Shown: in pieces, positions 1 to 64,000 of the stretch
How the letters are laid out: the number at the start of each line of letters is the position of its first letter
Position numbering within the stretch: position 1 is the first letter of the stretch
Assembly: GCA_900696685.1 (NCBI GenBank)
Contig: CAADHA010000075.1
Location: forward strand, 1 to 64,000
DNA length: 64,000 bases
Direction of reading: 5' to 3'
DNA from: an uncultured Planctomycetota bacterium
Lineage (GTDB): Bacteria; Planctomycetota; Phycisphaerae; Phycisphaerales; UBA5793
Position numbers and translations under genes: made by a program
The notes under the pieces: model-generated
The model's database searches: none
Seen by the model: only the letters and a program-made list of their open reading frames with translations
What the model was told of the DNA's origin: nothing

Positions 1-1017
1 ACGACCTTTCAGGCGGGGCGCGTGCTGTCGTTTTCCGGCGCCGGCGGACGCTGCTCGCTGCTTATGCGCGCGTTTGCGCATCCGATGGGGCTGGCAGTCG
101 ATGCAGAGCGCATGGCTCTGGTCTGCGGCAATCAGATCGTGCATCTCGTCAACCAGACCGACCTCGTCGATCAGGAGGGCAAGCGGCCGCAGTACGATGC
201 GTTCTATGTGCCGCGTCGGATGCACGTGACGGGCAACATTGCGGGGCATGAGACGGCGTGGGGAGTGAATCCGGACGGCCTGACCGGGGCTGCAAACCGG
301 GCAGACGGAGCGGACGATGACGACCTGCTGCACTCGCTGTGGGTGGTGAACACGAGGTTTTCGTGCCTGGCGACGCTGGATCAGCGCTGGTCCTTCGTGC
401 CGCGCTGGAAGCCGGCGTTCATCACGAAACTCGCGGCCGAAGACCGCTGTCACCTCAACGGGATGGCGATGGAGGGCGGCCGGCCGCGCTATGTCACCAT
501 GCTCGCGCCGACGGACACGCCCCAGGGCTGGCGCGACCGCAAGACGGACGGTGGATGCATCATTGATGTTAACAACGGCGCGATCATCGCGCGCGACATG
601 GCGATGCCCCATTCGCCGCGCCTCTATCGCGGCCGGCTGTGGGTGCTCGAATCGGGGCGGGCCGAGTTGCAGTACGTCGATCCCGAGACGGGGCGGCGGC
701 ACGCGGTGACGCGACTGCCGGGATACGTACGCGGTCTTGCGTTCCACGATCGCTTCGCCTTCGTCGGCCTGTCCAAGGCGCGCGAGAAGCGGATGTTCGG
801 CGGCCTGCCGATCGAGGAGCTCAAGACGGAGTTGCAGTGCGGCATCCAGGTCGTCGATCTCGACTGCGCCAAGGTCGTCGCGTTCAGCCGGTTCGAGGCA
901 GGGTGCGAGGAACTCTTCGACGTGCAGGTGCTTCCCAATGCGCGGCGGGCGAACATCATCGGGTTTACGAAGGATACGGTGAACGGGATCTTCGTTCTGC
1001 CAAAGGGGAGGTCTTGA
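1..1017 (+). CDS. TIGR03032-family protein, 5' end outside the window
   Basis: The reading frame is open from base 1 (TTFQAGRV...), so the gene starts upstream; the internal ATG-like start at 22 is not the true one. The opening TTFQAG segment, followed by beta-rich repeats such as HSLWVVNTRFSCLATLD, HLNGMAM and LPGYVRGLAF, matches my memory of TIGR03032, a family of roughly 330-400 residues with beta-propeller-like repeats and no established enzymatic function. Members often sit near sulfotransferase or TPR genes, but the upstream context is not visible here. The C-terminus (NGIFVLPKGRS) looks complete. It is followed after 60 bp by a lipoprotein gene on the same strand. The family call rests on motif recognition only. 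Confidence 0.7.
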   Translation, partial: TTFQAGRVLSFSGAGGRCSLLMRAFAHPMGLAVDAERMALVCGNQIVHLVNQTDLVDQEGKRPQYDAFYVPRRMHVTGNIAGHETAWGVNPDGLTGAANRADGADDDDLLHSLWVVNTRFSCLATLDQRWSFVPRWKPAFITKLAAEDRCHLNGMAMEGGRPRYVTMLAPTDTPQGWRDRKTDGGCIIDVNNGAIIARDMAMPHSPRLYRGRLWVLESGRAELQYVDPETGRRHAVTRLPGYVRGLAFHDRFAFVGLSKAREKRMFGGLPIEELKTELQCGIQVVDLDCAKVVAFSRFEAGCEELFDVQVLPNARRANIIGFTKDTVNGIFVLPKGRS

Positions 1018-1077
1018 AGCGCGCCGGGCGCGCTGGACAATTGCAGGTGCGGCAAGAGGTTCGCAGAAAGGTCAATC

Positions 1078-2298
1078 ATGCCTGGACATTGCTGGACTCT
1101 GGCGTGGGCGACAGGCGTAGCGACCCTTCTGATCGGTTGCGGCCGCAGCGAGACGAACGAGGATCAGGCGGCCGTCTCGCCCGTCGGACCGCCGGCCGTG
1201 GTGTTGGCGGAGATTGCGGCGTGGCAGGCCCTCGGCGGCAAGATCGACCTGCGCGATCTGGCGACACCCCCTGCCGCGCCCGGCGCCCGCAACGCCGCCG
1301 ACCTCCACAAGCCCCTCATCAACCTCATGCAGGGAATGTCGATGAGCGATGGCGATCTCATCGGCGACCCGTGGGGGTCTCCGGCTGGATCGCTCAAGTA
1401 CGTACTCGAAACGTATGAGAAGGAACTGGCGACGCTCAAGGAGGCGCTCGCCCTGCCGTATTGCAACTGGCAGACGCCCTTCGATGACGGCCAGAAAGTT
1501 CTCATGCCGCATCTTTCCTACTCGCGGACGATGGCGCGGCTGCTCGCGTGCGAAGCGCGCGTGCGAGTCGATGCGGGGCAGTTTGATGAGGCGGCCGAGT
1601 CAATCCTCGACATCCTGCGTCTCAGCGAGCACGTGGCGGCCGAGCCTGTTTCGATCTCGTATCTCGTGAGCGGTTCGATCGATGCGCTGGCCATCGAAGC
1701 CATCGAGCGATTCCTTAAGGATCACGACCGCATTCCGACATCGCTCTTGACGGCGCTGCAGAAGCGAAGGCTTCGCCCGATGCTGCGGCAGGCGCTGCTG
1801 AACGAAGGTACGATGATGATCAGCGAGTTCGTGGAACTCGCCGGCGGCGCGCCGGCTGCGCCTGTGGCGCAACAGTCCATGAGCGAGCCGGTCGCCGAGG
1901 GGCTGGTGTGGACGCTTCAGACGATTCGGCTCTTTGTGGAACAGTCTGACCGCCCGCTCTGGCGGAAGACGGACGAGGCGGAGGCCCGGCCGAAGCCGAC
2001 GAGCGCGATGCTTCCGGAAATGCCCTTCGGAATGTCGTTCGATGCCGGGACGTTTGGCCGTCTGAGCCGCACCAGCGCGTCATTCGAGAACAACCTGATC
2101 GTGGCGATTACGGCCCTGCAACTGCGCGAGCATAAAGCCAGCCACGGCGAGTACCCCGACCCAGGGACGTTCAAGACGCCCGACGACGCTTTCACCGGCC
2201 GGCCGATCGAATACGTGCGCGGCTCGAGCGGCTTCACGCTCACCGCCTCCCGCGCCGGCCTGTCGGGCCAGCTGGATCAGCATGTGTGGGAGTGGTAG
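1078..2298 (+). CDS. Predicted lipoprotein, paralogue of the gene at 6099-7709
   Basis: 406 residues. The N-terminus is hydrophobic and ends in a lipobox (LLIGC, Cys21), so it is probably an exported lipoprotein. The start ATG is preceded by AAAGG. The rest is helical with no recognised catalytic motif. The C-terminal part (ALQLREHKASHGEYPDPGTF, then FTGRPIEYVR) resembles the corresponding part of the protein at 6099-7709 (EAFEARRGRLPDSLDDLAPE, then VSGQPFVFLK). This is a short module in which a helix is followed by a statement-like G-x-Y/L-P segment and a beta-rich end, similar in outline to the tail of type II pseudopilin-like proteins. The two proteins appear to be diverged members of one family. 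Function is unknown. Confidence 0.6.
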   Translation: MPGHCWTLAWATGVATLLIGCGRSETNEDQAAVSPVGPPAVVLAEIAAWQALGGKIDLRDLATPPAAPGARNAADLHKPLINLMQGMSMSDGDLIGDPWGSPAGSLKYVLETYEKELATLKEALALPYCNWQTPFDDGQKVLMPHLSYSRTMARLLACEARVRVDAGQFDEAAESILDILRLSEHVAAEPVSISYLVSGSIDALAIEAIERFLKDHDRIPTSLLTALQKRRLRPMLRQALLNEGTMMISEFVELAGGAPAAPVAQQSMSEPVAEGLVWTLQTIRLFVEQSDRPLWRKTDEAEARPKPTSAMLPEMPFGMSFDAGTFGRLSRTSASFENNLIVAITALQLREHKASHGEYPDPGTFKTPDDAFTGRPIEYVRGSSGFTLTASRAGLSGQLDQHVWEW

Positions 2299-2457
2299 GA
2301 AACGCTCGCAATTCCGGCGGATGCGGCGCGTCCGCCCTCGCTCCCCTTCGCGTCGCGGTCATGCGAGGGTGACGCTGCACAACGCTCCACATCGTTCGCG
2401 GCACGCCGTCCGCCTTTTTCCTCGAACTCCACGCCGTTTCGTCCGATACCGTTAAGC

Positions 2458-4008
2458 GTGCCGATCCGAACCTCCACCGATCTCTCGCCTGAACTCAAGG
2501 CCTGGCAGGCTGAGGCCCGCGCCAGAGCGGCGGAGTACGGTCTTGACTTCTTCGAGACCATCTTCGAGGTCGTCGACTTTGACACGATGAACCAGTTGGC
2601 GACCTACGGCGGCTTTCCCGTCCGCTATCCCCACTGGCACTGGGGCATGGAGTACGAGAAACTGCGCAAGCGCGACACCTACGGCATGGGCCGCATCTAC
2701 GAGATGGTCATCAACAACAACCCCTGCTACGCCTACCTTCAGGAGAGCAACTCCGTCACCGACCAGAAACTGGTCATGGCCCACGTCTACGCCCACTGCG
2801 ACTTCTTCAAGTGCAACGCGTGGTTCGGCAAGACGCACCGCAACATGATGGACGAGATGGCCAATCACGCCACGCGCGTGCAGCGGCTGATCGAGCGGCA
2901 CGGGCTTGACACCGTCGAGCGGTTCATCGACTCGTGCCTGAGCATCGAGTACCTGATCGATCCGCTGTCGATGTGGATGAGCCGCGAGGGCGACCAGCGT
3001 GCGGCCGGGCAGATGGCCCAGCCGGAGGAGCCGACGCTCTTTGACGGCATCAAACTGCCGGCCAAGGACTACATGGACCGGTTCATCAACCCGCCGGCGA
3101 AGATCGCCGAGGAGCAGGCGCGGCGCAAGGAGACGGAAGCGGCGGCGAAGCGCAAGTTCCCCCTCGAGCCGACGCGCGACGTGCTCCAGTTCCTGCTCCG
3201 CCATGCCCCCCTCGAGGAGTGGCAGCGCGACATCCTCTCGATCATCCGTGACGAGGCCTACTACTTCGCCCCGCAGGCGATGACCAAGATCATGAACGAA
3301 GGCTGGGCGACGTACTGGCACAGCAAGATCATGACCTCGCACCTCCTTGACACGACGGAGATCATCGACTACGCCGAGCAGCACAGCGGCGTGGTCCACA
3401 TGGGCCCGGGAGGGTTCAACCCCTACAAGATCGGCGTCGAGATCTTCAAGGACATCGAGGAGCGATGGAACACCGGCCGGCACGGACCGCGGTGGGAAGC
3501 GCTCGAAGGCATCGGCGACAAGCAGCGCTACGACGACCAGTCCAACCAGGGCCGCGCCAAGATCTTCGAGGTCCGCCGCATCTACAACGACGTCAACTTC
3601 ATCGACGAGTTCCTCACCGACGAACTCATCGAACGCCTGAAACTCTACCAGTATCGCCGCGATCCCCACACGGGCGAGAACGTGATCGTCAGCCGCGACC
3701 CGCGCGTGGTGCGGCAGACGCTGCTCTATCGCATCAGCAACATGGGCCAGCCGTTCATTTACGTCGTTGACGCCAACTACCGCAACCGCGGCGAACTCTA
3801 CCTCGCGCACCAGTGGAACGGCCTCGAGGTCGATGCGGCCAGGGCGGCCGAAGTCCTCCGCGCCCTCCAGAGCATGTGGCAGCGCCCCGTGCATCTCCAA
3901 CTCCGCGTCAACGAGGAGATGACCCTCCTCAGCTGCCGCGGCGCGGAGGGGATCGATCGTGAAAAGATTAACGAAGAAACGCCGCGCCCGGCCCACACGA
4001 TCGAGTAG
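2458..4008 (+). CDS. spoVR: SpoVR family protein
   Basis: 516 residues, the usual SpoVR length (about 450-520). Diagnostic segments are the N-terminal YGLDFFETIFEVVDFDTMN and FPVRYPHWHWGMEY, the central AHVYAHCDFFKCN, NEGWATYWHSKIM, GFNPYKIGVEIFKDIE and the C-terminal LYLAHQWNG. SpoVR was named for a Bacillus spore-cortex phenotype, but it is widespread in non-sporulating bacteria, usually next to the PrkA-type kinase yeaG and yeaH. Neither partner is present here; the next gene encodes a CBS-pair protein. The start is a GTG without an obvious Shine-Dalgarno, and no in-frame ATG lies close upstream. The molecular function is not established in the literature I know. Confidence 0.93.
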   Translation: MPIRTSTDLSPELKAWQAEARARAAEYGLDFFETIFEVVDFDTMNQLATYGGFPVRYPHWHWGMEYEKLRKRDTYGMGRIYEMVINNNPCYAYLQESNSVTDQKLVMAHVYAHCDFFKCNAWFGKTHRNMMDEMANHATRVQRLIERHGLDTVERFIDSCLSIEYLIDPLSMWMSREGDQRAAGQMAQPEEPTLFDGIKLPAKDYMDRFINPPAKIAEEQARRKETEAAAKRKFPLEPTRDVLQFLLRHAPLEEWQRDILSIIRDEAYYFAPQAMTKIMNEGWATYWHSKIMTSHLLDTTEIIDYAEQHSGVVHMGPGGFNPYKIGVEIFKDIEERWNTGRHGPRWEALEGIGDKQRYDDQSNQGRAKIFEVRRIYNDVNFIDEFLTDELIERLKLYQYRRDPHTGENVIVSRDPRVVRQTLLYRISNMGQPFIYVVDANYRNRGELYLAHQWNGLEVDAARAAEVLRALQSMWQRPVHLQLRVNEEMTLLSCRGAEGIDREKINEETPRPAHTIE

Positions 4009-4027
4009 GTCCGGCATCGCAAGTCGT

Positions 4028-4058
4028 GGAATGGATTCGCCTTGAATCCGTCCATTCC
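4028..4058. terminator. Hairpin just downstream of spoVR
   Basis: GGAATGGATTC and GAATCCGTCCATTCC pair around a GCCTT loop, with a 6-bp apical stem (GGATTC/GAATCC). This lies 20 bp after the spoVR stop. No T-run follows, so it may be a weak terminator or an RNA-stability hairpin. Confidence 0.3.
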
Positions 4059-4148
4059 AGTGCGGGAACTGACCGGTCCGGGCCGCAACCGCATCCTGTC
4101 TGCGGTGGGGCGACGCGCCTCGATTCGCGCGGATTCGACGATCTTGAC

Positions 4149-4177
4149 TTGCGAACGGGTAAGAGATGGCACATACT
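4149..4177 (+). promoter_or_regulatory. Possible sigma70-type promoter for the CBS gene
   Basis: TTGCGA and CATACT are separated by 17 bp and end 43 bp before the ATG at 4221. Each hexamer matches four of six consensus positions. Found by eye only. Confidence 0.35.
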
Positions 4178-4220
4178 TATGGCGGCAGCGACGCTCCGAT
4201 GGACCGAAGGGAGGCCGCCG

Positions 4221-4655
4221 ATGCGCACCATGGGTCAACTGCTCGATCGCAAGGGACACCAGGTGGTTACCGTCTCGCCCGAGGCGACGGTCAAGGAAGC
4301 CGCAAGGCTGATGAGCGACCGCCACATCGGCGCCGTGATGGTTGTGAAGGCGGGCGGCGAGATCGCGGGCATCTTCACGGAGCGCGACGTGATGCGCCGC
4401 GTCGTCGCCGAGTGCCGCGACCCGATGCGGACGCAGGTGCGCGAGGTGATGACCGCCTCCGTCGCATGCTGCTCGACGAAGACCACGCTCGACGAAGTTC
4501 GGACGCTGATGCGCGAGAGAAGGATCCGCCACATGCCCGTCGTCGAGGATGGGAAACTGGTCGGGATCATCTCGCTGGGCGACCTGAACATCGTCGAGGA
4601 GGAGATCCGCATCGAGACGATCCAGTACCTCGAGCAGTACCTGTACAAGCCCTGA
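4221..4655 (+). CDS. CBS-domain pair protein
   Basis: 144 residues consisting of two CBS motifs and little else: VVTVSPEATVKEAARLMSDR to GIFTERDVMRRVV (about residues 13-60), and MTASVACCSTKTTLDEVRTL to GIISLGDL (about residues 75-128). Stand-alone CBS pairs bind adenosine nucleotides or SAM and usually regulate a partner protein; the partner here is unknown. I chose the ATG at 4221 because AAGGGAGG lies 6 bp upstream and the preceding in-frame sequence has no CBS similarity. The gene stands between spoVR and a transglutaminase-fold protein, with its own possible promoter. Confidence 0.9.
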   Translation: MRTMGQLLDRKGHQVVTVSPEATVKEAARLMSDRHIGAVMVVKAGGEIAGIFTERDVMRRVVAECRDPMRTQVREVMTASVACCSTKTTLDEVRTLMRERRIRHMPVVEDGKLVGIISLGDLNIVEEEIRIETIQYLEQYLYKP

Positions 4656-4812
4656 AATCGCCGCACTGCACAAGTCGCGCGCCGGCTCGCGACAGGCTTG
4701 TGCACGCCGCTCCGGCGCACGACGCTGTCCGGCGATCGCGGCCCCGCGTCGCGTCGCGGCCCTACCATTTCATCAGCCGACGCCGATCTCCCGTTTCAGC
4801 AGGAGCCGTTCG

Positions 4813-5934
4813 ATGATCCGCATGATGACCATTGCGCTGGCGGCCCTGGCCGTTCTTCCCCTCGCGGGCACTGCCTCGCCTCCGCTGAGCGACGCGATCA
4901 AGCGCTACGAGCCGATCGAGTATCAACTCATCATCGAGGGCCGCGTGACCGCCTATCGCGACCGCATCGAGGCTGAGAACCAGTACCAGTTGACGCTTGA
5001 GGGAGCGCCGCTGGTGTTTCCCCTGATTCCCGACGGAGCATACCACACGATCGACATGGCGCGCCTCAAGGCGACGCTGGAACTTGACGACGTCGCCGTC
5101 GAGTCCCAGTTCGAGGTGCTGCCGACTTCGCAGGCCGACGGCCGCCTCGCCCGTTTCGTGATCCCCAAGTTCAGCGGCAAGCACATTGAGTTCTTCCTCG
5201 ATGAGTTCGTCACCTCCTACAACGCGCGCGTCGATGAAGCCAGGCTCCGCGCCATCCCCTGGACGGAATCCTGGCCCCCGGAAGTCTCGGCCGAGCGCCA
5301 GCCGCAGCGCTATGTCGAATCGACCAGCGAGGAGGTCAAACAACTGCTCGAACGTCTGACGCGAGGCAAGCACAAGGACGTCGCCCCGTTTCTACTCGGG
5401 AAGGAACTGGCGCGCCAGGTCGTGAACAACTTTCAGGTCAGCGGCAAGAACTACTACAACGACCAGAACGGGCAGTTCGCGGGCATCGAGGTCGAGGGCG
5501 CGGTCAAGGCGATCGAGAAGATGCGCGGCACCTCCCACGACGCCGTCTGTCTCTACGTCGCGCTCTGCCGCGCCTCGGGCCTGCCCGCACGGCCTGTGAT
5601 CGGCATCGACATGAAGGACAAGTCCAAGGAACTCATCTCCTGGGCCGAGTTCTTCGTCCCCTCCGCGGGCTGGGTCGCGGTCGATCTCCGCCGCCTCTTC
5701 AAGGCGCCGGGGCGGGCGCACGACATCATGCGCGAGTGGCCGGGCGTGGGGAGCAACGATGAACTCAACTTCCTCGTTCCGATTTCATATCACTACCACC
5801 CGCCCGCCGGCGTGCGGGCCGAGGGCCGCGCCCGCAAGCCGCTGTTGTGGGGCTGGCAGCCGGTTCCCGTCTCCGTTCCCTGCGATCAGGTGCTGAACTG
5901 GCGCATTTTCAAGGCGCCCAAGCGCGGCAGTTGA
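4813..5934 (+). CDS. Exported transglutaminase-like protein, catalytic Cys and His replaced
   Basis: 373 residues with a signal peptide (MIRMMTIALAALAVLPLAG). The C-terminal half carries a transglutaminase-like core: MRGTSHDAVCLYVALCRASG then LPARPVIG (residues 237-264), SWAEFFVPSAGWVAVD (276-291). In active members the first block reads G-x-C and the second begins HAW. Here the nucleophile position is Ser241 and the His position is Ser276, while Asp291 is kept. It therefore looks like a non-catalytic transglutaminase fold, perhaps a binding protein. The N-terminal 160 residues are beta-rich, as in other planctomycete transglutaminase proteins. AGGAG lies 7 bp before the ATG. If Ser241 acted as a nucleophile it could be a weak hydrolase, but I see no evidence for that. 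Confidence 0.75.
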   Translation: MIRMMTIALAALAVLPLAGTASPPLSDAIKRYEPIEYQLIIEGRVTAYRDRIEAENQYQLTLEGAPLVFPLIPDGAYHTIDMARLKATLELDDVAVESQFEVLPTSQADGRLARFVIPKFSGKHIEFFLDEFVTSYNARVDEARLRAIPWTESWPPEVSAERQPQRYVESTSEEVKQLLERLTRGKHKDVAPFLLGKELARQVVNNFQVSGKNYYNDQNGQFAGIEVEGAVKAIEKMRGTSHDAVCLYVALCRASGLPARPVIGIDMKDKSKELISWAEFFVPSAGWVAVDLRRLFKAPGRAHDIMREWPGVGSNDELNFLVPISYHYHPPAGVRAEGRARKPLLWGWQPVPVSVPCDQVLNWRIFKAPKRGS

Positions 5935-6098
5935 GCCGGATTTCAACATTGCGGTCAATGCATCAGCGAGCAGCGGCACGCCCGTGCAGGGCGAGCCTCC
6001 GGCCGCCGCTACGGATCGCGCCCGCGGATCGCCGCATCATGTCCGATTTCCCTGCCGGCGGGACTTGTCCCCTGTTTGGTTCGCTCCTTGTATCCACC

Positions 6099-7709
6099 AT
6101 GAGACGCCGCGCCCAGGCATCCGCACACCACTTCGCTTCCTCCATTCGTCCGATCCGCACGGGCCGCGTCCGCAAGCGGTACATCGCGCTGCTCATCGTC
6201 CTCCTTCTTCTCGGCTGGCTCGGATGGATGATCGCCGGCGCGACCAGCGCCAGGCCCGGGCCGCAGGTGGACTACCAGCAGAAGATGATCGAACTCGGCG
6301 CGAGCGTGCAGCCGGAGGGAGAGAACGGCCGGCCTGCGTTCATGGAGGCGCTGACGCTCTACAGCAATATGGGAACTCCAGGCCTCCCCGACTGGCCCAC
6401 TGAGCCTGACCGGCAGGCGGACATACTGCCGCTCACGCGAATCCTCGACGGCGACTTCGACCGGAGCCGCGTGCAATTCGAACTGGCCCTGCTCGCGCAC
6501 GTCGAGCAGTCGGGCGTACTCGAGAGGCTCGACGCAGCCGCGGCCGCCCCGCGGGCCGTGCGCTCGGGTTTCGACGGAGCCGATCAGGGACTGATGTTCG
6601 CACTGCTCCCCGAACTGGGCCAGACCCGGTCTGTGGCAAAGATGTGCGCTGCCCGCATGCGCGTCTCGATGGAAGACGGCGACATCGAGCAATTCATCCG
6701 CTCGACGGAGCACGGGCTGGCGCTGGCGCGCATCTCATCGCATGATCCGGTCTACATCGCTCATCTCGTCGGCATTGCCGTGTCGGCGCTGACCCTCACC
6801 GAACTCGGACGACTGGTCATCGAGCACGAGTTGGATGAGGCGACCTGCCGGCGCCTGCTCGACCTGCTTGACCGCCACGCTCTCGCATCCATGAGCCTTG
6901 CGTTCGAGGCGGAGCGCATGGTGCAACTCGACGTGATTCAGCGGGTTTTCTCCGACGACGGCAAGGGCGACGGGATACTGCTCATGTCGAAGGCGGCGGA
7001 GATGGCCAACGCCTTCGGCGGCGCGGCGCCGCTCGGCGGAGCGCATCCGATACTCAACGTGGTCGGCCTCGTTCTGCCCGGCCGCGCCGAAACCACGCAA
7101 GTGCTCAATGAGTTCTTCGATGCCGCCGTGGGGCAAACCAGGCTCACCGGGCCGCAACGGCGGAGCAATTCCGTTGATCTCGATCAGTTTGTGGAGAACC
7201 TGCCGCGCGGCCATTTCATGCTCAAACTGCTTCTGCCCGCGCTCGCGAGCGGCCTCTCGATCGATCTCAACGCGCGGGCGATGCAGGACGCGATGCGCGT
7301 AATGCTGGCGATCGAAGCCTTCGAGGCGAGGCGCGGCCGCCTGCCCGACTCACTCGACGACCTCGCACCTGAGTTCCTTGCTTCGGTTCCTGTCGATCCG
7401 GTGTCGGGGCAGCCATTTGTGTTTCTCAAGCGCTCGGCCACGCCCGACGACCGGCGAACCTACTGGCTCTACAGCGTCGGCCTCGACGGGATCGACAACG
7501 GCGGCGCGGAGCCATCCGGTCGTAACTCCATGGACGCTTTGCGCTCCGAATCGAAGGGAAAGGGCTTTGACTACATCTTCAACCGCCTGCGCGATCCCTG
7601 GCCCGAGCAGACATCGCGCTCGCAGCCCCATGCCGAAGGAGCAGTCGAGGAATCGCCGGCTGACGAGACGGCCGGGCCGGGTGAACCGGGTTCCGCAGAC
7701 GAGCCGTGA
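6099..7709 (+). CDS. Membrane-anchored hypothetical protein, paralogue of 1078-2298
   Basis: 536 residues from the ATG at 6099. A basic N-terminus (RPIRTGRVRKR) precedes one transmembrane segment (YIALLIVLLLLGWLGWMIAG, about residues 28-47), and a long helical region follows outside. Near the C-terminus the segment EAFEARRGRLPDSLDDLAPE, then SVPVDPVSGQPFVFLK, resembles the end of the lipoprotein at 1078-2298. It recalls the conserved tail of many planctomycete proteins that couple a helix to a small beta-rich domain (YWLYSVGLDGIDNGG). An upstream ATG at 6039 is in frame, but would put 20 unrelated residues before the basic anchor. The last 35 residues are acidic and proline/glycine-rich. No enzyme motif was seen. 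Confidence 0.6.
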   Translation: MRRRAQASAHHFASSIRPIRTGRVRKRYIALLIVLLLLGWLGWMIAGATSARPGPQVDYQQKMIELGASVQPEGENGRPAFMEALTLYSNMGTPGLPDWPTEPDRQADILPLTRILDGDFDRSRVQFELALLAHVEQSGVLERLDAAAAAPRAVRSGFDGADQGLMFALLPELGQTRSVAKMCAARMRVSMEDGDIEQFIRSTEHGLALARISSHDPVYIAHLVGIAVSALTLTELGRLVIEHELDEATCRRLLDLLDRHALASMSLAFEAERMVQLDVIQRVFSDDGKGDGILLMSKAAEMANAFGGAAPLGGAHPILNVVGLVLPGRAETTQVLNEFFDAAVGQTRLTGPQRRSNSVDLDQFVENLPRGHFMLKLLLPALASGLSIDLNARAMQDAMRVMLAIEAFEARRGRLPDSLDDLAPEFLASVPVDPVSGQPFVFLKRSATPDDRRTYWLYSVGLDGIDNGGAEPSGRNSMDALRSESKGKGFDYIFNRLRDPWPEQTSRSQPHAEGAVEESPADETAGPGEPGSADEP

Positions 7710-7760
7710 ACGACAAATCGTCCCGCGGCCCTTTCGAGCCGCAAGACGATTGGAAGAACC

Positions 7761-7802
7761 AGTCATCAGCCACCCGGGGGCTGTTGGATTCGACTGATGA
7801 CT
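7761..7802. terminator. Nested hairpin between convergent genes
   Basis: AGTCATCAG (7761-7769) pairs perfectly with CTGATGACT (7794-7802), and an inner AGCC/GGCT hairpin lies in the loop. It sits between genes converging from both sides. A short CTTTT follows on the plus strand. It may be a bidirectional terminator. Confidence 0.4.
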
Positions 7803-7917
7803 GAGAACTTTTGCGTACCCTCCCGGAAATCCGGGGCCATGCACTGTGTTCATGTCGCGCCGCAGAGTCGGCCTTGCATCGGCCGGCGCGGAATTGCAGA
7901 TTCAGCCTGAACGCCCG

Positions 7918-8751
7918 TCATTGACCCGGGGGCTCGGAGGTATCGCACTCGGGCAGCGTCTCCGGCCGCTGGAGGTGGAAGATCAACGCCGGCTCATCGC
8001 GAGGCGTGATCTCGTAGAGCACCAGCGAGCCAAGTTGCCGCCGATGAAGACTCAGCCCCGGAGGGACCTCCCGGACCGTGTCGTGATCCCGCTCCAGGCG
8101 GTCCACGAACACCATCACCGGCTCTCCCTCCACGCGAGCCAGCATGCTGATCGTCCGAGGCGAGATCACGTCAAAGTATTTCAATCCCAGAGCCTCCACC
8201 CCGGCCGGAAGGGGGAAGTTCATCGAGAGCATGTCGCCGAACTGGTCCAGAAAGACCAGCGCGAACTCACGGTCATCGCGGCAGACCCACTTGGCCGTGA
8301 ATCCTTCCTCAATGGTGTGGCGATACGCCTGGGCCATGGTCCGGTGCGGGCCGACGTCGTAGCGCCCTTGCGGCCCCCCCCAGTTGAGGCGGTAGATCTG
8401 CCACGACCCGATCAGTCCGAGCACAAGGACAGCGGCAATCGCCAGTCGCCTCCACCCTGGAACCCCGACCGGTGGGCGGATGGCGCGGCCGGGTGAATCC
8501 GCGCCAGCCTGCGCTTGCGCCGCCGCTGCGAGCATCGCGGCCTGCAGCACAGCCGCCGCATCCGGCGGGCGGGCATACCGCTCCAAAGACTCGTCAACTC
8601 GCCGCTGGCACGCGACCGCGTCGGCAAGATCGCGCTCCGCTGCAAGCCGGGCCTCGAACGCCGCTCGTTCCGCAGACGAGAGCAGATCGTCGAGATATCG
8701 ATCAAGGAGCACCGATCGTTCATCGTCGTGGTTGGGAGGAGGCGTGGTCAT
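7918..8751 (-). CDS. Anti-sigma factor, membrane-anchored
   Basis: 277 residues. The N-terminal block (LLDRYLDDLLSSAERAAFEA) has the Y-L-D-x-x-L-s-x-x-E pattern of the anti-sigma cytoplasmic domain, without the zinc-binding His-Cys-Cys set. One transmembrane helix (LAIAAVLVLGLIGSWQIY) follows, then an external domain of about 155 residues with no family I recognise. The start ATG at 8751 overlaps the sigma factor stop as ATGA, which implies translational coupling and a one-to-one partnership. The external domain may sense an envelope signal, but which signal cannot be read from the sequence. An upstream in-frame start at 8775 lies inside the sigma gene and is less likely. Confidence 0.8.
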   Translation of the reverse strand: MTTPPPNHDDERSVLLDRYLDDLLSSAERAAFEARLAAERDLADAVACQRRVDESLERYARPPDAAAVLQAAMLAAAAQAQAGADSPGRAIRPPVGVPGWRRLAIAAVLVLGLIGSWQIYRLNWGGPQGRYDVGPHRTMAQAYRHTIEEGFTAKWVCRDDREFALVFLDQFGDMLSMNFPLPAGVEALGLKYFDVISPRTISMLARVEGEPVMVFVDRLERDHDTVREVPPGLSLHRRQLGSLVLYEITPRDEPALIFHLQRPETLPECDTSEPPGQ

Positions 8752-9467
8752 GCGATCAGCCCTCCCTTCCCGCAACCAAGGCTCGCTGCACCGGGCGAAG
8801 TGAGCCGCTGCCGGAGCGCCGCACGGGCGCGGTGGACGTGGCTCATGGCTGTCCCCTCAGCCATGTCAAGAATGCGCGCAATCTCCCGATACTCCATGCC
8901 TTCGAGGGTTCGAAGCAGCAGGCAGGCCCGAGCGGGTTCGCTGATCGAATCCAGCGCCTCAACCACTCGATCGTCGAGCGCTCGCTGATCGGCGGGCAGG
9001 TGCAAGCCGGCTGCCAGGCGCAACGGGCTGTCGGAGCAGCCCGAGGAAGGCCCGGATCGCGCCGGGTCCGCATCAAGCACGGCCGGATCAGTCGAGGCGA
9101 CGAGGTGTCGACGGTTGCGTCGGGCGAGGTTGAGCGCGGCGTAGCGCACGGTCTGACCCATCCAGGCAGTGAAGTTCGTGCCCCTCTGGAAGTGCTCGAG
9201 TTTGCCGAGAGCGATGATGGCGGCCTCCTGCACGGCATCCTCGGCAAGGTTCCGATCGTGAACCAGTCCAAGGGCGATGAACCAGAGCACCCGAAAGGAC
9301 TGCTCAAAAAGCGCTGAGAATTCGGCCGGTGAGATGCTTCCAGCCTGCGGCAGCGCCTCGCCCCCGGCCGGCCTCTCCGGGCGCCCGCCTTCGCGTTGGG
9401 TACCGGCACCGGCCTTCATGTTCTTGTCCACACCAGCAATGTCGGCCCACGCCGCTTTTTCTTGCAT
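8748..9467 (-). CDS. RNA polymerase sigma factor, ECF type
   Basis: Region 2 is FRVLWFIALGLVHDRNLAED then AVQEAAIIALGKL, and region 4 is CLLLRTLEGMEYREIARILD followed by a recognition helix (EGTAMSHVHRARAALRQRL). This gives a two-domain sigma70-family factor of ECF architecture, about 239 residues. I take the ATG at 9467; the longer frame begins with TTG at 9497 inside the T-rich tail of the preceding terminator. The first 45 residues are low-complexity (Gly, Ala, Glu, Arg). It is coupled by ATGA to the anti-sigma gene. The PEP-CTERM gene upstream on the same strand is separated by a terminator, so this pair probably has its own promoter between 9468 and 9497. Confidence 0.88.
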   Translation of the reverse strand: MQEKAAWADIAGVDKNMKAGAGTQREGGRPERPAGGEALPQAGSISPAEFSALFEQSFRVLWFIALGLVHDRNLAEDAVQEAAIIALGKLEHFQRGTNFTAWMGQTVRYAALNLARRNRRHLVASTDPAVLDADPARSGPSSGCSDSPLRLAAGLHLPADQRALDDRVVEALDSISEPARACLLLRTLEGMEYREIARILDMAEGTAMSHVHRARAALRQRLTSPGAASLGCGKGGLIA

Positions 9468-9497
9468 GATTTCGCCAGAATCGCCAACAGAAAGCAA

Positions 9498-9525
9498 ACG
9501 ACCCGGTCCAGTTGGACCGGGTCGT
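9498..9525 (-). terminator. Rho-independent terminator after the PEP-CTERM gene
   Basis: A perfect 12-bp stem (ACGACCCGGTCC with GGACCGGGTCGT) closes a 4-nt loop. On the minus strand it is followed by TTTGCTTTC, giving the expected T-rich tail. It lies 30 bp after the stop of the gene at 9555-10289. Confidence 0.75.
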
Positions 9526-9554
9526 CGATTGCGAAGTCTGAAGTTGAAGCCGGC

Positions 9555-10289
9555 TCAGGCGACGCGGCGCCGACGTCCGATACCCAGCAGGGCCACCGGC
9601 AGGAGGCACAGGAGGCTCGACGGTCCGGGAATGATCCGGAACTCGACGCCATCTGCGTAGTGCCCTTGGAACTCAGTACCCGTGATGTCGTTGAACACGT
9701 TTTCTGTCGCGCTGATGCGGATCGCGACGAAGTCAGTTGCCGTGGGCAGCAGCATGTCCACCATCGCCTGCTCCCAGGATTCCATGTCGCTATCGCTGAA
9801 GAGGCTGGTCTGGCGGCTGCCGAGTTCACTGCGGCCCCATTGAGAGGGGAATGACGACGAGTCGCCGGCGTAAGCGTACACGCCGATCGAGAACATCGTA
9901 TCGATGTGGTTGTTCAGCGGATGATCGACCCGGTTGAAGAACGCGCTCGCCGAAATCGACCCACGCCCGGAGCGGATCACCGATTCGAAGGACGAGACAT
10001 CAATGATCTGCCAGAGTTCCGAGCCGATCGCCGCAGTGGGGCCGGTGCGGTGCGTGTGAACGAAGCGGAGCATCTGCACGCCTTCCCAAGGCGTGATGTC
10101 ATTCTCCGCCTGCACGATGCTGGTCATGTCGCCGCGCCAAAAACCATACCCGTCGGGCAGCGTCCCGGTCGTAGTGACAAGCGTCTCGAAGCCGCCGTTG
10201 ACCATGAGGTCAGCCTGCGCCGTTCCAGCCGCTGCACCTATGGCCACGATCGCGCTTGCAGAAAGTACGCTCAGTTTTGAGGTGATCAT
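9555..10289 (-). CDS. PEP-CTERM sorting-domain secreted protein
   Basis: 244 residues. A signal peptide (cleavage likely after AGTAQA) is followed by LMVNGGFET, typical of beta-sandwich choice-of-anchor proteins. The C-terminal 25 residues are a PEP-CTERM-type tail: IPGPSS, a hydrophobic stretch (LLCLLPVALLGIG) and RRRR. Such tails are recognised by an exosortase, which cleaves and attaches the protein during export; no exosortase is encoded in this window. GGAGAAG lies upstream of the ATG and a strong terminator follows, so this is probably a monocistronic unit. The ligand or enzymatic role of the middle part is unknown. Confidence 0.87.
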   Translation of the reverse strand: MITSKLSVLSASAIVAIGAAAGTAQADLMVNGGFETLVTTTGTLPDGYGFWRGDMTSIVQAENDITPWEGVQMLRFVHTHRTGPTAAIGSELWQIIDVSSFESVIRSGRGSISASAFFNRVDHPLNNHIDTMFSIGVYAYAGDSSSFPSQWGRSELGSRQTSLFSDSDMESWEQAMVDMLLPTATDFVAIRISATENVFNDITGTEFQGHYADGVEFRIIPGPSSLLCLLPVALLGIGRRRRVA

Positions 10290-10487
10290 TTCTCTTCTCC
10301 AGACTGTGCTGTGTGAGTTCTTTCCCCTAAGCGCTCCGATGGCTCGGGGCGCCGGAGTCCCTTCCGTCCTACAAGAATACCCGCCGACTCTGACGATTGC
10401 AAGGGCAATTCCGAGAAAAATCTGAAAAACCGGATTTTGGACCGCCGTTTTTCCGCTGTTGGCCGTTATGTCCCTGGATTGGGTGGT

Positions 10488-11141
10488 TCAGCGGGTCGCG
10501 GCGGCGCGGCAGGAATCGATCAGAAGCACGAACAGCCCCCGTCCGAGTGGGCCCTCGCCGCTCCGCTCCGGGTGCCACTGCACCCCCACGCGCCAGCGGC
10601 ACGCCGGATCAGCGACGGCTTCGATGAGACCGTCCGGCGCCCGGGCCGTAACGACGAGCCTCCCAGGATCTGAAACTCCCTGGCGGTGATGGCTCAGAAT
10701 CTCGCCGCGCCCGATCGAGCCTGCCACGGCATGCCGCTTCTGCCCCCAGTGCTGGTCGTGGCTTGCGAGGGTGTCGGGAAGATGCTGGTCGAGTCGGCCT
10801 CCCGCAACAAGGGCCATCAACTGCATTCCCAGGCACACGCCCAGCACGGGCTGGTCAGACGGCACCGCTTGCAGCAGGGCCACCTCGAACGCCTGCCGCT
10901 GCGAGTCGACGGGCGTCGCTTTGGGGTGGGTCGCCACTCCAAACTCCTCCATGCGCGGATCGTCCCCGCCCGAAAGAACCAGGCCGTCGCAGATCTGAAT
11001 GTAGTCGTTGATCCGCTCGGCGCGGTGAGGGAGGATGATGCGAATGCCGCCTGCTTCAGCCACCATCGTGCTGTAGGCTCGCGCGCAGCGGTAAGTGCGC
11101 TCATCTGCGTCTGCGGTGATTCCTATGACGGGTGCGGCCAT
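10488..11141 (-). CDS. Class I glutamine amidotransferase-like protein (peptidase C26, PuuD-like)
   Basis: 217 residues. The triad is visible: Cys103 in VLGVCLGMQL, and His190 and Glu192 in VQWHPE. The glycine motif DGLVLSGGDDPR and the N-terminal VIGITADA match the gamma-glutamyl-GABA hydrolase-like branch (PuuD). It is shorter than PuuD (about 250 residues) and no polyamine-catabolism genes lie nearby, so the substrate is open; other C26 members hydrolyse folate polyglutamates or different gamma-glutamyl amides. The gene follows lepB on the same strand with 9 bp between them and may be cotranscribed with it. Confidence 0.87.
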   Translation of the reverse strand: MAAPVIGITADADERTYRCARAYSTMVAEAGGIRIILPHRAERINDYIQICDGLVLSGGDDPRMEEFGVATHPKATPVDSQRQAFEVALLQAVPSDQPVLGVCLGMQLMALVAGGRLDQHLPDTLASHDQHWGQKRHAVAGSIGRGEILSHHRQGVSDPGRLVVTARAPDGLIEAVADPACRWRVGVQWHPERSGEGPLGRGLFVLLIDSCRAAATR

Positions 11142-11150
11142 CGTACACGA

Positions 11151-12764
11151 TCAGTGAATGAAGCGCATCTGTCCGAAGTTGGGCACGAAGCGATAGGCCC
11201 CTTCACGCACGCCTTCGGGCGAAGGGAAGTAGACAAAGAACGCCTTGCCCAGGAGGAGCGAGCGGTTGACGACACCCGGCGCATCATCGATCTCCCTCGC
11301 AATCCACGGCGAAGGTTCGCCCCACAGCCGGCCGTCAAGGCTTGCGGGGCTGTTGTCCCCGCACACGAAGAACTGGCTGGAATCAAGGTGCACGAGTGTG
11401 TCCGGGTGCGTGCCCAGCGCCGGGCCTCCCGTGTGGCGATCGTTGGCCGGCTGGTAATACAGGTCGCGATCCAGTTCCACGCGGTGCAGAGTCAGCGGCG
11501 ATCCTCTGAAGTGCCAGGAAAGGCGCATGGCCCTGGGCGGCTTCTCCCACGCAACGTAAGGGTTGCCCCTCGTTCCGTCGGATGCCATCTCCGGCGGGAG
11601 GCCTGTCGCCCACTCGAGTCGCTGCGCCGGTGTCCACTCGTATTGGCCGTAAGCCGCCTGCCGCCCGTTCACCCAGAGGTGCAACGCCTGATCAGCATGC
11701 CAGAACTCGACTTCCGTGACCACGCCTGAAGGCGCGAAAGATGGAATCGCCCGCTCGTCGAGAACCGTCCACTCGTCTCTCCCCAGGCGGCGCATGCGCA
11801 GCAGCGCCCTCGTTCCTTCGAGCACCGCCTCAAACTCATGATCGCGGCACTCAATGCGGATCGTGCTGGCCAATCCGCTCAGGTCCGCCACAATCGCCCC
11901 TGCGAGCCGAATGTCGGAGACGTTGAGAATGTTAAGCCGCTCGCCTGCCTGCTCGTTTTCGTCGTCAATCGGCTCGTTGTAGGGATGCCTGTCGTTGACC
12001 GCCCGGCCTGGGTTGAAAGTGAGCATGCCCGCGTCGGCCGTCGCCTTTCGATACGAGCGGCGGTCATTGGTCTCCCACCCCTCGCCGGACCACGGCCCGG
12101 GCCACCCGCCGCGGATGCGTGACGGATCGACCGGGATGTACTCGCTGTGGTAGACCGGCTGCCAGACGGCGCGCTGAACGTGCTCAGGCTTGCGCTGGAC
12201 GCGGAAGCCTTCGATGCTCTGTGAACCGTTCGGGCGCGCGAACACATCGCCGTCGGCCAGCCAGACCGCTTCGCCGGGCAGGCCGATGAGCCGCTTGATG
12301 TAATTCTCCGAGGGGTTGGTCGGGTTCTTGAAGACGACGACGTCGAATCGCTTCGGCTCGACGATCGAGTAGAGATACTTGAGCACCAGGATGCGGTCGC
12401 CCATGCGCGTTCGACGGTTGGAGACGACGACTTCGTCCGCCCGGCTGCTCATGAGCATCGGATCGGTGAGGTGATAGGGGCCGGAGCGGCCGAGAAGGGG
12501 CAACGCCTGCCCGTCTTTCGTATCCCGGCGCGCCGGACCCACCGGGTAGGTGTACCCCGTATGAGGGGAGCGAACCATCGCATGGGCGCCCAGCAGCGTC
12601 GGGGCCATCGAACCCGTCGGGATCACAAACGCTTCTACCACGAACCCGCGGAACGTGAACGCGAGGATGAACGCGATGAGCAGGGACTGGAGCGTGTCAA
12701 TGATCGACATTCCCTCGTGGTGCTGGGACTCGACTCGCCGCGCCGTCTCGTCAATGTAGCCCAC
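11151..12764 (-). CDS. lepB: Signal peptidase I with a large internal insertion
   Basis: 537 residues, far longer than typical LepB (about 200-325). One N-terminal transmembrane helix (SLLIAFILAFTFRGFVVEAF) is followed by the catalytic serine box (PTGSMAPT, Ser52) and the catalytic lysine box (NYIKRLIGLPGE, Lys157). The conserved C-terminal box is FFVCGDNSPASLDGRLWG (residues 465-482), with Leu-Asp-Gly-Arg in place of the usual Asp-Ser-Arg region. Between Lys157 and this box lie about 290 residues with beta-rich content (LHLWVNGRQAAYGQYEW), possibly a jelly-roll domain. A further 40-residue insert follows the serine box. The start is GTG at 12764 with GGAG upstream; an ATG at codon 19 is possible. 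The product acts at the outer face of the inner membrane and removes signal peptides. Confidence 0.9.
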   Translation of the reverse strand: MGYIDETARRVESQHHEGMSIIDTLQSLLIAFILAFTFRGFVVEAFVIPTGSMAPTLLGAHAMVRSPHTGYTYPVGPARRDTKDGQALPLLGRSGPYHLTDPMLMSSRADEVVVSNRRTRMGDRILVLKYLYSIVEPKRFDVVVFKNPTNPSENYIKRLIGLPGEAVWLADGDVFARPNGSQSIEGFRVQRKPEHVQRAVWQPVYHSEYIPVDPSRIRGGWPGPWSGEGWETNDRRSYRKATADAGMLTFNPGRAVNDRHPYNEPIDDENEQAGERLNILNVSDIRLAGAIVADLSGLASTIRIECRDHEFEAVLEGTRALLRMRRLGRDEWTVLDERAIPSFAPSGVVTEVEFWHADQALHLWVNGRQAAYGQYEWTPAQRLEWATGLPPEMASDGTRGNPYVAWEKPPRAMRLSWHFRGSPLTLHRVELDRDLYYQPANDRHTGGPALGTHPDTLVHLDSSQFFVCGDNSPASLDGRLWGEPSPWIAREIDDAPGVVNRSLLLGKAFFVYFPSPEGVREGAYRFVPNFGQMRFIH

Positions 12765-12868
12765 GGATGCTTCTCCACAGTCTGGCCGACGATACTAGGA
12801 TCGTCGCGGCCGATCATATGGACTTCACCACCGCCGGGCATCGGCCGAAGCGGCAGACCGGATCGCAT

Positions 12869-14056
12869 ATGAGCCACGAATACAGATACTCCTGCGTCGA
12901 GGATGATCGGCAAGCCGCGGCGCTGGGCGAGATACTTCGGCACACGTTTCACTTCCCGCCCGAGCGCGTTCCGCGCTTCTTCGAGGTCGCGGGCCGGGAG
13001 AACCTGCGCGTGCTTCACGCCGGCGGCGACGTGATCGGCGGCCTGGTCCTGATACCGATGGGCCAGTTCTTCGGCGGTCGGTCGGTCAAGACGGCGGGGG
13101 TCGCCGCCGTCGCTATCGATCAGCATGAACGGGGCCGGGGCGCGGCGAGCGCTCTCATGTCCTCGGCCGTGCGGGAGATGCGCGCGATGGGCTTCTCGCT
13201 CAGTTCCCTTTACCCGGCGACCCAGCCTCTCTACCGCCGGGCTGGCTACGAGCAGGCGGGAACGGCCTATCGCTGCGTGCTGCCGACCGCGCACATCGAG
13301 GCGGTCGGGCGCGAGGAGCGGATCCGCCCGGTCACCGACGCTGATGCCTCGGTAATCGAGCGCTGTTACCTCGAGCGCGCGCGACGGGTCAACGGTCATC
13401 TCGACCGCGGCCGCTACATCTGGTCGCGCGTGCAGAACCACCGTGGGACCGAGGCGCGCGGATTCGTGGTCGAGTGCGATGGAACGGTGGAAGGCTACAC
13501 GTACCTGATTCGGCAGGACTCGCCGACGCGCCCCTATAACCTCTTGTGCACGGACCTCGTCGCCAACTCCGCGAGCGCCGCCCGGCGACTGCTTCAGTTC
13601 TTTGCCGATCATCGCTCGATGGTCGGCGAGGTGATCTGGCGCGGCAGCCCCGTCGACGCGATTCACCTGTCCCTGCGCGAGCAGGCGGTGCGCGATGAAG
13701 TCAAGGATCATTGGATGCTGCGCCTGCTGGACGCGGCTTGCGCCTTCGAGGGCCGCGGCTATGCGCCAGGCGTCTTCGGTGAGATCCATCTCGAGGTGCA
13801 CGGCGATGACGTGCTGCCCGAAGTGAACAACGGCCGGTTGCTCGTGCAAGTCTCCGAAGGCCGGGCACAAGTCCAGCGCGGCGCCGGCCGTGGAAGCGTC
13901 CGTGTGCATATCCGCGGCCTGGCTTCGATCTATTCGGGCTTCCTGTCTCCCTGGCAGGCGAGGGCGGCGGGCTGGATCGAGGGCGAAGACGACGCGATCG
14001 CCCGCCTGGCCGCGGCGCTCGCCGGCGCGGCGCCCTGGATCGCCGACGACTTCTGA
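12869..14056 (+). CDS. Eis-like GNAT N-acetyltransferase with SCP2-type C-terminal domain
   Basis: 395 residues. An N-terminal GNAT fold with acetyl-CoA loop (EFHERGRGAASALM-like, seen as QHERGRGAASALMSSAVREM) is followed by a second GNAT-like half (VTDADASVIERCYLERARR) and a C-terminal sterol-carrier-like domain (GRGSVRVHIRGLASIYSGFL). This is the three-part layout of the Eis family (enhanced intracellular survival). Those enzymes acetylate amines, including aminoglycosides, at several positions; the natural substrate here is unknown. I place the start at the ATG 12869 because the earlier in-frame ATG at 12767 overlaps the lepB start region on the other strand and adds 34 unrelated residues. 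Confidence 0.85.
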   Translation: MSHEYRYSCVEDDRQAAALGEILRHTFHFPPERVPRFFEVAGRENLRVLHAGGDVIGGLVLIPMGQFFGGRSVKTAGVAAVAIDQHERGRGAASALMSSAVREMRAMGFSLSSLYPATQPLYRRAGYEQAGTAYRCVLPTAHIEAVGREERIRPVTDADASVIERCYLERARRVNGHLDRGRYIWSRVQNHRGTEARGFVVECDGTVEGYTYLIRQDSPTRPYNLLCTDLVANSASAARRLLQFFADHRSMVGEVIWRGSPVDAIHLSLREQAVRDEVKDHWMLRLLDAACAFEGRGYAPGVFGEIHLEVHGDDVLPEVNNGRLLVQVSEGRAQVQRGAGRGSVRVHIRGLASIYSGFLSPWQARAAGWIEGEDDAIARLAAALAGAAPWIADDF

Positions 14057-14240
14057 AGAAAGCGCCCTCATCCCGGATCGACGCTGCGCCGCATCGCGTA
14101 TGATAGCTCGCGAGTTTGGCGGTCCGGGAACTTGGCCCGGCGGTCCGGCAATTGCTGTCGTCGGGCATAAACACCGCCGTGCCGGGGTTCTGTATGCAGG
14201 GGCGCTGCGCGCACCAACACCATTAAAGGAGGAGCAGATC

Positions 14241-16052
<1,812 letters not shown>

Positions 16053-16087
16053 CACCAGGTTGCGACACCTCAGGCTCTGAAGTCAAG

Positions 16088-16116
16088 AGCCCCCGCCGGA
16101 AGTTCCGGCGGGGGCT
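16088..16116. terminator. Strong GC-rich terminator hairpin
   Basis: AGCCCCCGCCGG and CCGGCGGGGGCT form a perfect 12-bp stem around AAGTT. It lies 36 bp after the protease stop and 37 bp after the selenoprotein stop on the opposite strand, so it probably serves both converging genes. Confidence 0.75.
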
Positions 16117-16152
16117 TGATTCTGCGCCCCGATTGTCCGACCGGCCGTTCGC

Positions 16153-16377
16153 TCAGACAAAGGACTTCAGTTGCTCGAGCAGTTTCGCGTTGTCGGGAAA
16201 CTCGCCTGTTTCCGACTTGCTGTAGATGAGTTTGCCGTTGACGGTGACGTCAAAGACGCCGCCTGAGCCTTCAATCAACTCAGCCGTTACCTTGAATCTC
16301 TTCCTGATCTCATCCGCCAGACCGGCGGCTCGGGGACGGTAGTTTCACATCCCGCAGTACTTGATCGACACTTTCAT
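16153..16377 (-). CDS. selW: SelW-like selenoprotein (Rdx family), UGA decoded as selenocysteine at codon 11
   Basis: On the minus strand from the ATG at 16377 the frame reads MKVSIKYCGM, then TGA (16345-16347), then NYRPRAAGLADEIRKRF and on to KLLEQLKSFV with a TGA stop at 16153. With the first TGA read as Sec, the 74-residue product has the thioredoxin-like CxxU motif (Cys8-Gly-Met-Sec11) at the exact position of the CxxC/CxxU motif of the SelT/SelW/SelH (Rdx) family. The rest also fits: RPRAAGLADEI, GSGGVFDVTVNGKLIYSK, GEFPD. CCTCCTT (AAGGAGG on the coding strand) lies 7 bp upstream of the ATG. A SECIS-like hairpin follows the TGA. It is a small redox protein, presumably interacting with thiol partners. 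It lies downstream of map and would be missed or called a pseudogene by standard gene callers. Confidence 0.88.
16314..16328 (-). promoter_or_regulatory. Candidate bacterial SECIS hairpin
   Basis: Starting 17 nt after the Sec TGA, CCGCC-GGUCU-GGCGG forms a 5-bp all-GC stem with a 5-nt loop whose first two bases are G (22-23 nt after the TGA). Bacterial SECIS elements lie immediately 3' of the UGA inside the reading frame, and published rules ask for a small apical loop with a G among its first two bases about 16-37 nt downstream. This hairpin meets both rules. Confidence 0.65.
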
Positions 16378-16453
16378 GGCCCGGCCTCCTTGTCGCCAGT
16401 TTATCGCAGCAGTGGGGGGGCCGCGTCGCGCCCGAGCGCGGCGGGGCAGCACA

Positions 16454-16482
16454 AGTGTACGAGCGGCCCGATTCGGCCTCAA
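16454..16482 (-). promoter_or_regulatory. Possible promoter for the selenoprotein gene
   Basis: On the minus strand TTGAGG and TACACT are separated by 17 bp, about 76 bp upstream of the ATG at 16377 and downstream of the map stop. Each hexamer matches four of six positions. If used, selW is transcribed independently of map. Confidence 0.35.
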
Positions 16483-16543
16483 GCCTGATGTCCTCGCCGC
16501 GTTCGCCCCGCGCGTCATCGCAAGGGGCCGGCCGTTCGCACGG

Positions 16544-17419
16544 CTACCCCACGATCATCGGGAGAGCCTCCAGCCCGGCGGTCAGAACGCGCGGGCCGCT
16601 TGCCGTGATCAGCACATCATGCTCGTAGTGAACGCTCAGGCTCCCGTCCGCGGTTCGGATAGGCCACTGCCGCGGTCTCTGCACAACCTCGCTTGTGCCT
16701 GCGGCGATGATCGGCTCGACGGCCAGCAGAAGGCCTGGCACGAGTCGAAACTGCGCATCGGGCCAGTCGCCGGGATAGGGAGAGACGGCATTGGCCAGGT
16801 GCGGCGGATCGTGGAGGTGCTTTTCGCCGCAGCCCAGCCCGTGCCCGCCGAGGCGCTCGACGCAGTGAAAGCCGTATTCGACTTCAACGCATTGCTGCAC
16901 AGCCTGGGCCCAGCGGATGAGGGGGTATCCGACCTGGAGTTGCTCGACGCCGCGGCGCAGCGCTTCAATGCCGCACTCGCAAAGCCTGCGGGCCTCGGCC
17001 GAGGCCTCTTCGATGATGTAGGTCCAGGCGGCGTCGCCATTCCATCCTCGGTGCCGCACGCCGATGTCGACTGAGATCACGTCGCCTCGCTTGAGCGGCT
17101 CGATGGTCATTCCTGCCGTGCCGTGCACGACCACGTCGTTGACGCTCAGGCAGGCATAGGAGGGGAAAGCGGGATACCGGCCTGTCGAGTAGTGGAGGAA
17201 CGCGCTCACTGTGCCGAGGCGGTCGAGCGTCTCGGCGACCATGCGGTCGATCTGCGCCAGCGTCAGACCCGCGCGGAGGCGCGGCGCGATGAAGTGATGC
17301 GTCTCGACCACGAGTTCCGCGGCGCGCGCGGCCAGAGGGATGTCGGCTTCGCGAAGCACGTCGGGCGATCGTAGCGATCCCGCAAGAGCAGTGCGACTCA
17401 CACAGACCCGGCGATTCAC
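16544..17419 (-). CDS. map: Methionine aminopeptidase, type I
   Basis: 291 residues. All five metal ligands of the pita-bread fold are present: Asp118 (SVDIG), Asp129 (NGDAAWT), His193 (GGHGLG), Glu235 (AVEPI) and Glu266 (HYEHDV). His99 (VVVHG) is also conserved. The cytosolic enzyme removes the initiator methionine from nascent proteins. The annotated GTG start at 17419 gives an N-terminus about 15-20 residues longer than usual; the family alignment begins near SPDVLREAD, so a start around codon 18-21 is possible. It lies 52 bp downstream of a large secreted-protein gene on the same strand and upstream of selW. Confidence 0.94.
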   Translation of the reverse strand: MNRRVCVSRTALAGSLRSPDVLREADIPLAARAAELVVETHHFIAPRLRAGLTLAQIDRMVAETLDRLGTVSAFLHYSTGRYPAFPSYACLSVNDVVVHGTAGMTIEPLKRGDVISVDIGVRHRGWNGDAAWTYIIEEASAEARRLCECGIEALRRGVEQLQVGYPLIRWAQAVQQCVEVEYGFHCVERLGGHGLGCGEKHLHDPPHLANAVSPYPGDWPDAQFRLVPGLLLAVEPIIAAGTSEVVQRPRQWPIRTADGSLSVHYEHDVLITASGPRVLTAGLEALPMIVG

Positions 17420-17471
17420 GACGTCGCACCCGGCGCGAAGATGGGTCTCGACCCGATTCGCTGCGGGCGCA

Positions 17472-19496
17472 CTACGGCCGGGCGGCGCGGATCAGTTCGC
17501 GCGAGTAATTGTCTTTCGCGTCGCTCTCATACTTGCTCAGCAGCGCTTCCACATCCCCGCGCCTGCCCAGGCGCTTCATCAGCGGCGCCAGCCGGCATGC
17601 ATCCACGTAACCCAGCGGCGTGCGGACATGCCGCTCAAGCAGGTTCAGCGCCGCCGCATCGTCGATCGAGCGCAGAGTCGGCCCGCACTTGAGCCAGAGC
17701 ATGTCCCGCTGCGCCGGCGTCACCTGCGACGCCGGAATCTGCTCGATGGCGTGCAGCAGCGATGCCGCGTCCGATTGTCGAAAGACCGGCCCGAGGGCCG
17801 CGGCAATGGCTTCACCATCCGCCGCATCCTTCAGTCGCTCCTCATACAGGCTCAGCGCCAGCGGATCAAGGCCGAGCAGGTTCACGGTCCGCATCACCTC
17901 GGCCCACTGCCCGCCTTCGAGAGCCTCGGGCGTCCGGCGGCGGAGCACCTCGCGCAGGCTCTCTCCCTCGATGGGATGGTCGTCGTCCGACACGCGCGGT
18001 GCAGGTCGGAGCAGCGTCATCAGCGGATCGCCGATCGTCGCCACGCGCCACGGCGTGCCCTCCCAAACCCGCGCCGCGACCAGGAACGGCACGCTCGCCA
18101 GCATCCGCTCGGTGAGCAACTCGGGCGGCACGAAGGCCGCGAGCGTCGGCTCATGCACGCTTCCAACGTAGGCATACGCGCCGCGTTCCAGCCAACGTCC
18201 GCCCAGCGTGTCGCGGTCCACCGGGCGGATGCATGACCAACTGTGTACGAAATGCACCGCGGCCGGCGCGTTGAGGATCGGCACGTCATGGACAAAGACG
18301 CGGCCCTTGTCCGCGGCGTCGAACCAGTTGTGATTCCCCTTGGTGTTCACGAGGATCAGGTCGCGGTTCAGCCCGCGCGGCGCGAGGCGCTCCCACGCGG
18401 CGGCGGTGCTCTCGGGCGACGCGGTGAGATCGCACTCAAAGCCCACTCCGCTCAGGCGCTCCGCGGGCCGGCTCAGCGCGTAGCGCGCCCAGCCCGGCTC
18501 ATCGGGATAGGTGTCGAAGAGCAGAGCCGACTGAGGCGCGAGGAAAATCGCGCACATCGCCATGTACGTGGCACGCGGCGCTTCGCCGAAGATCCACCCC
18601 GCCACCGCCCACCGCCGATGGTCACCGTGGCGCGCCAGGCCGTCCGTCACCGCGTAGCGAGATGCGGGGGCGGGGTCGCCAGGCATGGCGTACTTCACCG
18701 GCAGGTCGCGCACGATGGTGATCGTGTCGACCGCGTCGCCCAGTTGATCCCATGGATAGCCCGCGGCTGCAACGAGCGATTCGACGGCGGCGGCCAGCCG
18801 CGGCCAGTCCTCCGCCTTCACGTAGCCGTCCGGCGAGCCGTAACGCTCGTCGAGAAACGCGAGGGGCTGGCCGCGATCGGCGGCGAGCGCCAGCGCCGCG
18901 GGCCAGGCGCGGTCACGGCCGGAGGTGATGACCACGCCCGGCGCCGTCCATCCCGCGGCTTCGAGCCGCTCCTTCATATCGGGGGGGGGCATGGTCGAAT
19001 CCGCCGATGCGCCCGCGGCGTCGCCGGGCCGCCACGCGCTCGCCGCGGCGCCGCGCATCGCGCTCTCCAGGTCCGCGCCGCGCGGCAGGGCCGCTTCCGT
19101 CGGGGCCTTGCGGATCACTTCCGCCGGCCTGAAGCGCCGGATGAACATCGGCGCGTAGACGTCATCCTCGATGAGCACCGGCCACCGCCCGGCGAGACTC
19201 CACTGCGAGATCGCCTCCAGGAACGTCGCCTCATCGGGTACAAGCACGACGCGATCGACCGTCGGCACGCGGGCGCGGAGCATGGCGATCCGCACGCCCG
19301 GCCGCATCGACCAGTGCAGGTCCTCGACGCGGCGCAGCGCCTCGGCAGGGGAACCCGGCGGGGCGTCCGCGGGGGGCCGCGGTGCTTCGCCCGGCGGCGG
19401 CCATCCGCCTGCGCCCGCCGCCCACGGGCCGGTGAGCAGCGTCAGCGCCATGGCGCACTGCCGCAGCGCCAGATCATGTCGGTGCGCGTGCTTCAT
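17472..19496 (-). CDS. Large exported protein with a C25/caspase-like C-terminal segment, function unknown
   Basis: 674 residues. The N-terminus is compatible with a signal peptide (MALTLLTGPWAAGAGG), followed by a Pro/Ala-rich linker. Residues 380-495 carry a pattern seen at the end of gingipain/caspase-like (C25, TIGR03790-type) proteins: LILVNTKGNHNWFD (His389), VHFVHSWSCIRP (Cys422), ERGAYAYVGSVHEPTLAAFV and a closing WRVATIGDPLMTLL. The spacing suggests a possible His-Cys dyad, but the family match is a visual inference and the usual G-H-G and A-C-x-x-G motifs are not exact. The C-terminal 170 residues are helical, TPR-like repeats. It precedes map on the same strand. Confidence 0.5.
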   Translation of the reverse strand: MKHAHRHDLALRQCAMALTLLTGPWAAGAGGWPPPGEAPRPPADAPPGSPAEALRRVEDLHWSMRPGVRIAMLRARVPTVDRVVLVPDEATFLEAISQWSLAGRWPVLIEDDVYAPMFIRRFRPAEVIRKAPTEAALPRGADLESAMRGAAASAWRPGDAAGASADSTMPPPDMKERLEAAGWTAPGVVITSGRDRAWPAALALAADRGQPLAFLDERYGSPDGYVKAEDWPRLAAAVESLVAAAGYPWDQLGDAVDTITIVRDLPVKYAMPGDPAPASRYAVTDGLARHGDHRRWAVAGWIFGEAPRATYMAMCAIFLAPQSALLFDTYPDEPGWARYALSRPAERLSGVGFECDLTASPESTAAAWERLAPRGLNRDLILVNTKGNHNWFDAADKGRVFVHDVPILNAPAAVHFVHSWSCIRPVDRDTLGGRWLERGAYAYVGSVHEPTLAAFVPPELLTERMLASVPFLVAARVWEGTPWRVATIGDPLMTLLRPAPRVSDDDHPIEGESLREVLRRRTPEALEGGQWAEVMRTVNLLGLDPLALSLYEERLKDAADGEAIAAALGPVFRQSDAASLLHAIEQIPASQVTPAQRDMLWLKCGPTLRSIDDAAALNLLERHVRTPLGYVDACRLAPLMKRLGRRGDVEALLSKYESDAKDNYSRELIRAARP

Positions 19497-19529
19497 CTTC
19501 AGTTGTCGATTGTAGGGTGAGGAGCGACC

Positions 19530-19835
19530 TCACTGCGACCGGATGTACACGGTGCGCTGCGAGCGGACGCTTGAACCGCCGCCGCCGAGCAGGCCGAGAT
19601 CGATGAGCACGGCGATGACGATCACGATGATCCACCCGCCGCTGATGGCGTGGCCCGTCTCCGTCGCCGCCCAGGCGTAGGCCAGCGTCGTCACCGGCAT
19701 GAAGAAGAAGCCCAGCAGCGGCCAGATCGTGGTCCGGTAGGCGTGGCCGATGTAGTCGGAGAAGATCACCACGAGGATGATCGCCAGCCGCGGCATGACC
19801 AGCGCAAGCAGTCCGACGAGACAGGGCATGGACAA
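19530..19835 (-). CDS. Small integral membrane protein
   Basis: 101 residues with three predicted membrane segments (LVGLLALVMPRLAIILVVIF, IWPLLGFFFMPVTTLAYAW, WIIVIVIAVLIDLGLLGG) and a basic polar tail. It resembles a widespread family of unnamed bacterial membrane proteins with the pattern W-P-x-L-G-F-x-F-x-P-x-T-T-L-A-Y. The function is unknown. It lies upstream of the large secreted-protein gene with 33 bp between them and diverges from the MFS gene. Confidence 0.65.
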   Translation of the reverse strand: MSMPCLVGLLALVMPRLAIILVVIFSDYIGHAYRTTIWPLLGFFFMPVTTLAYAWAATETGHAISGGWIIVIVIAVLIDLGLLGGGGSSVRSQRTVYIRSQ

Positions 19836-19895
19836 CGCTACGGCGTCCGCGACGGCGCGGCAAGTGCCCGAACATCGCGCCTACGCTCGCCATTC

Positions 19896-21239
19896 ATGTT
19901 GCGGTCCTTTCTGCCATCCTCCGCCCGGCCGCTGGTGCGCCGCAACTACCGCTATGAACTCGCGGCGGTGGCCTCGTGGCCGATCGCGGTGGCGATGATC
20001 GAAGGCTCGGTGACGGGCATTCTCGCCAAGAAGGCCTTCGAGGGCACGCCGGACTGGATCATCGCCACCCTCGCCGCCGCCCCGGCCTTCTGCAACATGT
20101 CGAGCCTCGTCTGGGCCCGCCTCGCCGACGGCCGGCGCACGCTGCGCAACCTGCTGACGCTGCAACTGGGCGTCGTCGCGCTCGTCGCGTTCATTGCCCT
20201 GCTGCCTCGCTCGACGGCGGGGCTGTATCTCTTCACCGCGGCGGCGGTGCTGGCGCGGCTGCTGATGACCGGCGTCATCACTCTCCGCGCCGTGCTGTGG
20301 CGCGCCAACTACGCGCGGCACGAGCGGAGCATGATCACGGGGCGGCTCATCATCGTGCAGACCCTCCTCGTCTCGACCTCGACGCTCCTTCTCGGCCGCC
20401 TGATGGACTGGAACCGCGATAGTTTCCACTCTGTCTACGCCGCGGCCGTGTGCTTCGGCCTGGTGGGCGTGTGGTTCTTTTCGCGCCTGCGCCTGCGGCA
20501 CCCGTTTCTCATCCGGCCGTCGATCGCGCCGCGCGAGCAGCCGCACGGCTGGTCGCTGGCGGGATTGATGGCGGAGTGGAGCGCGACGCTGGGCGAGATG
20601 GTGCGGGTCATGCGCACGGACGCGGCCTACCGCGGATTCATGATCTGCATGTTCATCCTCGGCATCTCGAATCTTGCCATGGACGGGCCGCTCATCAAGG
20701 TGATGGATGAGCAGTTCAGCCTCAACTACCTGCAGACGATTCTGCTGCTCCATTCGCTGCCTCTGGCGCTCATGCCCGTGTCGATCCCGGTATGGGCGCG
20801 CCTCATGCGGCGCTCGCACATCATCCGCTTCCGCGCGATTCACGGCTGGACATTTGTGGGTGCGCAGTTCTGCGTCTTCGGGGCGGTGATGACCGGGTCA
20901 ATTCCGCTGCTGACGATGGGCATGGTGCTGCGCGGGCTGGGCTTCGGCGGCGGCGAACTGGCCTGGAACCTCGGCCACAACGACTTCGCCACCAGCGAGC
21001 GCGCCAGCCTCTACATGACCATCCACGTCACGCTCACGGGCATTCGCGGCCTCATCGGCGGATTCGGCGGCATGTGGCTCTACGCCGGTTTCCCGGCTTC
21101 CGACGGGGTCAAACCGCTCCTCGGGGAATACTCTTTCCTCTTCTGGGCGGTCATCTGCACGGCGGGGGCGCTGGGGTTCGTCTACCTCAACTTCAGCCTG
21201 CCCGAACTGACCGGCCGCGAACCCGGAGGTGATCGCTGA
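19896..21239 (+). CDS. MFS-type transporter
   Basis: 447 residues with about 11-12 membrane segments (for example LLTLQLGVVALVAFIALLP, YAAAVCFGLVGVWFFSRLRL, FLFWAVICTAGALGFVYLNF). The loop ARLADGRRTLRNLL matches the MFS motif A position between helices 2 and 3. The substrate is unknown. The ATG at 19896 is used because upstream in-frame codons overlap the divergent membrane-protein gene. The stop overlaps the holB start as TGATG, and the perfect Shine-Dalgarno GGAGGTGATC inside its last codons serves holB. Confidence 0.83.
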   Translation: MLRSFLPSSARPLVRRNYRYELAAVASWPIAVAMIEGSVTGILAKKAFEGTPDWIIATLAAAPAFCNMSSLVWARLADGRRTLRNLLTLQLGVVALVAFIALLPRSTAGLYLFTAAAVLARLLMTGVITLRAVLWRANYARHERSMITGRLIIVQTLLVSTSTLLLGRLMDWNRDSFHSVYAAAVCFGLVGVWFFSRLRLRHPFLIRPSIAPREQPHGWSLAGLMAEWSATLGEMVRVMRTDAAYRGFMICMFILGISNLAMDGPLIKVMDEQFSLNYLQTILLLHSLPLALMPVSIPVWARLMRRSHIIRFRAIHGWTFVGAQFCVFGAVMTGSIPLLTMGMVLRGLGFGGGELAWNLGHNDFATSERASLYMTIHVTLTGIRGLIGGFGGMWLYAGFPASDGVKPLLGEYSFLFWAVICTAGALGFVYLNFSLPELTGREPGGDR

Positions 21240-22327
21240 TGCGGCACATCATCGGTCAGGACGGCGCGATTGAGATTCTCCAGGGCGCTCTGCGCGCGGG
21301 CCGCCTTCATCACGCCTGGATCTTCCACGGCCCAACAGGGGTCGGCAAACGGACCACTGCCGAGGCGCTCGCGGCCGTCCTTCTCGATCCTGATGCGTCG
21401 CCGAACCTGGCCGGAATGATCGAGGCCGATCCGCAGGGCCGTACGGCCCATCTCATTGCCGCGGGCACGCACCCGGATGTGCATGTCATCTCGCGCCGCC
21501 TTGCGGAGTTCTCATCGGATCCGGAGATCAGGCGGCGCAAGCAGACGAATATCTCGGTGGGCGCGGTGCGCGAGTTCATCGTCGAGCCCGCGGCGCGATC
21601 GGGCCAGGGGCATGCCGGCAGCCTCGCTTCCAAGGTGTTCATCATTGACGAGGCGGAGTACCTCGCGGTCGAGGGGCAGAACGCATTGCTCAAGACGCTC
21701 GAGGAACCGCCGCCGGGCACCGTGCTCATCCTCATCACGGCCAATGAGGATGTGCTTGCGGCGACAATCCGCAGCCGGTGCCAGCGCGTGGCATTCTCGC
21801 CCCTGGACGATGCCGCGATGGAGCAATGGATGAACAGGGCGGGAATCACTGTGGACGCCGCTCAGCGCCGCTGGCTGCTCCGATTCGCTGAGGGAGCGCC
21901 CGGGCTTGCGGCGCAGGCAATGGAGCACGGTCTTTATGACTGGTTCGTTCAGATCAATCCGATGATTTGCCAGATCGACGAAGGGGGTTTCCCGGTCGAG
22001 ATCGGCGCCGTGGCCGCGAAACTCATTGAGACGTATGCGGCAGCCAAGGTCAAAGCCAATCCGAATGCGAGCAAGGAGGCGGCGAACCGCGACGCGGCCG
22101 ACTTTCTCTTCGTGCTGCTGGCGCGTGAAGTGAGTGAGAGACTCAATCGCACCGTCGTAGCGGGCAACGACCCGGACGGCTATCTCGCCGTGCTTGACCT
22201 GATCCACGAGGCAGAGGGGCAACTGGATTCTCACCTCAACGTGGGGCAGGTGCTGGAGAACCTGTTCATCCAGTGGGCGAACCTCTTCGATCCGGTCGTG
22301 GCCCGAGCCGGTATACGTTCGCACTGA
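21239..22327 (+). CDS. holB: DNA polymerase III delta' subunit
   Basis: 362 residues. An AAA+ clamp-loader fold with Walker A (FHGPTGVGKRTTAEA, residues 29-43), the DEAE Walker B box followed by EGQNALLKTLEEPP, and the sensor motif IRSRCQRV. In the replisome delta' opens the beta clamp together with delta and tau/gamma. An insertion after Walker A (GMIEADPQGRTAHLIAAG) is longer than in E. coli, and the usual four zinc-binding cysteines are absent. The C-terminal 100 residues are helical as expected. Translation is probably coupled to the upstream transporter through the TGATG overlap. A DnaX paralogue is not excluded, but the absence of the zinc site and of a long C-terminal extension favours delta'. 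Confidence 0.87.
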   Translation: MRHIIGQDGAIEILQGALRAGRLHHAWIFHGPTGVGKRTTAEALAAVLLDPDASPNLAGMIEADPQGRTAHLIAAGTHPDVHVISRRLAEFSSDPEIRRRKQTNISVGAVREFIVEPAARSGQGHAGSLASKVFIIDEAEYLAVEGQNALLKTLEEPPPGTVLILITANEDVLAATIRSRCQRVAFSPLDDAAMEQWMNRAGITVDAAQRRWLLRFAEGAPGLAAQAMEHGLYDWFVQINPMICQIDEGGFPVEIGAVAAKLIETYAAAKVKANPNASKEAANRDAADFLFVLLAREVSERLNRTVVAGNDPDGYLAVLDLIHEAEGQLDSHLNVGQVLENLFIQWANLFDPVVARAGIRSH

Positions 22328-22351
22328 GGGTGGATTTCGGCCTGATTCGCG

Positions 22352-22843
22352 TCAACCCTGGATGCTGATTGAGGCGGTGGGGGAGCGATCGGACGCCGCG
22401 GCCCGCTCTTCGCGCAACCTGCACAACACCAGGCGCCACGTTTCGTTCTCAAACTCGAGGAGTTTGATCACCTCGTCGGCGATGGCGGCGTCGCGCTGGG
22501 CGCTGGCGTCCATCAGGCGGCGGTACATGAAGGTGTAGAGCGCGGCGAGTCGGCGGCACAGGTCCGGCGCCACCTCGGGCCTCAGGGCGCTGATCAACTC
22601 CATCAGGATGTCCTGGCACTGGTGTATGCCCTGGTAACTCTTCTCGTATTGGCGCTCACGCAGTCCCTCCGCCCCCTGTCGCGCGAAGCGCAACGCCCCC
22701 TCGAGGAGCATCATCCGCAGTTCCTCGGGGCTGGCGGAGAGGACGCGCTGACGCAGGTAGGCGTTCGCACCCGAGTTGGTGGTCGTGCGAGCGATCTGCT
22801 TTTCGGAGGAGTCGGGCTGTGCCTTCAACTGGCGGTGAGTCAT
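22352..22843 (-). CDS. fliS: Flagellar export chaperone FliS
   Basis: 163 residues. NAYLRQRVLSASPEELRMML followed by LEGALRFARQGAEGL is the FliS signature, and the rest is a four-helix bundle (YEKSYQGIHQCQDILMELIS, LYTFMYRRLMDAS). FliS binds flagellin C-termini in the cytoplasm and prevents premature polymerisation before export. It lies 78 bp downstream of fliD on the same strand, the standard gene order. The polar N-terminal 25 residues and C-terminal 15 residues extend beyond the core. It converges on holB with 24 bp between the stops. Confidence 0.93.
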   Translation of the reverse strand: MTHRQLKAQPDSSEKQIARTTTNSGANAYLRQRVLSASPEELRMMLLEGALRFARQGAEGLRERQYEKSYQGIHQCQDILMELISALRPEVAPDLCRRLAALYTFMYRRLMDASAQRDAAIADEVIKLLEFENETWRLVLCRLREERAAASDRSPTASISIQG

Positions 22844-22921
22844 GGGTTCATTGAGATCGGCCTGCGGGGGGCATCGGCATTGAGGATCATTCGAAGGTCC
22901 GGATAGGGCGTCCGCTCCTCG

Positions 22922-25756
22922 TTATTGCTGAATCGGCCTGATCGCGCCCAACGCCGTCTGCTGGCTCTGGAGCGAAGCAAGAGCACGTTCCATCGCGCTG
23001 AACTGCCGCTCGAGCATGACCCGCCGCGCCTCGAGCCGGACGTCGAAGGCCTCAATTCTCTTTCGCTGCAGACTGATGAGCGTGTCATAGTTGCGGCTGA
23101 CCAGCGTGAGCGATCCGTCGATCGAGTTGGTCATGCTCTTGGTGAGTTCGTTGAGCCGCTCGACGACGCCGAGCGATTCGTAGATGGGATCCGGCGCCGG
23201 CGCGGAGATCCCATTGCCAAGGTCGATGTTCTGATCTTCCGCGAGTTGGCGCGCGGCGAAGACGTTGGCGACGGCCTCCGGGTCTTCGGCCAGGGCGGTC
23301 CGCAGCCGATCTTCGTTGAGGACGAGCTTTCCGCCTGCGCCGACAGTGACTCCGACCTGCGCGAGGTTCTGGTACTGTGTCTCGACGCCGAGGGCGCTGC
23401 CCTGCACCGTGCGGTACAACTGGCTGCGGATCCGCGCGATGGTCGAGTTGCCCAGCAGAATGCCCTTCTGTTCCGTCTCCGGGTCGTACTTGCCGAGTTC
23501 GCCGATGCGGGTCAGGACGTTGTTGAAGGCCGTCACCCACGACTTGACCGACTCAATCTTCTTGCCGGTGTCGTCGGCAACGGTAAGCGTCACGGGCGAT
23601 TCGCTTGCGGCACGCAGGTCGATCGTGACGCCGGCCACGACGTTGTCGAGCGTGTTGCGCGTCGAGGTGACGAGGATCGCCTGCGCCGGATCGGTCGAGC
23701 CGAAGAACACGACTGCGTCCTGCGCCCTGACCATCTCGCTCAGGCCGAGGTCCACGCCGCCTGTGTCGATGACGAGGTCGCCCGCGGAGCCTGTGATCTT
23801 GCTTGCGATGGAGAGAAAGAAGGGGTTGGTCGGGCTGCCGTTGCTGATGATCGATGCCGAGACGTTGAACTTCGCGTTGTTGATCTTCGAGATCACCGTG
23901 TCGAGCGTGTCGGTGGCTTCGAGCGCCAGTCGCTGCTCATAGGATCCGTCGATGAAGTTGCTGTTCTCCACGTCGGCGCCCTGGCCGAGGATATTGAGGT
24001 CTCTGGCCGTTGTGCCGGAGACGGTCTCAACCTTGATGGCGACGAAGGGGTTGCTTGCGGTGTTCTCGATGAGCAGGCCGTCGCCCGTGTCATTGACGCG
24101 GGCGTTGATCGACAACCCCTGCGCATTGATCTCGGCGATGACGTCCTGTAGCGTCTTTGAGTCGCTGCCGATGTCCACGAGCGCCGTCTGGCCAAGGCCG
24201 TCGGTGATGCGGAAGACGCCCGTGCCCACGCCCCGGCCGTAGTTCAGTTCGCTCAGGGCCTTGGCCGAGGAGACGTACTGCAACTGGATGTTCTGGCCCG
24301 CGACCTCGTTGCTCGCCACACCGCCGGGATCGGTCTCGATACCCAGCGCGGCCGCGGCGTCTCCCGAGATGATGAGGTTGCCTCCGCCGCCGACGGTGTC
24401 CGTGATCTTCAGCCCGTTGCCGGCGCGGTTGAGCGAGGCGGTGATGTTGAGCGTGGCCGAGGCGTTGACTTCACGGACAATGTCGCTCACCGACCAGTCG
24501 GGGTCGATGGTGAAGGTGTCGCTGTTGCCGGCGCGATCCTGGATGGTCAGCGTGGTGGCGCCGCCGAGGCCCCCGCCTCCGTTGAGGCTTCGCGTCAGGA
24601 CGCTGTTGAGTCCGGCGCGGATGCGGCCTCCGGCGATCGTGTCGGGGTCAGAGATGTCGGCCGCCTTGTAGATGCCCAGGTCCACCGCCGCCTGCGTCGC
24701 ACCGGCCGTTCCCGGCAGGACCTCGAATGTCGAACCGCCCGTTGTCGTATCCGTCAGTTCGATGCTCAGGCGGTCGGCGCTGATCGCCATGGTTACGGCT
24801 CCGCCCGTCTGCGATTCGATGCGCTCCTTTGCGCCCTGGAGCGTTGTGACCGGATCGAGAAACCCTGCGCCGTCCGTGATGCGGCCAAGTTTAATATCGT
24901 GCAGGGTGCCGTCCGCGGTGCGAACCTGGAAGTCCGTCACGTCCAGGCCGCGGTTGATGAGCACGCCGTTGCCGTCGTTGAGTGTGGCGAGGCGAGTCGA
25001 AAGGGTAATGTCGTTGATCTGCGAGCCGACGATGCGGCCGGTCAGGCCCGAGTCGGAGCCGGCGATGCCGAGTGAAGTGGCGGTGGAGTAGCCGGTCACG
25101 TTTTCGATCTTGAGCATGCCGCCGCCGCCGGCATTGTCAACGACCTGAAGGCCTGTGCCATTGTCATTCACGGACGCCGTAACGTCGATGCCCGTGTTGT
25201 CGTTGATCGCCTTGAGGACGTCGCCGACGGTGACAACAGTCGAAAGGTCAATGGTGGCGCTGGCGCCGGCGGAGTCGGTGATCCTGATCTTTCCGCGGCT
25301 GACGCCGTTGCCGCCGTTGAGCGAAGAGAGGGCCGTGTCCGTCTCCAACCGCCCTTTGCCGTATTCGAACGAGATCTCAGTCAGCCCCAGTCCGGTGCTG
25401 TTTCGGTCGGCGACGCCTGCGGAGAGGTACTGGCTTGAGGAAACAAGGCGGTTGACAAGGAAGGTGTAGGAACCGACCTGTGCGCTGCTGCCGGCCGTGG
25501 CGGTCAGTACGTCGGGGTGGCTGGTGGTCGTGGACTTGGACTGAAAGATCTTGTCAGTGCTGAACTTCGCCGAGGCGGACTGGAGGGAGAGCAGGAGGCT
25601 GTTGAGCCCAAGGAATGCAGACTGTTCAGCCTGGAGTTGGGTCTGGCGGTTGAGGGCAAGCACCTTGGGCCGCGCCTCGATTGCCAGCAGTTGCTGGATG
25701 AGGCGGGAGGTGTCGATGCCGCTGACCAGCCCGATGCCAGTGGAGATGCCCGTCAT
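22922..25756 (-). CDS. fliD: Flagellar hook-associated protein 2 (filament cap) with repeated insert modules
   Basis: 944 residues, much longer than common FliD (about 450-680). The N-terminus (STGIGLVSGIDTSRLIQQLL then AIEARP) and C-terminus (KSMTNSIDGSLTLVSRNYD) are standard coiled-coil ends of the cap protein. The middle is built of at least four related modules of about 85-100 residues, each starting with LN-G-x-G-V/G and containing RITD and AINDNTGIDVTASVNDNGTG-like segments (about residues 146-232, 258-365, 391-473, 504-600). These are the flagellin-IN type repeats seen in hook-associated proteins, here amplified. GGAGACGGG precedes the ATG. FliD caps the growing filament tip and may bind surfaces, so the extra modules probably enlarge the exposed part. 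Confidence 0.92.
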   Translation of the reverse strand: MTGISTGIGLVSGIDTSRLIQQLLAIEARPKVLALNRQTQLQAEQSAFLGLNSLLLSLQSASAKFSTDKIFQSKSTTTSHPDVLTATAGSSAQVGSYTFLVNRLVSSSQYLSAGVADRNSTGLGLTEISFEYGKGRLETDTALSSLNGGNGVSRGKIRITDSAGASATIDLSTVVTVGDVLKAINDNTGIDVTASVNDNGTGLQVVDNAGGGGMLKIENVTGYSTATSLGIAGSDSGLTGRIVGSQINDITLSTRLATLNDGNGVLINRGLDVTDFQVRTADGTLHDIKLGRITDGAGFLDPVTTLQGAKERIESQTGGAVTMAISADRLSIELTDTTTGGSTFEVLPGTAGATQAAVDLGIYKAADISDPDTIAGGRIRAGLNSVLTRSLNGGGGLGGATTLTIQDRAGNSDTFTIDPDWSVSDIVREVNASATLNITASLNRAGNGLKITDTVGGGGNLIISGDAAAALGIETDPGGVASNEVAGQNIQLQYVSSAKALSELNYGRGVGTGVFRITDGLGQTALVDIGSDSKTLQDVIAEINAQGLSINARVNDTGDGLLIENTASNPFVAIKVETVSGTTARDLNILGQGADVENSNFIDGSYEQRLALEATDTLDTVISKINNAKFNVSASIISNGSPTNPFFLSIASKITGSAGDLVIDTGGVDLGLSEMVRAQDAVVFFGSTDPAQAILVTSTRNTLDNVVAGVTIDLRAASESPVTLTVADDTGKKIESVKSWVTAFNNVLTRIGELGKYDPETEQKGILLGNSTIARIRSQLYRTVQGSALGVETQYQNLAQVGVTVGAGGKLVLNEDRLRTALAEDPEAVANVFAARQLAEDQNIDLGNGISAPAPDPIYESLGVVERLNELTKSMTNSIDGSLTLVSRNYDTLISLQRKRIEAFDVRLEARRVMLERQFSAMERALASLQSQQTALGAIRPIQQ

Positions 25757-26071
25757 TTCCCGTCTCCGTGATGATCGTCCCGGAAGGCAAGGCGCGGTTC
25801 CGCGCGCAGCAGGTCTCTTGCGCCGGAGGAATGAGCAAGGCCGATGCCGTCGGGCCTCCGGGCCGATGCCGCAGGGCTGATTATCGACCCGAGTCCGATC
25901 CCCCCTGCAACAGCCGTCTCAGGCGCAGTCCTTGCGCACTCGGGCAAGATCGGCTGATCCGAGGCTGTTCTTGACGATCGTGCAACGCCTGTCCGCAACA
26001 ATCGGACCGTGACAGCCGCTCGACCCCACGGCCGCCTTACCTGTCCGCGTCGGCGGGCCGATCTTCCCACC
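25757..26071. other. Divergent intergenic region between fliD and the HDOD-kinase gene
   Basis: No convincing ORF was found. On the minus strand GTCGATAA (7 of 8 matches to the flagellar sigma28 -10 box) lies about 120-130 bp upstream of fliD, but no TAAA-type -35 box is at the required distance. Nothing else stands out. Both flanking genes must be transcribed from within this segment or just inside the opposite gene. Confidence 0.5.
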
Positions 26072-28573
26072 ATGACGGTCGCCGAACACAGCGCGCGCTC
26101 CGATCGTGTGGAGGTCATCCTTCAGCAGCTGCACACGCTGCCGACCCTCTCGCCCATCGCGGTGCGCCTTCTCTCGCTCACCTCCAGCGATGAGAGCGAG
26201 GTGGCGGAAATCGTGAAGATCATCGAGTGCGACCCGTCCATCACGGCCAAAATCCTGAGCCTCTGCCGCCGCGCCGAGACGGGACTGGGCACGCGCATCA
26301 CAACGGTCGACCGGGCAGTGGTGATGCTGGGGTTTGAGGCAATCCGCAACGCTGTCCTCTCAATTGAGATCTACAACCTCTTCGAGAGTACGCGGCCGGT
26401 GCAGCCGCGCGCGGAAGCAGGAGACGGAGGTTCGCCGGAGGGCGCGCCGGGCAGGCCCTTTGACAGCGCCGGTTTCTGGATGCACAGCATCGCGGTGGCG
26501 ATTGCGGCTGAGTTGCTCGCGCGCCGCCGGCAGCGCCGCTCGCAGGGTCCGTCGCGCGGCGCCACGGACGCTTCGCCGGATGAAGCCTTCGTGTGCGGCC
26601 TGCTGCATGACCTGGGCAAACTCGCTCTTGAACGACTCCTGCCGCGCGGCTATGAGCGGGTCATTGAACTCACCGAGCAGCGCCAGGGCAACATCGCCGA
26701 GATGGAGCGGCGCGTCATCGGCCTCGACCACCACACCACAGGCAAGCGCCTCGCCGAGCAGTGGAGCCTGCCGCACGTCATCCAGGACGTGATGTGGCTG
26801 CACGGCCAGCCCGTGGAGTCGCTTCCCGCCCTGCCCCACGAGGCGATGATCGCCCTCGTCACGCTCGCCGACCACATCGTGCGAAAACAGCACGTCGGCT
26901 TTTCGGGCAATCACGTTTTCGCGGACGACCTGGCCACGCTCTGCACGCACGTCGGCGTGACACTCGATGATGCGCGCGAGGTGGCGCAGCAGGTGCACGT
27001 GGAGACGGCCCAGCGGTGCGAAGTTCTGGGCCTGTCCCAGACGCCCGCGGAAGGCCTGTTCCTTGCCTCGATCGCCCGCGCCAACCAGGCGCTGGGGCGC
27101 ATCAACGAGGCGCTGGAGCGCCGGTCCCAGGCGGCCCATCGCGGTGAGCAGGTTCTCCGCGCCATCATCGACTTTCACCAGCAGGCCACGCCCGGCCTCT
27201 CCATCGTCGCTGTCTGCGGCAACGTCGTGGCGTCGGCGACGCGCGAGTTCGGCCGCGGCTTCTACGCGGTGCTCTATCCCTCCGCCCGCTCCGAAGCGTG
27301 GCAGATCGGGCAGTTCTCGTGTGACGGCCGCCTCCTGCGCGCCCAGACGGTCGACGTGCCCGCCGCCGGGCTGGACGTCGATTCTCTCTCGGATGATCTC
27401 CAGGTCTCCGTGGGAATGCTCGGACTGCTCCCCACACTGAGCGAGTCGATCGGCGACGCTTCGGACCTTCGCAATGTGCGGCTGCTGCCGCTGCGCAGCG
27501 GGTGGGGCCTTTCCGCGGTCCTGCTGCACGATCGCCCGTTGCGTGAGATGGGTCTGTCGCGCTCGCAGATGCTGGCGCTGTGCGAAACCTGGGCTGCGGC
27601 CATCGCCGCGGCGCGCCAGCATGAAGGGGCGAGGCAACTGGGCGAACAACTCGCCGAATCCAACCGCATCCTCACCGAGACGCAGGCGAAACTGGCCCGC
27701 ACCCAGGCTCTGGCCTCGCTGGGCGAGATGGCGGCCGGCGCCGCACACGAGATGAACAACCCGCTGTGCGTCATCTCAGGCCGATCACAGGTCCTTGCCG
27801 GGCAACTGACCAATCCGCGCGAGCGCCGCATGGCCGAGCAGATCAGCGAGCAGGCGCAGCGCCTCAGCGACCTCATCACAAGCCTCCACCTCTTCACCGA
27901 GCCGCCCAGGCCCGAGCCGACGCGCGTCCGGCTCGCCGACCTCGTCGGCCGGGCCGTCCGCCTCGCACGTGAACGCGCAGGGATGAACGCGCCCGTGACC
28001 GTGCGCCTCGCCGCCGACCTGCCGGACGCGTGGTTCGATGGCGAACAGATCGGCTCGGCCCTTGTGGAACTGGTCGTCAACGCGATCGAGGCGTGTCCGA
28101 GACACTTCGTCGACGTGCAGGTGCAGATCGATCAGTCGCACGAATCCGCCGATCCCCGCGAGGTCTCTTCTCGCGATGCGGCGGCCGAACAGGGCCGCCT
28201 GATGATCGTCGTGAAGGACGACGGGCACGGCATGAACGAGCACACGCTCAACCATGCCTGCGACCCGTTCTTCTCCGTCAAGCCGGCCGGCCGTCAGCCC
28301 GGCCTGGGACTCTCGCGCGCCCAGCGCCTCGTGGGAGCCAATGGCGGGACGATCGAGTTCGAATCTCAACCCAATGTCGGCACGACGGCGAGGATCATCC
28401 TCAAGTCGTGGATGCTCCCCGACGACATGTACTCACCGCCGGTGGGGCGCCACGATGAGCCTCAGCCGCCGGATGAGTCGCGGGCTGATCAGCCCGCCGA
28501 CGCCCCCGACCGTTCCATGTCGAAGTCTTCCGACCTCTTCCTCCACACAACGAACCCGGAGAGCACGCGGTGA
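26072..28573 (+). CDS. HDOD domain fused to a soluble sensor histidine kinase
   Basis: 833 residues. The N-terminus is an HDOD domain (LPTLSPIAVRLLSLTSSDES, KIIECDPSITAKILSLCRRA), with the HD-type motif CGLLHDLGKLALE (His179, Asp180). A middle region of about 300 residues without a clear family follows, then a histidine kinase: H-box LASLGEMAAGAAHEMNNPL (His559), N-box LVELVVNAIEACP, G1 VKDDGHGM and G2 GLGLSRAQRLVGANGGT. There are no membrane segments, so it acts in the cytoplasm. Such kinases autophosphorylate and pass the phosphate to a receiver protein. The start ATG is chosen because HDOD homology begins soon after it. The gene overlaps the next one by GTGA, so the receiver-GAF protein is its likely partner. 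Confidence 0.88.
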   Translation: MTVAEHSARSDRVEVILQQLHTLPTLSPIAVRLLSLTSSDESEVAEIVKIIECDPSITAKILSLCRRAETGLGTRITTVDRAVVMLGFEAIRNAVLSIEIYNLFESTRPVQPRAEAGDGGSPEGAPGRPFDSAGFWMHSIAVAIAAELLARRRQRRSQGPSRGATDASPDEAFVCGLLHDLGKLALERLLPRGYERVIELTEQRQGNIAEMERRVIGLDHHTTGKRLAEQWSLPHVIQDVMWLHGQPVESLPALPHEAMIALVTLADHIVRKQHVGFSGNHVFADDLATLCTHVGVTLDDAREVAQQVHVETAQRCEVLGLSQTPAEGLFLASIARANQALGRINEALERRSQAAHRGEQVLRAIIDFHQQATPGLSIVAVCGNVVASATREFGRGFYAVLYPSARSEAWQIGQFSCDGRLLRAQTVDVPAAGLDVDSLSDDLQVSVGMLGLLPTLSESIGDASDLRNVRLLPLRSGWGLSAVLLHDRPLREMGLSRSQMLALCETWAAAIAAARQHEGARQLGEQLAESNRILTETQAKLARTQALASLGEMAAGAAHEMNNPLCVISGRSQVLAGQLTNPRERRMAEQISEQAQRLSDLITSLHLFTEPPRPEPTRVRLADLVGRAVRLARERAGMNAPVTVRLAADLPDAWFDGEQIGSALVELVVNAIEACPRHFVDVQVQIDQSHESADPREVSSRDAAAEQGRLMIVVKDDGHGMNEHTLNHACDPFFSVKPAGRQPGLGLSRAQRLVGANGGTIEFESQPNVGTTARIILKSWMLPDDMYSPPVGRHDEPQPPDESRADQPADAPDRSMSKSSDLFLHTTNPESTR

Positions 28574-29700
28574 AGAAGGCACGCTCCCGCCCCATGCAGG
28601 TCGACTCGGCATCCTCATCGCGGCGTCCGGCCGTCGAGACGGCCCGCATTCTCGTCATCGACTCCGGTCCGGAGACGTGCAATCGGGCCGCCGAGGCGCT
28701 GGCCGGTGCCGCGGTCGTTCTGTGCGCTGCGGCGACGCTTGACCAGGCCCTGGCGCGCCCTGATCTTGCTGACGTTGACCTCATCGTGCTCGGTCACGCC
28801 GATGCCGCCGGCCTCGATGATGCGGCCTGGCGCCTGGCTTCAGCGCGGATCAATGCGCGACTGGTCGTCCTGACCGCATCGGCGGACTTTGATCTGGCGG
28901 TCGCGGCAATGCGGGCCGGCGCGGCAGACTGCCTCCTCGCCTCCTCGCCTCCCGCCGATCTGCGCGTACGCCTGCTCGACGCCGTCGCGCTCGCGCGCCG
29001 CGAGCGCAGCCAGCAGCGCCGCATCGAGCAACTCAAGCGCATCTGCAAGCGGATGAACACGACCCGCATCGACGTGACGAGCCAGGTCGATTCGCTGTGC
29101 AATGACCTTGTGCATGCCTACCAGGAGCTCACCGACCAGATATCGCACGTCACCGCCGTCACCGAGTTCGCCGCGGTCATCCGGCAGGAACTCGACGTCG
29201 AGGAACTTTTGCGCACGACGCTGGAATACCTGCTGCGGAAACTCGGGCCGACCAACGCGGCGATCTTTCTTCCCGCGGCGGGCGAGGAGTTCACGCTCGG
29301 CGCCTACATCAACTACGATTGCTCGCGCGAGGCGGGCAACTTCCTCCTCGAACATCTCGCCGACGTCGTGGCGCCGCGCCTGGCGGAGGAGACCGAACTG
29401 CTCGAGTTCCTCGACAACGATTCGTTGACGGCATGGATGGGCGAGGACGCCGCCTACCTCGCCGACGCCCATGTCCTCGCGTTCTCCTGCCGGCACGACG
29501 GCGAGTGCCTCGCCATGTTCATGCTCTGGCGGGACGCCAAGGCCCTCTTCGCGCCCGATCTCGTTGAACTGCTCCGCTCGCTCTCAGCCGCCTTCACCAG
29601 GCAACTCGCTCACGTCATTCACGTCCATCACCGACACCTGCCCGACGACGACTGGCCGCCCTTCCAGGATGATCACGACTCAGGCGGACTCGCTGCATGA
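28570..29700 (+). CDS. Degenerate receiver domain followed by a GAF domain
   Basis: 376 residues. Residues 25-145 resemble a CheY-like receiver (ARILVIDSGPET, LVVLTASADFDLAVAAMRAG), but the phosphoacceptor Asp is Gly75 (LIVLGHADAAG), the acidic pair at the start is reduced to one Asp (Asp31-Ser32) and the conserved Lys near the end is absent. Phosphorylation by the adjacent kinase is therefore unlikely. A coiled-coil-like linker (RRIEQLKRICKRMNTTRID) leads to a GAF domain from about residue 200 (FAAVIRQELDVEELLRTTLE). The start is GTG, overlapping the kinase stop. There is no output domain such as HTH or GGDEF, so it may act by protein contact. Its 3' end overlaps miaB on the other strand by 21 bp. 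Confidence 0.75.
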   Translation: MKKARSRPMQVDSASSSRRPAVETARILVIDSGPETCNRAAEALAGAAVVLCAAATLDQALARPDLADVDLIVLGHADAAGLDDAAWRLASARINARLVVLTASADFDLAVAAMRAGAADCLLASSPPADLRVRLLDAVALARRERSQQRRIEQLKRICKRMNTTRIDVTSQVDSLCNDLVHAYQELTDQISHVTAVTEFAAVIRQELDVEELLRTTLEYLLRKLGPTNAAIFLPAAGEEFTLGAYINYDCSREAGNFLLEHLADVVAPRLAEETELLEFLDNDSLTAWMGEDAAYLADAHVLAFSCRHDGECLAMFMLWRDAKALFAPDLVELLRSLSAAFTRQLAHVIHVHHRHLPDDDWPPFQDDHDSGGLAA

Positions 29701-31434
29701 CGACGGCGCTGCGCCGAACACCCTCCGCACGCCCGCAAGGCCGCCCGCGCCTTCGCGTCCACCGGCAAGTTGCACAGCGCCACCCTGCGCCACCAGAGTT
29801 CCCTTGAGCGTCAGCGTGCGAGTCTCCTCGATCCGCACCGGCACGATCGATCCGATCAGCGCCTCCGCCCGGCTTCGCGTCGTGTTGAAGACAGTGATGA
29901 GGTCGCCTTCCGTGCGCCCGCTCAACTGCACGAGGTCGGAGTCGGTCTCCGGGGCGAACTCGCCGGCCGCGGCGCAGGTGCTGCCGCAATCCTCTTCGCC
30001 GATCTCCGCGCCGGCCAGCGCTCTGCCGTTGAGCGTGAGACCGATGGCGCCGCCGGGGCGAGGCGGCGCGCCCGCGAGGAGGGGGTCGCGCCGTGCCTGC
30101 ATCGTGGAAAAGCCCTCGACGAAGACGCTGACGGTGCGGCCGATGTGCGCCGCATGAATCGCCTGCGAGATCTCGCCCTGCACGGCCAGCAGCGCGTTGT
30201 TGCGCCGCCGCTTGACCTCGTCGGGCACATCATCGGGCAGCCGATCAAACGCCGGCGTCCCCGGCCGCGGGGAGTACTTGAAGACGAAGCAGTTCTTGAA
30301 GCGCGCCCAGCGCAACAGGTCGACGGTCGCGTCGAAGTCCTCTTCCGTTTCGCCGGGGAAGCCGACGATCACGTCGCTGGCGATCATCGCGCCGGGGAGA
30401 GCGGCGCGGACGCGCTCGATGAGGTCGCGGTATTCTTCGACGGTGTAGCCGCGGTTCATCGCTTCGAGGACGCGGTTCGAGCCGGACTGCACCGGCACGT
30501 GGATGTAGCGGCAGATGCGCGGGCAGTCGCGGATGACTTCGAGCACGTCATTGCCGAAGTCGCGCGGGTAACTCGTGACGAAGCGCAGCCGCTTGAGCGC
30601 CGGCACTTCATCGTGAATGCGCCGCAGCAGGCCGGCAAAGGTGGTGACGCGGCCGCCGGTCAGCGGGTCGCGGTCATGCCCGCCGGTAAAGGAGCGTCCC
30701 TTCTGCGGCTGGACGATGCCTTGCAGCGTTACTGCCGCGTCATGCTCGAACCGGTAGTGGTTTACCGTCTGCCCGAGGAGGGTGATTTCGACGACGCCGC
30801 GCTCGACGAGCCTGTTGCACTCGTCGACGATGGTGTCCGGCGGGCGGTGCATCTCGGCGCCGCGCGTGAAGGGCACGACGCAGTAAGTGCAGAACTTGTT
30901 GCACCCGCGCGTGATGCGGACGTAGGCGCTGCGCCCGCCCGCCTGCTGGTCGCCGGGCGCGAAGCGGCGCGAGAGGTCGAGGCGTTCGAGGCTGTCTTCC
31001 GCGGCCGCCAGCGTCGCGCTGCGCCGCGAGTTGCTTCCTTGAAGCGCGACGGCCGGCTCGGCCGTGGTGCTCGCGTTGCGCAGCAGCAGCGGGAGTTTAT
31101 CGAGTTCGCCCGGACCGCAGAGAAGATCGACGTGCGGGAACTTGCGCAGCATGTCGCTTCCGTCGCGCTCAGCCATGCACCCGAGCACGCCCAGAAGCAG
31201 GTCCGGCTGGCGCTTCTTGCGCGCCTTCATCAGGCCGAGGCGCGACCAGACCTTCTGCTCCGCCTGCTCGCGCACCGAGCAGGTGTTGAAGAGGATGACC
31301 CCGGCCGCCTCGGCGTCTGGCGTGAAGCGATACCCCAGCGCGCGCAACTGGGATGTGACCAGTTCGCTGTCCAGTTCATTCATCTGGCAGCCGAAGGTCT
31401 CGAGATACACGAGTTTTGCCGGGTTCGCGGGCAT
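29680..31434 (-). CDS. miaB: tRNA-2-methylthio-N6-dimethylallyladenosine synthase MiaB, with insertions
   Basis: 584 residues against a usual 440-480. The N-terminal MTTase domain has three cysteines (FGCQMNE Cys16, NTCSVREQ Cys52, LGCMAE Cys86) for one 4Fe-4S cluster. The radical SAM motif is RGCNKFCTYC (Cys178, Cys182, Cys185). The C-terminal TRAM-like domain contains GRTVSVFVEG and RTEGDLITVF. The enzyme adds a methylthio group to i6A37 in tRNAs reading codons that start with U. Extra sequence is seen at about 130-165, 228-263 (after GQTVNHY) and in the TRAM region (about 470-515, GAPPRPGG to CAAAGEFAPE). The start ATG is 31434; a much longer open frame upstream runs antisense through ruvB and is not coding. 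MiaB is separated from divergent ruvB by 39 bp. Confidence 0.93.
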   Translation of the reverse strand: MPANPAKLVYLETFGCQMNELDSELVTSQLRALGYRFTPDAEAAGVILFNTCSVREQAEQKVWSRLGLMKARKKRQPDLLLGVLGCMAERDGSDMLRKFPHVDLLCGPGELDKLPLLLRNASTTAEPAVALQGSNSRRSATLAAAEDSLERLDLSRRFAPGDQQAGGRSAYVRITRGCNKFCTYCVVPFTRGAEMHRPPDTIVDECNRLVERGVVEITLLGQTVNHYRFEHDAAVTLQGIVQPQKGRSFTGGHDRDPLTGGRVTTFAGLLRRIHDEVPALKRLRFVTSYPRDFGNDVLEVIRDCPRICRYIHVPVQSGSNRVLEAMNRGYTVEEYRDLIERVRAALPGAMIASDVIVGFPGETEEDFDATVDLLRWARFKNCFVFKYSPRPGTPAFDRLPDDVPDEVKRRRNNALLAVQGEISQAIHAAHIGRTVSVFVEGFSTMQARRDPLLAGAPPRPGGAIGLTLNGRALAGAEIGEEDCGSTCAAAGEFAPETDSDLVQLSGRTEGDLITVFNTTRSRAEALIGSIVPVRIEETRTLTLKGTLVAQGGAVQLAGGREGAGGLAGVRRVFGAAPSSCSESA

Positions 31435-31473
31435 CGGGGCAATGATAGGTGCGCGGCGCGCCGCCCGCGTATC

Positions 31474-32514
31474 ATGCTCCGCATGACGCGCGAGCGACTG
31501 GTCAGCGCTGAACGCCTGGACGCCGAAGAAGAACGGCAGAACTGGTCGCTGCGCCCGACTCGCCTCGATGAGTATGTCGGCCAGCCTCAACTCGTTCAGC
31601 GCCTTCGCATCGCCATCGAGGCGGCGAAGCAGCGTGGCGAGCCGCTCGAACACGTCCTTCTCCACGGCCCGCCGGGCCTGGGCAAGACGACCCTCGCGCA
31701 CGTGATCGGCAACGAGATGGGCGGGCAGGTCCACATCACCTCCGGCCCCGCGCTCACCCGCGCCGGCGACCTCGTCGGCCCGCTCACCAAGCTTCGCCGC
31801 GGCGACATCCTCTTTGTCGATGAGATCCACCGCCTCCCCGCCGCCGTCGAGGAATACATCTATCCAGCGATGGAAGACTTCCGCATCGACGTCTCCGTCG
31901 ATTCGGGGATGCACGCGCGCTCGATCACGCTCAACATCGAGCCCTTCTGCCTCATCGGCGCGACGACGCGAGCCGGGCTGGTCACCGGCCCGCTGCGCAG
32001 CCGCTTCGGCATGACGCACCACCTCGAGTTCTACAGCGACGATGATCTCTACACCATCGCGCGCCGCTCGGCGAGCCTCCTCGAGATGAAGTGCGATGCG
32101 CCTGAGACGCTCGCGCTGCCTTCGCGGCGCAGCCGCGGCACGCCGCGCATCGTCAATCGCCTCCTGCGCCGCATCCGCGACTACGCGCAGGTCCACAATG
32201 CCGGCCTCGTCACCACCGAGGTCGTCGAAGAGGCGCTCACGCTCGAAGGCATCGACCGGCTCGGCCTCGACCCGCTCGACCGGCGGTATCTCAAAGTGCT
32301 GGCCGCAACGTTCGGTGGCGGACCGGCGGGCGTGGACGCCATCGCCGCCACCATGAGCGAAGAGCCCGACACGCTTGAGGAGGTCGTCGAGCCTTATCTG
32401 CTCCAGTGCGGCTACCTGACGCGCACCCGCCGCGGGCGGCAACTGACGCCCGCAGGGGCCGCGCACGTCGGCATGACCATCGCGGCGCCGGACGCCTCAC
32501 TCTTCGAGACATGA
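31474..32514 (+). CDS. ruvB: Holliday junction branch migration ATPase RuvB
   Basis: 346 residues. RPTRLDEYVGQPQLVQRLRI, Walker A HGPPGLGKTTLAHVI (64-78), Walker B ILFVDEIHRLP, sensor IGATTRAGLVTGPLRSRFG, and the C-terminal winged helix (LTLEGIDRLGLDPLDRRYL, EPYLLQCGYLTRTRRGR) are all present. RuvB hexamers drive branch migration with RuvA; ruvA and ruvC are not in the window. Two in-frame ATGs (31474 and 31483) are possible; I list the first. The open frame extends far upstream through antisense miaB, but homology begins here. The stop is 1 bp from the stop of the convergent rrf2-type gene. Confidence 0.95.
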   Translation: MLRMTRERLVSAERLDAEEERQNWSLRPTRLDEYVGQPQLVQRLRIAIEAAKQRGEPLEHVLLHGPPGLGKTTLAHVIGNEMGGQVHITSGPALTRAGDLVGPLTKLRRGDILFVDEIHRLPAAVEEYIYPAMEDFRIDVSVDSGMHARSITLNIEPFCLIGATTRAGLVTGPLRSRFGMTHHLEFYSDDDLYTIARRSASLLEMKCDAPETLALPSRRSRGTPRIVNRLLRRIRDYAQVHNAGLVTTEVVEEALTLEGIDRLGLDPLDRRYLKVLAATFGGGPAGVDAIAATMSEEPDTLEEVVEPYLLQCGYLTRTRRGRQLTPAGAAHVGMTIAAPDASLFET

Positions 32515-32515
32515 A

Positions 32516-32980
32516 TCACCGTCGCGACGAGACGCCGACCTTGACAAGGCGCTCTTCCTTGCACAGCACTCCGCCGGGCGCACCGTCGACGACGTCCTGA
32601 ATCGACATCCCGGCAAGCCGCTTCTCCATCATCTCCATGATCCGGTCCATCTCGCCGTGCAGCGGGCACAGGTGCGTTTGATGCTCGCCTCGCTCCAGCG
32701 GGCAGGACAGGATCCGGGGCAGGGGGTCGATGGCGTTGACAACGTCGAGCAGCGACGTCCGCGCCGGGTCGCAGGCGATGCGGAATCCGCCTCCGCGCCC
32801 GCGCCGCCCGCGGACGAACTTCGCGCGCCCGAGCAACTGGAGTACCTTGACCGCGTAGTCGGTCGGAACACGGGTCCGCCGAGCCACCTGCATGGCGGTC
32901 AGCGCGCCGCCGTCGCTGGTGACTGCCTCCGCAAGGGTAATGACGATGCGCAGAGCGTACTCGGCGGTGGTGGACATCAT
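32516..32980 (-). CDS. Rrf2-family transcriptional regulator with incomplete Fe-S site
   Basis: 154 residues from the ATG at 32980. The N-terminal winged helix (MMSTTAEYALRIVITLAEAV, VPTDYAVKVLQLLGRAKFV, GRGGGFRIACDP) is a clear Rrf2 signature. In the effector loop Cys93, Cys105 and His108 (ILSCPL to LCPLHGEMD) align with IscR Cys92, Cys104 and His107, but the middle cysteine position is Glu99. It may still bind a cluster with another ligand (Cys70 or Cys140 are available) or may be a cluster-free regulator. It is the last gene after serC (49 bp gap) and probably belongs to the DUF1015-serA-serC transcription unit, or regulates from its own promoter. Confidence 0.87.
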   Translation of the reverse strand: MMSTTAEYALRIVITLAEAVTSDGGALTAMQVARRTRVPTDYAVKVLQLLGRAKFVRGRRGRGGGFRIACDPARTSLLDVVNAIDPLPRILSCPLERGEHQTHLCPLHGEMDRIMEMMEKRLAGMSIQDVVDGAPGGVLCKEERLVKVGVSSRR

Positions 32981-33029
32981 GCGGGTCGGTTCTCCTGTCG
33001 CTTCGGTCGTCCGTCCGGGGAGAGCGGGT

Positions 33030-34118
33030 CTAGCGATTGGCCCGCTCAAAGTCCTTCATGAACTCCACAAGCCGGGTGCAGCCTTCGATGGGCATGGCGT
33101 TATAGACGCTGGCGCGCATGCCGCCGACTGAGCGATGGCCCTTGAGGCCGTCCAGTCCCGCCGCCTTCGCCTCCGTGATGAACTTCGTCTCCAGTTCCTC
33201 GCTGGGCCCACGGAAGCAGATGTTCATGAGAGAGCGGCTGTCGGCCTGGGCCGTCCCCTTGAAGAAGGCGCTCTGATCGAGGAAATCGTAGATGACCCCT
33301 GCCTTGGCGGCGTTGTGCTCGGCCACGGCCGCCAGACCGCCCTGCTGCAGCATCCACTTGAACGACTGCCCCATGATGTAGATGCCGAAGGTGTTGGGCG
33401 TGTTGTAAAGCGAGTTGTTCTCCGCGTGAATGCTGTAGCGCATCATTGTCGGGATGTCCTCGCGCACCGACTTGAGCAGGTCGTCGCGGATGATGACGAG
33501 GACGACGCCCGACGGCCCGAGGTTCTTCTGCGCGCCGGCGTAGATCAGGCCGTACTTCGAGACGTCGATGGGGCGCGAGAAGATGTCGCTCGAGGCATCG
33601 CAGATCAGCGGAGCGCCGACGGGAACGGCCGGCTCGGATCGCCACTGCGTTCCGAAGATCGTGGTGTTTGAGGTGAAGTGCACGTACGCCGGGCGGGCGG
33701 AGAAATGCAGGTCCGACGCAGGCGGAATGCGGTCGAAGTTGGTCGGCTTGCTCGACCCGGCGATGTGCACGTTGCCGTACATCTTCGCCTCATCCGCCGC
33801 CTTCTTGGCCCACGAGCCGGTGATCACGTAGTCGGCGTTGGCGTGCTTGCCGAGCAGGTTCATCGGCACCATCGCAAACTGAAGTGATGCGCCGCCCTGA
33901 AGGAAGAGCACGCGGTACTTCGCGGGAATGCTCGCCAGCGCCCGGCAGTCCGACTCCGCCTCTTCAATCACCTTCGTGAACGCCTTGCCGCGGTGGCTGT
34001 GCTCGAGAATCCCGATCCCGCTGCCGTCGAGGTTCCACAGGTCCTGCTGCGCCTGCCGGAGCACTGGCTCTGGAAGCACAGCCGGTCCGGCGCTGAAGTT
34101 GAAGATGCGTTCGCCCAT
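33030..34118 (-). CDS. serC: Phosphoserine aminotransferase
   Basis: 362 residues, full length. Start MGERIFNFSAGPAVLPEPVL, PLP lysine in YAGAQKNLGPSG (Lys198), and GGMRASVYNAMP near the C-terminus are family hallmarks. The cytosolic PLP enzyme converts 3-phosphohydroxypyruvate and glutamate to phosphoserine and 2-oxoglutarate, the second step of serine synthesis, and can also act in pyridoxal 5'-phosphate synthesis. It lies downstream of serA and DUF1015 on the same strand, separated from serA by 150 bp that contain a heptamer repeat. The GGAAGG-like sequence upstream of the ATG supports the start. Confidence 0.95.
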   Translation of the reverse strand: MGERIFNFSAGPAVLPEPVLRQAQQDLWNLDGSGIGILEHSHRGKAFTKVIEEAESDCRALASIPAKYRVLFLQGGASLQFAMVPMNLLGKHANADYVITGSWAKKAADEAKMYGNVHIAGSSKPTNFDRIPPASDLHFSARPAYVHFTSNTTIFGTQWRSEPAVPVGAPLICDASSDIFSRPIDVSKYGLIYAGAQKNLGPSGVVLVIIRDDLLKSVREDIPTMMRYSIHAENNSLYNTPNTFGIYIMGQSFKWMLQQGGLAAVAEHNAAKAGVIYDFLDQSAFFKGTAQADSRSLMNICFRGPSEELETKFITEAKAAGLDGLKGHRSVGGMRASVYNAMPIEGCTRLVEFMKDFERANR

Positions 34119-34219
34119 GGTTCACCATCCTTCCAACAGGGGGTCAGGCATTCGGCACGAGCAGAGACCGAAGAACCTCGCGATCGCGCACAAGCCCGAT
34201 GCCCATCGTCATTCCCAAA

Positions 34220-34261
34220 TGCCCAGTGCCTAGTGCCTAATGCCTAATGCCCAGCGCCCAA
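34220..34261. repeat. Heptanucleotide tandem repeat TGCCYAR between serA and serC
   Basis: Six consecutive 7-bp units: TGCCCAG, TGCCTAG, TGCCTAA, TGCCTAA, TGCCCAG and CGCCCAA, with a partial seventh (TGCCTCC) directly before the serA stop codon. The units vary only at Y/R positions and in one first base. Short tandem heptamers are known in several bacterial phyla and are prone to length change by slippage. Confidence 0.85.
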
Positions 34262-34268
34262 TGCCTCC

Positions 34269-35477
34269 TCACTCAATCTTCCTCAAACTGACACTGATGA
34301 TGTTCTGGTTGCCCGTTCGAATGCGTTCAAGCGTGGCGTCGGACGGACTGCGGACAAGATGGACGCGGGCGCAGGTCGCCTCGGCGCCGTGGTAGTTGAT
34401 GTTCTCGACCTCCTCGACGTTGATGGACTCGTCGGCAAGCGCCTTGAAGACGTGGGAGAGTACTCCGGGCCGGTTAAGGTGGCGCACCGAGAGGACGTGC
34501 GTCGCCACGGTGCCCGCATGCCGGTTCACACAGTTGAGGACCTCGTGCGACTTGAGGTAGCAGGTCATCATGCGGATGACCTCGTGGGCGATGGCGATCT
34601 GCGCCTGGTCGGTCGAGGCGCCGATGTGGTGCGTGCCGTAGACGCCGCGGTGCTGCGCGAGTTCGCTGCGGAACTCGCCGACGGGGCTTCCCGGCTCGCC
34701 GCGGTAGACGTCCAGCCCGCAGCGGATGCCCTTCTTCTCGATCGCCGCGAGCAATGCCGCTTCATCCACCACGTTGCCGCGCGACGTGTTGATGAGGTAT
34801 GCGCCCGGTTTCATTGCATCGAGGAAATCGGCATTGACAAAGTCCGCCGTCTCCTTGTTCCCCGTGACGTTGATGCTCACGACGTCGCTGAGGCGCGCCA
34901 CCTCGATCGGCGTGGCGCCGTACCCGACGCCCAGCGATTCCGCCTCTTCCATCGTCAGGTTGCGCGACCAGGCGACGACCTTCATGCCGAAAGCCTGGGC
35001 GCGCTTCATGATCTCCCTGCCGATCTGGCCCAGGCCGACGATGCCGAGCGTGCGGCCGTACAGCCCGCGCGCCTTGCCGTACTCCTTCTTGTTCCATTTG
35101 CCGGCCCTCAGGTCTGCCGTCTGGTCGGGGATGCGCCGGTCGCAGGCGCAGATCAATCCCATGACGAGTTCGGCGACGGCGATGGAGTTCTTGCCGGGGC
35201 AGTTCGCCACGAACACACCCAGTTTCGACGCAGCCGCAACGTCGATGCTGTCCACGCCCGCGCCTGCGCGTATGACCAGTCCCAGCCTCGGGCAGGCCCT
35301 GAGCGCGTCGGCCGTTACCTTCTTGCCGCGCACAATGAGCACGTCGGGATCGACCTCGCGCAGCATGGCGGGAAGGTCTTCCGCCGTTACGTCGGGGTTC
35401 TGGATCACCTCGCACCCGAGGTCCTTGATGCCGTCCACCCCGACTTTCTCGAACTTTTCTGCGATCAGGACGCGCAT
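34269..35477 (-). CDS. serA: D-3-phosphoglycerate dehydrogenase
   Basis: 402 residues from the ATG at 35477. MRVLIAEKFEKVGVDGIKD, NAD-binding LGIVGLGQIGREIMKRAQAF, catalytic NTSRGNVVDE and THHIGAST-like (YGTHHIGAST), and a C-terminal ACT domain (VLSHVFKALADESINVEEVE) are seen. The enzyme oxidises 3-phosphoglycerate to 3-phosphohydroxypyruvate, the first step of serine synthesis, and the ACT domain is the usual site of serine feedback. The longer frame to 35573 adds 32 residues of unrelated sequence. Upstream in the same direction is DUF1015 (44 bp gap). Confidence 0.94.
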   Translation of the reverse strand: MRVLIAEKFEKVGVDGIKDLGCEVIQNPDVTAEDLPAMLREVDPDVLIVRGKKVTADALRACPRLGLVIRAGAGVDSIDVAAASKLGVFVANCPGKNSIAVAELVMGLICACDRRIPDQTADLRAGKWNKKEYGKARGLYGRTLGIVGLGQIGREIMKRAQAFGMKVVAWSRNLTMEEAESLGVGYGATPIEVARLSDVVSINVTGNKETADFVNADFLDAMKPGAYLINTSRGNVVDEAALLAAIEKKGIRCGLDVYRGEPGSPVGEFRSELAQHRGVYGTHHIGASTDQAQIAIAHEVIRMMTCYLKSHEVLNCVNRHAGTVATHVLSVRHLNRPGVLSHVFKALADESINVEEVENINYHGAEATCARVHLVRSPSDATLERIRTGNQNIISVSLRKIE

Positions 35478-35521
35478 GCCTCGCTCCGCCTCAAACTGGC
35501 CCGGTGGATCCGCTTCAGCGG

Positions 35522-36748
35522 TCAATCGAGTGTATGCACCAGCAGGCCGCTGCGGAGTTTGGGCTCGAACCACGTGCTCTTGGGGGGCATGATCCTGCCC
35601 GCGTCCGAGACGGCCATCAGTTGCGCCACCGTTGTCGGATACATCGAGAACGCGATCGCCATCTCACCGTTCCTGACGCGCCTTTCGAGTTCCGCCGTCC
35701 CACGGATGCCGCCGACGAAGTCGATCCGCTTGTCGGTTCGAATGTCGGCGATGCCGAGGATCGGCTCGAGGACGCGTGATTCGAGCAGCGCCACGTCGAG
35801 CGAGTTGATCGGGTCGCCCCGATCGATGCTCCCTTCGTCAAGTTCCAGGAGGTGCCACTGTCGATCGAGGTAGACGCAGAATGTCCCGGGTGCGGGCGGC
35901 GTCGGCTTGTCCGTTGCTCTCACGCGTCCGACGCGGCGCAACTTCTCAAGGACCTGAACCGGCGTCTGGCCGTTGAGGTCTGTCACGACGCGGTTGTACG
36001 GCATGATGCGCACTTCGGAAGCCGGAAAGATCGCTGCGAGGAACCAGTTGTACTCCTCGGACCCCGTGTGATTCGGGTTTTTCCCTCGGAGCGCCTTGCC
36101 CGCGCGCCAGGCGCTGGCGCAGCGGTGGTGCCCGTCGGCCACGTAAACGTGCGGAACCTTTCCAAACGCCCTCACCAGTGCCCAAGCATCCGGCGCGCTC
36201 CACATCGTGTGCCGCACGCCGTCAACGGCCTTGAAGTCGTAGAGCGCTTCGCCCTTCACCGCTTCGGCCATCCGCCTCGCCACTTCCTCGTCGTCCCGAT
36301 AGGTGAGGAACACCGGCTCGGCGTTGGCGTTCATCTCCAGCACGTGACGCGTGCGGTCATCTTCCTTGTCGCGCCGCGTCTTCTCGTGTTTCCTGATAAG
36401 GTCGTTCTCGTAGTCGTCGATGTGAACGCAGCCGACCAGGCCCGTCTGCGCCTTGCCGTCCATCACGAGGCGGTAGACGTAGATCGCGGGTCGGTTGTCG
36501 CGCACCAGCGTGCCCTCTGCTTGAAAGCGATCGAGATTGGCGCGCCCCCTGGCGTAGATGCGGTCATCATGCGGATCGACATCACCCGGCAGATCGATGT
36601 CCGGCCGACAGACATGCAGAAAACTCAGCGGATTGCCCCGCGCCAGTTCGACCGCTTCCTCGCGGTTCACAACGTCATAGGGAACCGAGGCGACCTTCGC
36701 GGCAATGTCGCGCGGCGGTCGCAAGGCTCGGAAGGGATTGACACGCAT
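35522..36748 (-). CDS. DUF1015-family protein (serine-pathway associated)
   Basis: 408 residues. MRVNPFRALRPPRDIAAKVA, VPYDVVNREEAVELARGNPL, the central VYVADGHHRCASAWR and the FVGGIRG segment are DUF1015 hallmarks. Members occur repeatedly next to serA and serC in planctomycetes, clostridia and archaea; the biochemical role is, to my knowledge, not settled. GGAG lies 8 bp before the ATG at 36748; the longer frame adds 30 residues of low-quality sequence. It is the first gene of the unit DUF1015-serA-serC-rrf2. The ADGHHR motif could bind a metal or phosphate. Confidence 0.92.
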   Translation of the reverse strand: MRVNPFRALRPPRDIAAKVASVPYDVVNREEAVELARGNPLSFLHVCRPDIDLPGDVDPHDDRIYARGRANLDRFQAEGTLVRDNRPAIYVYRLVMDGKAQTGLVGCVHIDDYENDLIRKHEKTRRDKEDDRTRHVLEMNANAEPVFLTYRDDEEVARRMAEAVKGEALYDFKAVDGVRHTMWSAPDAWALVRAFGKVPHVYVADGHHRCASAWRAGKALRGKNPNHTGSEEYNWFLAAIFPASEVRIMPYNRVVTDLNGQTPVQVLEKLRRVGRVRATDKPTPPAPGTFCVYLDRQWHLLELDEGSIDRGDPINSLDVALLESRVLEPILGIADIRTDKRIDFVGGIRGTAELERRVRNGEMAIAFSMYPTTVAQLMAVSDAGRIMPPKSTWFEPKLRSGLLVHTLD

Positions 36749-36856
36749 GGAAGGCTCCAGAGGACAGAGGCGTCGACGAATCAAGGGATCAGGGCGCCGC
36801 TCAGGCGCGAACCGAAAGCCCTGCGAAGGGGAGCGCACCTCGCGTGCATCCCCGCG

Positions 36857-36879
36857 CCGGGTACATTAGCGTACTCCGG
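36857..36879. promoter_or_regulatory. Imperfect palindrome upstream of DUF1015-serA-serC
   Basis: CCGG-GTAC-N6-GTAC-T-CCGG lies 109 bp upstream of the DUF1015 start. The dyad could be an operator. On the minus strand TAATGT lies inside it as a weak -10 candidate without a matching -35 box. Confidence 0.25.
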
Positions 36880-36977
36880 CCCGCCACGGCGATCGGCATC
36901 CTGCCCTGATCCACCCCGCCATCCGCCGGGCGCGGCAATCGCCCTCGCGCGGATCCCCCGACACCCACCGCATTCGG

Positions 36978-37000
36978 GGAGATCACCGCGGTGAATCTCC
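36978..37000. terminator. Palindrome just after the acyl-CoA synthetase stop
   Basis: GGAGATCACC-GC-GGTGAATCTCC pairs over 10 bp with one bulge, directly 3' of the synthetase stop codon. There is no T-run on the minus strand, so a terminator role is only possible. Confidence 0.3.
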
Positions 37001-37001
37001 A

Positions 37002-38474
37002 CTACCTCGCCGCCGCCTCCGGCACCCGCAGTTCCCGGCGCATGATCTTGCCCGTCGGATTGCGCGGCAACTGCTCCACCAGGTGAATGTCGCGCGGCAC
37101 CTTGTACTGCGCGAGATACCTGCGGCAGTGTGATCGAAGCGCCGTCTCGTCAAATGCCGCCCCCTCGACCATCTCCACGAACGCGATCGGCACTTCGCCG
37201 CGCGATTCATCGCGCACGCCGATCACCCCCGAAGCCGCCACGTCGGGATGCCTGTTGAGCACCTCTTCAATTTCCCGCGGGAAGACATTCTCTCCGCCGA
37301 TGATCATCATTTCCTTGATGCGCCCGGTGATGTAGACGAAGCCATCCTCGTCGATGCGGGCCATGTCGCCGGTGCGCAGAAAGCCCTCATCATCAAAGGC
37401 CTTTGCCGTCTCCTCAGGCAGTTTGTAGTAACCCTGCATGATGTTCGGTCCGCGCAGGCGCAGTTCACCGTCCTCGTTGACGCCGCACACCCGGCCGTCG
37501 AGATCGACGACGCGATGCTCGATGCCCGGCAGGGCCTTGCCGACGCTGTGCCGCCGCACTTCGCTCGGCCTGCACCAGTGGCTCACCGCGCTCGTCTCCG
37601 TCATGCCGAATCCTTCGTTGAGAGTCACGTTGAGCCGTTTACGGAAATCCTGGGCCACGGCGTCGGGCAGCGGCTCGCCGCCCGAAACGACATACTTGAG
37701 GCTCGCCCAGTCTTCCGGCGTCTGGTCCTTGACCGTGAGCAGCGCGCCGTACATCGAGGCGATGCCCATGAACGCCGTCGGCCGGTGTTGCCGCATCAAC
37801 TGAATGATCTTGCGCGGCACAAACCGGGCCGTGTACACCACCTTCAGCCCCCGGCTCAGCGGCAGAAGGGTCAAGACCGTCAGGCCGAAAACGTGGAATT
37901 GCGGCAGAACGCCCAGCAGCACATCCGTGTGGTCAAAGTGCGCCCACCGGCAGCACTGGTCGATGTTCGCTTCGAGGTTGCCGTGCGAGAGCATGACTCC
38001 CTTGGGCCTGCCGCTCGTGCCCGAAGTGTAGAGCAGCACCGCCAGATCGTCGCGCGACGGCCACGCGGGCCAGCGCAGGGACGGTATCCCCTTGAAACTC
38101 ATCCGGTCCAGCCGTATCAGGCGCGGCCCGCGCGGCGCCCCGCCTACAAAATCCAGCATCGGTCCAACCGTGATGATCGAGTCAATCTCCGAATCGTCGC
38201 AGACGTATTGCAGGTCGCTGCCCTTGAGCAGGTAATTCAGCGGAACCACGCTCCGGCCGAGCATCCACGCCGCCAGGATTGACATGGGAAAAAGTCCGCT
38301 CGTGGGCAGCATGATTCCAACGTGGCGCGATTCGCTCACCCGCTCGATCTCCGCCGCGAGGTGCAGCGAGCCGACCAGGAGTTCAATCGCCTGCCACGAG
38401 CGCTGATCGTCCACGATCACGACCCGTCTTGGCCGCGTGGCCAGTTGCCGCACCATCGCCCACGGTGTGTTCAT
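37002..38474 (-). CDS. AMP-forming acyl-CoA synthetase
   Basis: 490 residues from the ATG at 38474. ANL-superfamily motifs: P-loop LLYTSGTSGRPKGVMLSHGN, GFGMTETSAVSHW, TGDMARIDEDGFVYITGR, and the C-terminal PRNPTGKIMRREL with the catalytic lysine. These enzymes activate a carboxylate with ATP to the acyl-AMP and transfer it to CoA; the sequence resembles long-chain fatty acid-CoA ligases, but the substrate cannot be fixed by reading. The N-terminal 100 residues are shorter and less conserved than usual. In-frame starts at 38597 and 38543 are possible, but their translations are not family-like. It is followed by a gap before DUF1015. Confidence 0.9.
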   Translation of the reverse strand: MNTPWAMVRQLATRPRRVVIVDDQRSWQAIELLVGSLHLAAEIERVSESRHVGIMLPTSGLFPMSILAAWMLGRSVVPLNYLLKGSDLQYVCDDSEIDSIITVGPMLDFVGGAPRGPRLIRLDRMSFKGIPSLRWPAWPSRDDLAVLLYTSGTSGRPKGVMLSHGNLEANIDQCCRWAHFDHTDVLLGVLPQFHVFGLTVLTLLPLSRGLKVVYTARFVPRKIIQLMRQHRPTAFMGIASMYGALLTVKDQTPEDWASLKYVVSGGEPLPDAVAQDFRKRLNVTLNEGFGMTETSAVSHWCRPSEVRRHSVGKALPGIEHRVVDLDGRVCGVNEDGELRLRGPNIMQGYYKLPEETAKAFDDEGFLRTGDMARIDEDGFVYITGRIKEMMIIGGENVFPREIEEVLNRHPDVAASGVIGVRDESRGEVPIAFVEMVEGAAFDETALRSHCRRYLAQYKVPRDIHLVEQLPRNPTGKIMRRELRVPEAAAR

Positions 38475-38642
38475 GTGCAGGATTCTCGGCCGACCGCAAG
38501 GAGAGTCAACACAATGGACGAGCGTGGTCGGCCGGATGCTCATCGTCGTCCTTGCCGGTGTCGTCCCGGCTTGTGGGATGAATGCCGTGCGGCACAAGAT
38601 CTGGATCCGAACGCCGAGGGGTCCTCCAGTGAAGGGAAAAAC

Positions 38643-38727
38643 AAACGGGACAGGTACATTTTATCTCTTTGATTATCAAGTAGTTACGTAAGATTCTTGG
38701 GCAGAAATAAATGTACCTGTCCCGTTT
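38643..38727. repeat. AT-rich palindromic element, candidate REP/MITE remnant
   Basis: AAACGGGACAGGTACATTT (38643-38661) and its exact reverse complement (38709-38727) form perfect 19-bp arms around a 47-nt centre. Pairing extends outwards through GGAAAA/TTTTCC with a small bulge, to about 38635-38734. The centre has two further small palindromes (TTGATTATCAA at 38669-38679 and TTACGTAA at 38684-38691). The element is visibly AT-rich against its GC-rich surroundings and stands alone in a 503-bp gap (38475-38977) without a coding sequence. Similar GGGACAGGTACATTT arms recall IS200/RAYT-associated repeats, an inference from memory. Confidence 0.7.
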
Positions 38728-38911
38728 ATTTTCCGTTCCGCACATTCTCGGAGATGGCTGGGCACCTGCTTCGCTTCACCCGCGGCAGCGCTCGTTCACG
38801 CCGCGAGGGCGAGAGGCATGCCAGGGGTTGCGCCCTCCGACCTCACGCTGAACGCGTCCGGCAACGGCGGAAGTGCCATGGACCCCGACTACACCATCCT
38901 TGCCTTTGCGC

Positions 38912-38940
38912 TTGATCCGATCCCGACGCCTCCCTATCAA
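38912..38940 (+). promoter_or_regulatory. Possible promoter of the CII-like gene
   Basis: TTGATC and TATCAA are separated by 17 bp and end 37 bp upstream of the ATG at 38978. Each hexamer has four of six matches. Confidence 0.4.
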
Positions 38941-38977
38941 GGTAGTCGTTTCCCCGAAGAGTGCAAGCCGGCAATCC

Positions 38978-39421
38978 ATGACCACACCCCCCGACGACCA
39001 CGAAGAGGATCTGCCCGCTCAGGCCTTCCGCGCCCTCGTCGACAGCGTCGGCGTCAAGCGCTTCGCCTCGGGCATGGGTCTCTCCACGCGCCAGGTCAAC
39101 CGCATCCTCTCCGGCGCCCAGCCGAACCCCATCGAGCGACTCATCAAGAGCCTCTCATGCTGCGAGGCCCAGATCGGCGACCGGGTGCTCGATCTCATCT
39201 GCCAGGAGATGGGAGGCTACTTCATCCGCGAGGAGACAATTGACGCCGCATCCGTCAACGCCGTGCGCGAGTGCGCCGAAGCCATCGCCGCCATCAGCGA
39301 CGGACACATTTCGAAGATGGACGAGGTGCAGATCCGCGAAGCCGTCGCCGCACTCACCGCCCTCGCCAAAATCGTCAGGCAGCAGAAGGTGCGGAAAGTC
39401 AACGTTCACGCGGGCAACTGA
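38978..39421 (+). CDS. CII-like phage-type regulatory protein
   Basis: 147 residues from the ATG at 38978. An N-terminal helix-turn-helix-like segment (GVKRFASGMGLSTRQVNRIL) precedes SLSCCEAQIGDRVLDLICQE and GGYFIREE. The C-terminal helix AVRECAEAIAAISDGHISKM followed by VQIREAVAALTALAKIVRQQ matches the layout of the phage regulatory protein CII family (PF06892 type). Such proteins occur outside prophages in planctomycetes and other bacteria. No phage structural genes are nearby, so it may be a domesticated regulator. Upstream lies the palindromic element. Its target is unknown. Confidence 0.65.
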   Translation: MTTPPDDHEEDLPAQAFRALVDSVGVKRFASGMGLSTRQVNRILSGAQPNPIERLIKSLSCCEAQIGDRVLDLICQEMGGYFIREETIDAASVNAVRECAEAIAAISDGHISKMDEVQIREAVAALTALAKIVRQQKVRKVNVHAGN

Positions 39422-39562
39422 GAACCTGTCTGAGAATCGTCGGGTGCCGTGGTCCGGAGGAAGGATCTGCGACCGGAGGGCCACGTCGTGACGCAGACGG
39501 TCGATCACACCGGCTCAGTCGTCAATCGCGCGCCGGCGTGGCCGGTGCTCCCGAGGCGTCAC

Positions 39563-39591
39563 TTGACCACGGCACTCCCAGTTCACATACT
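39563..39591 (+). promoter_or_regulatory. Promoter candidate for the TlpA-like gene
   Basis: TTGACC and CATACT are separated by exactly 17 bp, 114 bp upstream of the ATG at 39705. The -35 box matches five of six positions and the -10 box four of six. Confidence 0.45.
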
Positions 39592-39704
39592 GTCTCTGAG
39601 CCTCGCGGGTCTCTCGATGCGCGGAGTATGATCTCAGGCGAACGGGCGCGAAAGGTAGTGCGCCGCGGCGTTTTCCCGCTGTCACACTCAGGAGAGACTT
39701 GACA

Positions 39705-41489
39705 ATGTCAGCCCGGACCCGACGCATTCCCGGACGCTCACCAACGGGCGCCGCAGTCCTGGTGCTTGCCGCGATGTTGTCGATGGCGCTCGCTGCCCGC
39801 ATGTCCATTGCGAGCGATGAGCCTGTTCTGACCGTCGTCGTCACCGACGCCGCGGGCAACGCGGTGCCCGACGCCGAGGCGTACCTCATCGAGAACACGT
39901 ACTCCATGCCGCTGTCATTGACCTGGCGGCGGGCCGACGCGGCCGGGATCGCGCGTTTCGACCGCGCATCGTTCAAGCCCGATACGCTGCCCGAAGGCCG
40001 GGTTCAACCCTCGACTCTGGTGGTGCGTTCCCCCCGCCATGCATGGTCGACGCGGATAGTCTCCGTGCCCTCCGCGGAGATCGTTCGGGTGTCGCTGGAT
40101 GAAGGGCGGCTGATCGAAGTGCGCCTCGCGCCGCCGGAGGGCGCCTCACTGCCCGACGAACTCACTCCCATCATCTTCGCCGAAGGCCAGTCGGTCGCGG
40201 CGTGGCTGACGCAGGTGCAGCGGTTCAACAGCGACGAAGGGAGCAAGGCTTGCTTCAACGCCGCGCTTCCTCGGCGCATCGGAGAGGGCCGATTCAACGT
40301 TCGCGTGCCCGGCGACTGCGAGAACATCTGGGTTCTGGTGAATCACCCGGGATTCCTCCGCGCCTTCCAGGCGGGGCCGTTCGCGACTCGTTCCGGCGAA
40401 GGCCTCATCGAAGCCGCGCTTCCCCGGCCCGCGACGCTCGCGATCCGGCTCGTGCCGGACCAGTCAGCCGCACACGATTACCGCAACTGCGGCGTGGTCG
40501 TCTTTGCCTCGCCCGAAATCCCGGATGGGGGCTGGAGTTTCACCGTCTTCAGCGAGCACGTCGAGTCGCAGTCGCTCCAAGCAGACCTCACCGACCTCGC
40601 TCCCCAGTACTACTACGTGAACGCCGTCACCGGGACCAAGGCTGACCAGAAGAACCGCGACCGCCCCGACTTTTTCAGCACGCAGTCATCCGCCCGGCCG
40701 GACGCCGGCGGGCGGGAGGAAGTCGCCTTTGCCTTGCAGACCTATGACGAGGCTTCGCTTCGCGAGCGGCTCAAGGGCGACCACACACTCATTGTCAGGG
40801 TCACCAACGCCGACGGCTCGCCCGCCGCAGGGAAAGAGTACGAACTCTCCTTCCTTCTCCAGCAGTTCGGCCGCAACCTGAGCATTCAGAAGGGCACGCT
40901 TCCCGAGAGCGGCGAGTTCACAGTGTCCGGACTGCCGAAGGGCGGGCAGGAGTTTCTTGAGGTGTCGATTGACGGCAAGGGCGCCGGTTACGTTTTCCTC
41001 AGGGAGGACGAGTTGCAGACCACCATCGAGGTCAGCATCGCGCCCGCCGTGGGCACCATGGCGCCCGACATCGAGTTCACCCGCCTCGACGACGGCTCGG
41101 TGTTTCGGCTCTCGTCGCTGCGCGGCCAGGTGGTCTACCTCGACTTCTGGGCATCGTGGTGCGGCCCCTGCCAGGAGCCGATGGCCCACAGCGATGCACT
41201 CATCGCCAGGCGCACCGACTGGAAGGGCAAGGCCGTCATCATCGGCGCCAGCATAGACAACGGCATCGAGATCATCCGCGAGCACGTCGGCAAGCGAGGC
41301 TGGAACAACGTCCTCCAGGCTTACTGCAGCGAAGGCAATCCGGGATGGGAGTGCGATGCGGTGAAGCGCTATGCGGTGCGCGGCGTGCCCACCTGTTACC
41401 TCATTGACCAGCAAGGCCGCATCGCCTGGACCGGCCACCCTTCCGGAATCGATGTCGAGTCGGAGATTGATGCACTGCTGAAGCGCTGA
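39705..41489 (+). CDS. Exported TlpA/ResA-like thioredoxin with long N-terminal region
   Basis: 594 residues. A hydrophobic N-terminus (GAAVLVLAAMLSMALAARM) indicates export. The first 440 residues contain Ig-like or carboxypeptidase-regulatory-like beta modules (VLTVVVTDAAGNAVPDAEAY, HTLIVRVTNADGSPAAGKEY). The C-terminal 150 residues are a TlpA-type thioredoxin domain: MAPDIEFTRLDDGSVFRLSS, active site FWASWCGPCQEP (Cys486, Cys489) and cis-proline VRGVPTCYLID. Extra cysteines (AYCSEG, GWECDA) lie in this domain. It probably acts in the periplasm as a thiol-disulfide reductant. GGAGAG lies 8 bp before the ATG; TTG at 39699 also opens the frame but is less likely. Confidence 0.87.
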   Translation: MSARTRRIPGRSPTGAAVLVLAAMLSMALAARMSIASDEPVLTVVVTDAAGNAVPDAEAYLIENTYSMPLSLTWRRADAAGIARFDRASFKPDTLPEGRVQPSTLVVRSPRHAWSTRIVSVPSAEIVRVSLDEGRLIEVRLAPPEGASLPDELTPIIFAEGQSVAAWLTQVQRFNSDEGSKACFNAALPRRIGEGRFNVRVPGDCENIWVLVNHPGFLRAFQAGPFATRSGEGLIEAALPRPATLAIRLVPDQSAAHDYRNCGVVVFASPEIPDGGWSFTVFSEHVESQSLQADLTDLAPQYYYVNAVTGTKADQKNRDRPDFFSTQSSARPDAGGREEVAFALQTYDEASLRERLKGDHTLIVRVTNADGSPAAGKEYELSFLLQQFGRNLSIQKGTLPESGEFTVSGLPKGGQEFLEVSIDGKGAGYVFLREDELQTTIEVSIAPAVGTMAPDIEFTRLDDGSVFRLSSLRGQVVYLDFWASWCGPCQEPMAHSDALIARRTDWKGKAVIIGASIDNGIEIIREHVGKRGWNNVLQAYCSEGNPGWECDAVKRYAVRGVPTCYLIDQQGRIAWTGHPSGIDVESEIDALLKR

Positions 41490-41633
41490 TGTGCGGTGTC
41501 GATGCCGGCACGCCGCTGTGCAGCGAGCCTCTTGCGTTGCGGGAATCCGCTGGCAACCGGCGCGATCCAATTGCGCAGAGCCTGCGGGTCGTCGGCCGGG
41601 CGGTTCGCTCGAGACCCTGATGCCTCTCCATGC

Positions 41634-44231
41634 TCAGTTCGCCGACTCGCCGTTGCCGCCGTTGCCTCCTGAGCCGGAGCCGCTGCCGACGGGCTCGCTG
41701 TCGCTCTTGCTGCGCTTGCCGACCTTGACTTCGCTCTTGCCCGAGGCGGCCTGGAGTTCGGGCCGGTGCTCGGCGGAGAAGGTGAGGTGCTCGGCGTCCT
41801 GGGCGTGCGTGACGCGCAGGAGGTTCTTGCCCTCGAACTCGCCGCGCAGGATCGACTCGCTCAATGCGTCCTCGATGTACGTGCCGATCGCGCGGCGCAG
41901 CGGCCGTGCGCCGAAGTCTGGGTTGTAGCCTTTCTCGATGAGGAAGTCCTTGGCGGTCTGATCGATCTCCAGCACCAGGCCGTGCCCTTGGAGGCGATCG
42001 CGCACCTTCCTGGTTTCGTAATCCACGATCTGCACGAGGTCTTCGCGCGTGAGCGGGTGGAAGACGATGACCTCGTCGAGGCGGTTGATGAACTCGGGGC
42101 GGAAGTAGCGTTCGATCTCCTTGAGGAGCGTGCTCTTCATGCGCTCGTAGTCCTGCACCTCGGACTTCTTGGCAAAGCCGAACTGGGTGCCGCCCTTGAT
42201 GAGGTCGGCGCCGATGTTCGAGGTCATGATGAGGATGGTGTTCTTGAAGTCCACGTTGCGGCCGAAGGAGTCGGTGAGGCGGCCTTCCTCCATGATCTGG
42301 AGGAGCATGTTGTAGACGTCGGGGTGGGCCTTCTCGATTTCGTCGAGGAGGATGACGGAGTAGGGTCGTCGGCGGACGCGCTCGGTGAGCTGCCCGCCCT
42401 CCTCATAGCCGACATAGCCGGGAGGCGCGCCGATGAGGCGGCTGACGTTGTGCTTCTCCATGTACTCGCTCATGTCGAGCATGACGAGTGCTTCCTCGTC
42501 GCCGAACATGAACTCGGCCAGGGCCTTGCTCAGCAGCGTCTTGCCCACGCCCGAGGGCCCGACGAAGATGAACGAGCCCATCGGCCGCTTGGGATCCTTC
42601 AGGCCCGCGCGGGCGCGGCGGATCGCCTTGGCGATGCTCGTGATCGCGTCGTGCTGGCTGACGACCTTGCGGTGCAGTTCCTCTTCGAGTTTGAGCAGGC
42701 GCTGGGCCTCCTCGGCCTCGAGGCGGGTGAGGGGCACGCCGGTCATCTTGCTGACGACTTCGGCGACGACCTCCTCATCGACGGTGCCGAGCGTCTCACT
42801 CTGCTTCTCGCGCCACTGTTTCTGGATGTCTTCCTTCTCGCGACGGAGTTTCTCGGCCTCGTCGCGCAGTTTCGCGGCGCGCTCGTAGTCGGCTTCCTTC
42901 ACCGCCTCATCCTTCTGCACGCTCAGGCGCTCGATCTTCTCCTCGATCTCGGCGAGGTTGGGCGGCTTGGTCATGCTCTGGAGGCGAACCCGCGCGCCCG
43001 CTTCGTCGATCACGTCGATCGACTTGTCAGGCTGCACGCGGCCGGTGATGTAGCGGTCGGAGAGTTCGACGGCCTGCTCGATTGCCTCGTCGGTGATGCG
43101 GACACGGTGGTGCGCCTCGTACTTCTCGCGCAGGCCCTTGAGAATCTCGATGGTCTGCGCCTTGGCGGGCGGCTCGACGGTGATGGGCTGGAACCGCCGG
43201 GCCAGGGCGTTGTCCTTCTCGATGTACTTGCGGTACTCGTCGAAAGTCGTGGCGCCGATGCACTGGATCTCTCCGCGGCTGAGCGCGGGCTTGAGGACGT
43301 TGGAGGCGTCGATGGCGCCTTCGGCTCCGCCGGCCCCGACGAGGGTGTGCAGTTCGTCGATGAAGAGGATGACGTTGCCCGCGCGGCGGACTTCGTTCAT
43401 CACCGCCTTGATGCGCTCCTCGAACTGACCGCGGTACTTCGTGCCCGCGACCATCAGCGCCAGGTCGAGCACGACGAGGCGGCGGTCAAAGAGCAGGTCG
43501 GGAATGTCCTTGCTGATGATGCGCTGAGCGAGGCCCTCGACGATCGCCGTCTTGCCCACGCCCGCTTCGCCCAGCAGCACCGGGTTGTTCTTGGTGCGGC
43601 GGCAGAGGACCTGGATGAGGCGCTCAATCTCGTTGAGCCGGCCGATGACGGGGTCAAGGTTGCCTTCGCGCGCCAGTTCAGTCAGGTCGCGGCCGAAGGA
43701 GTCGAGCGCGGGGGTCTTGCTCTTGCCCTTGGCGGCCGGGGCGGAACTGGAGGTGCTGGGCGTTTCGGTGCCTTCCTGCTCCGGCGACTCAACGCCGGCG
43801 CCCAGAAGATTGAGCACCTCTTCGCGGACCTCCTCGAGTTTGAGGCCCAGGTTCATCAGCACCTGCGCCGCGACGCCGTCGTGCTCGCGCAGCAGTCCGA
43901 GCAGGAGGTGCTCGGTGCCGACATAGTTGTGATTGAGGTTCCGCGCCTCCTCGATGGCGAACTCGATGACCTTCTTGGCGCGCGGCGTCTGCGGGAGTTT
44001 GCCCATCGTCACGATGTCCGGGCCGGACTTGACGAGTTTCTCGACCTCGAGGCGGACCTTGCGCAGATCGACGCCGAGGTTCTTGAGCACGTTGGCCCCG
44101 ACGCCGGAGCCTTCCTTGACGAGGCCGAGGAGAATGTGCTCGGTCCCGATGTACTCATGGTTGAACCGCTGTGCCTCCTGGTTGGCCAGGGCCATGACCT
44201 TGCGGGCACGATCGGTAAAGCGCTCGAACAT
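41634..44231 (-). CDS. clpC: ATP-dependent protease ATPase subunit ClpC
   Basis: 865 residues. Two Clp N repeats ([40 protein letters not shown]), first AAA domain with Walker [10 protein letters not shown] (221-229), an inter-domain coiled coil with a UVR-like segment ([20 protein letters not shown]), and a second AAA domain ([20 protein letters not shown]) that ends in a ClpP-contact region. It unfolds proteins for ClpP degradation in the cytosol. The last 30 residues are rich in Ser/Gly/Asn ([16 protein letters not shown]). GAGGAG lies upstream of the ATG 44231. The long open frame on the opposite strand is a shadow of this gene. No McsA/McsB or CtsR partner lies adjacent. Confidence 0.97.
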
Positions 44232-44513
44232 TGTTTCTCCTCGCTGGCGGGTGATCCGCCATCCACCCATACGTCCCATTCATTGGAACGGTTCTAACCT
44301 GATGCAAGACGTGCAATCGTAGGGGCTCTGATGGAATCGTCCAGATTCAGACTTCATTCAGCCTCGCAAACGCGAAAGACGCCCTGCCCTTTATCGGATT
44401 TCGGCCACCGCAGATCGACTTCGCGGGCTGTGCGAGCGACACGGTTGTCCTGGCGGGGCGAGGTATCGAGATCGAGGCGCAATGGGGCCGGCCCAGTGAG
44501 TCATGCCCGCCGA

Positions 44514-44957
44514 TCAGCCAAGACGCCGGGCGCCATAGGCGTTGAGAATCCAACGTTGCCGGATGCCGGAACCGCTCCACACGACTTCAATCTCGAGAGG
44601 ATGTTCCGCGGCGGCAGTGCCTTCGGCCGCATGGACGTCGGCAGCGATGCAGTACGGCTCGCTTCCGACCGCTGCGGGGGGCGAATCGACGCTCGCGGGC
44701 GTCCACACGCCTTCAGCGATGCGTTGCACAGTGCCGCGGTCACCGCTGACAGGGCCTTCGTACTCGAGGTAGAAAGCCCGGTGCGGCGCGATGCGCTGGG
44801 CGGCCAGCACCTCGCCCACGGCCGCACGATCGGGTCGGTCCTCGCATCGCCACGTGAGCAGCGGCCGCACCGGCGGGCCATCGACAGCCAGGAGCCAGTC
44901 GAAGTGGCTCGGCACTCCGGGCCGATCGTGCCTCAGGACAACCGTTCGCAGTGGCAT
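44514..44957 (-). CDS. Stand-alone LigD phosphoesterase-like domain protein
   Basis: 147 residues. VVLRHDRPG, SHFDWLL (His18, Asp20), HRAFYLEYEGPVSGDRGTV (His59) match the LigD 3'-phosphoesterase fold, where two His and one Asp coordinate Mn2+ and remove 3' phosphates or ribonucleotides at breaks. There is no ligase or polymerase domain here and no ku gene in view, so it could be a stand-alone phosphoesterase or a relative with a different role. Its N-terminus is divergent from LigD itself (H10 and H18 are in the first strand). It diverges from the TPR-lipoprotein gene. Confidence 0.75.
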   Translation of the reverse strand: MPLRTVVLRHDRPGVPSHFDWLLAVDGPPVRPLLTWRCEDRPDRAAVGEVLAAQRIAPHRAFYLEYEGPVSGDRGTVQRIAEGVWTPASVDSPPAAVGSEPYCIAADVHAAEGTAAAEHPLEIEVVWSGSGIRQRWILNAYGARRLG

Positions 44958-45044
44958 CGGGGCAAGGATAACCGCCCGGCCGCACCTCGGCGTTCATGGA
45001 GTGATATGATGCCTCGCCACGCGCTTGACGCAAGGAGTATCCGT

Positions 45045-45716
45045 ATGGCAAGGTGGATGGCCCTGCTGCTGGTCGCGGCGGGAATCGTTCTCGCGGCCGG
45101 CTGTTCTTCAAAGAAGTCCCTGATCCAGTTGCGCGAGCAAGGGCAGCGCTTCCTCGAGCGCCAGCGCTACTCCGAGGCCCAGCACTCCTTCGCGCAAGTG
45201 CTCGAAGTCAAGCCCGAAGACGCCGAGGCCAACTATGGCCTGGGCCGGGCCCTGCTGGCGCAGGGCGATGCCATGCGCGCCCGCACGCACCTGGGCATTG
45301 CCTACCAGCAGTCCAGCCACGACGCGAACCTCACCTTCGAGATCGGCTCGGCCCTCGCGGAAGCGATGGCACTCAGCGGCGACAAGCAGGGCATGGTCAT
45401 GTTCCTGCGCGACGCGGCCCAGAGTCGAGGCGAAGTGCGCGACTATCTCCTCTGGGGCGACATGGCGGCGAAGTACGGCGACCCCGACTCCGCCGAACTC
45501 GCCTATCGCACCGCCGTTCGTATCGAGCGCACGCCGACCGTCCTGCCCTACTGGAAACTCGCTCTCTTCTACGAGGGAATCGGAAAGACGGAAGCGGCGA
45601 CGCACCGCCTGCGGCAGGCCTACGCGATCGAGCAGGACAATCCGCAGATCATCGAGAAACTGCAGTCCTACTACGCCGTCGTCGGCCCGAGCCTCAAGAT
45701 CGCCCCGGATCGCTGA
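45045..45716 (+). CDS. TPR-repeat lipoprotein
   Basis: 223 residues. Signal peptide with lipobox LAAGC (Cys20), then tetratricopeptide repeats (EQGQRFLERQRYSEAQHSFA, DAEANYGLGRALLAQGDAMR, DSAELAYRTAVRIERTPTVL, YWKLALFYEGIGKTEAATHR). It is probably anchored in the periplasm and acts as a scaffold; no specific partner can be read. AAGGAG lies 8 bp upstream of the ATG at 45045. A TATGAT box at 45005 is the only promoter hint. The next gene (SahR-like) starts 27 bp after the stop. Confidence 0.83.
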   Translation: MARWMALLLVAAGIVLAAGCSSKKSLIQLREQGQRFLERQRYSEAQHSFAQVLEVKPEDAEANYGLGRALLAQGDAMRARTHLGIAYQQSSHDANLTFEIGSALAEAMALSGDKQGMVMFLRDAAQSRGEVRDYLLWGDMAAKYGDPDSAELAYRTAVRIERTPTVLPYWKLALFYEGIGKTEAATHRLRQAYAIEQDNPQIIEKLQSYYAVVGPSLKIAPDR

Positions 45717-45743
45717 TCCCATCGCGCCGACGGCGCATCGCCC

Positions 45744-46700
45744 ATGGCTTCATCCGGATCACGACCGCGCCTCACCGACCGACTCGCCCTGTTGAGCGAA
45801 ATGACGCGGCTGCGCCTCCTGCGCCTGCTTGAAGCGGAGGAACTCGGCGTAGGCGAACTGGCGTCGATCCTGCAACTGCCGCAGAGCACCGTCAGCCGAC
45901 ACCTCAAGACCCTGCTTGAGAACAACTGGATCATCCGCCGCTCGGAGGGCACGGCGAGCATGTACCGCCTCGTCGTCGAATCGCTCAATGCCGAGTCGCG
46001 CGAACTGTGGGAACTGGCGCGGCGTCAACTCGGCTCGCCTCCGCAGGTCCGCCAGGACGACCATCGCCTCAAACAGATACTTGCCAAGCGCGCCACCGAC
46101 ACCATCGCCTATTTCGGCCGCGTCGGCGGCGAGTGGGATGCGGTGCGAAGTGAACTCTTCGGCTCCTCCTTCGTTGACGAGGCGCTGCTGGCGCTGCTCG
46201 ATCCGAAGTGGGTGGCGGCGGACCTGGGCTGCGGCACGGGCGACATCGCCGCTCGCCTCGCCCCGCTCGTCGCCGCCGTCCACGTCGTGGACATGTCCAA
46301 GGCGATGCTCGCCGCCGCGCGCAAGCGTCTCGGCGGCCACGCCAACGTGAAGTTTCACCACGGTGATCTGACGAGTATTCCGCTGCATGATCGCAGCGTC
46401 GATGCCGCGATCATCTCGCTCGTCCTCCATCATGTCGCCGAGCCGCCCGCGGCGATCCAGGAAGCGGCGCGCCTGCTCCGCCCGCACGGCCGGCTGCTCG
46501 TCATCGACATGCTCGAGCACGATCGGGAGCAATACCGCCAGACGATGGGGCACAAGTGGCTGGGCTTTCGGCCCCGAGACATGGCGGGTTGGTTCACCGC
46601 CGCCGGCCTGATCGAGGTGCGGACCATTCTGCTGCCGCCCGACCCCAGCGCCAGAGGCCCCGACCTCTTCGCGATCGCCGGAACGCGGGCGGGCGGCTGA
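45744..46700 (+). CDS. sahR: ArsR-type regulator fused to a SAM-dependent methyltransferase (SahR-like)
   Basis: 318 residues. The N-terminal winged helix is ArsR-like (LLSEMTRLRLLRLLEAEELG, LPQSTVSRHLKTLLENNWI). From residue 140 a class I methyltransferase fold begins, with motif I VAADLGCGTGDIAARL, acidic loop HVVDMSKAMLA and AAIISLVLHHVAEP. SahR regulators have this same architecture, bind S-adenosylhomocysteine and control genes of the SAM cycle. The next gene is ahcY, which hydrolyses SAH, supporting the assignment. A palindrome between the two genes is a possible operator. It may alternatively be a ubiquinone/menaquinone-type methyltransferase with an added HTH, but context favours SahR. 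Confidence 0.8.
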   Translation: MASSGSRPRLTDRLALLSEMTRLRLLRLLEAEELGVGELASILQLPQSTVSRHLKTLLENNWIIRRSEGTASMYRLVVESLNAESRELWELARRQLGSPPQVRQDDHRLKQILAKRATDTIAYFGRVGGEWDAVRSELFGSSFVDEALLALLDPKWVAADLGCGTGDIAARLAPLVAAVHVVDMSKAMLAAARKRLGGHANVKFHHGDLTSIPLHDRSVDAAIISLVLHHVAEPPAAIQEAARLLRPHGRLLVIDMLEHDREQYRQTMGHKWLGFRPRDMAGWFTAAGLIEVRTILLPPDPSARGPDLFAIAGTRAGG

Positions 46701-46746
46701 ATCGACCGGCGCGATCTTGCCTCCCGCAGAATCCGCTTCTACACTC

Positions 46747-46764
46747 CATCCGGATGAACGGATG
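46747..46764. promoter_or_regulatory. Palindromic candidate operator upstream of ahcY
   Basis: CATCCG-N6-CGGATG is a perfect 6+6 dyad, 79 bp upstream of the ahcY start and downstream of the sahR-like stop. The same segment also holds the direct repeat GGATGAA-C-GGATGAA (46752-46766). ArsR-family operators are dyads of this size. Confidence 0.45.
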
Positions 46765-46765
46765 A

Positions 46766-48343
<1,578 letters not shown>

Positions 48344-48480
48344 ACGCCGGCCGGGCCGCGACATTTCATAGCGAACAGAGCCAGAACCAGCCGCCGGCCC
48401 CGGCGCCTGCGGCGGATGCCTCCAATTGCTCGATCTCACCACCTGCGGCATGAGGTACGTCGCGCGGGTAGAGTGAGGGC

Positions 48481-49380
48481 ATGACGCGAATCGGGTGGAT
48501 CGGCACGGGGGTCATGGGTGCTTCGATGGCCGGGCGGCTCATCAACGCGGGCTACGCGCTCACCGTCTTCAATCGCACCCGGGTGAGGGCGCAGCCCCTG
48601 CTTGATCGCGGGGCGCAGTGGGCGGATTCGCCGGCGGCCGCGGCTGAAAGGGCTGATGTCGTCGCGACCATCGTCGGCTATCCGCGCGATGTCGAGGAAG
48701 TCATACTCGGCGAAGCGGGCGTGCTCGCGGCATCGCAGCCGCCGCGCATCATCATCGACTTCACGACGAGCAGCCCTGATCTCGCGCGGCGCATCGCACG
48801 CGAAGCGGCGGCCCGCGGCATTGCCGCCCTCGACGCGCCCGTATCCGGCGGCGACATCGGCGCGCGCAACGGCACGCTCTCGATCATGGTCGGCGGCGAC
48901 GCGGCCGCCCTCGACTCCATCCGCCCCATCCTCGCGCACCTCGGTCAGAAGATCACCCACCAGGGTCCGCCCGGCAGCGGGCAGCACACCAAGATGGTCA
49001 ACCAGATTCTCATTGCGACCATGATGATCGGCGTGTGCGAAGGGCTGCTCTACGCCCATCGCGCCGGCCTCGATCCGCTGAAGGTCATCGAGGCGGTGGG
49101 CAGCGGCGCGGCAGGATCGTGGTCGATCAACAACCTCGGGCCGCGCATCGTCAGGCGCGACTTCGCGCCGGGCTTCTACGTCGAGCACTTCCTCAAGGAC
49201 ATGGGTATCGCACTCGCCGAGGCGCGGCGGATGAACCTTGCCCTGCCGGGCCTGGCGCTGGCCGAGCAACTCTACCGGGCGGTCGAGGCGCACGGCCACG
49301 GCCGCAGCGGCACACAGGCGCTGATGATCGCGCTGGAGAGGCTCTCGGGTGCCGCTCAAGGCGAGCAGGCCGGCAGATGA
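48481..49380 (+). CDS. Beta-hydroxyacid dehydrogenase (3-hydroxyisobutyrate dehydrogenase family)
   Basis: 299 residues. Rossmann motif [20 protein letters not shown] (Gly8-x-Gly10), [20 protein letters not shown], and the catalytic [13 protein letters not shown] (Lys171, Asn174) define the family. These NAD(P)-dependent enzymes oxidise or reduce small beta-hydroxyacids such as 3-hydroxyisobutyrate, tartronate semialdehyde or glyoxylate-type substrates. The conservation does not decide the substrate. It follows ahcY after 137 bp and precedes an unknown secreted protein. Confidence 0.92.
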
Positions 49381-49431
49381 TGAGCATCAGCCGTCAGGCT
49401 TTACCGGGCGCGATCCGATAAACTGCCTGCA

Positions 49432-51447
49432 ATGATGCGTTCGCTTCATCGCGCCCCGCTCAGCCTGGCCGTAATGCTGTCTGCACTGTGCTGCAGCGTG
49501 CAGCACGGCGAAGCGCAGGTGCTCAACCTCGGCGACCCGCCGCCGCCTATCCTCGGCGAGTCGGCCGCGTGCCGGACGCACGCGAGATCGCTTCGCGCGC
49601 AGGCGAAGGCCATTCGCTCGCAGCCTGAGCAGGGATCGAGCGCAGCCGATCAATGCGTGAGGGGCGCGCAGGCGGAGTGGCGTGAACTCGCGGCCCATCT
49701 GCTGGATCGCGGCGATCCGCTGGCGGAGTGCGAGGCGGTGTTGTCGGGCTGGCGCCTTGTTCGCGCGGCCGAGGCGCTCGATGCGGACATTGCCTTGATG
49801 GCCGATGCGCCGGGACTCGACGCCGAAGCGCGCGAGGATGCTCTCTGGATGCTGCGCCGCTTCGCCGCGGCGCCGCTCACGGACGACGCCGCATGCAGCG
49901 CCTCGGCCGAGATTCTCTGCGAAGCGCTGGCGCCGCTCTCTCCGGCACGCGAACCTGCCCTTACCGGCATTGCCGCGCTGCGCGCGAAGGTCGGCAATGA
50001 TGTGGATCTGAACCGTGCTGCCCAATGGCTCGATCGACTGGCCGGATCGATCGAGGCGGGGGGGCATGTCTCGCCGCGCACTCGCCTTACATTCGATCGA
50101 CTCGTGGTGCTCATCGATCAGGTTCACACGATCGACCGGACGACGTGGCTGGCCGGTCCATGGGCGCCGCGCCGCTCGGCCGCGATCGAGCAATGTCTGA
50201 GCGAAGTGCTGGCGCCGGGCGGAGGCGGAGGCGAGCGTTGCGCCGCCGTGGCCTCGATTGCCGGCGCCGCGGAGCGCCTCGCCGCGCACGCGCTGCGACC
50301 GGCGGGAGTACGCCTGCGCGCGGGAGAATACACCGCGCTCGTGCAGCGATTGGCGGGCGCGGCTCTCGACAGGGGCGAGCGCGCCCCGTGGCCGCTCCTC
50401 CTTGAAGCCCTCGACAGCGCCGCCGCGCGTCGCGACGCCCCGGGCGATGCGACGCAGCGCGACCTGCGTCACGCCTGCAAGGCGCTCGATGACCAGAGTG
50501 ATCAACTCGAGCGCCTCATGGCCGAAGCACTTTGGCGAATGGCCGGCGCGGATGCCGGCAGCGATCCCGCATGGGCCACGCTCGTTGGCGGACATCGCCT
50601 CAACATTGCCGAGAGGAGGCTGCTCGTGAGTCTTCAAGCCGGAATCGAGGCGATCGCGACTCTGGACAGGCGTGCGCCGGCCCTGATCTGGCCGCGACTC
50701 GCGCCGCTGGCGCAGGGGGCGGACGAGCCTCGCCGGCGCGCGGCCCTGATGGCCATGGCGCGCGAGATCAATGCGTTCGCACAAGGACAACTCGCGCTGG
50801 CGGACGAGGAGGCGTGGCGCGACGATTCCTCGTGGGCCGCAGAGTTGGCCGGCGAGCACCGCGTGGCCGTTGTTGAACGCCTCGACTCGCTGCGCAGGCA
50901 GCGCGCCAGGGAAATCGCAGAGGGCGCCGCGCCGTCGGGCGCCGCAGCCGACCTTGCGTCTCTGCGCGATCTGTTCCGCCTGGCACAGGTGTGGCGCAGG
51001 CTGGCCGAGCGCGCCGCGCCGGCGGCGGCCGCCGCCGGCGCGGATGGACTTCTCTGGCCCGAAGCCCTTCCAGCCCGGCGGGCCGCGGCCTTGCGAAGTG
51101 ATCTCCAGCGAGCGGCGTCGCTGGCCGCAGGGGGGGGCGTCCCGTTCCAGAGGGATGTTGACGAGGCTCGACGACGAGCCGGCGATGCCATCGTCCTTGC
51201 CGACCTTCTGCGCGATCCGTCACGGCTCGCCGTGATCGGCCGATCGCCGTGCCTCGAAATGCTTGAGCACATCGCACACGGGTTCCCGAAGATCGGCGGC
51301 CGCGACGAACGCCGCCGCCGCCTCATGCAGTGGTGCATCCTCCACTTCGAAACGGAGGCGGCGCCGGGCTTGACCTCGCCCGTTGCGACCTACCGCGACT
51401 TCCTCACCATGCGCCTCGCCGAGGCCATCTGGCTCGACGCGGAATGA
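49432..51447 (+). CDS. Exported Ala/Arg-rich protein of unknown function
   Basis: 671 residues. A signal peptide (SLAVMLSALCCSVQHGEAQ) ends near residue 28. The rest is almost entirely helical and rich in Ala, Leu and Arg (SAACRTHARSLRAQAKAIRS, LRRFAAAPLTDDAACSASAE). I recognise no catalytic motif or domain. Cysteines are scattered (Cys47, Cys74, Cys155, Cys162 and others), suggesting disulfides in the periplasm. Composition is typical for lineage-specific planctomycete proteins. It is followed by a convergent rpsI with a strong shared terminator. Confidence 0.5.
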   Translation: MMRSLHRAPLSLAVMLSALCCSVQHGEAQVLNLGDPPPPILGESAACRTHARSLRAQAKAIRSQPEQGSSAADQCVRGAQAEWRELAAHLLDRGDPLAECEAVLSGWRLVRAAEALDADIALMADAPGLDAEAREDALWMLRRFAAAPLTDDAACSASAEILCEALAPLSPAREPALTGIAALRAKVGNDVDLNRAAQWLDRLAGSIEAGGHVSPRTRLTFDRLVVLIDQVHTIDRTTWLAGPWAPRRSAAIEQCLSEVLAPGGGGGERCAAVASIAGAAERLAAHALRPAGVRLRAGEYTALVQRLAGAALDRGERAPWPLLLEALDSAAARRDAPGDATQRDLRHACKALDDQSDQLERLMAEALWRMAGADAGSDPAWATLVGGHRLNIAERRLLVSLQAGIEAIATLDRRAPALIWPRLAPLAQGADEPRRRAALMAMAREINAFAQGQLALADEEAWRDDSSWAAELAGEHRVAVVERLDSLRRQRAREIAEGAAPSGAAADLASLRDLFRLAQVWRRLAERAAPAAAAAGADGLLWPEALPARRAAALRSDLQRAASLAAGGGVPFQRDVDEARRRAGDAIVLADLLRDPSRLAVIGRSPCLEMLEHIAHGFPKIGGRDERRRRLMQWCILHFETEAAPGLTSPVATYRDFLTMRLAEAIWLDAE

Positions 51448-51473
51448 GGCGGCGGCCGGCGCCGGAAAGTGCA

Positions 51474-51501
51474 GCGATCCGGGACCAGTGTCCCGGATCG
51501 C
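51474..51501. terminator. Bidirectional terminator between the unknown protein and rpsI
   Basis: GCGATCCGGGAC and GTCCCGGATCGC form a perfect 12-bp stem with a CAGT loop, 27 bp after one stop and 38 bp after the other (minus strand). On the minus strand a CTTTCC tail follows. Confidence 0.65.
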
Positions 51502-51538
51502 CTCCATGGTGTGAACAGGAACCGGACGGCGCCGTGTA

Positions 51539-52033
51539 TCAGCGCTTCGAGAACTGGAAGCGGCGGCGGGCGCCCGCCTGGCCGTACTTCTTTCGCTCGA
51601 CTTCGCGCGGGTCGCGCGTGAGGTAGTTGTTCTCGCGAAGGAGGGGCTCGAGATTGGCGTCGTAGATGCGCAAGGCGCGAGCGAGTCCGAGTCGGATCGC
51701 CCCGGCCTGGCCCATGTATCCGCCGCCCCTGGTCGTGACCTGAACTTCAAGTTTGCCGACCATGTCGGTGGACCTGAGGGGCGCGACGACGTCGTTGCGA
51801 TCACGCTCCTCGGTGAAGTAGTCATTGATCTCGCGGCCGTTGACCTGGAACTTGCCCTCGCCGGGCTTGATGCGGACGCGCGCGATGGCCGTCTTGCGCC
51901 GTCCAGTGCCCCACCACCAGCCGAACTTCTGCGCTTCCGGCCCGTGCTTGAAGGTGATCACCCGCGGGGCGGGCGCTGAGGCCGCGGAAGGAAGGCCGAG
52001 GCCGGCGGACGTTTCACTCTTGAATGTGCTCAT
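51539..52033 (-). CDS. rpsI: 30S ribosomal protein S9
   Basis: 164 residues against about 130 in E. coli. GTGRRKTAIARVRIKPGEGK, GGGYMGQAGAIRLGLARALR and the C-terminal KKYGQAGARRRFQFSKR are diagnostic; the terminal Lys-Arg reaches the ribosomal P-site. The first 35 residues (SETSAGLGLPSAASAPAPRV) are an extension typical of this lineage. It follows rplM with 27 bp between, the conserved order, and ends near a strong terminator. Confidence 0.97.
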   Translation of the reverse strand: MSTFKSETSAGLGLPSAASAPAPRVITFKHGPEAQKFGWWWGTGRRKTAIARVRIKPGEGKFQVNGREINDYFTEERDRNDVVAPLRSTDMVGKLEVQVTTRGGGYMGQAGAIRLGLARALRIYDANLEPLLRENNYLTRDPREVERKKYGQAGARRRFQFSKR

Positions 52034-52060
52034 GGATTGCTCTGCTGACGTGGAGGATAC

Positions 52061-52495
52061 TCAGACTGCCAACGACGTGGGGCGCTGCGCCTGGTGGGGA
52101 TGATCCGGGCCGCGATAGACCTTCAACTTCTTCGCCATGCGCCGACCAAGGCGGCCCTTGGGGAGCATGCGCTTCACCGCTCGCTCAATGACGGACTCCG
52201 GTTGCGTGCGGATGAGCTCGCCGTAAGTCCGCGCCCGCAGGCCCCCGGGATAGCCTGAATAATCAAGGCGCAGGCGCTGCTCATCCTTGCGGCCCGTGAG
52301 GACGATCTTCTCGGCGTTAGTGACGACGATGAAATCGCCGCTGTCAACGTGCGGAGTGAAAGTCGGCTTGTGCTTGCCCTGGAGGACCGTGGCAAGGCGG
52401 GCGGCGAGGCGACCGAGCACCTTGCCCTCGGCATCGACATGGTGCCAGTCTGCGTTGAGTTCGCCGGGCTTGGCGAAGAATGTTTGACGAGGCAT
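52061..52495 (-). CDS. rplM: 50S ribosomal protein L13
   Basis: 144 residues, standard length. WHHVDAEGKVLGRLAARLAT, DFIVVTNAEKIVLTG, YPGGLRARTYGELI and VERAVKRMLPKGRLGRRM-like (ERAVKRMLPKGRLGR) are the L13 motifs. It is the first gene of the rplM-rpsI operon. L13 is an early assembly protein of the large subunit. A leader of about 100 bp upstream (52496-52600) could contain the ribosomal-protein autoregulatory site, but I saw no clear structure. Confidence 0.97.
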   Translation of the reverse strand: MPRQTFFAKPGELNADWHHVDAEGKVLGRLAARLATVLQGKHKPTFTPHVDSGDFIVVTNAEKIVLTGRKDEQRLRLDYSGYPGGLRARTYGELIRTQPESVIERAVKRMLPKGRLGRRMAKKLKVYRGPDHPHQAQRPTSLAV

Positions 52496-52923
52496 GATCT
52501 GGTCCTTGAATGCTGAAAACCGCCGAGGCCCGGACCCTGAGCCGCCCTCGGCAAGACTGAAAGCATAGCGCCAAGGCCGCGAGCGTCAACGATCCTTGCA
52601 ATTCAGGAGGGGGCGCGTCGAAGCACCAGCCCGGTCCCTCGCGTCCACATCGACCGGTCACTGGTCGTCGGCCGCCGGTCGGCATGAGCCTTGCCTACCC
52701 CCCGGGCGGGCCGATGCTGGGTCGATCCTCGGGACCGGCAGAGAAAATTCCGTCATTGCCCGACTGGACTTTTTCAACTTCTGACTATGCTTTGAGGTCT
52801 GTGGCCGCGTGAACGAGTTCGTAAGTCGTTGAAATATATGACTTTACAGAATCAACCGACCGGCCCGGGCGCTCCTCTGCACCCGAAAATCACTCCCTTC
52901 CGCTCCGATTCCCGGGGAAATCC
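52496..52923. other. Intergenic region between rplM and the GH35-like gene
   Basis: 428 bp without a supported gene. It holds the upstream region of rplM on the minus strand and of the GH35-like gene on the plus strand. A locally AT-rich stretch (TTGAAATATATGAC, about 52829) resembles promoter DNA, but I could not place matching -35 and -10 boxes. No hairpin or repeat stands out. Confidence 0.5.
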
Positions 52924-55674
52924 ATGGCAACAGTGACGCACGATGGGCAATCCCTCCTCGTCGAAAGCCGGCGGTTCTGGATCGTCAGCGGGGGCATCGA
53001 CTACTTCCGTGTGCCTCGGGCTCTCTGGGCGGAGCGCATCCGCGCGGCAGCGGGGGCAGGCCTCAACACGATCCTGGTCCGGTGTCCCTGGTCGCTTCAC
53101 GAGCCGCGCAAGGGCGAGTACTGCTTCGAGGAAGAGGCGGATGTTGCGGCCTTTGTCCGCCTGATCGCTGATCACGGCCTCAAGTGCATACTTCGTCCCG
53201 GCCCGTACATCGGCGGCGAACTCGATCTCGGCGGGATGCCTTCATGGTTGCTGGCCGAAAAGGATCTGCTCGTGCGGCAGGGGACGGCTCCGTTCCTCGA
53301 AGCAGCGAGCCGATACCTCGGCAAACTTCTCAAGGTTCTCTCCCCTCACTCGGGGCGAGTCGGCGGCCCGATCATTCTTGTGCAGGTCGAACATGAGTGG
53401 CATTGCGGCCATCAGGAAGCCGCGGACGCCTACCTCCACGAGATCGCGCGTTTCATCCGCGAGCACGATTTCGACCTGCCGCTCATCAACACCAACAACC
53501 TCTGGCAGAGGCGCGAGGAGACGATTGACACGTGGTGCGGGCGTGAGAACATGTTGATGAACCTGCGTCAGTTGCGGGCGATTCAGCCGGGCCGGCCGCT
53601 GATCGTGGGTGACTTCTGGGTGGGACATTCGGACTGCTGGAGCCGGCCCCATGATCCCGCCATGCCGCCGGCGACGCTGATCCACGAGTTGGCGCAGGTG
53701 CTTGCCGCCGGTGCGCAATTCAACCTTGCCTCGTTCCACGGGGGAACGAACCTCGCCTTCTCGGGAGGCCGCGCACCCGGGTCGCTCGATCAGTACTTCT
53801 GCACCTCTGCCGACGGAGGCTGCCCCCTCGGCGAGCCGGGCGCAATCCGCCCCTCCTATTACGCGATCCGCAAGGTGTGCACGTTCGCATCGCAGTTCGC
53901 ACGTGTGTTCGCGGGCCTCGCGCCCGCGCCCACCAGCGCCGTGCTCGCGGTCTCGCCGCAGAAGAGCGGCCGGAGACTGGCGCGCCCGGGCTATTCCGTC
54001 ATTCACCTCGGCGGATCACAGGGCGATGTCATCTTCGTTTTTGCCGACGATCGCGGCAAGGCCGAATCCACGACGATTCTCCTTCCCAACGGCCGGGCCA
54101 TTCCTGTTCACTTCGGCAACCAGCCGGTGGCGTGGTGCCTGCTCAACACGCACATCGGCGGCCGCGCCAAACTCGACTGGACGAATCTCAACGCCTTTGC
54201 GGGCAACGGCAAGAACCTCATCGTGCTCTACGGCCCGGCGGGATCGCGCGGCCTGCTGAGCATCAACTTCTCCGTCATCGAGGTTGAAGTGCCCACCACC
54301 CAGACGCCCGCCATTGAGTTCCACGAGGAGATGGTCATCGTCGTCTGCAACGAGGAAGCGATCGACCTCACCTGGCTGCGCGGCGACACGGTGTACGTCG
54401 GGATCGAGGGCTTTGACGAGCAAGGCCTGCCAATTCCCGCCGGTGCGTGGAAGAGCCATTTCGTGATCCGCGGCAGCGGCGACCACGAGGAGATCGCCAC
54501 GCAGCCGCCGCCGCGACGCAGCCCGCGCGCCACCATGTCCGAATGGACTTCGGCGGGGCTGGAGGACCATATCCTCGGAACCGCGCCTCGCTTCGCGACC
54601 ATTGACGGTCCAAGCACGCAGGAGATGTGCGCCGCCGGGTCGGGCTACGGCTTGATCCGCATCGTCAGCCAGGCCTGGCCGAAGCGGAAGACGAAGATCA
54701 TTGCCCCCGGCGCGGGCGACCGCATCCATCTCTACGTCAAGGGTCAGTTGAAAGCGATCCTCGGGTTCGGTCCCGGCGCATCGGGCGTCGTCGCGGACAT
54801 CGTCCCCCCCTCCGGACGCAACGGCACGCTGGTGGCGCTCATCGACAACCTCGGCCGCTACTCCGGAGGCAACGACATGCACGAGGGCAAGGGACTCGTG
54901 CAGCATCTGCACGAGGTCAAGATCAAGCGCGTGGGAGAGCCTCGCGTCGTCCCCACGCCGCCTCGCCGCCCGTTTGAACACCGCTCTTACATCGAAGGCC
55001 TCCACAACGGCGACGTCACCACAGGCCAGGACGTGCAGTGGACCTTCGAGCATCGCGCCCGGCAGCCGCTCATCGTCGAGATCGCCCAGGCGCGAACGCC
55101 GGCTCTCATACTCCTCAACGACCAGTGCATCGGCTTCTACGCGGGTCACACCGGCCGGCCCCTGGTCCATCTCGTCCTTGACGAAGCAGGGGGCCTGCGC
55201 AAGGGGCGCAACACATTCCAGCTCGCGCCTCTTCTCGCCGGCGGCGAGGCCGAACTCCAGCAGGCCGTCCGCTTCTACGAGTCGCGGGGCGTGCTCACCG
55301 ACAAGGCAGTCTGGTCCTTCGCCAAGTGGGAGCAGCCCCGCCTCAACCTCTTCAAGCCGCATGACAAGGCCCGCGCCAAGGCGTGCGCCGGCAAGCCCGT
55401 CTGGTATCGCACGACGTTCACCTGCTCCGAAGCGCCGCGATCCTTGTGGATCGAGCCCAACGGACTGAGCAAGGGGCAGATCTACCTCAACGGCCGCAAC
55501 GTCGGCCGCTACTTCGTCGCCACGCACAATGGAACCCCGGTCCCGCCGCAGCGACGCTACTATCTGCCGGATTCATGGGTCCTGCACGATCAGCCTAACG
55601 AACTCGTGTTGTTCGAGGAGCACGGCCGCGATCCGTCCAGAGTCAAACTCGTCTACGATGATTCAGCGTTCTGA
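52924..55674 (+). CDS. GH35-like beta-galactosidase fold protein with altered catalytic residues
   Basis: 916 residues, no signal peptide. The N-terminal TIM barrel has GH35 hallmarks: SGGIDYFRVPRALWAERIRA, GLNTILVRCPWSLHEPRKGE, ILRPGPYIGGELDLGGMPSW then LL. The acid/base box, usually Q-V-E-N-E-Y-G, reads QVEHEWH (Glu158 kept, preceding Asn replaced by His157). The nucleophile box, usually T-E-F-W, reads GDFWVGHSDCW, so the nucleophile Glu is Asp230. Beta-sandwich domains occupy the C-terminal 500 residues. Family members hydrolyse terminal beta-galactosides; this one may have another specificity or reduced activity. ATG 52924 lies after GGGGAAA. Confidence 0.82.
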   Translation: MATVTHDGQSLLVESRRFWIVSGGIDYFRVPRALWAERIRAAAGAGLNTILVRCPWSLHEPRKGEYCFEEEADVAAFVRLIADHGLKCILRPGPYIGGELDLGGMPSWLLAEKDLLVRQGTAPFLEAASRYLGKLLKVLSPHSGRVGGPIILVQVEHEWHCGHQEAADAYLHEIARFIREHDFDLPLINTNNLWQRREETIDTWCGRENMLMNLRQLRAIQPGRPLIVGDFWVGHSDCWSRPHDPAMPPATLIHELAQVLAAGAQFNLASFHGGTNLAFSGGRAPGSLDQYFCTSADGGCPLGEPGAIRPSYYAIRKVCTFASQFARVFAGLAPAPTSAVLAVSPQKSGRRLARPGYSVIHLGGSQGDVIFVFADDRGKAESTTILLPNGRAIPVHFGNQPVAWCLLNTHIGGRAKLDWTNLNAFAGNGKNLIVLYGPAGSRGLLSINFSVIEVEVPTTQTPAIEFHEEMVIVVCNEEAIDLTWLRGDTVYVGIEGFDEQGLPIPAGAWKSHFVIRGSGDHEEIATQPPPRRSPRATMSEWTSAGLEDHILGTAPRFATIDGPSTQEMCAAGSGYGLIRIVSQAWPKRKTKIIAPGAGDRIHLYVKGQLKAILGFGPGASGVVADIVPPSGRNGTLVALIDNLGRYSGGNDMHEGKGLVQHLHEVKIKRVGEPRVVPTPPRRPFEHRSYIEGLHNGDVTTGQDVQWTFEHRARQPLIVEIAQARTPALILLNDQCIGFYAGHTGRPLVHLVLDEAGGLRKGRNTFQLAPLLAGGEAELQQAVRFYESRGVLTDKAVWSFAKWEQPRLNLFKPHDKARAKACAGKPVWYRTTFTCSEAPRSLWIEPNGLSKGQIYLNGRNVGRYFVATHNGTPVPPQRRYYLPDSWVLHDQPNELVLFEEHGRDPSRVKLVYDDSAF

Positions 55675-57148
55675 AGACGCGCAGCCGCGGCACGAGATGG
55701 CGTGCGGCTGCACGCCCGGTCGATTCCGCGGCCTCACGCCCTTGGACGTGCTGCTCGGCGCGCCGTCCGACCGGCCCCTGGCCATGCTCCACTCCGGCCG
55801 CCTCCATCCGCGCTGGGGACGGTGGTCCATTTCGGCCCTTCCGACCGGCGTCCTGCGCCACGCCGACGGACGCACGCATTGGGAGAGCCTCAGCGCCGCG
55901 TGCGGCGACGCGCCGCACGTGACCCACAATGCTCTGCACGACCTGCGCATCATTGATGACCGCGCCGTTCTCGGCAGCCAGGATCGCGCCGATCGTTCGT
56001 GCGAAGCAGGCCGCTGGCGCGGCGGGTGGATCGGATTTCTCTCCTACGACCTGGGCCGCGTGATCGAGCCGCACGCAGCCGCGCGCCATGCAGCGCCTCC
56101 GGCCGGGACCTTCCGATGGCCGCTCTACGAGTGGCTCTGGTGCCCCGAGGTGTTCGCGTTTGATCTCGCAACCGGCGCATGGCATCGGGCCGACCTGCAC
56201 GGATGCTCGCCCATCGGGGATGATGAGGTGTGCGAGAGGCTGTCGCTCTCCGCGCCGTCGCCGGACCTTTCGCCGCGAAGCGGTCTCCTTGATTGCTGGC
56301 TTCCCCGCGTCGGCCGTGCGGCGATGCTTGCGAGTGTCGAAAGGGCGCTCGAGTACATCCGCGCCGGTGACATCTTCCAGGCCAACATTGCCCAGCCGTT
56401 CACGGCCCGCCGCCTTGCCGGCCCGCGCCAACTCGCCGCCGCCGCATGGCGGCGCAATCCCAACTGGTTCGGCGCCTATCTCGATCTCGCGCAGGACAGG
56501 CAGATCATCTCGCTTTCCCCCGAACTCTTCCTCGAGATCGATCGCGCCGGCCGCTCGATCGTCACGCGGCCGCTCAAGGGCACCGCTCCGTCGCAAAGGG
56601 ATCGCGCCGCACTCGCCTCCAGCGGCAAGGACCAGGCCGAACTCAACATGATCGTCGATCTCATGCGCAACGACCTCGGCCGGGTCTGCGAGTATGGGAG
56701 CGTCAAGGTCACGCAGCGTCGCTTCGTCGAGTCGCATCCGACTGTGCACCACGGCGTGGCGACCATCGAGGGGCGCCTGCGCGGCGAAGCGGGTTTCGCG
56801 GACGTCGTCCGCGCCGCCTTCCCCGCCGGCTCCATCACCGGCGCGCCCAAGATCCGCGCCATGCAGATCATCGATGAACTCGAGCCCTTCGCGCGCGGGC
56901 CGTACTGCGGATCAATCGGTTACGTCGGCAGCGAGCGCGTCTGTCTCAACGTCGCGATCCGCACGATGCTCATCAATGGAAATGAAGTCTCCTACAGCGC
57001 CGGAGCGGGAATCGTCGCGGATTCCGATCCTCGTGCCGAATGCGACGAGATGATCGTGAAGACGGAGGCGGTGCGCGGGCTGGTCGGCGGCAACCGGGCG
57101 CGGATCGCGCGGCCGCGCAGAGCGCGCAGGGCGGCGGTTCATGGCTGA
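55658..57148 (+). CDS. pabB: Aminodeoxychorismate synthase component I
   Basis: 496 residues. Chorismate-enzyme motifs: EYIRAGDIFQANIAQPFTAR, SLSPELFLEI, IVDLMRNDLGRVCEYGSVKV, VRAAFPAGSITGAPKIRAMQ, CGSIGYVG. PabB, with the amidotransferase PabA, makes 4-amino-4-deoxychorismate for folate. Anthranilate synthase TrpE is similar, but the N-terminal layout and GDIFQANIAQ favour PabB-like. The ATG at 55658 overlaps the end of the GH35-like gene; ATG 55697 is an alternative. The stop overlaps the Nudix gene by 8 bp, a sign of one operon. Confidence 0.88.
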   Translation: MIQRSEDAQPRHEMACGCTPGRFRGLTPLDVLLGAPSDRPLAMLHSGRLHPRWGRWSISALPTGVLRHADGRTHWESLSAACGDAPHVTHNALHDLRIIDDRAVLGSQDRADRSCEAGRWRGGWIGFLSYDLGRVIEPHAAARHAAPPAGTFRWPLYEWLWCPEVFAFDLATGAWHRADLHGCSPIGDDEVCERLSLSAPSPDLSPRSGLLDCWLPRVGRAAMLASVERALEYIRAGDIFQANIAQPFTARRLAGPRQLAAAAWRRNPNWFGAYLDLAQDRQIISLSPELFLEIDRAGRSIVTRPLKGTAPSQRDRAALASSGKDQAELNMIVDLMRNDLGRVCEYGSVKVTQRRFVESHPTVHHGVATIEGRLRGEAGFADVVRAAFPAGSITGAPKIRAMQIIDELEPFARGPYCGSIGYVGSERVCLNVAIRTMLINGNEVSYSAGAGIVADSDPRAECDEMIVKTEAVRGLVGGNRARIARPRRARRAAVHG

Positions 57149-57650
57149 GCACAGGTCAAACGCCGCGTGCGGCGCGGCGGTCCGCGCAGACCTCGTCGAG
57201 GTCTTCATTTTCCGCCGCGGCGCCGGCGGGGCCGTCGAAGTGCTCCAGTTGCTTCGCCGTCGATCTGAGGATGCCGCGCCAGGCACATGGCAGCCGGTGA
57301 TCGGCCACGCCGAGGCGGGCGAGACCGCCCTGACCGCGATGAAGCGCGAGTTGCGCGAGGAGACGGGCCTGGAGGCCTCGGCCTGCCTGGGACTGTGGCA
57401 ACTCGAGGAGGTGCATCCCTACTTCCTCGCATCGAGCAATGCCGTCGTCCTTTGCCCGCGACTCGTTGCAGAGGCGCCGCCGCGGTGGGAGCCGGCGCCG
57501 GGAGGCGAACACGAGGCCCATCGCTGGATCGCCGTCGAGGCGGCGGAAGAGGCGTTTCTCTGGCCCGGACAGCAGGCGGCGATCCGGGAGATCAGGCGCG
57601 CGATACTTGATCCGGCGTCGCCGACGGCGGCTCTGCTTCGACTCGAATGA
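57141..57650 (+). CDS. Nudix hydrolase
   Basis: 169 residues. A perfect Nudix box is present: Gly55-x5-Glu61-x7-REL-x-EE-x-GL (residues 55-77). The N-terminal beta strands (VEVFIFRRG, VEVLQLLRRR) and LASSNAVVLCPRLVAE fit the fold. Nudix enzymes cleave nucleoside diphosphate-X compounds. Because it overlaps pabB by 8 bp, dihydroneopterin triphosphate diphosphatase (a folate step) is a reasonable guess, but substrate cannot be read. The ATG lies inside pabB. Confidence 0.9.
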   Translation: MAEHRSNAACGAAVRADLVEVFIFRRGAGGAVEVLQLLRRRSEDAAPGTWQPVIGHAEAGETALTAMKRELREETGLEASACLGLWQLEEVHPYFLASSNAVVLCPRLVAEAPPRWEPAPGGEHEAHRWIAVEAAEEAFLWPGQQAAIREIRRAILDPASPTAALLRLE

Positions 57651-57711
57651 TCCCGCGGCGCAGGCTCTGCCTATCGTCAATCGTGCCGCCTTGCACTGCT
57701 CAAGGAGAGAC

Positions 57712-59247
<1,536 letters not shown>

Positions 59248-59254
59248 GAAGAGC

Positions 59255-60052
59255 ATGACGCGCCGCCGACCGTCCGCCTACGACCTCGCCCAGTCCATCG
59301 CCGCGCCTCATCTGCCCGGCGAGGTGGTCGTCTGCGACACGGTTGAAGAACTCGTGGAGCGCATGTCCAGCGACCTCCTCGCGCACAGCCTCAACTGCTG
59401 GCGGGCCTTCGGCGACTTTCACATGGCCGTCTCGGGCGGCTCGACCCCCGTGCCCTTCTACCGCCACCTCATGACCGATCCGATCTGCCGCGGCATACCG
59501 TGGAAGAAGACACACCTCTGGTGCGTCGATGAACGCCGCGTCTCCATCGACGACGAGCGCAGCAACTGGCGGATGATCGAAGACCACTTCGGAGAGCACT
59601 CGGGCATCCCGCGCTCACAGCAGCATCCCATGGATGCGCTCTCGCACCACGTCGAGCGGCAGTACGAGCGACTGCTTCGCTCGGCTCTGGAATGGCGCGA
59701 GCGCGGGCAGGATCGGCTCGACTACATCCTGCTTGGCGTGGGGACCGACGGACACACGGCCAGCCTCTTTCCGCGCAGCCCGGCCCTCATCGAGCAGCAC
59801 CGGCTCATCTGCATCAACTCGGGTGAGAACGTCGTTCCGCCCGACCGCGTGACCATGACGCTGCCGCTCATCAACAGCGCGCGGTTCGTTGCGGTGATGG
59901 TCACGGGCGAAGGCAAGCAGGAGATCGTGAGGCGCCTGTCCACCAACGGCCACGCGACTGTACTCGACCTGCCGATCCGCGGCGTGCGGCCGCTCGGCGG
60001 GACCCTCTGCTGGTATCTGGATCGCGCCGCCTGCGCCCCGCCTGCGGCCTGA
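59255..60052 (+). CDS. pgl: 6-phosphogluconolactonase
   Basis: 265 residues of the DevB type. MAVSGGSTPVPFYRHL, THLWCVDERRVSIDDERSNW and LLGVGTDGHTASLFPRSPAL are the sugar-phosphate binding and catalytic segments. It hydrolyses the product of zwf to 6-phosphogluconate. It starts 7 bp after the zwf stop, so the two form an operon. The C-terminus (LDRAACAPPAA) is slightly extended. A promoter for the tRNA gene begins just 2 bp after its stop. Confidence 0.95.
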   Translation: MTRRRPSAYDLAQSIAAPHLPGEVVVCDTVEELVERMSSDLLAHSLNCWRAFGDFHMAVSGGSTPVPFYRHLMTDPICRGIPWKKTHLWCVDERRVSIDDERSNWRMIEDHFGEHSGIPRSQQHPMDALSHHVERQYERLLRSALEWRERGQDRLDYILLGVGTDGHTASLFPRSPALIEQHRLICINSGENVVPPDRVTMTLPLINSARFVAVMVTGEGKQEIVRRLSTNGHATVLDLPIRGVRPLGGTLCWYLDRAACAPPAA

Positions 60053-60053
60053 C

Positions 60054-60082
60054 TTGAACGCCGGCGCGCGCGTGTGTATTCT
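60054..60082 (+). promoter_or_regulatory. Promoter of tRNA-Arg
   Basis: TTGAAC and TATTCT are separated by exactly 17 bp, with a GC-rich spacer, and end 36 bp before the tRNA. Matches are four of six in each hexamer. Confidence 0.6.
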
Positions 60083-60118
60083 TCATTCGTCAGCCTCGGT
60101 CAGACCCCGCTGACGGCT

Positions 60119-60192
60119 GCAGATGTAGCTCAATTGGATAGAGCTCCTGACTACGGATCAGGGGGTTGGGGGTTCGAATCCCTCCATCTGCG
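60119..60192 (+). tRNA. tRNA-Arg (anticodon ACG)
   Basis: A full cloverleaf folds by eye. The acceptor stem is GCAGATG/CATCTGC with discriminator G. The D-stem GCTC/GAGC, anticodon stem CCTGA/TCAGG around loop CTACGGA (anticodon ACG, read as inosine-CG after TadA deamination) and the T-arm with loop TTCGAAT follow. CCA is not encoded. Arg ACG reads CGU, CGC and CGA. A large membrane-fusion gene starts 14 bp downstream, which leaves no room for a separate promoter outside the tRNA. Confidence 0.96.
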
Positions 60193-60206
60193 TTCTCCTC
60201 CGGGCT

Positions 60207-62891
60207 GTGTCACCCACCACAAAACCAGGGACGGGCGCCGAAGATGCCGGCCACGCGCCTCGCTCGCCGGCCGACTCGCGCCGTCCTGAGTCCGCCTCGG
60301 ATCCGCGACCGCCTCGCCGCAGGCGATGGTGGCTCTGGTGGCTCGTCCTGCTCCTCGCTTCTCACCTCGTTCAACTCGTCCGACCCGAGGCCGGTCCGGC
60401 CCCCGGCCAGCACTCCGTTGAACTGCCTGCAGAGACCGAATCCGGGACTCGCTCGGATCGACAAATCACCCTTGCGTACCGCGACGAGGGCGCCGGCGAG
60501 GTCATCGTGCTGCTGCACGGAAGTCCGACGACGGGCGGAGAGTTCCGCCTGCTCGCCCCGATGCTCGCGGAGCACTTCCGCGTCATCACGGTCGATCTTC
60601 CCGGTTTCGGCGGATCGTCGAAGTACGCGCCGGACTACAGCCACGCCGCCCACGCCCGCTACGTCCTGGCCCTGCTCGATGAGTTGCGCGTGCCCGACGC
60701 GCACTTCCTCGGCTACTCGATGGGAAGCGGCGTGGCGCTGCATCTGGCCGACCTCGCCCCGCGGCGCGTCAAAAGCCTGATCTTCTACGGAGGCGTCGGC
60801 ATTGCCGAAGGCGAGGGAAGCGGCGATCATCGCTTCGAACGCCTCAAGCATCTCACCGGTTACGCTGCCCTCGTCGTTGCGCCCGAGTTGATTCCGCACT
60901 TCGGTCTGCTCGGCTCGCGCGGCGCCCGGCACGCCTTTGTGCGCAACTTCCTCGACTCGGACTTCCGGCCTCTTCGCGGCATGCTCGAGCGCCTCCAGGC
61001 GCCGCTCCTCGTCCTCCATGGGCGGCGCGATCCGCTGGTGCCCGCCTGGGTCGCGCAGGAACACCACGCCATCGTCGCCCGCAGCGAACTTGTCATGTTC
61101 GACGATTCACACTTCATGGTCTTCACCGGCGCAGGATCACGGAAACTCGCCGACGAGATCGTCCCATTCGTGCAGAGGCACGCAGACGGCTCCGCGCCTC
61201 CGCGGCGACGCACGCTGGATTACACGCTCGATTCGCCTCGCCCCGCGACGGTCCTGCCGATCGATCTCGACCTCAACCGCGACATGAGCCCGTGGGCCGC
61301 GATGGGCACGATCGTCGTCGGCACATTCATCCTCGAAGACCCGACCTCGGTCGCCGTCGGTCTGCTCATCCGCGACGGGCGGCTCGATCCCTTTGTCGGC
61401 ATCGTGGCGTGCTTCGCCGGGATCTTCATCGGCGACCTCGGCTTGTACCTGCTGGGCGTGCTGGCGGGAAGGCGGGCGCTGCGCTGGCGTCCGATCGCGC
61501 GGCGCATGCCCGCGCATCACCTCGACGCGATGCGGCGGTGGTTCGACCGTCATGGATGGTCGGCCGTGCTCGCCAGCCGATTCATTCCGGGCACGCGACT
61601 GCCCATCTACGTTTCCGCCGGGGCGGTGGGCACAAGCCCGGTCCGGTTCGCCCTGTGGACGTTTCTCGCCGTGCTGATATGGACGCCGGTGATCGTGCTC
61701 CTGGTGATCCTCCTCGGAGAGCGTGCGACTTCACCATTCCGCCGCCTGTTCGGAGAGGGCTGGCTGCCCGTCATCGCCGCGGTGGTCGTGATTCTCCTGA
61801 TTCTGCGGACGGCGGCGATGCTCCTCACGCGCGTCGGACGCCGGCGGCTGATCGTCCTCGTCTCGCGCCTCTGGCGATGGGAGTTCTGGCCCGTGAGCGT
61901 CTTCTACCTTCCCCTGCTGCCGTGGATCGCGCTGCTGGCCCTGCGCCACCGGAGCCTGACGGCGCCGACTGCCGCGAACCCCGGCATTCCTCACGGGGGC
62001 ATCGTGGGCGAATCGAAGTACGCAATCCTGAGCGCCCTTCCGCAGGATCGAATCGTGCCCAGCGCCCTCGTTCCCGCTTCCTGCCCCGATCGCGTCGCCG
62101 AACTCGATCGCCTCATGACCGAGCGCGGCTGGAACTTCCCGCTTGTCCTCAAGCCCGACGTGGGCGAGCGCGGACAGGGGCTCAAACTCGTGCGCGACTC
62201 GGCCGGCGTCGAAGGCTACTTCCGCGACTTCAGTGGAGACGTGCTGGCGCAGACCTACGACCCCGGACCGTTCGAGGCCGGAATCTTCTATTACCGATTG
62301 CCGGGCGATGCCCGCGGCCGCATCTTCTCCATAACAACCAAGAAGTTCCCCGTCATCGTCGGCGACGGACGCTCCACGCTCGAGGAACTCATCTGGAATC
62401 ACCCGCGCTACCGAATGCAGGCCCATGTCTTCCTCCACAGGCACGACCGGCAGATCGACCGGGTCCTCGCGGAGGGGGAGCCGATGTCGCTCGCCGTTTC
62501 GGGCAACCATTGCCAGGGGACGATGTTCTGCGAGGGGGGGCATCTCTGGTCGGCCGAACTCGAGCACGCGATCGACGACGCGGCTCGCGCCTTCGACGGC
62601 TTCCACTTCGGCCGTTTCGACATCCGTTACTCCGAGGAAGACGCCTTCCGTTCCGGGCGCGGCTGGCGCATCGTTGAACTCAACGGCGTTCTCTCCGAAT
62701 CCGCCAACGTCTACGACCCGCGCCACTCCCTCTGGTTCGCTTACCGCACCCTGGCGCGCCAGTGGGCGCTGGCTTTCGAGATCGGCTCGCGGCAGAGGGC
62801 GCGCGGCGTGGCGACAACGCCGGCGCGAACGCTCCTGCGCCTCCTTCGCTCGCACCGGATTGATCGACGCGTCGACGCGATCGCGGATTGA
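60207..62891 (+). CDS. Fusion of alpha/beta hydrolase, DedA-type membrane domain and ATP-grasp domain
   Basis: 894 residues. One N-terminal helix (RWWLWWLVLLLASHLVQLV, about 40-58) anchors an alpha/beta hydrolase: GYSMGSG nucleophile Ser171, Asp275 (GRRDPLVP) and His302 (DSHFM). Residues about 360-545 are a DedA/SNARE-associated domain with the motif FIPGTRLPIYVSAG (459-472) and several membrane helices. A further hydrophobic stretch at about 555-580 leads to an ATP-grasp domain (about 600-850): FPLVLKPDVGERGQGLKLVR (Lys649), FGRFDIRY (Asp805), IVELNGVLSE (Glu824, Asn826). The hydrolase part is probably outside and the ATP-grasp part inside the cell. The start GTG is uncertain. The substrate is unknown; the neighbour is a PlsC-GNAT acyltransferase. 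Confidence 0.85.
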   Translation: MSPTTKPGTGAEDAGHAPRSPADSRRPESASDPRPPRRRRWWLWWLVLLLASHLVQLVRPEAGPAPGQHSVELPAETESGTRSDRQITLAYRDEGAGEVIVLLHGSPTTGGEFRLLAPMLAEHFRVITVDLPGFGGSSKYAPDYSHAAHARYVLALLDELRVPDAHFLGYSMGSGVALHLADLAPRRVKSLIFYGGVGIAEGEGSGDHRFERLKHLTGYAALVVAPELIPHFGLLGSRGARHAFVRNFLDSDFRPLRGMLERLQAPLLVLHGRRDPLVPAWVAQEHHAIVARSELVMFDDSHFMVFTGAGSRKLADEIVPFVQRHADGSAPPRRRTLDYTLDSPRPATVLPIDLDLNRDMSPWAAMGTIVVGTFILEDPTSVAVGLLIRDGRLDPFVGIVACFAGIFIGDLGLYLLGVLAGRRALRWRPIARRMPAHHLDAMRRWFDRHGWSAVLASRFIPGTRLPIYVSAGAVGTSPVRFALWTFLAVLIWTPVIVLLVILLGERATSPFRRLFGEGWLPVIAAVVVILLILRTAAMLLTRVGRRRLIVLVSRLWRWEFWPVSVFYLPLLPWIALLALRHRSLTAPTAANPGIPHGGIVGESKYAILSALPQDRIVPSALVPASCPDRVAELDRLMTERGWNFPLVLKPDVGERGQGLKLVRDSAGVEGYFRDFSGDVLAQTYDPGPFEAGIFYYRLPGDARGRIFSITTKKFPVIVGDGRSTLEELIWNHPRYRMQAHVFLHRHDRQIDRVLAEGEPMSLAVSGNHCQGTMFCEGGHLWSAELEHAIDDAARAFDGFHFGRFDIRYSEEDAFRSGRGWRIVELNGVLSESANVYDPRHSLWFAYRTLARQWALAFEIGSRQRARGVATTPARTLLRLLRSHRIDRRVDAIAD

Positions 62892-62893
62892 AG

Positions 62894-64000
62894 TTACCCG
62901 GTCCCGCTCCGGGCGTGGAACGCGAGGTAGCGCTGCGTGTCCGCCTCGCCCATGAAGCGCGCCATCAGCCGCCGGTCAACCTGGAGCAGATCGACGTACA
63001 TGAGTCCGTCGAGGACGTGGCCGAACTCCGGATCGACGTTGAAGCCGAGCAGCCGCGCGTTGAGGCGCAGGTACTGCCGCAGGAGAACGGGCATGGGCTT
63101 GCCGTCGGCTTCGAGTTCGCGCACCAGCGCATCCACTTCGTCGAGGTCGCTCACCACCGTGCTGCCGCGGTACTGCTCCCAGTCGCGAGGCGGCAAGAGG
63201 CGGGGCGCGTGGCGAGGATGGATGAGTCCTCCAAGGCGCGGCAGGTACCGGTGCAGCCGCAGAAACGCCATCAGCAGCAGGCGCGACATCGTGGAATACT
63301 CGGCGCTGATGCTCACCGGCCCGATCAGCCCGGTGCAGCGCGGATCGCGCATCACGAAGCGCCCGATCCCCTTCCACAGCAGCATCAGCGGGGCCGTGGA
63401 CCGCTGCACCTCGGGGTGAATGAACGAACGGCCCAGTTCGAGGCACGTGCCGAGTTGCTTGAGCAGGCGCGTGCCGAAGCGGAAGAGCGTGTACGTGTAG
63501 AGGCCTTCAAGACCATGCGCGGCAAAGACTTCGTCGATTCGCGCGAGGCGGTAGGCGCCGAGGATGCGCCCCGCCTTGTCATCCCAGACGAAGAGGTGTT
63601 CATAGTGCCGGTCGAACCGGTCGAGGTCGACGCTGCGCCCCGTCCCCTCGCCCACGCCGCGGAACGCCACTTCGCGCAATCGCCCGATTTCGTTCATGGC
63701 GACAGGAATCGCCGCGAACGGCGCGCTGTAAACGCGCAAGTGCTGATGCGCGACCATCTCGCATGACGCCGGCAGCGCCGCGACTTCTTCCACCAGCGCC
63801 TCGCGGCCGGCCGGCTCGGCGATCGGCGACTCCTGCCTTGCCGACGGCACGCGGTCCGCGCGCCTGCCGTGGTCCTCACGCAGCAGTTCCGTGCGCCAGC
63901 GCAGGTACTCCGTGACCTCTTCCGCCCCGCCTCGCCTCCTCAGGTGCTCGAACGCGATGGGCCGGCCGATGCGCACATCTATCGGCTTCTCGCGGTGCCC
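62894..64000 (-). CDS. PlsC-GNAT fusion acyltransferase (OlsB/hemolysin-like), 5' end outside the window
   Basis: The frame is open to base 64000, so the N-terminus lies outside. The visible start (REKPIDVRIGRPIAFEHL) is the closing strand of a PlsC-type acyltransferase domain, followed by a linker (RWRTELLREDHGRR). The C-terminal 260 residues are a GNAT/hemolysin-like N-acyltransferase: YSAPFAAIPVAMNEIGRLRE, FVWDDKAGRILGAYRLARID, CLELGRSFIHPEVQRSTAPL. Such fusions transfer fatty acyl groups onto amino acids or glycerophospholipids (ornithine-lipid type chemistry). It converges on the hydrolase-DedA-ATP-grasp gene with 2 bp between stops. Confidence 0.85.
   Translation of the reverse strand, partial: GHREKPIDVRIGRPIAFEHLRRRGGAEEVTEYLRWRTELLREDHGRRADRVPSARQESPIAEPAGREALVEEVAALPASCEMVAHQHLRVYSAPFAAIPVAMNEIGRLREVAFRGVGEGTGRSVDLDRFDRHYEHLFVWDDKAGRILGAYRLARIDEVFAAHGLEGLYTYTLFRFGTRLLKQLGTCLELGRSFIHPEVQRSTAPLMLLWKGIGRFVMRDPRCTGLIGPVSISAEYSTMSRLLLMAFLRLHRYLPRLGGLIHPRHAPRLLPPRDWEQYRGSTVVSDLDEVDALVRELEADGKPMPVLLRQYLRLNARLLGFNVDPEFGHVLDGLMYVDLLQVDRRLMARFMGEADTQRYLAFHARSGTG

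Follow-up and report, generated by a model that had tools for sequence, protein, structure and literature searches.

A predicted SelW-like selenoprotein gene with an in-frame UGA codon and a covarying SECIS hairpin in an uncultured phycisphaeral planctomycete

The window analyzed here is the whole stretch of 64,000 nucleotides, located on contig C75 of the source genome (G000), and its minus strand carries a short gene of the SelW-like (Rdx) family (Table 1). Read on that strand, the gene consists of an ATG followed by nine codons, an in-frame TGA, 63 further codons and a TGA stop, and translation across the internal TGA gives a product of 74 residues, MKVSIKYCGM-U-NYRPRAAGLADEIRKRFKVTAELIEGSGGVFDVTVNGKLIYSKSETGEFPDNAKLLEQLKSFV. 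The first-pass annotation had proposed a hidden selenoprotein at this position with a TGA at the CxxU site, and a second reading of the minus strand confirmed that codon 11, within the motif YCGM-TGA-NY, is the U of CGMU and that the frame stays open from the ATG to the terminal TGA. The Shine-Dalgarno sequence that the annotation had described as good was found as GGAGG ahead of the ATG. Its statement that the gene is invisible to standard ORF calling agrees with the standard-code ORF list, in which there is no ORF of 60 or more amino acids in this frame. The gene is readily overlooked by gene callers, and represents a positive case of a gene that was missed by ORF listing and recovered by eye from raw sequence.

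Table 1. Locations of the SelW-like gene and its associated features, of the Sec cluster, and of further candidate selenoprotein genes. Locations without a contig or locus name are positions in the window.
Feature	Location	Strand	Basis or remarks
SelW-like (Rdx family) gene, predicted selenoprotein	16153..16377	-	74 codons plus terminal TGA stop; profile matches, conservation
Predicted Sec codon UGA (codon 11), second redox residue of C8-G-M-U11	16345..16347	-	alignment
Shine-Dalgarno GGAGG	16385..16389	-	7 nt upstream of ATG; similar sites in congeners
Candidate bSECIS apical hairpin CCGCC-GGUCU-GGCGG	16314..16328	-	loop 21 nt after UGA; covariation
Upstream neighbor, type I methionine aminopeptidase-like (named by eye)	16544..17419	-	ORF list; outside the mechanism
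G+C-rich inverted repeat GCCCCCGCCGG-AAGTT-CCGGCGGGGGC	16089..16115	.	between two convergent genes; read from sequence
selD	C48 30682-31611	same as cluster	347 bits
selB	C48 31778-33670	same as cluster	376 bits over positions 2-577 of 581
selA	C48 33844-35208	same as cluster	522 bits
tRNA-Sec (selC)	C48 35285-35380	same as cluster	anticodon TCA (UCA)
Thioredoxin/TlpA-like WUGPC candidate selenoprotein genes	L165 at 2319; L164 at 562, 1585		
UxxU SelW-like loci (candidates)	L183-L191, L193, L194, L196, L197		L189 and L183 are the same genes as L062 and L076

The gene lies between a convergent subtilase-like gene and a methionine-aminopeptidase-like gene, both of which were named by eye, and the order subtilase-like gene, SelW gene, methionine-aminopeptidase-like gene and next gene is the same in four congeners. 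As read from the sequence, the inverted repeat between the two convergent genes is a probable shared terminator. For profile searches the TGA of the read-through protein was entered as Cys. The protein matched the Pfam Rdx model PF10262 (E = 2.8e-21, 76 bits against a cut-off of 22.6), the NCBIfam model NF041051, ‘SelT/SelW/SelH family (seleno)protein’ (91.1 bits, cut-off 88), and TIGR02174 (64.1 bits, cut-off 34.2). An AlphaFold2 model based on a 12-sequence alignment (pLDDT 92.4) predicts a thioredoxin-like fold with a strand (residues 3-8), the CGMU loop (C8-U11), a helix (14-28), three strands and a C-terminal helix, which places CxxU between strand 1 and helix 1. The top PDB matches of this model in Foldseek were SelW-related proteins (2fa8, TM 0.90; mouse SelW 2npb, TM 0.74), followed by thioredoxins.

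The position of the TGA was then compared among homologues, with order and class membership of the genomes taken from kinship tables; the closest relatives that bear names are for the most part Phycisphaerae MAGs. Among order-level relatives the gene was present in 11 of 121 genomes, and each of the 12 matches contained exactly one TGA, located at the aligned Sec column in all 12. In the class sample the gene was present in 60 of 298 genomes, with one internal TGA in every one of the 66 matches and an additional TAG inside the matched stretch in two of them. A scan of named contigs provided 80 more loci from planctomycetes, Pseudomonadota, Acidobacteriota, Verrucomicrobiota, Desulfuromonadales, Fictibacillus and others. 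The results showed that the aligned codon was TGA in 122 of 122 loci examined from many phyla, a set in which some genes are repeated, having been fetched twice, and which holds 105 distinct downstream sequences. Since the search model spells Sec as Cys, TGA was not favored by the search. A wider search of the phylum with the Pfam Rdx profile again gave mostly matches with one TGA; eight fetched matches were listed without it, comprising three with CxxC, four without the motif and one that does have a TGA, hidden because the match started past the active site. The alignment check for Cys or Sec that the first-pass annotation had suggested shows TGA throughout the column in this group, with no mixture of Cys and TGA codons; Cys is found at the aligned site only in distant Rdx members.

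These comparisons also bear on whether the locus is a pseudogene, i.e., a SelW gene of the Cys type inactivated by a nonsense mutation in the codon of its active-site cysteine. A single base change turns TGC or TGT into TGA, and gene callers would show only a truncated frame; yet all congeners, and homologues from many phyla, have the TGA at this one column, the frame is intact with dN/dS of 0.09-0.26 (congener pairs at dS 0.2-0.9), the covariation of the SECIS hairpin described below is conserved, and the genome contains Sec machinery. Judged by these substitution ratios the SelW-like frame is under purifying selection, and given that the TGA is conserved and that this selection extends downstream of it, the pseudogene reading is refuted and retains a negligible probability. 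Likewise, a chance origin of the TGA is excluded by its occurrence in the same column of every order homologue together with the dN/dS values, in agreement with the earlier argument that it is not a random nonsense mutation. Decay or frameshifts in close relatives, which the first-pass annotation had named as counter-evidence, were not seen, the gene being intact, constrained and in possession of its TGA in these genomes. An assembly error at the TGA is unlikely, since independent assemblies agree.

Codons 6-10 past the UGA (GCC GCC GGT CTG GCG) and the base that follows them make up the candidate bSECIS hairpin. According to the published limits (PMC13188914), a bSECIS has a stem of 4-16 bp, a loop of 3-9 nt with a G within its first two positions, a spacing of 16-37 nt and an MFE no higher than -7.5 kcal/mol. 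The hairpin has a loop of 5 nt that begins with GG, a stem of 5 bp and a spacing of 21 nt, all within these limits, and its energy is -8.2 kcal/mol alone and -9.5 kcal/mol in 26 nt; among distinct homologues, 72% attain -7.5 kcal/mol when the energy of the hairpin alone is taken. A hairpin within the minimal limits arises by chance in approximately 11% of random window stretches, and the 55-nt fold from the UGA showed no stability above shuffles (z = 0.17), with an MFE structure that differs from the SECIS hairpin. Given this chance rate and the unremarkable plain fold, the case for a SECIS element rests on covariation and not on energy. In the 105 distinct sequences, columns 21 and 33 (third bases of codons 6 and 10) pair in all 105, compared to a mean of 72.6 and a maximum of 83 in shuffles, which ignore kinship, and the pairs are CG (81), GU (15), UA (5), GC (2) and UG (2). 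Columns 24 and 30 (third bases of codons 7 and 9) also pair in all 105 (shuffle mean 92.7, maximum 97), as CG, GC, UG and UA pairs that include six G-C reversals. Variant pairs recur across unrelated phyla; for example, gammaproteobacteria and planctomycetes both have G-U, and the G-C reversal is shared by Fictibacillus, an acidobacterium and a gammaproteobacterium. Since the covarying sites are mostly synonymous, the pairing is not explained by protein constraint, and this wobble-site covariation provides comparative support for a predicted SECIS element beyond what folding energy alone gives. For a Cys-type comparison the phylum search yielded only three CxxC homologues, a set too small and too divergent to demonstrate loss of the SECIS; in one of them a hairpin of different sequence occurs by chance.

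We searched the source genome (4.32 Mb in 215 contigs, 94% complete with 4.23% contamination) for the genes of selenocysteine synthesis and insertion. A cluster in the order selD-selB-selA-tRNA-Sec occupies 4.7 kb of a single strand of contig C48 (30682-35380), and the selD at its head itself has an in-frame TGA, in the motif NCAGU (near 4683-5612 of locus L142 on the same contig). The first-pass annotation had predicted SelA, SelB, SelC and SelD outside the window and had considered that a genome without Sec machinery would speak against its reading; this prediction of machinery it could not see came true, with all four found together and the tRNA-Sec carrying a UCA anticodon. SelB with a nearby tRNA-Sec was also found in two congeners (G001 and G004), and a tRNA-Thr(CGT) lies approximately 1.2 kb from tRNA-Sec in G000 and G004 alike, which indicates that the cluster is not on a stray contig. 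In the class sample a SelB match (E ≤ 1e-60) was present in 59 of 60 genomes with the SelW-like gene versus 48 of 238 without it (Fisher p = 2e-31, uncorrected for phylogeny), and the sole genome with the gene and without a SelB match, G345, is 84% complete in 750 contigs. Only two genomes of this sample (G140 and G278) were seen to have the SelW gene no more than a few kb from selB. As read from their sequences, all SelW-like genes found in the class are of the Sec type, and they hardly occur outside genomes with SelB; a SelW-like gene should therefore be a good marker of Sec use in the class.

If UGA were read as another amino acid, e.g., Trp or Cys, via a code change or a suppressor tRNA, the frame would likewise stay open; but the same gene also terminates at UGA, its congeners end in TGA, TAG or TAA, as do homologues in this and other lineages, tRNA-Sec (UCA anticodon) and SelB are present, and the hairpin beside the codon covaries, all of which makes such reassignment exceedingly improbable. 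An assembly that combines a UGA gene from one organism with a Sec cluster from another is hardly credible either: the genome is fragmented and partly contaminated to the extent given above and the two lie on separate contigs, but G001 and G004 each have both SelB with tRNA-Sec and a TGA-bearing SelW gene, the tRNA-Thr(CGT) spacing is common to G000 and G004, and the gene order around SelW is common to the four congeners.

Taking the gene, the conserved UGA, the hairpin covariation, the complete Sec machinery and the predicted fold, which come from sequence, we are highly confident that the window gene is a functional SelW-like selenoprotein gene whose UGA codon 11 would be decoded as Sec via SECIS, SelB and Sec-tRNA-Sec, and whose product is a probable thiol oxidoreductase. 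In the proposed mechanism, SelA would convert Ser-tRNA to Sec-tRNA-Sec using selenophosphate from SelD, and the SECIS hairpin, within the coding sequence 21 nt past the UGA, would recruit SelB and Sec-tRNA-Sec so that codon 11 is decoded as selenocysteine, while the terminal UGA would serve as stop. The product would adopt a compact thioredoxin-like fold, in which strand 1 and helix 1 are followed by three strands and a final helix and the loop joining strand 1 to helix 1 contains Cys8 and Sec11; it would most likely act as a thiol (selenenylsulfide) oxidoreductase. Actual insertion of Sec, the redox reaction and the redox partners of the protein are what we infer from these data.

The source genome contains at least six candidate selenoprotein genes, comprising the window gene, a second SelW-like gene, three thioredoxin-like genes and selD. 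The second SelW-like gene (C84:43613-43825, locus L145) has its TGA in YCVQUNY and is 48% identical to the window gene, and the three thioredoxin/TlpA-like genes (one on contig C89 and two on C56) have TGA at the first redox position, in WUGPC. None of the six PF00384 molybdopterin oxidoreductase matches in this genome has an internal TGA, and thus there is no formate-dehydrogenase-type selenoprotein among them. In another genome a divergent Rdx-like protein with a TGA in the motif RCFFUPG was observed (L177, G589:C134), which perhaps belongs to another SelW-like subfamily. Searching the order of one Verrucomicrobiales genome revealed SelW-like genes with two TGA codons in 13 genomes; YUGMUNY or a similar motif, with TGA at both redox positions, was present in 13 of the 20 loci fetched. 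In these UxxU genes the two TGA codons are 9 nt apart and are followed by one shared hairpin, the same as that of the CxxU genes. We consider it somewhat probable that this Verrucomicrobiales-type clade of 13 genomes has Sec at the first redox position as well, which would make its SelW a UxxU protein whose active site may form a diselenide. No description of this form was found in the literature searched, of which coverage was incomplete, and the table of a 2026 review gives one Sec only for the SelW-like family and does not list UxxU (PMC13188914). The window gene itself is of the ordinary CxxU form.

Bacterial SelW-like selenoproteins were already listed by 2006 (PMC1794560), and no other prokaryotic selenoprotein family is as numerous as SelW-like in the marine GOS data, where it has 427 Sec and 56 Cys forms (PMC2398784). 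SelW genes have previously been missed by annotation in Epsilonproteobacteria (PMC4607533), Sec use has been described in planctomycetes (PMC4807772), and the 2026 review of prokaryotic selenoproteins describes SELENOW-like proteins as CxxU with one Sec, ‘predicted with high confidence’ (PMC13188914). Compared to the epsilonproteobacterial SelW of Campylobacter and relatives, the phylum differs, while the NCBIfam model matched here is named SelTWH_Campy. Mouse SelW (2npb) and the Cys-type bacterial Rdx proteins 2fa8, 3dex, 2obk, 2ojl and 2p0g are related to the window protein by sequence and in Foldseek; of the Cys forms from bacteria, 2fa8 and 3dex carry CxxC in place of CxxU and show approximately 30% identity. 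In eukaryotic SelW the SECIS element lies in the 3′UTR. In comparison with the bSECIS of E. coli fdhF, the apical GGUCU is identical and starts at +22 in fdhF and +25 here, whereas the stem sequence differs and here encodes part of the first helix of the SelW-like protein. Given that bacterial SelW-like selenoproteins have long been described, the window gene does not represent a novel type of system. It resembles them (PF10262, NF041051) in its scores above cut-offs, its CxxU motif, its predicted fold and a SECIS element directly after the UGA, with no essential difference, and represents a planctomycete (Phycisphaerae-like) member of this family.
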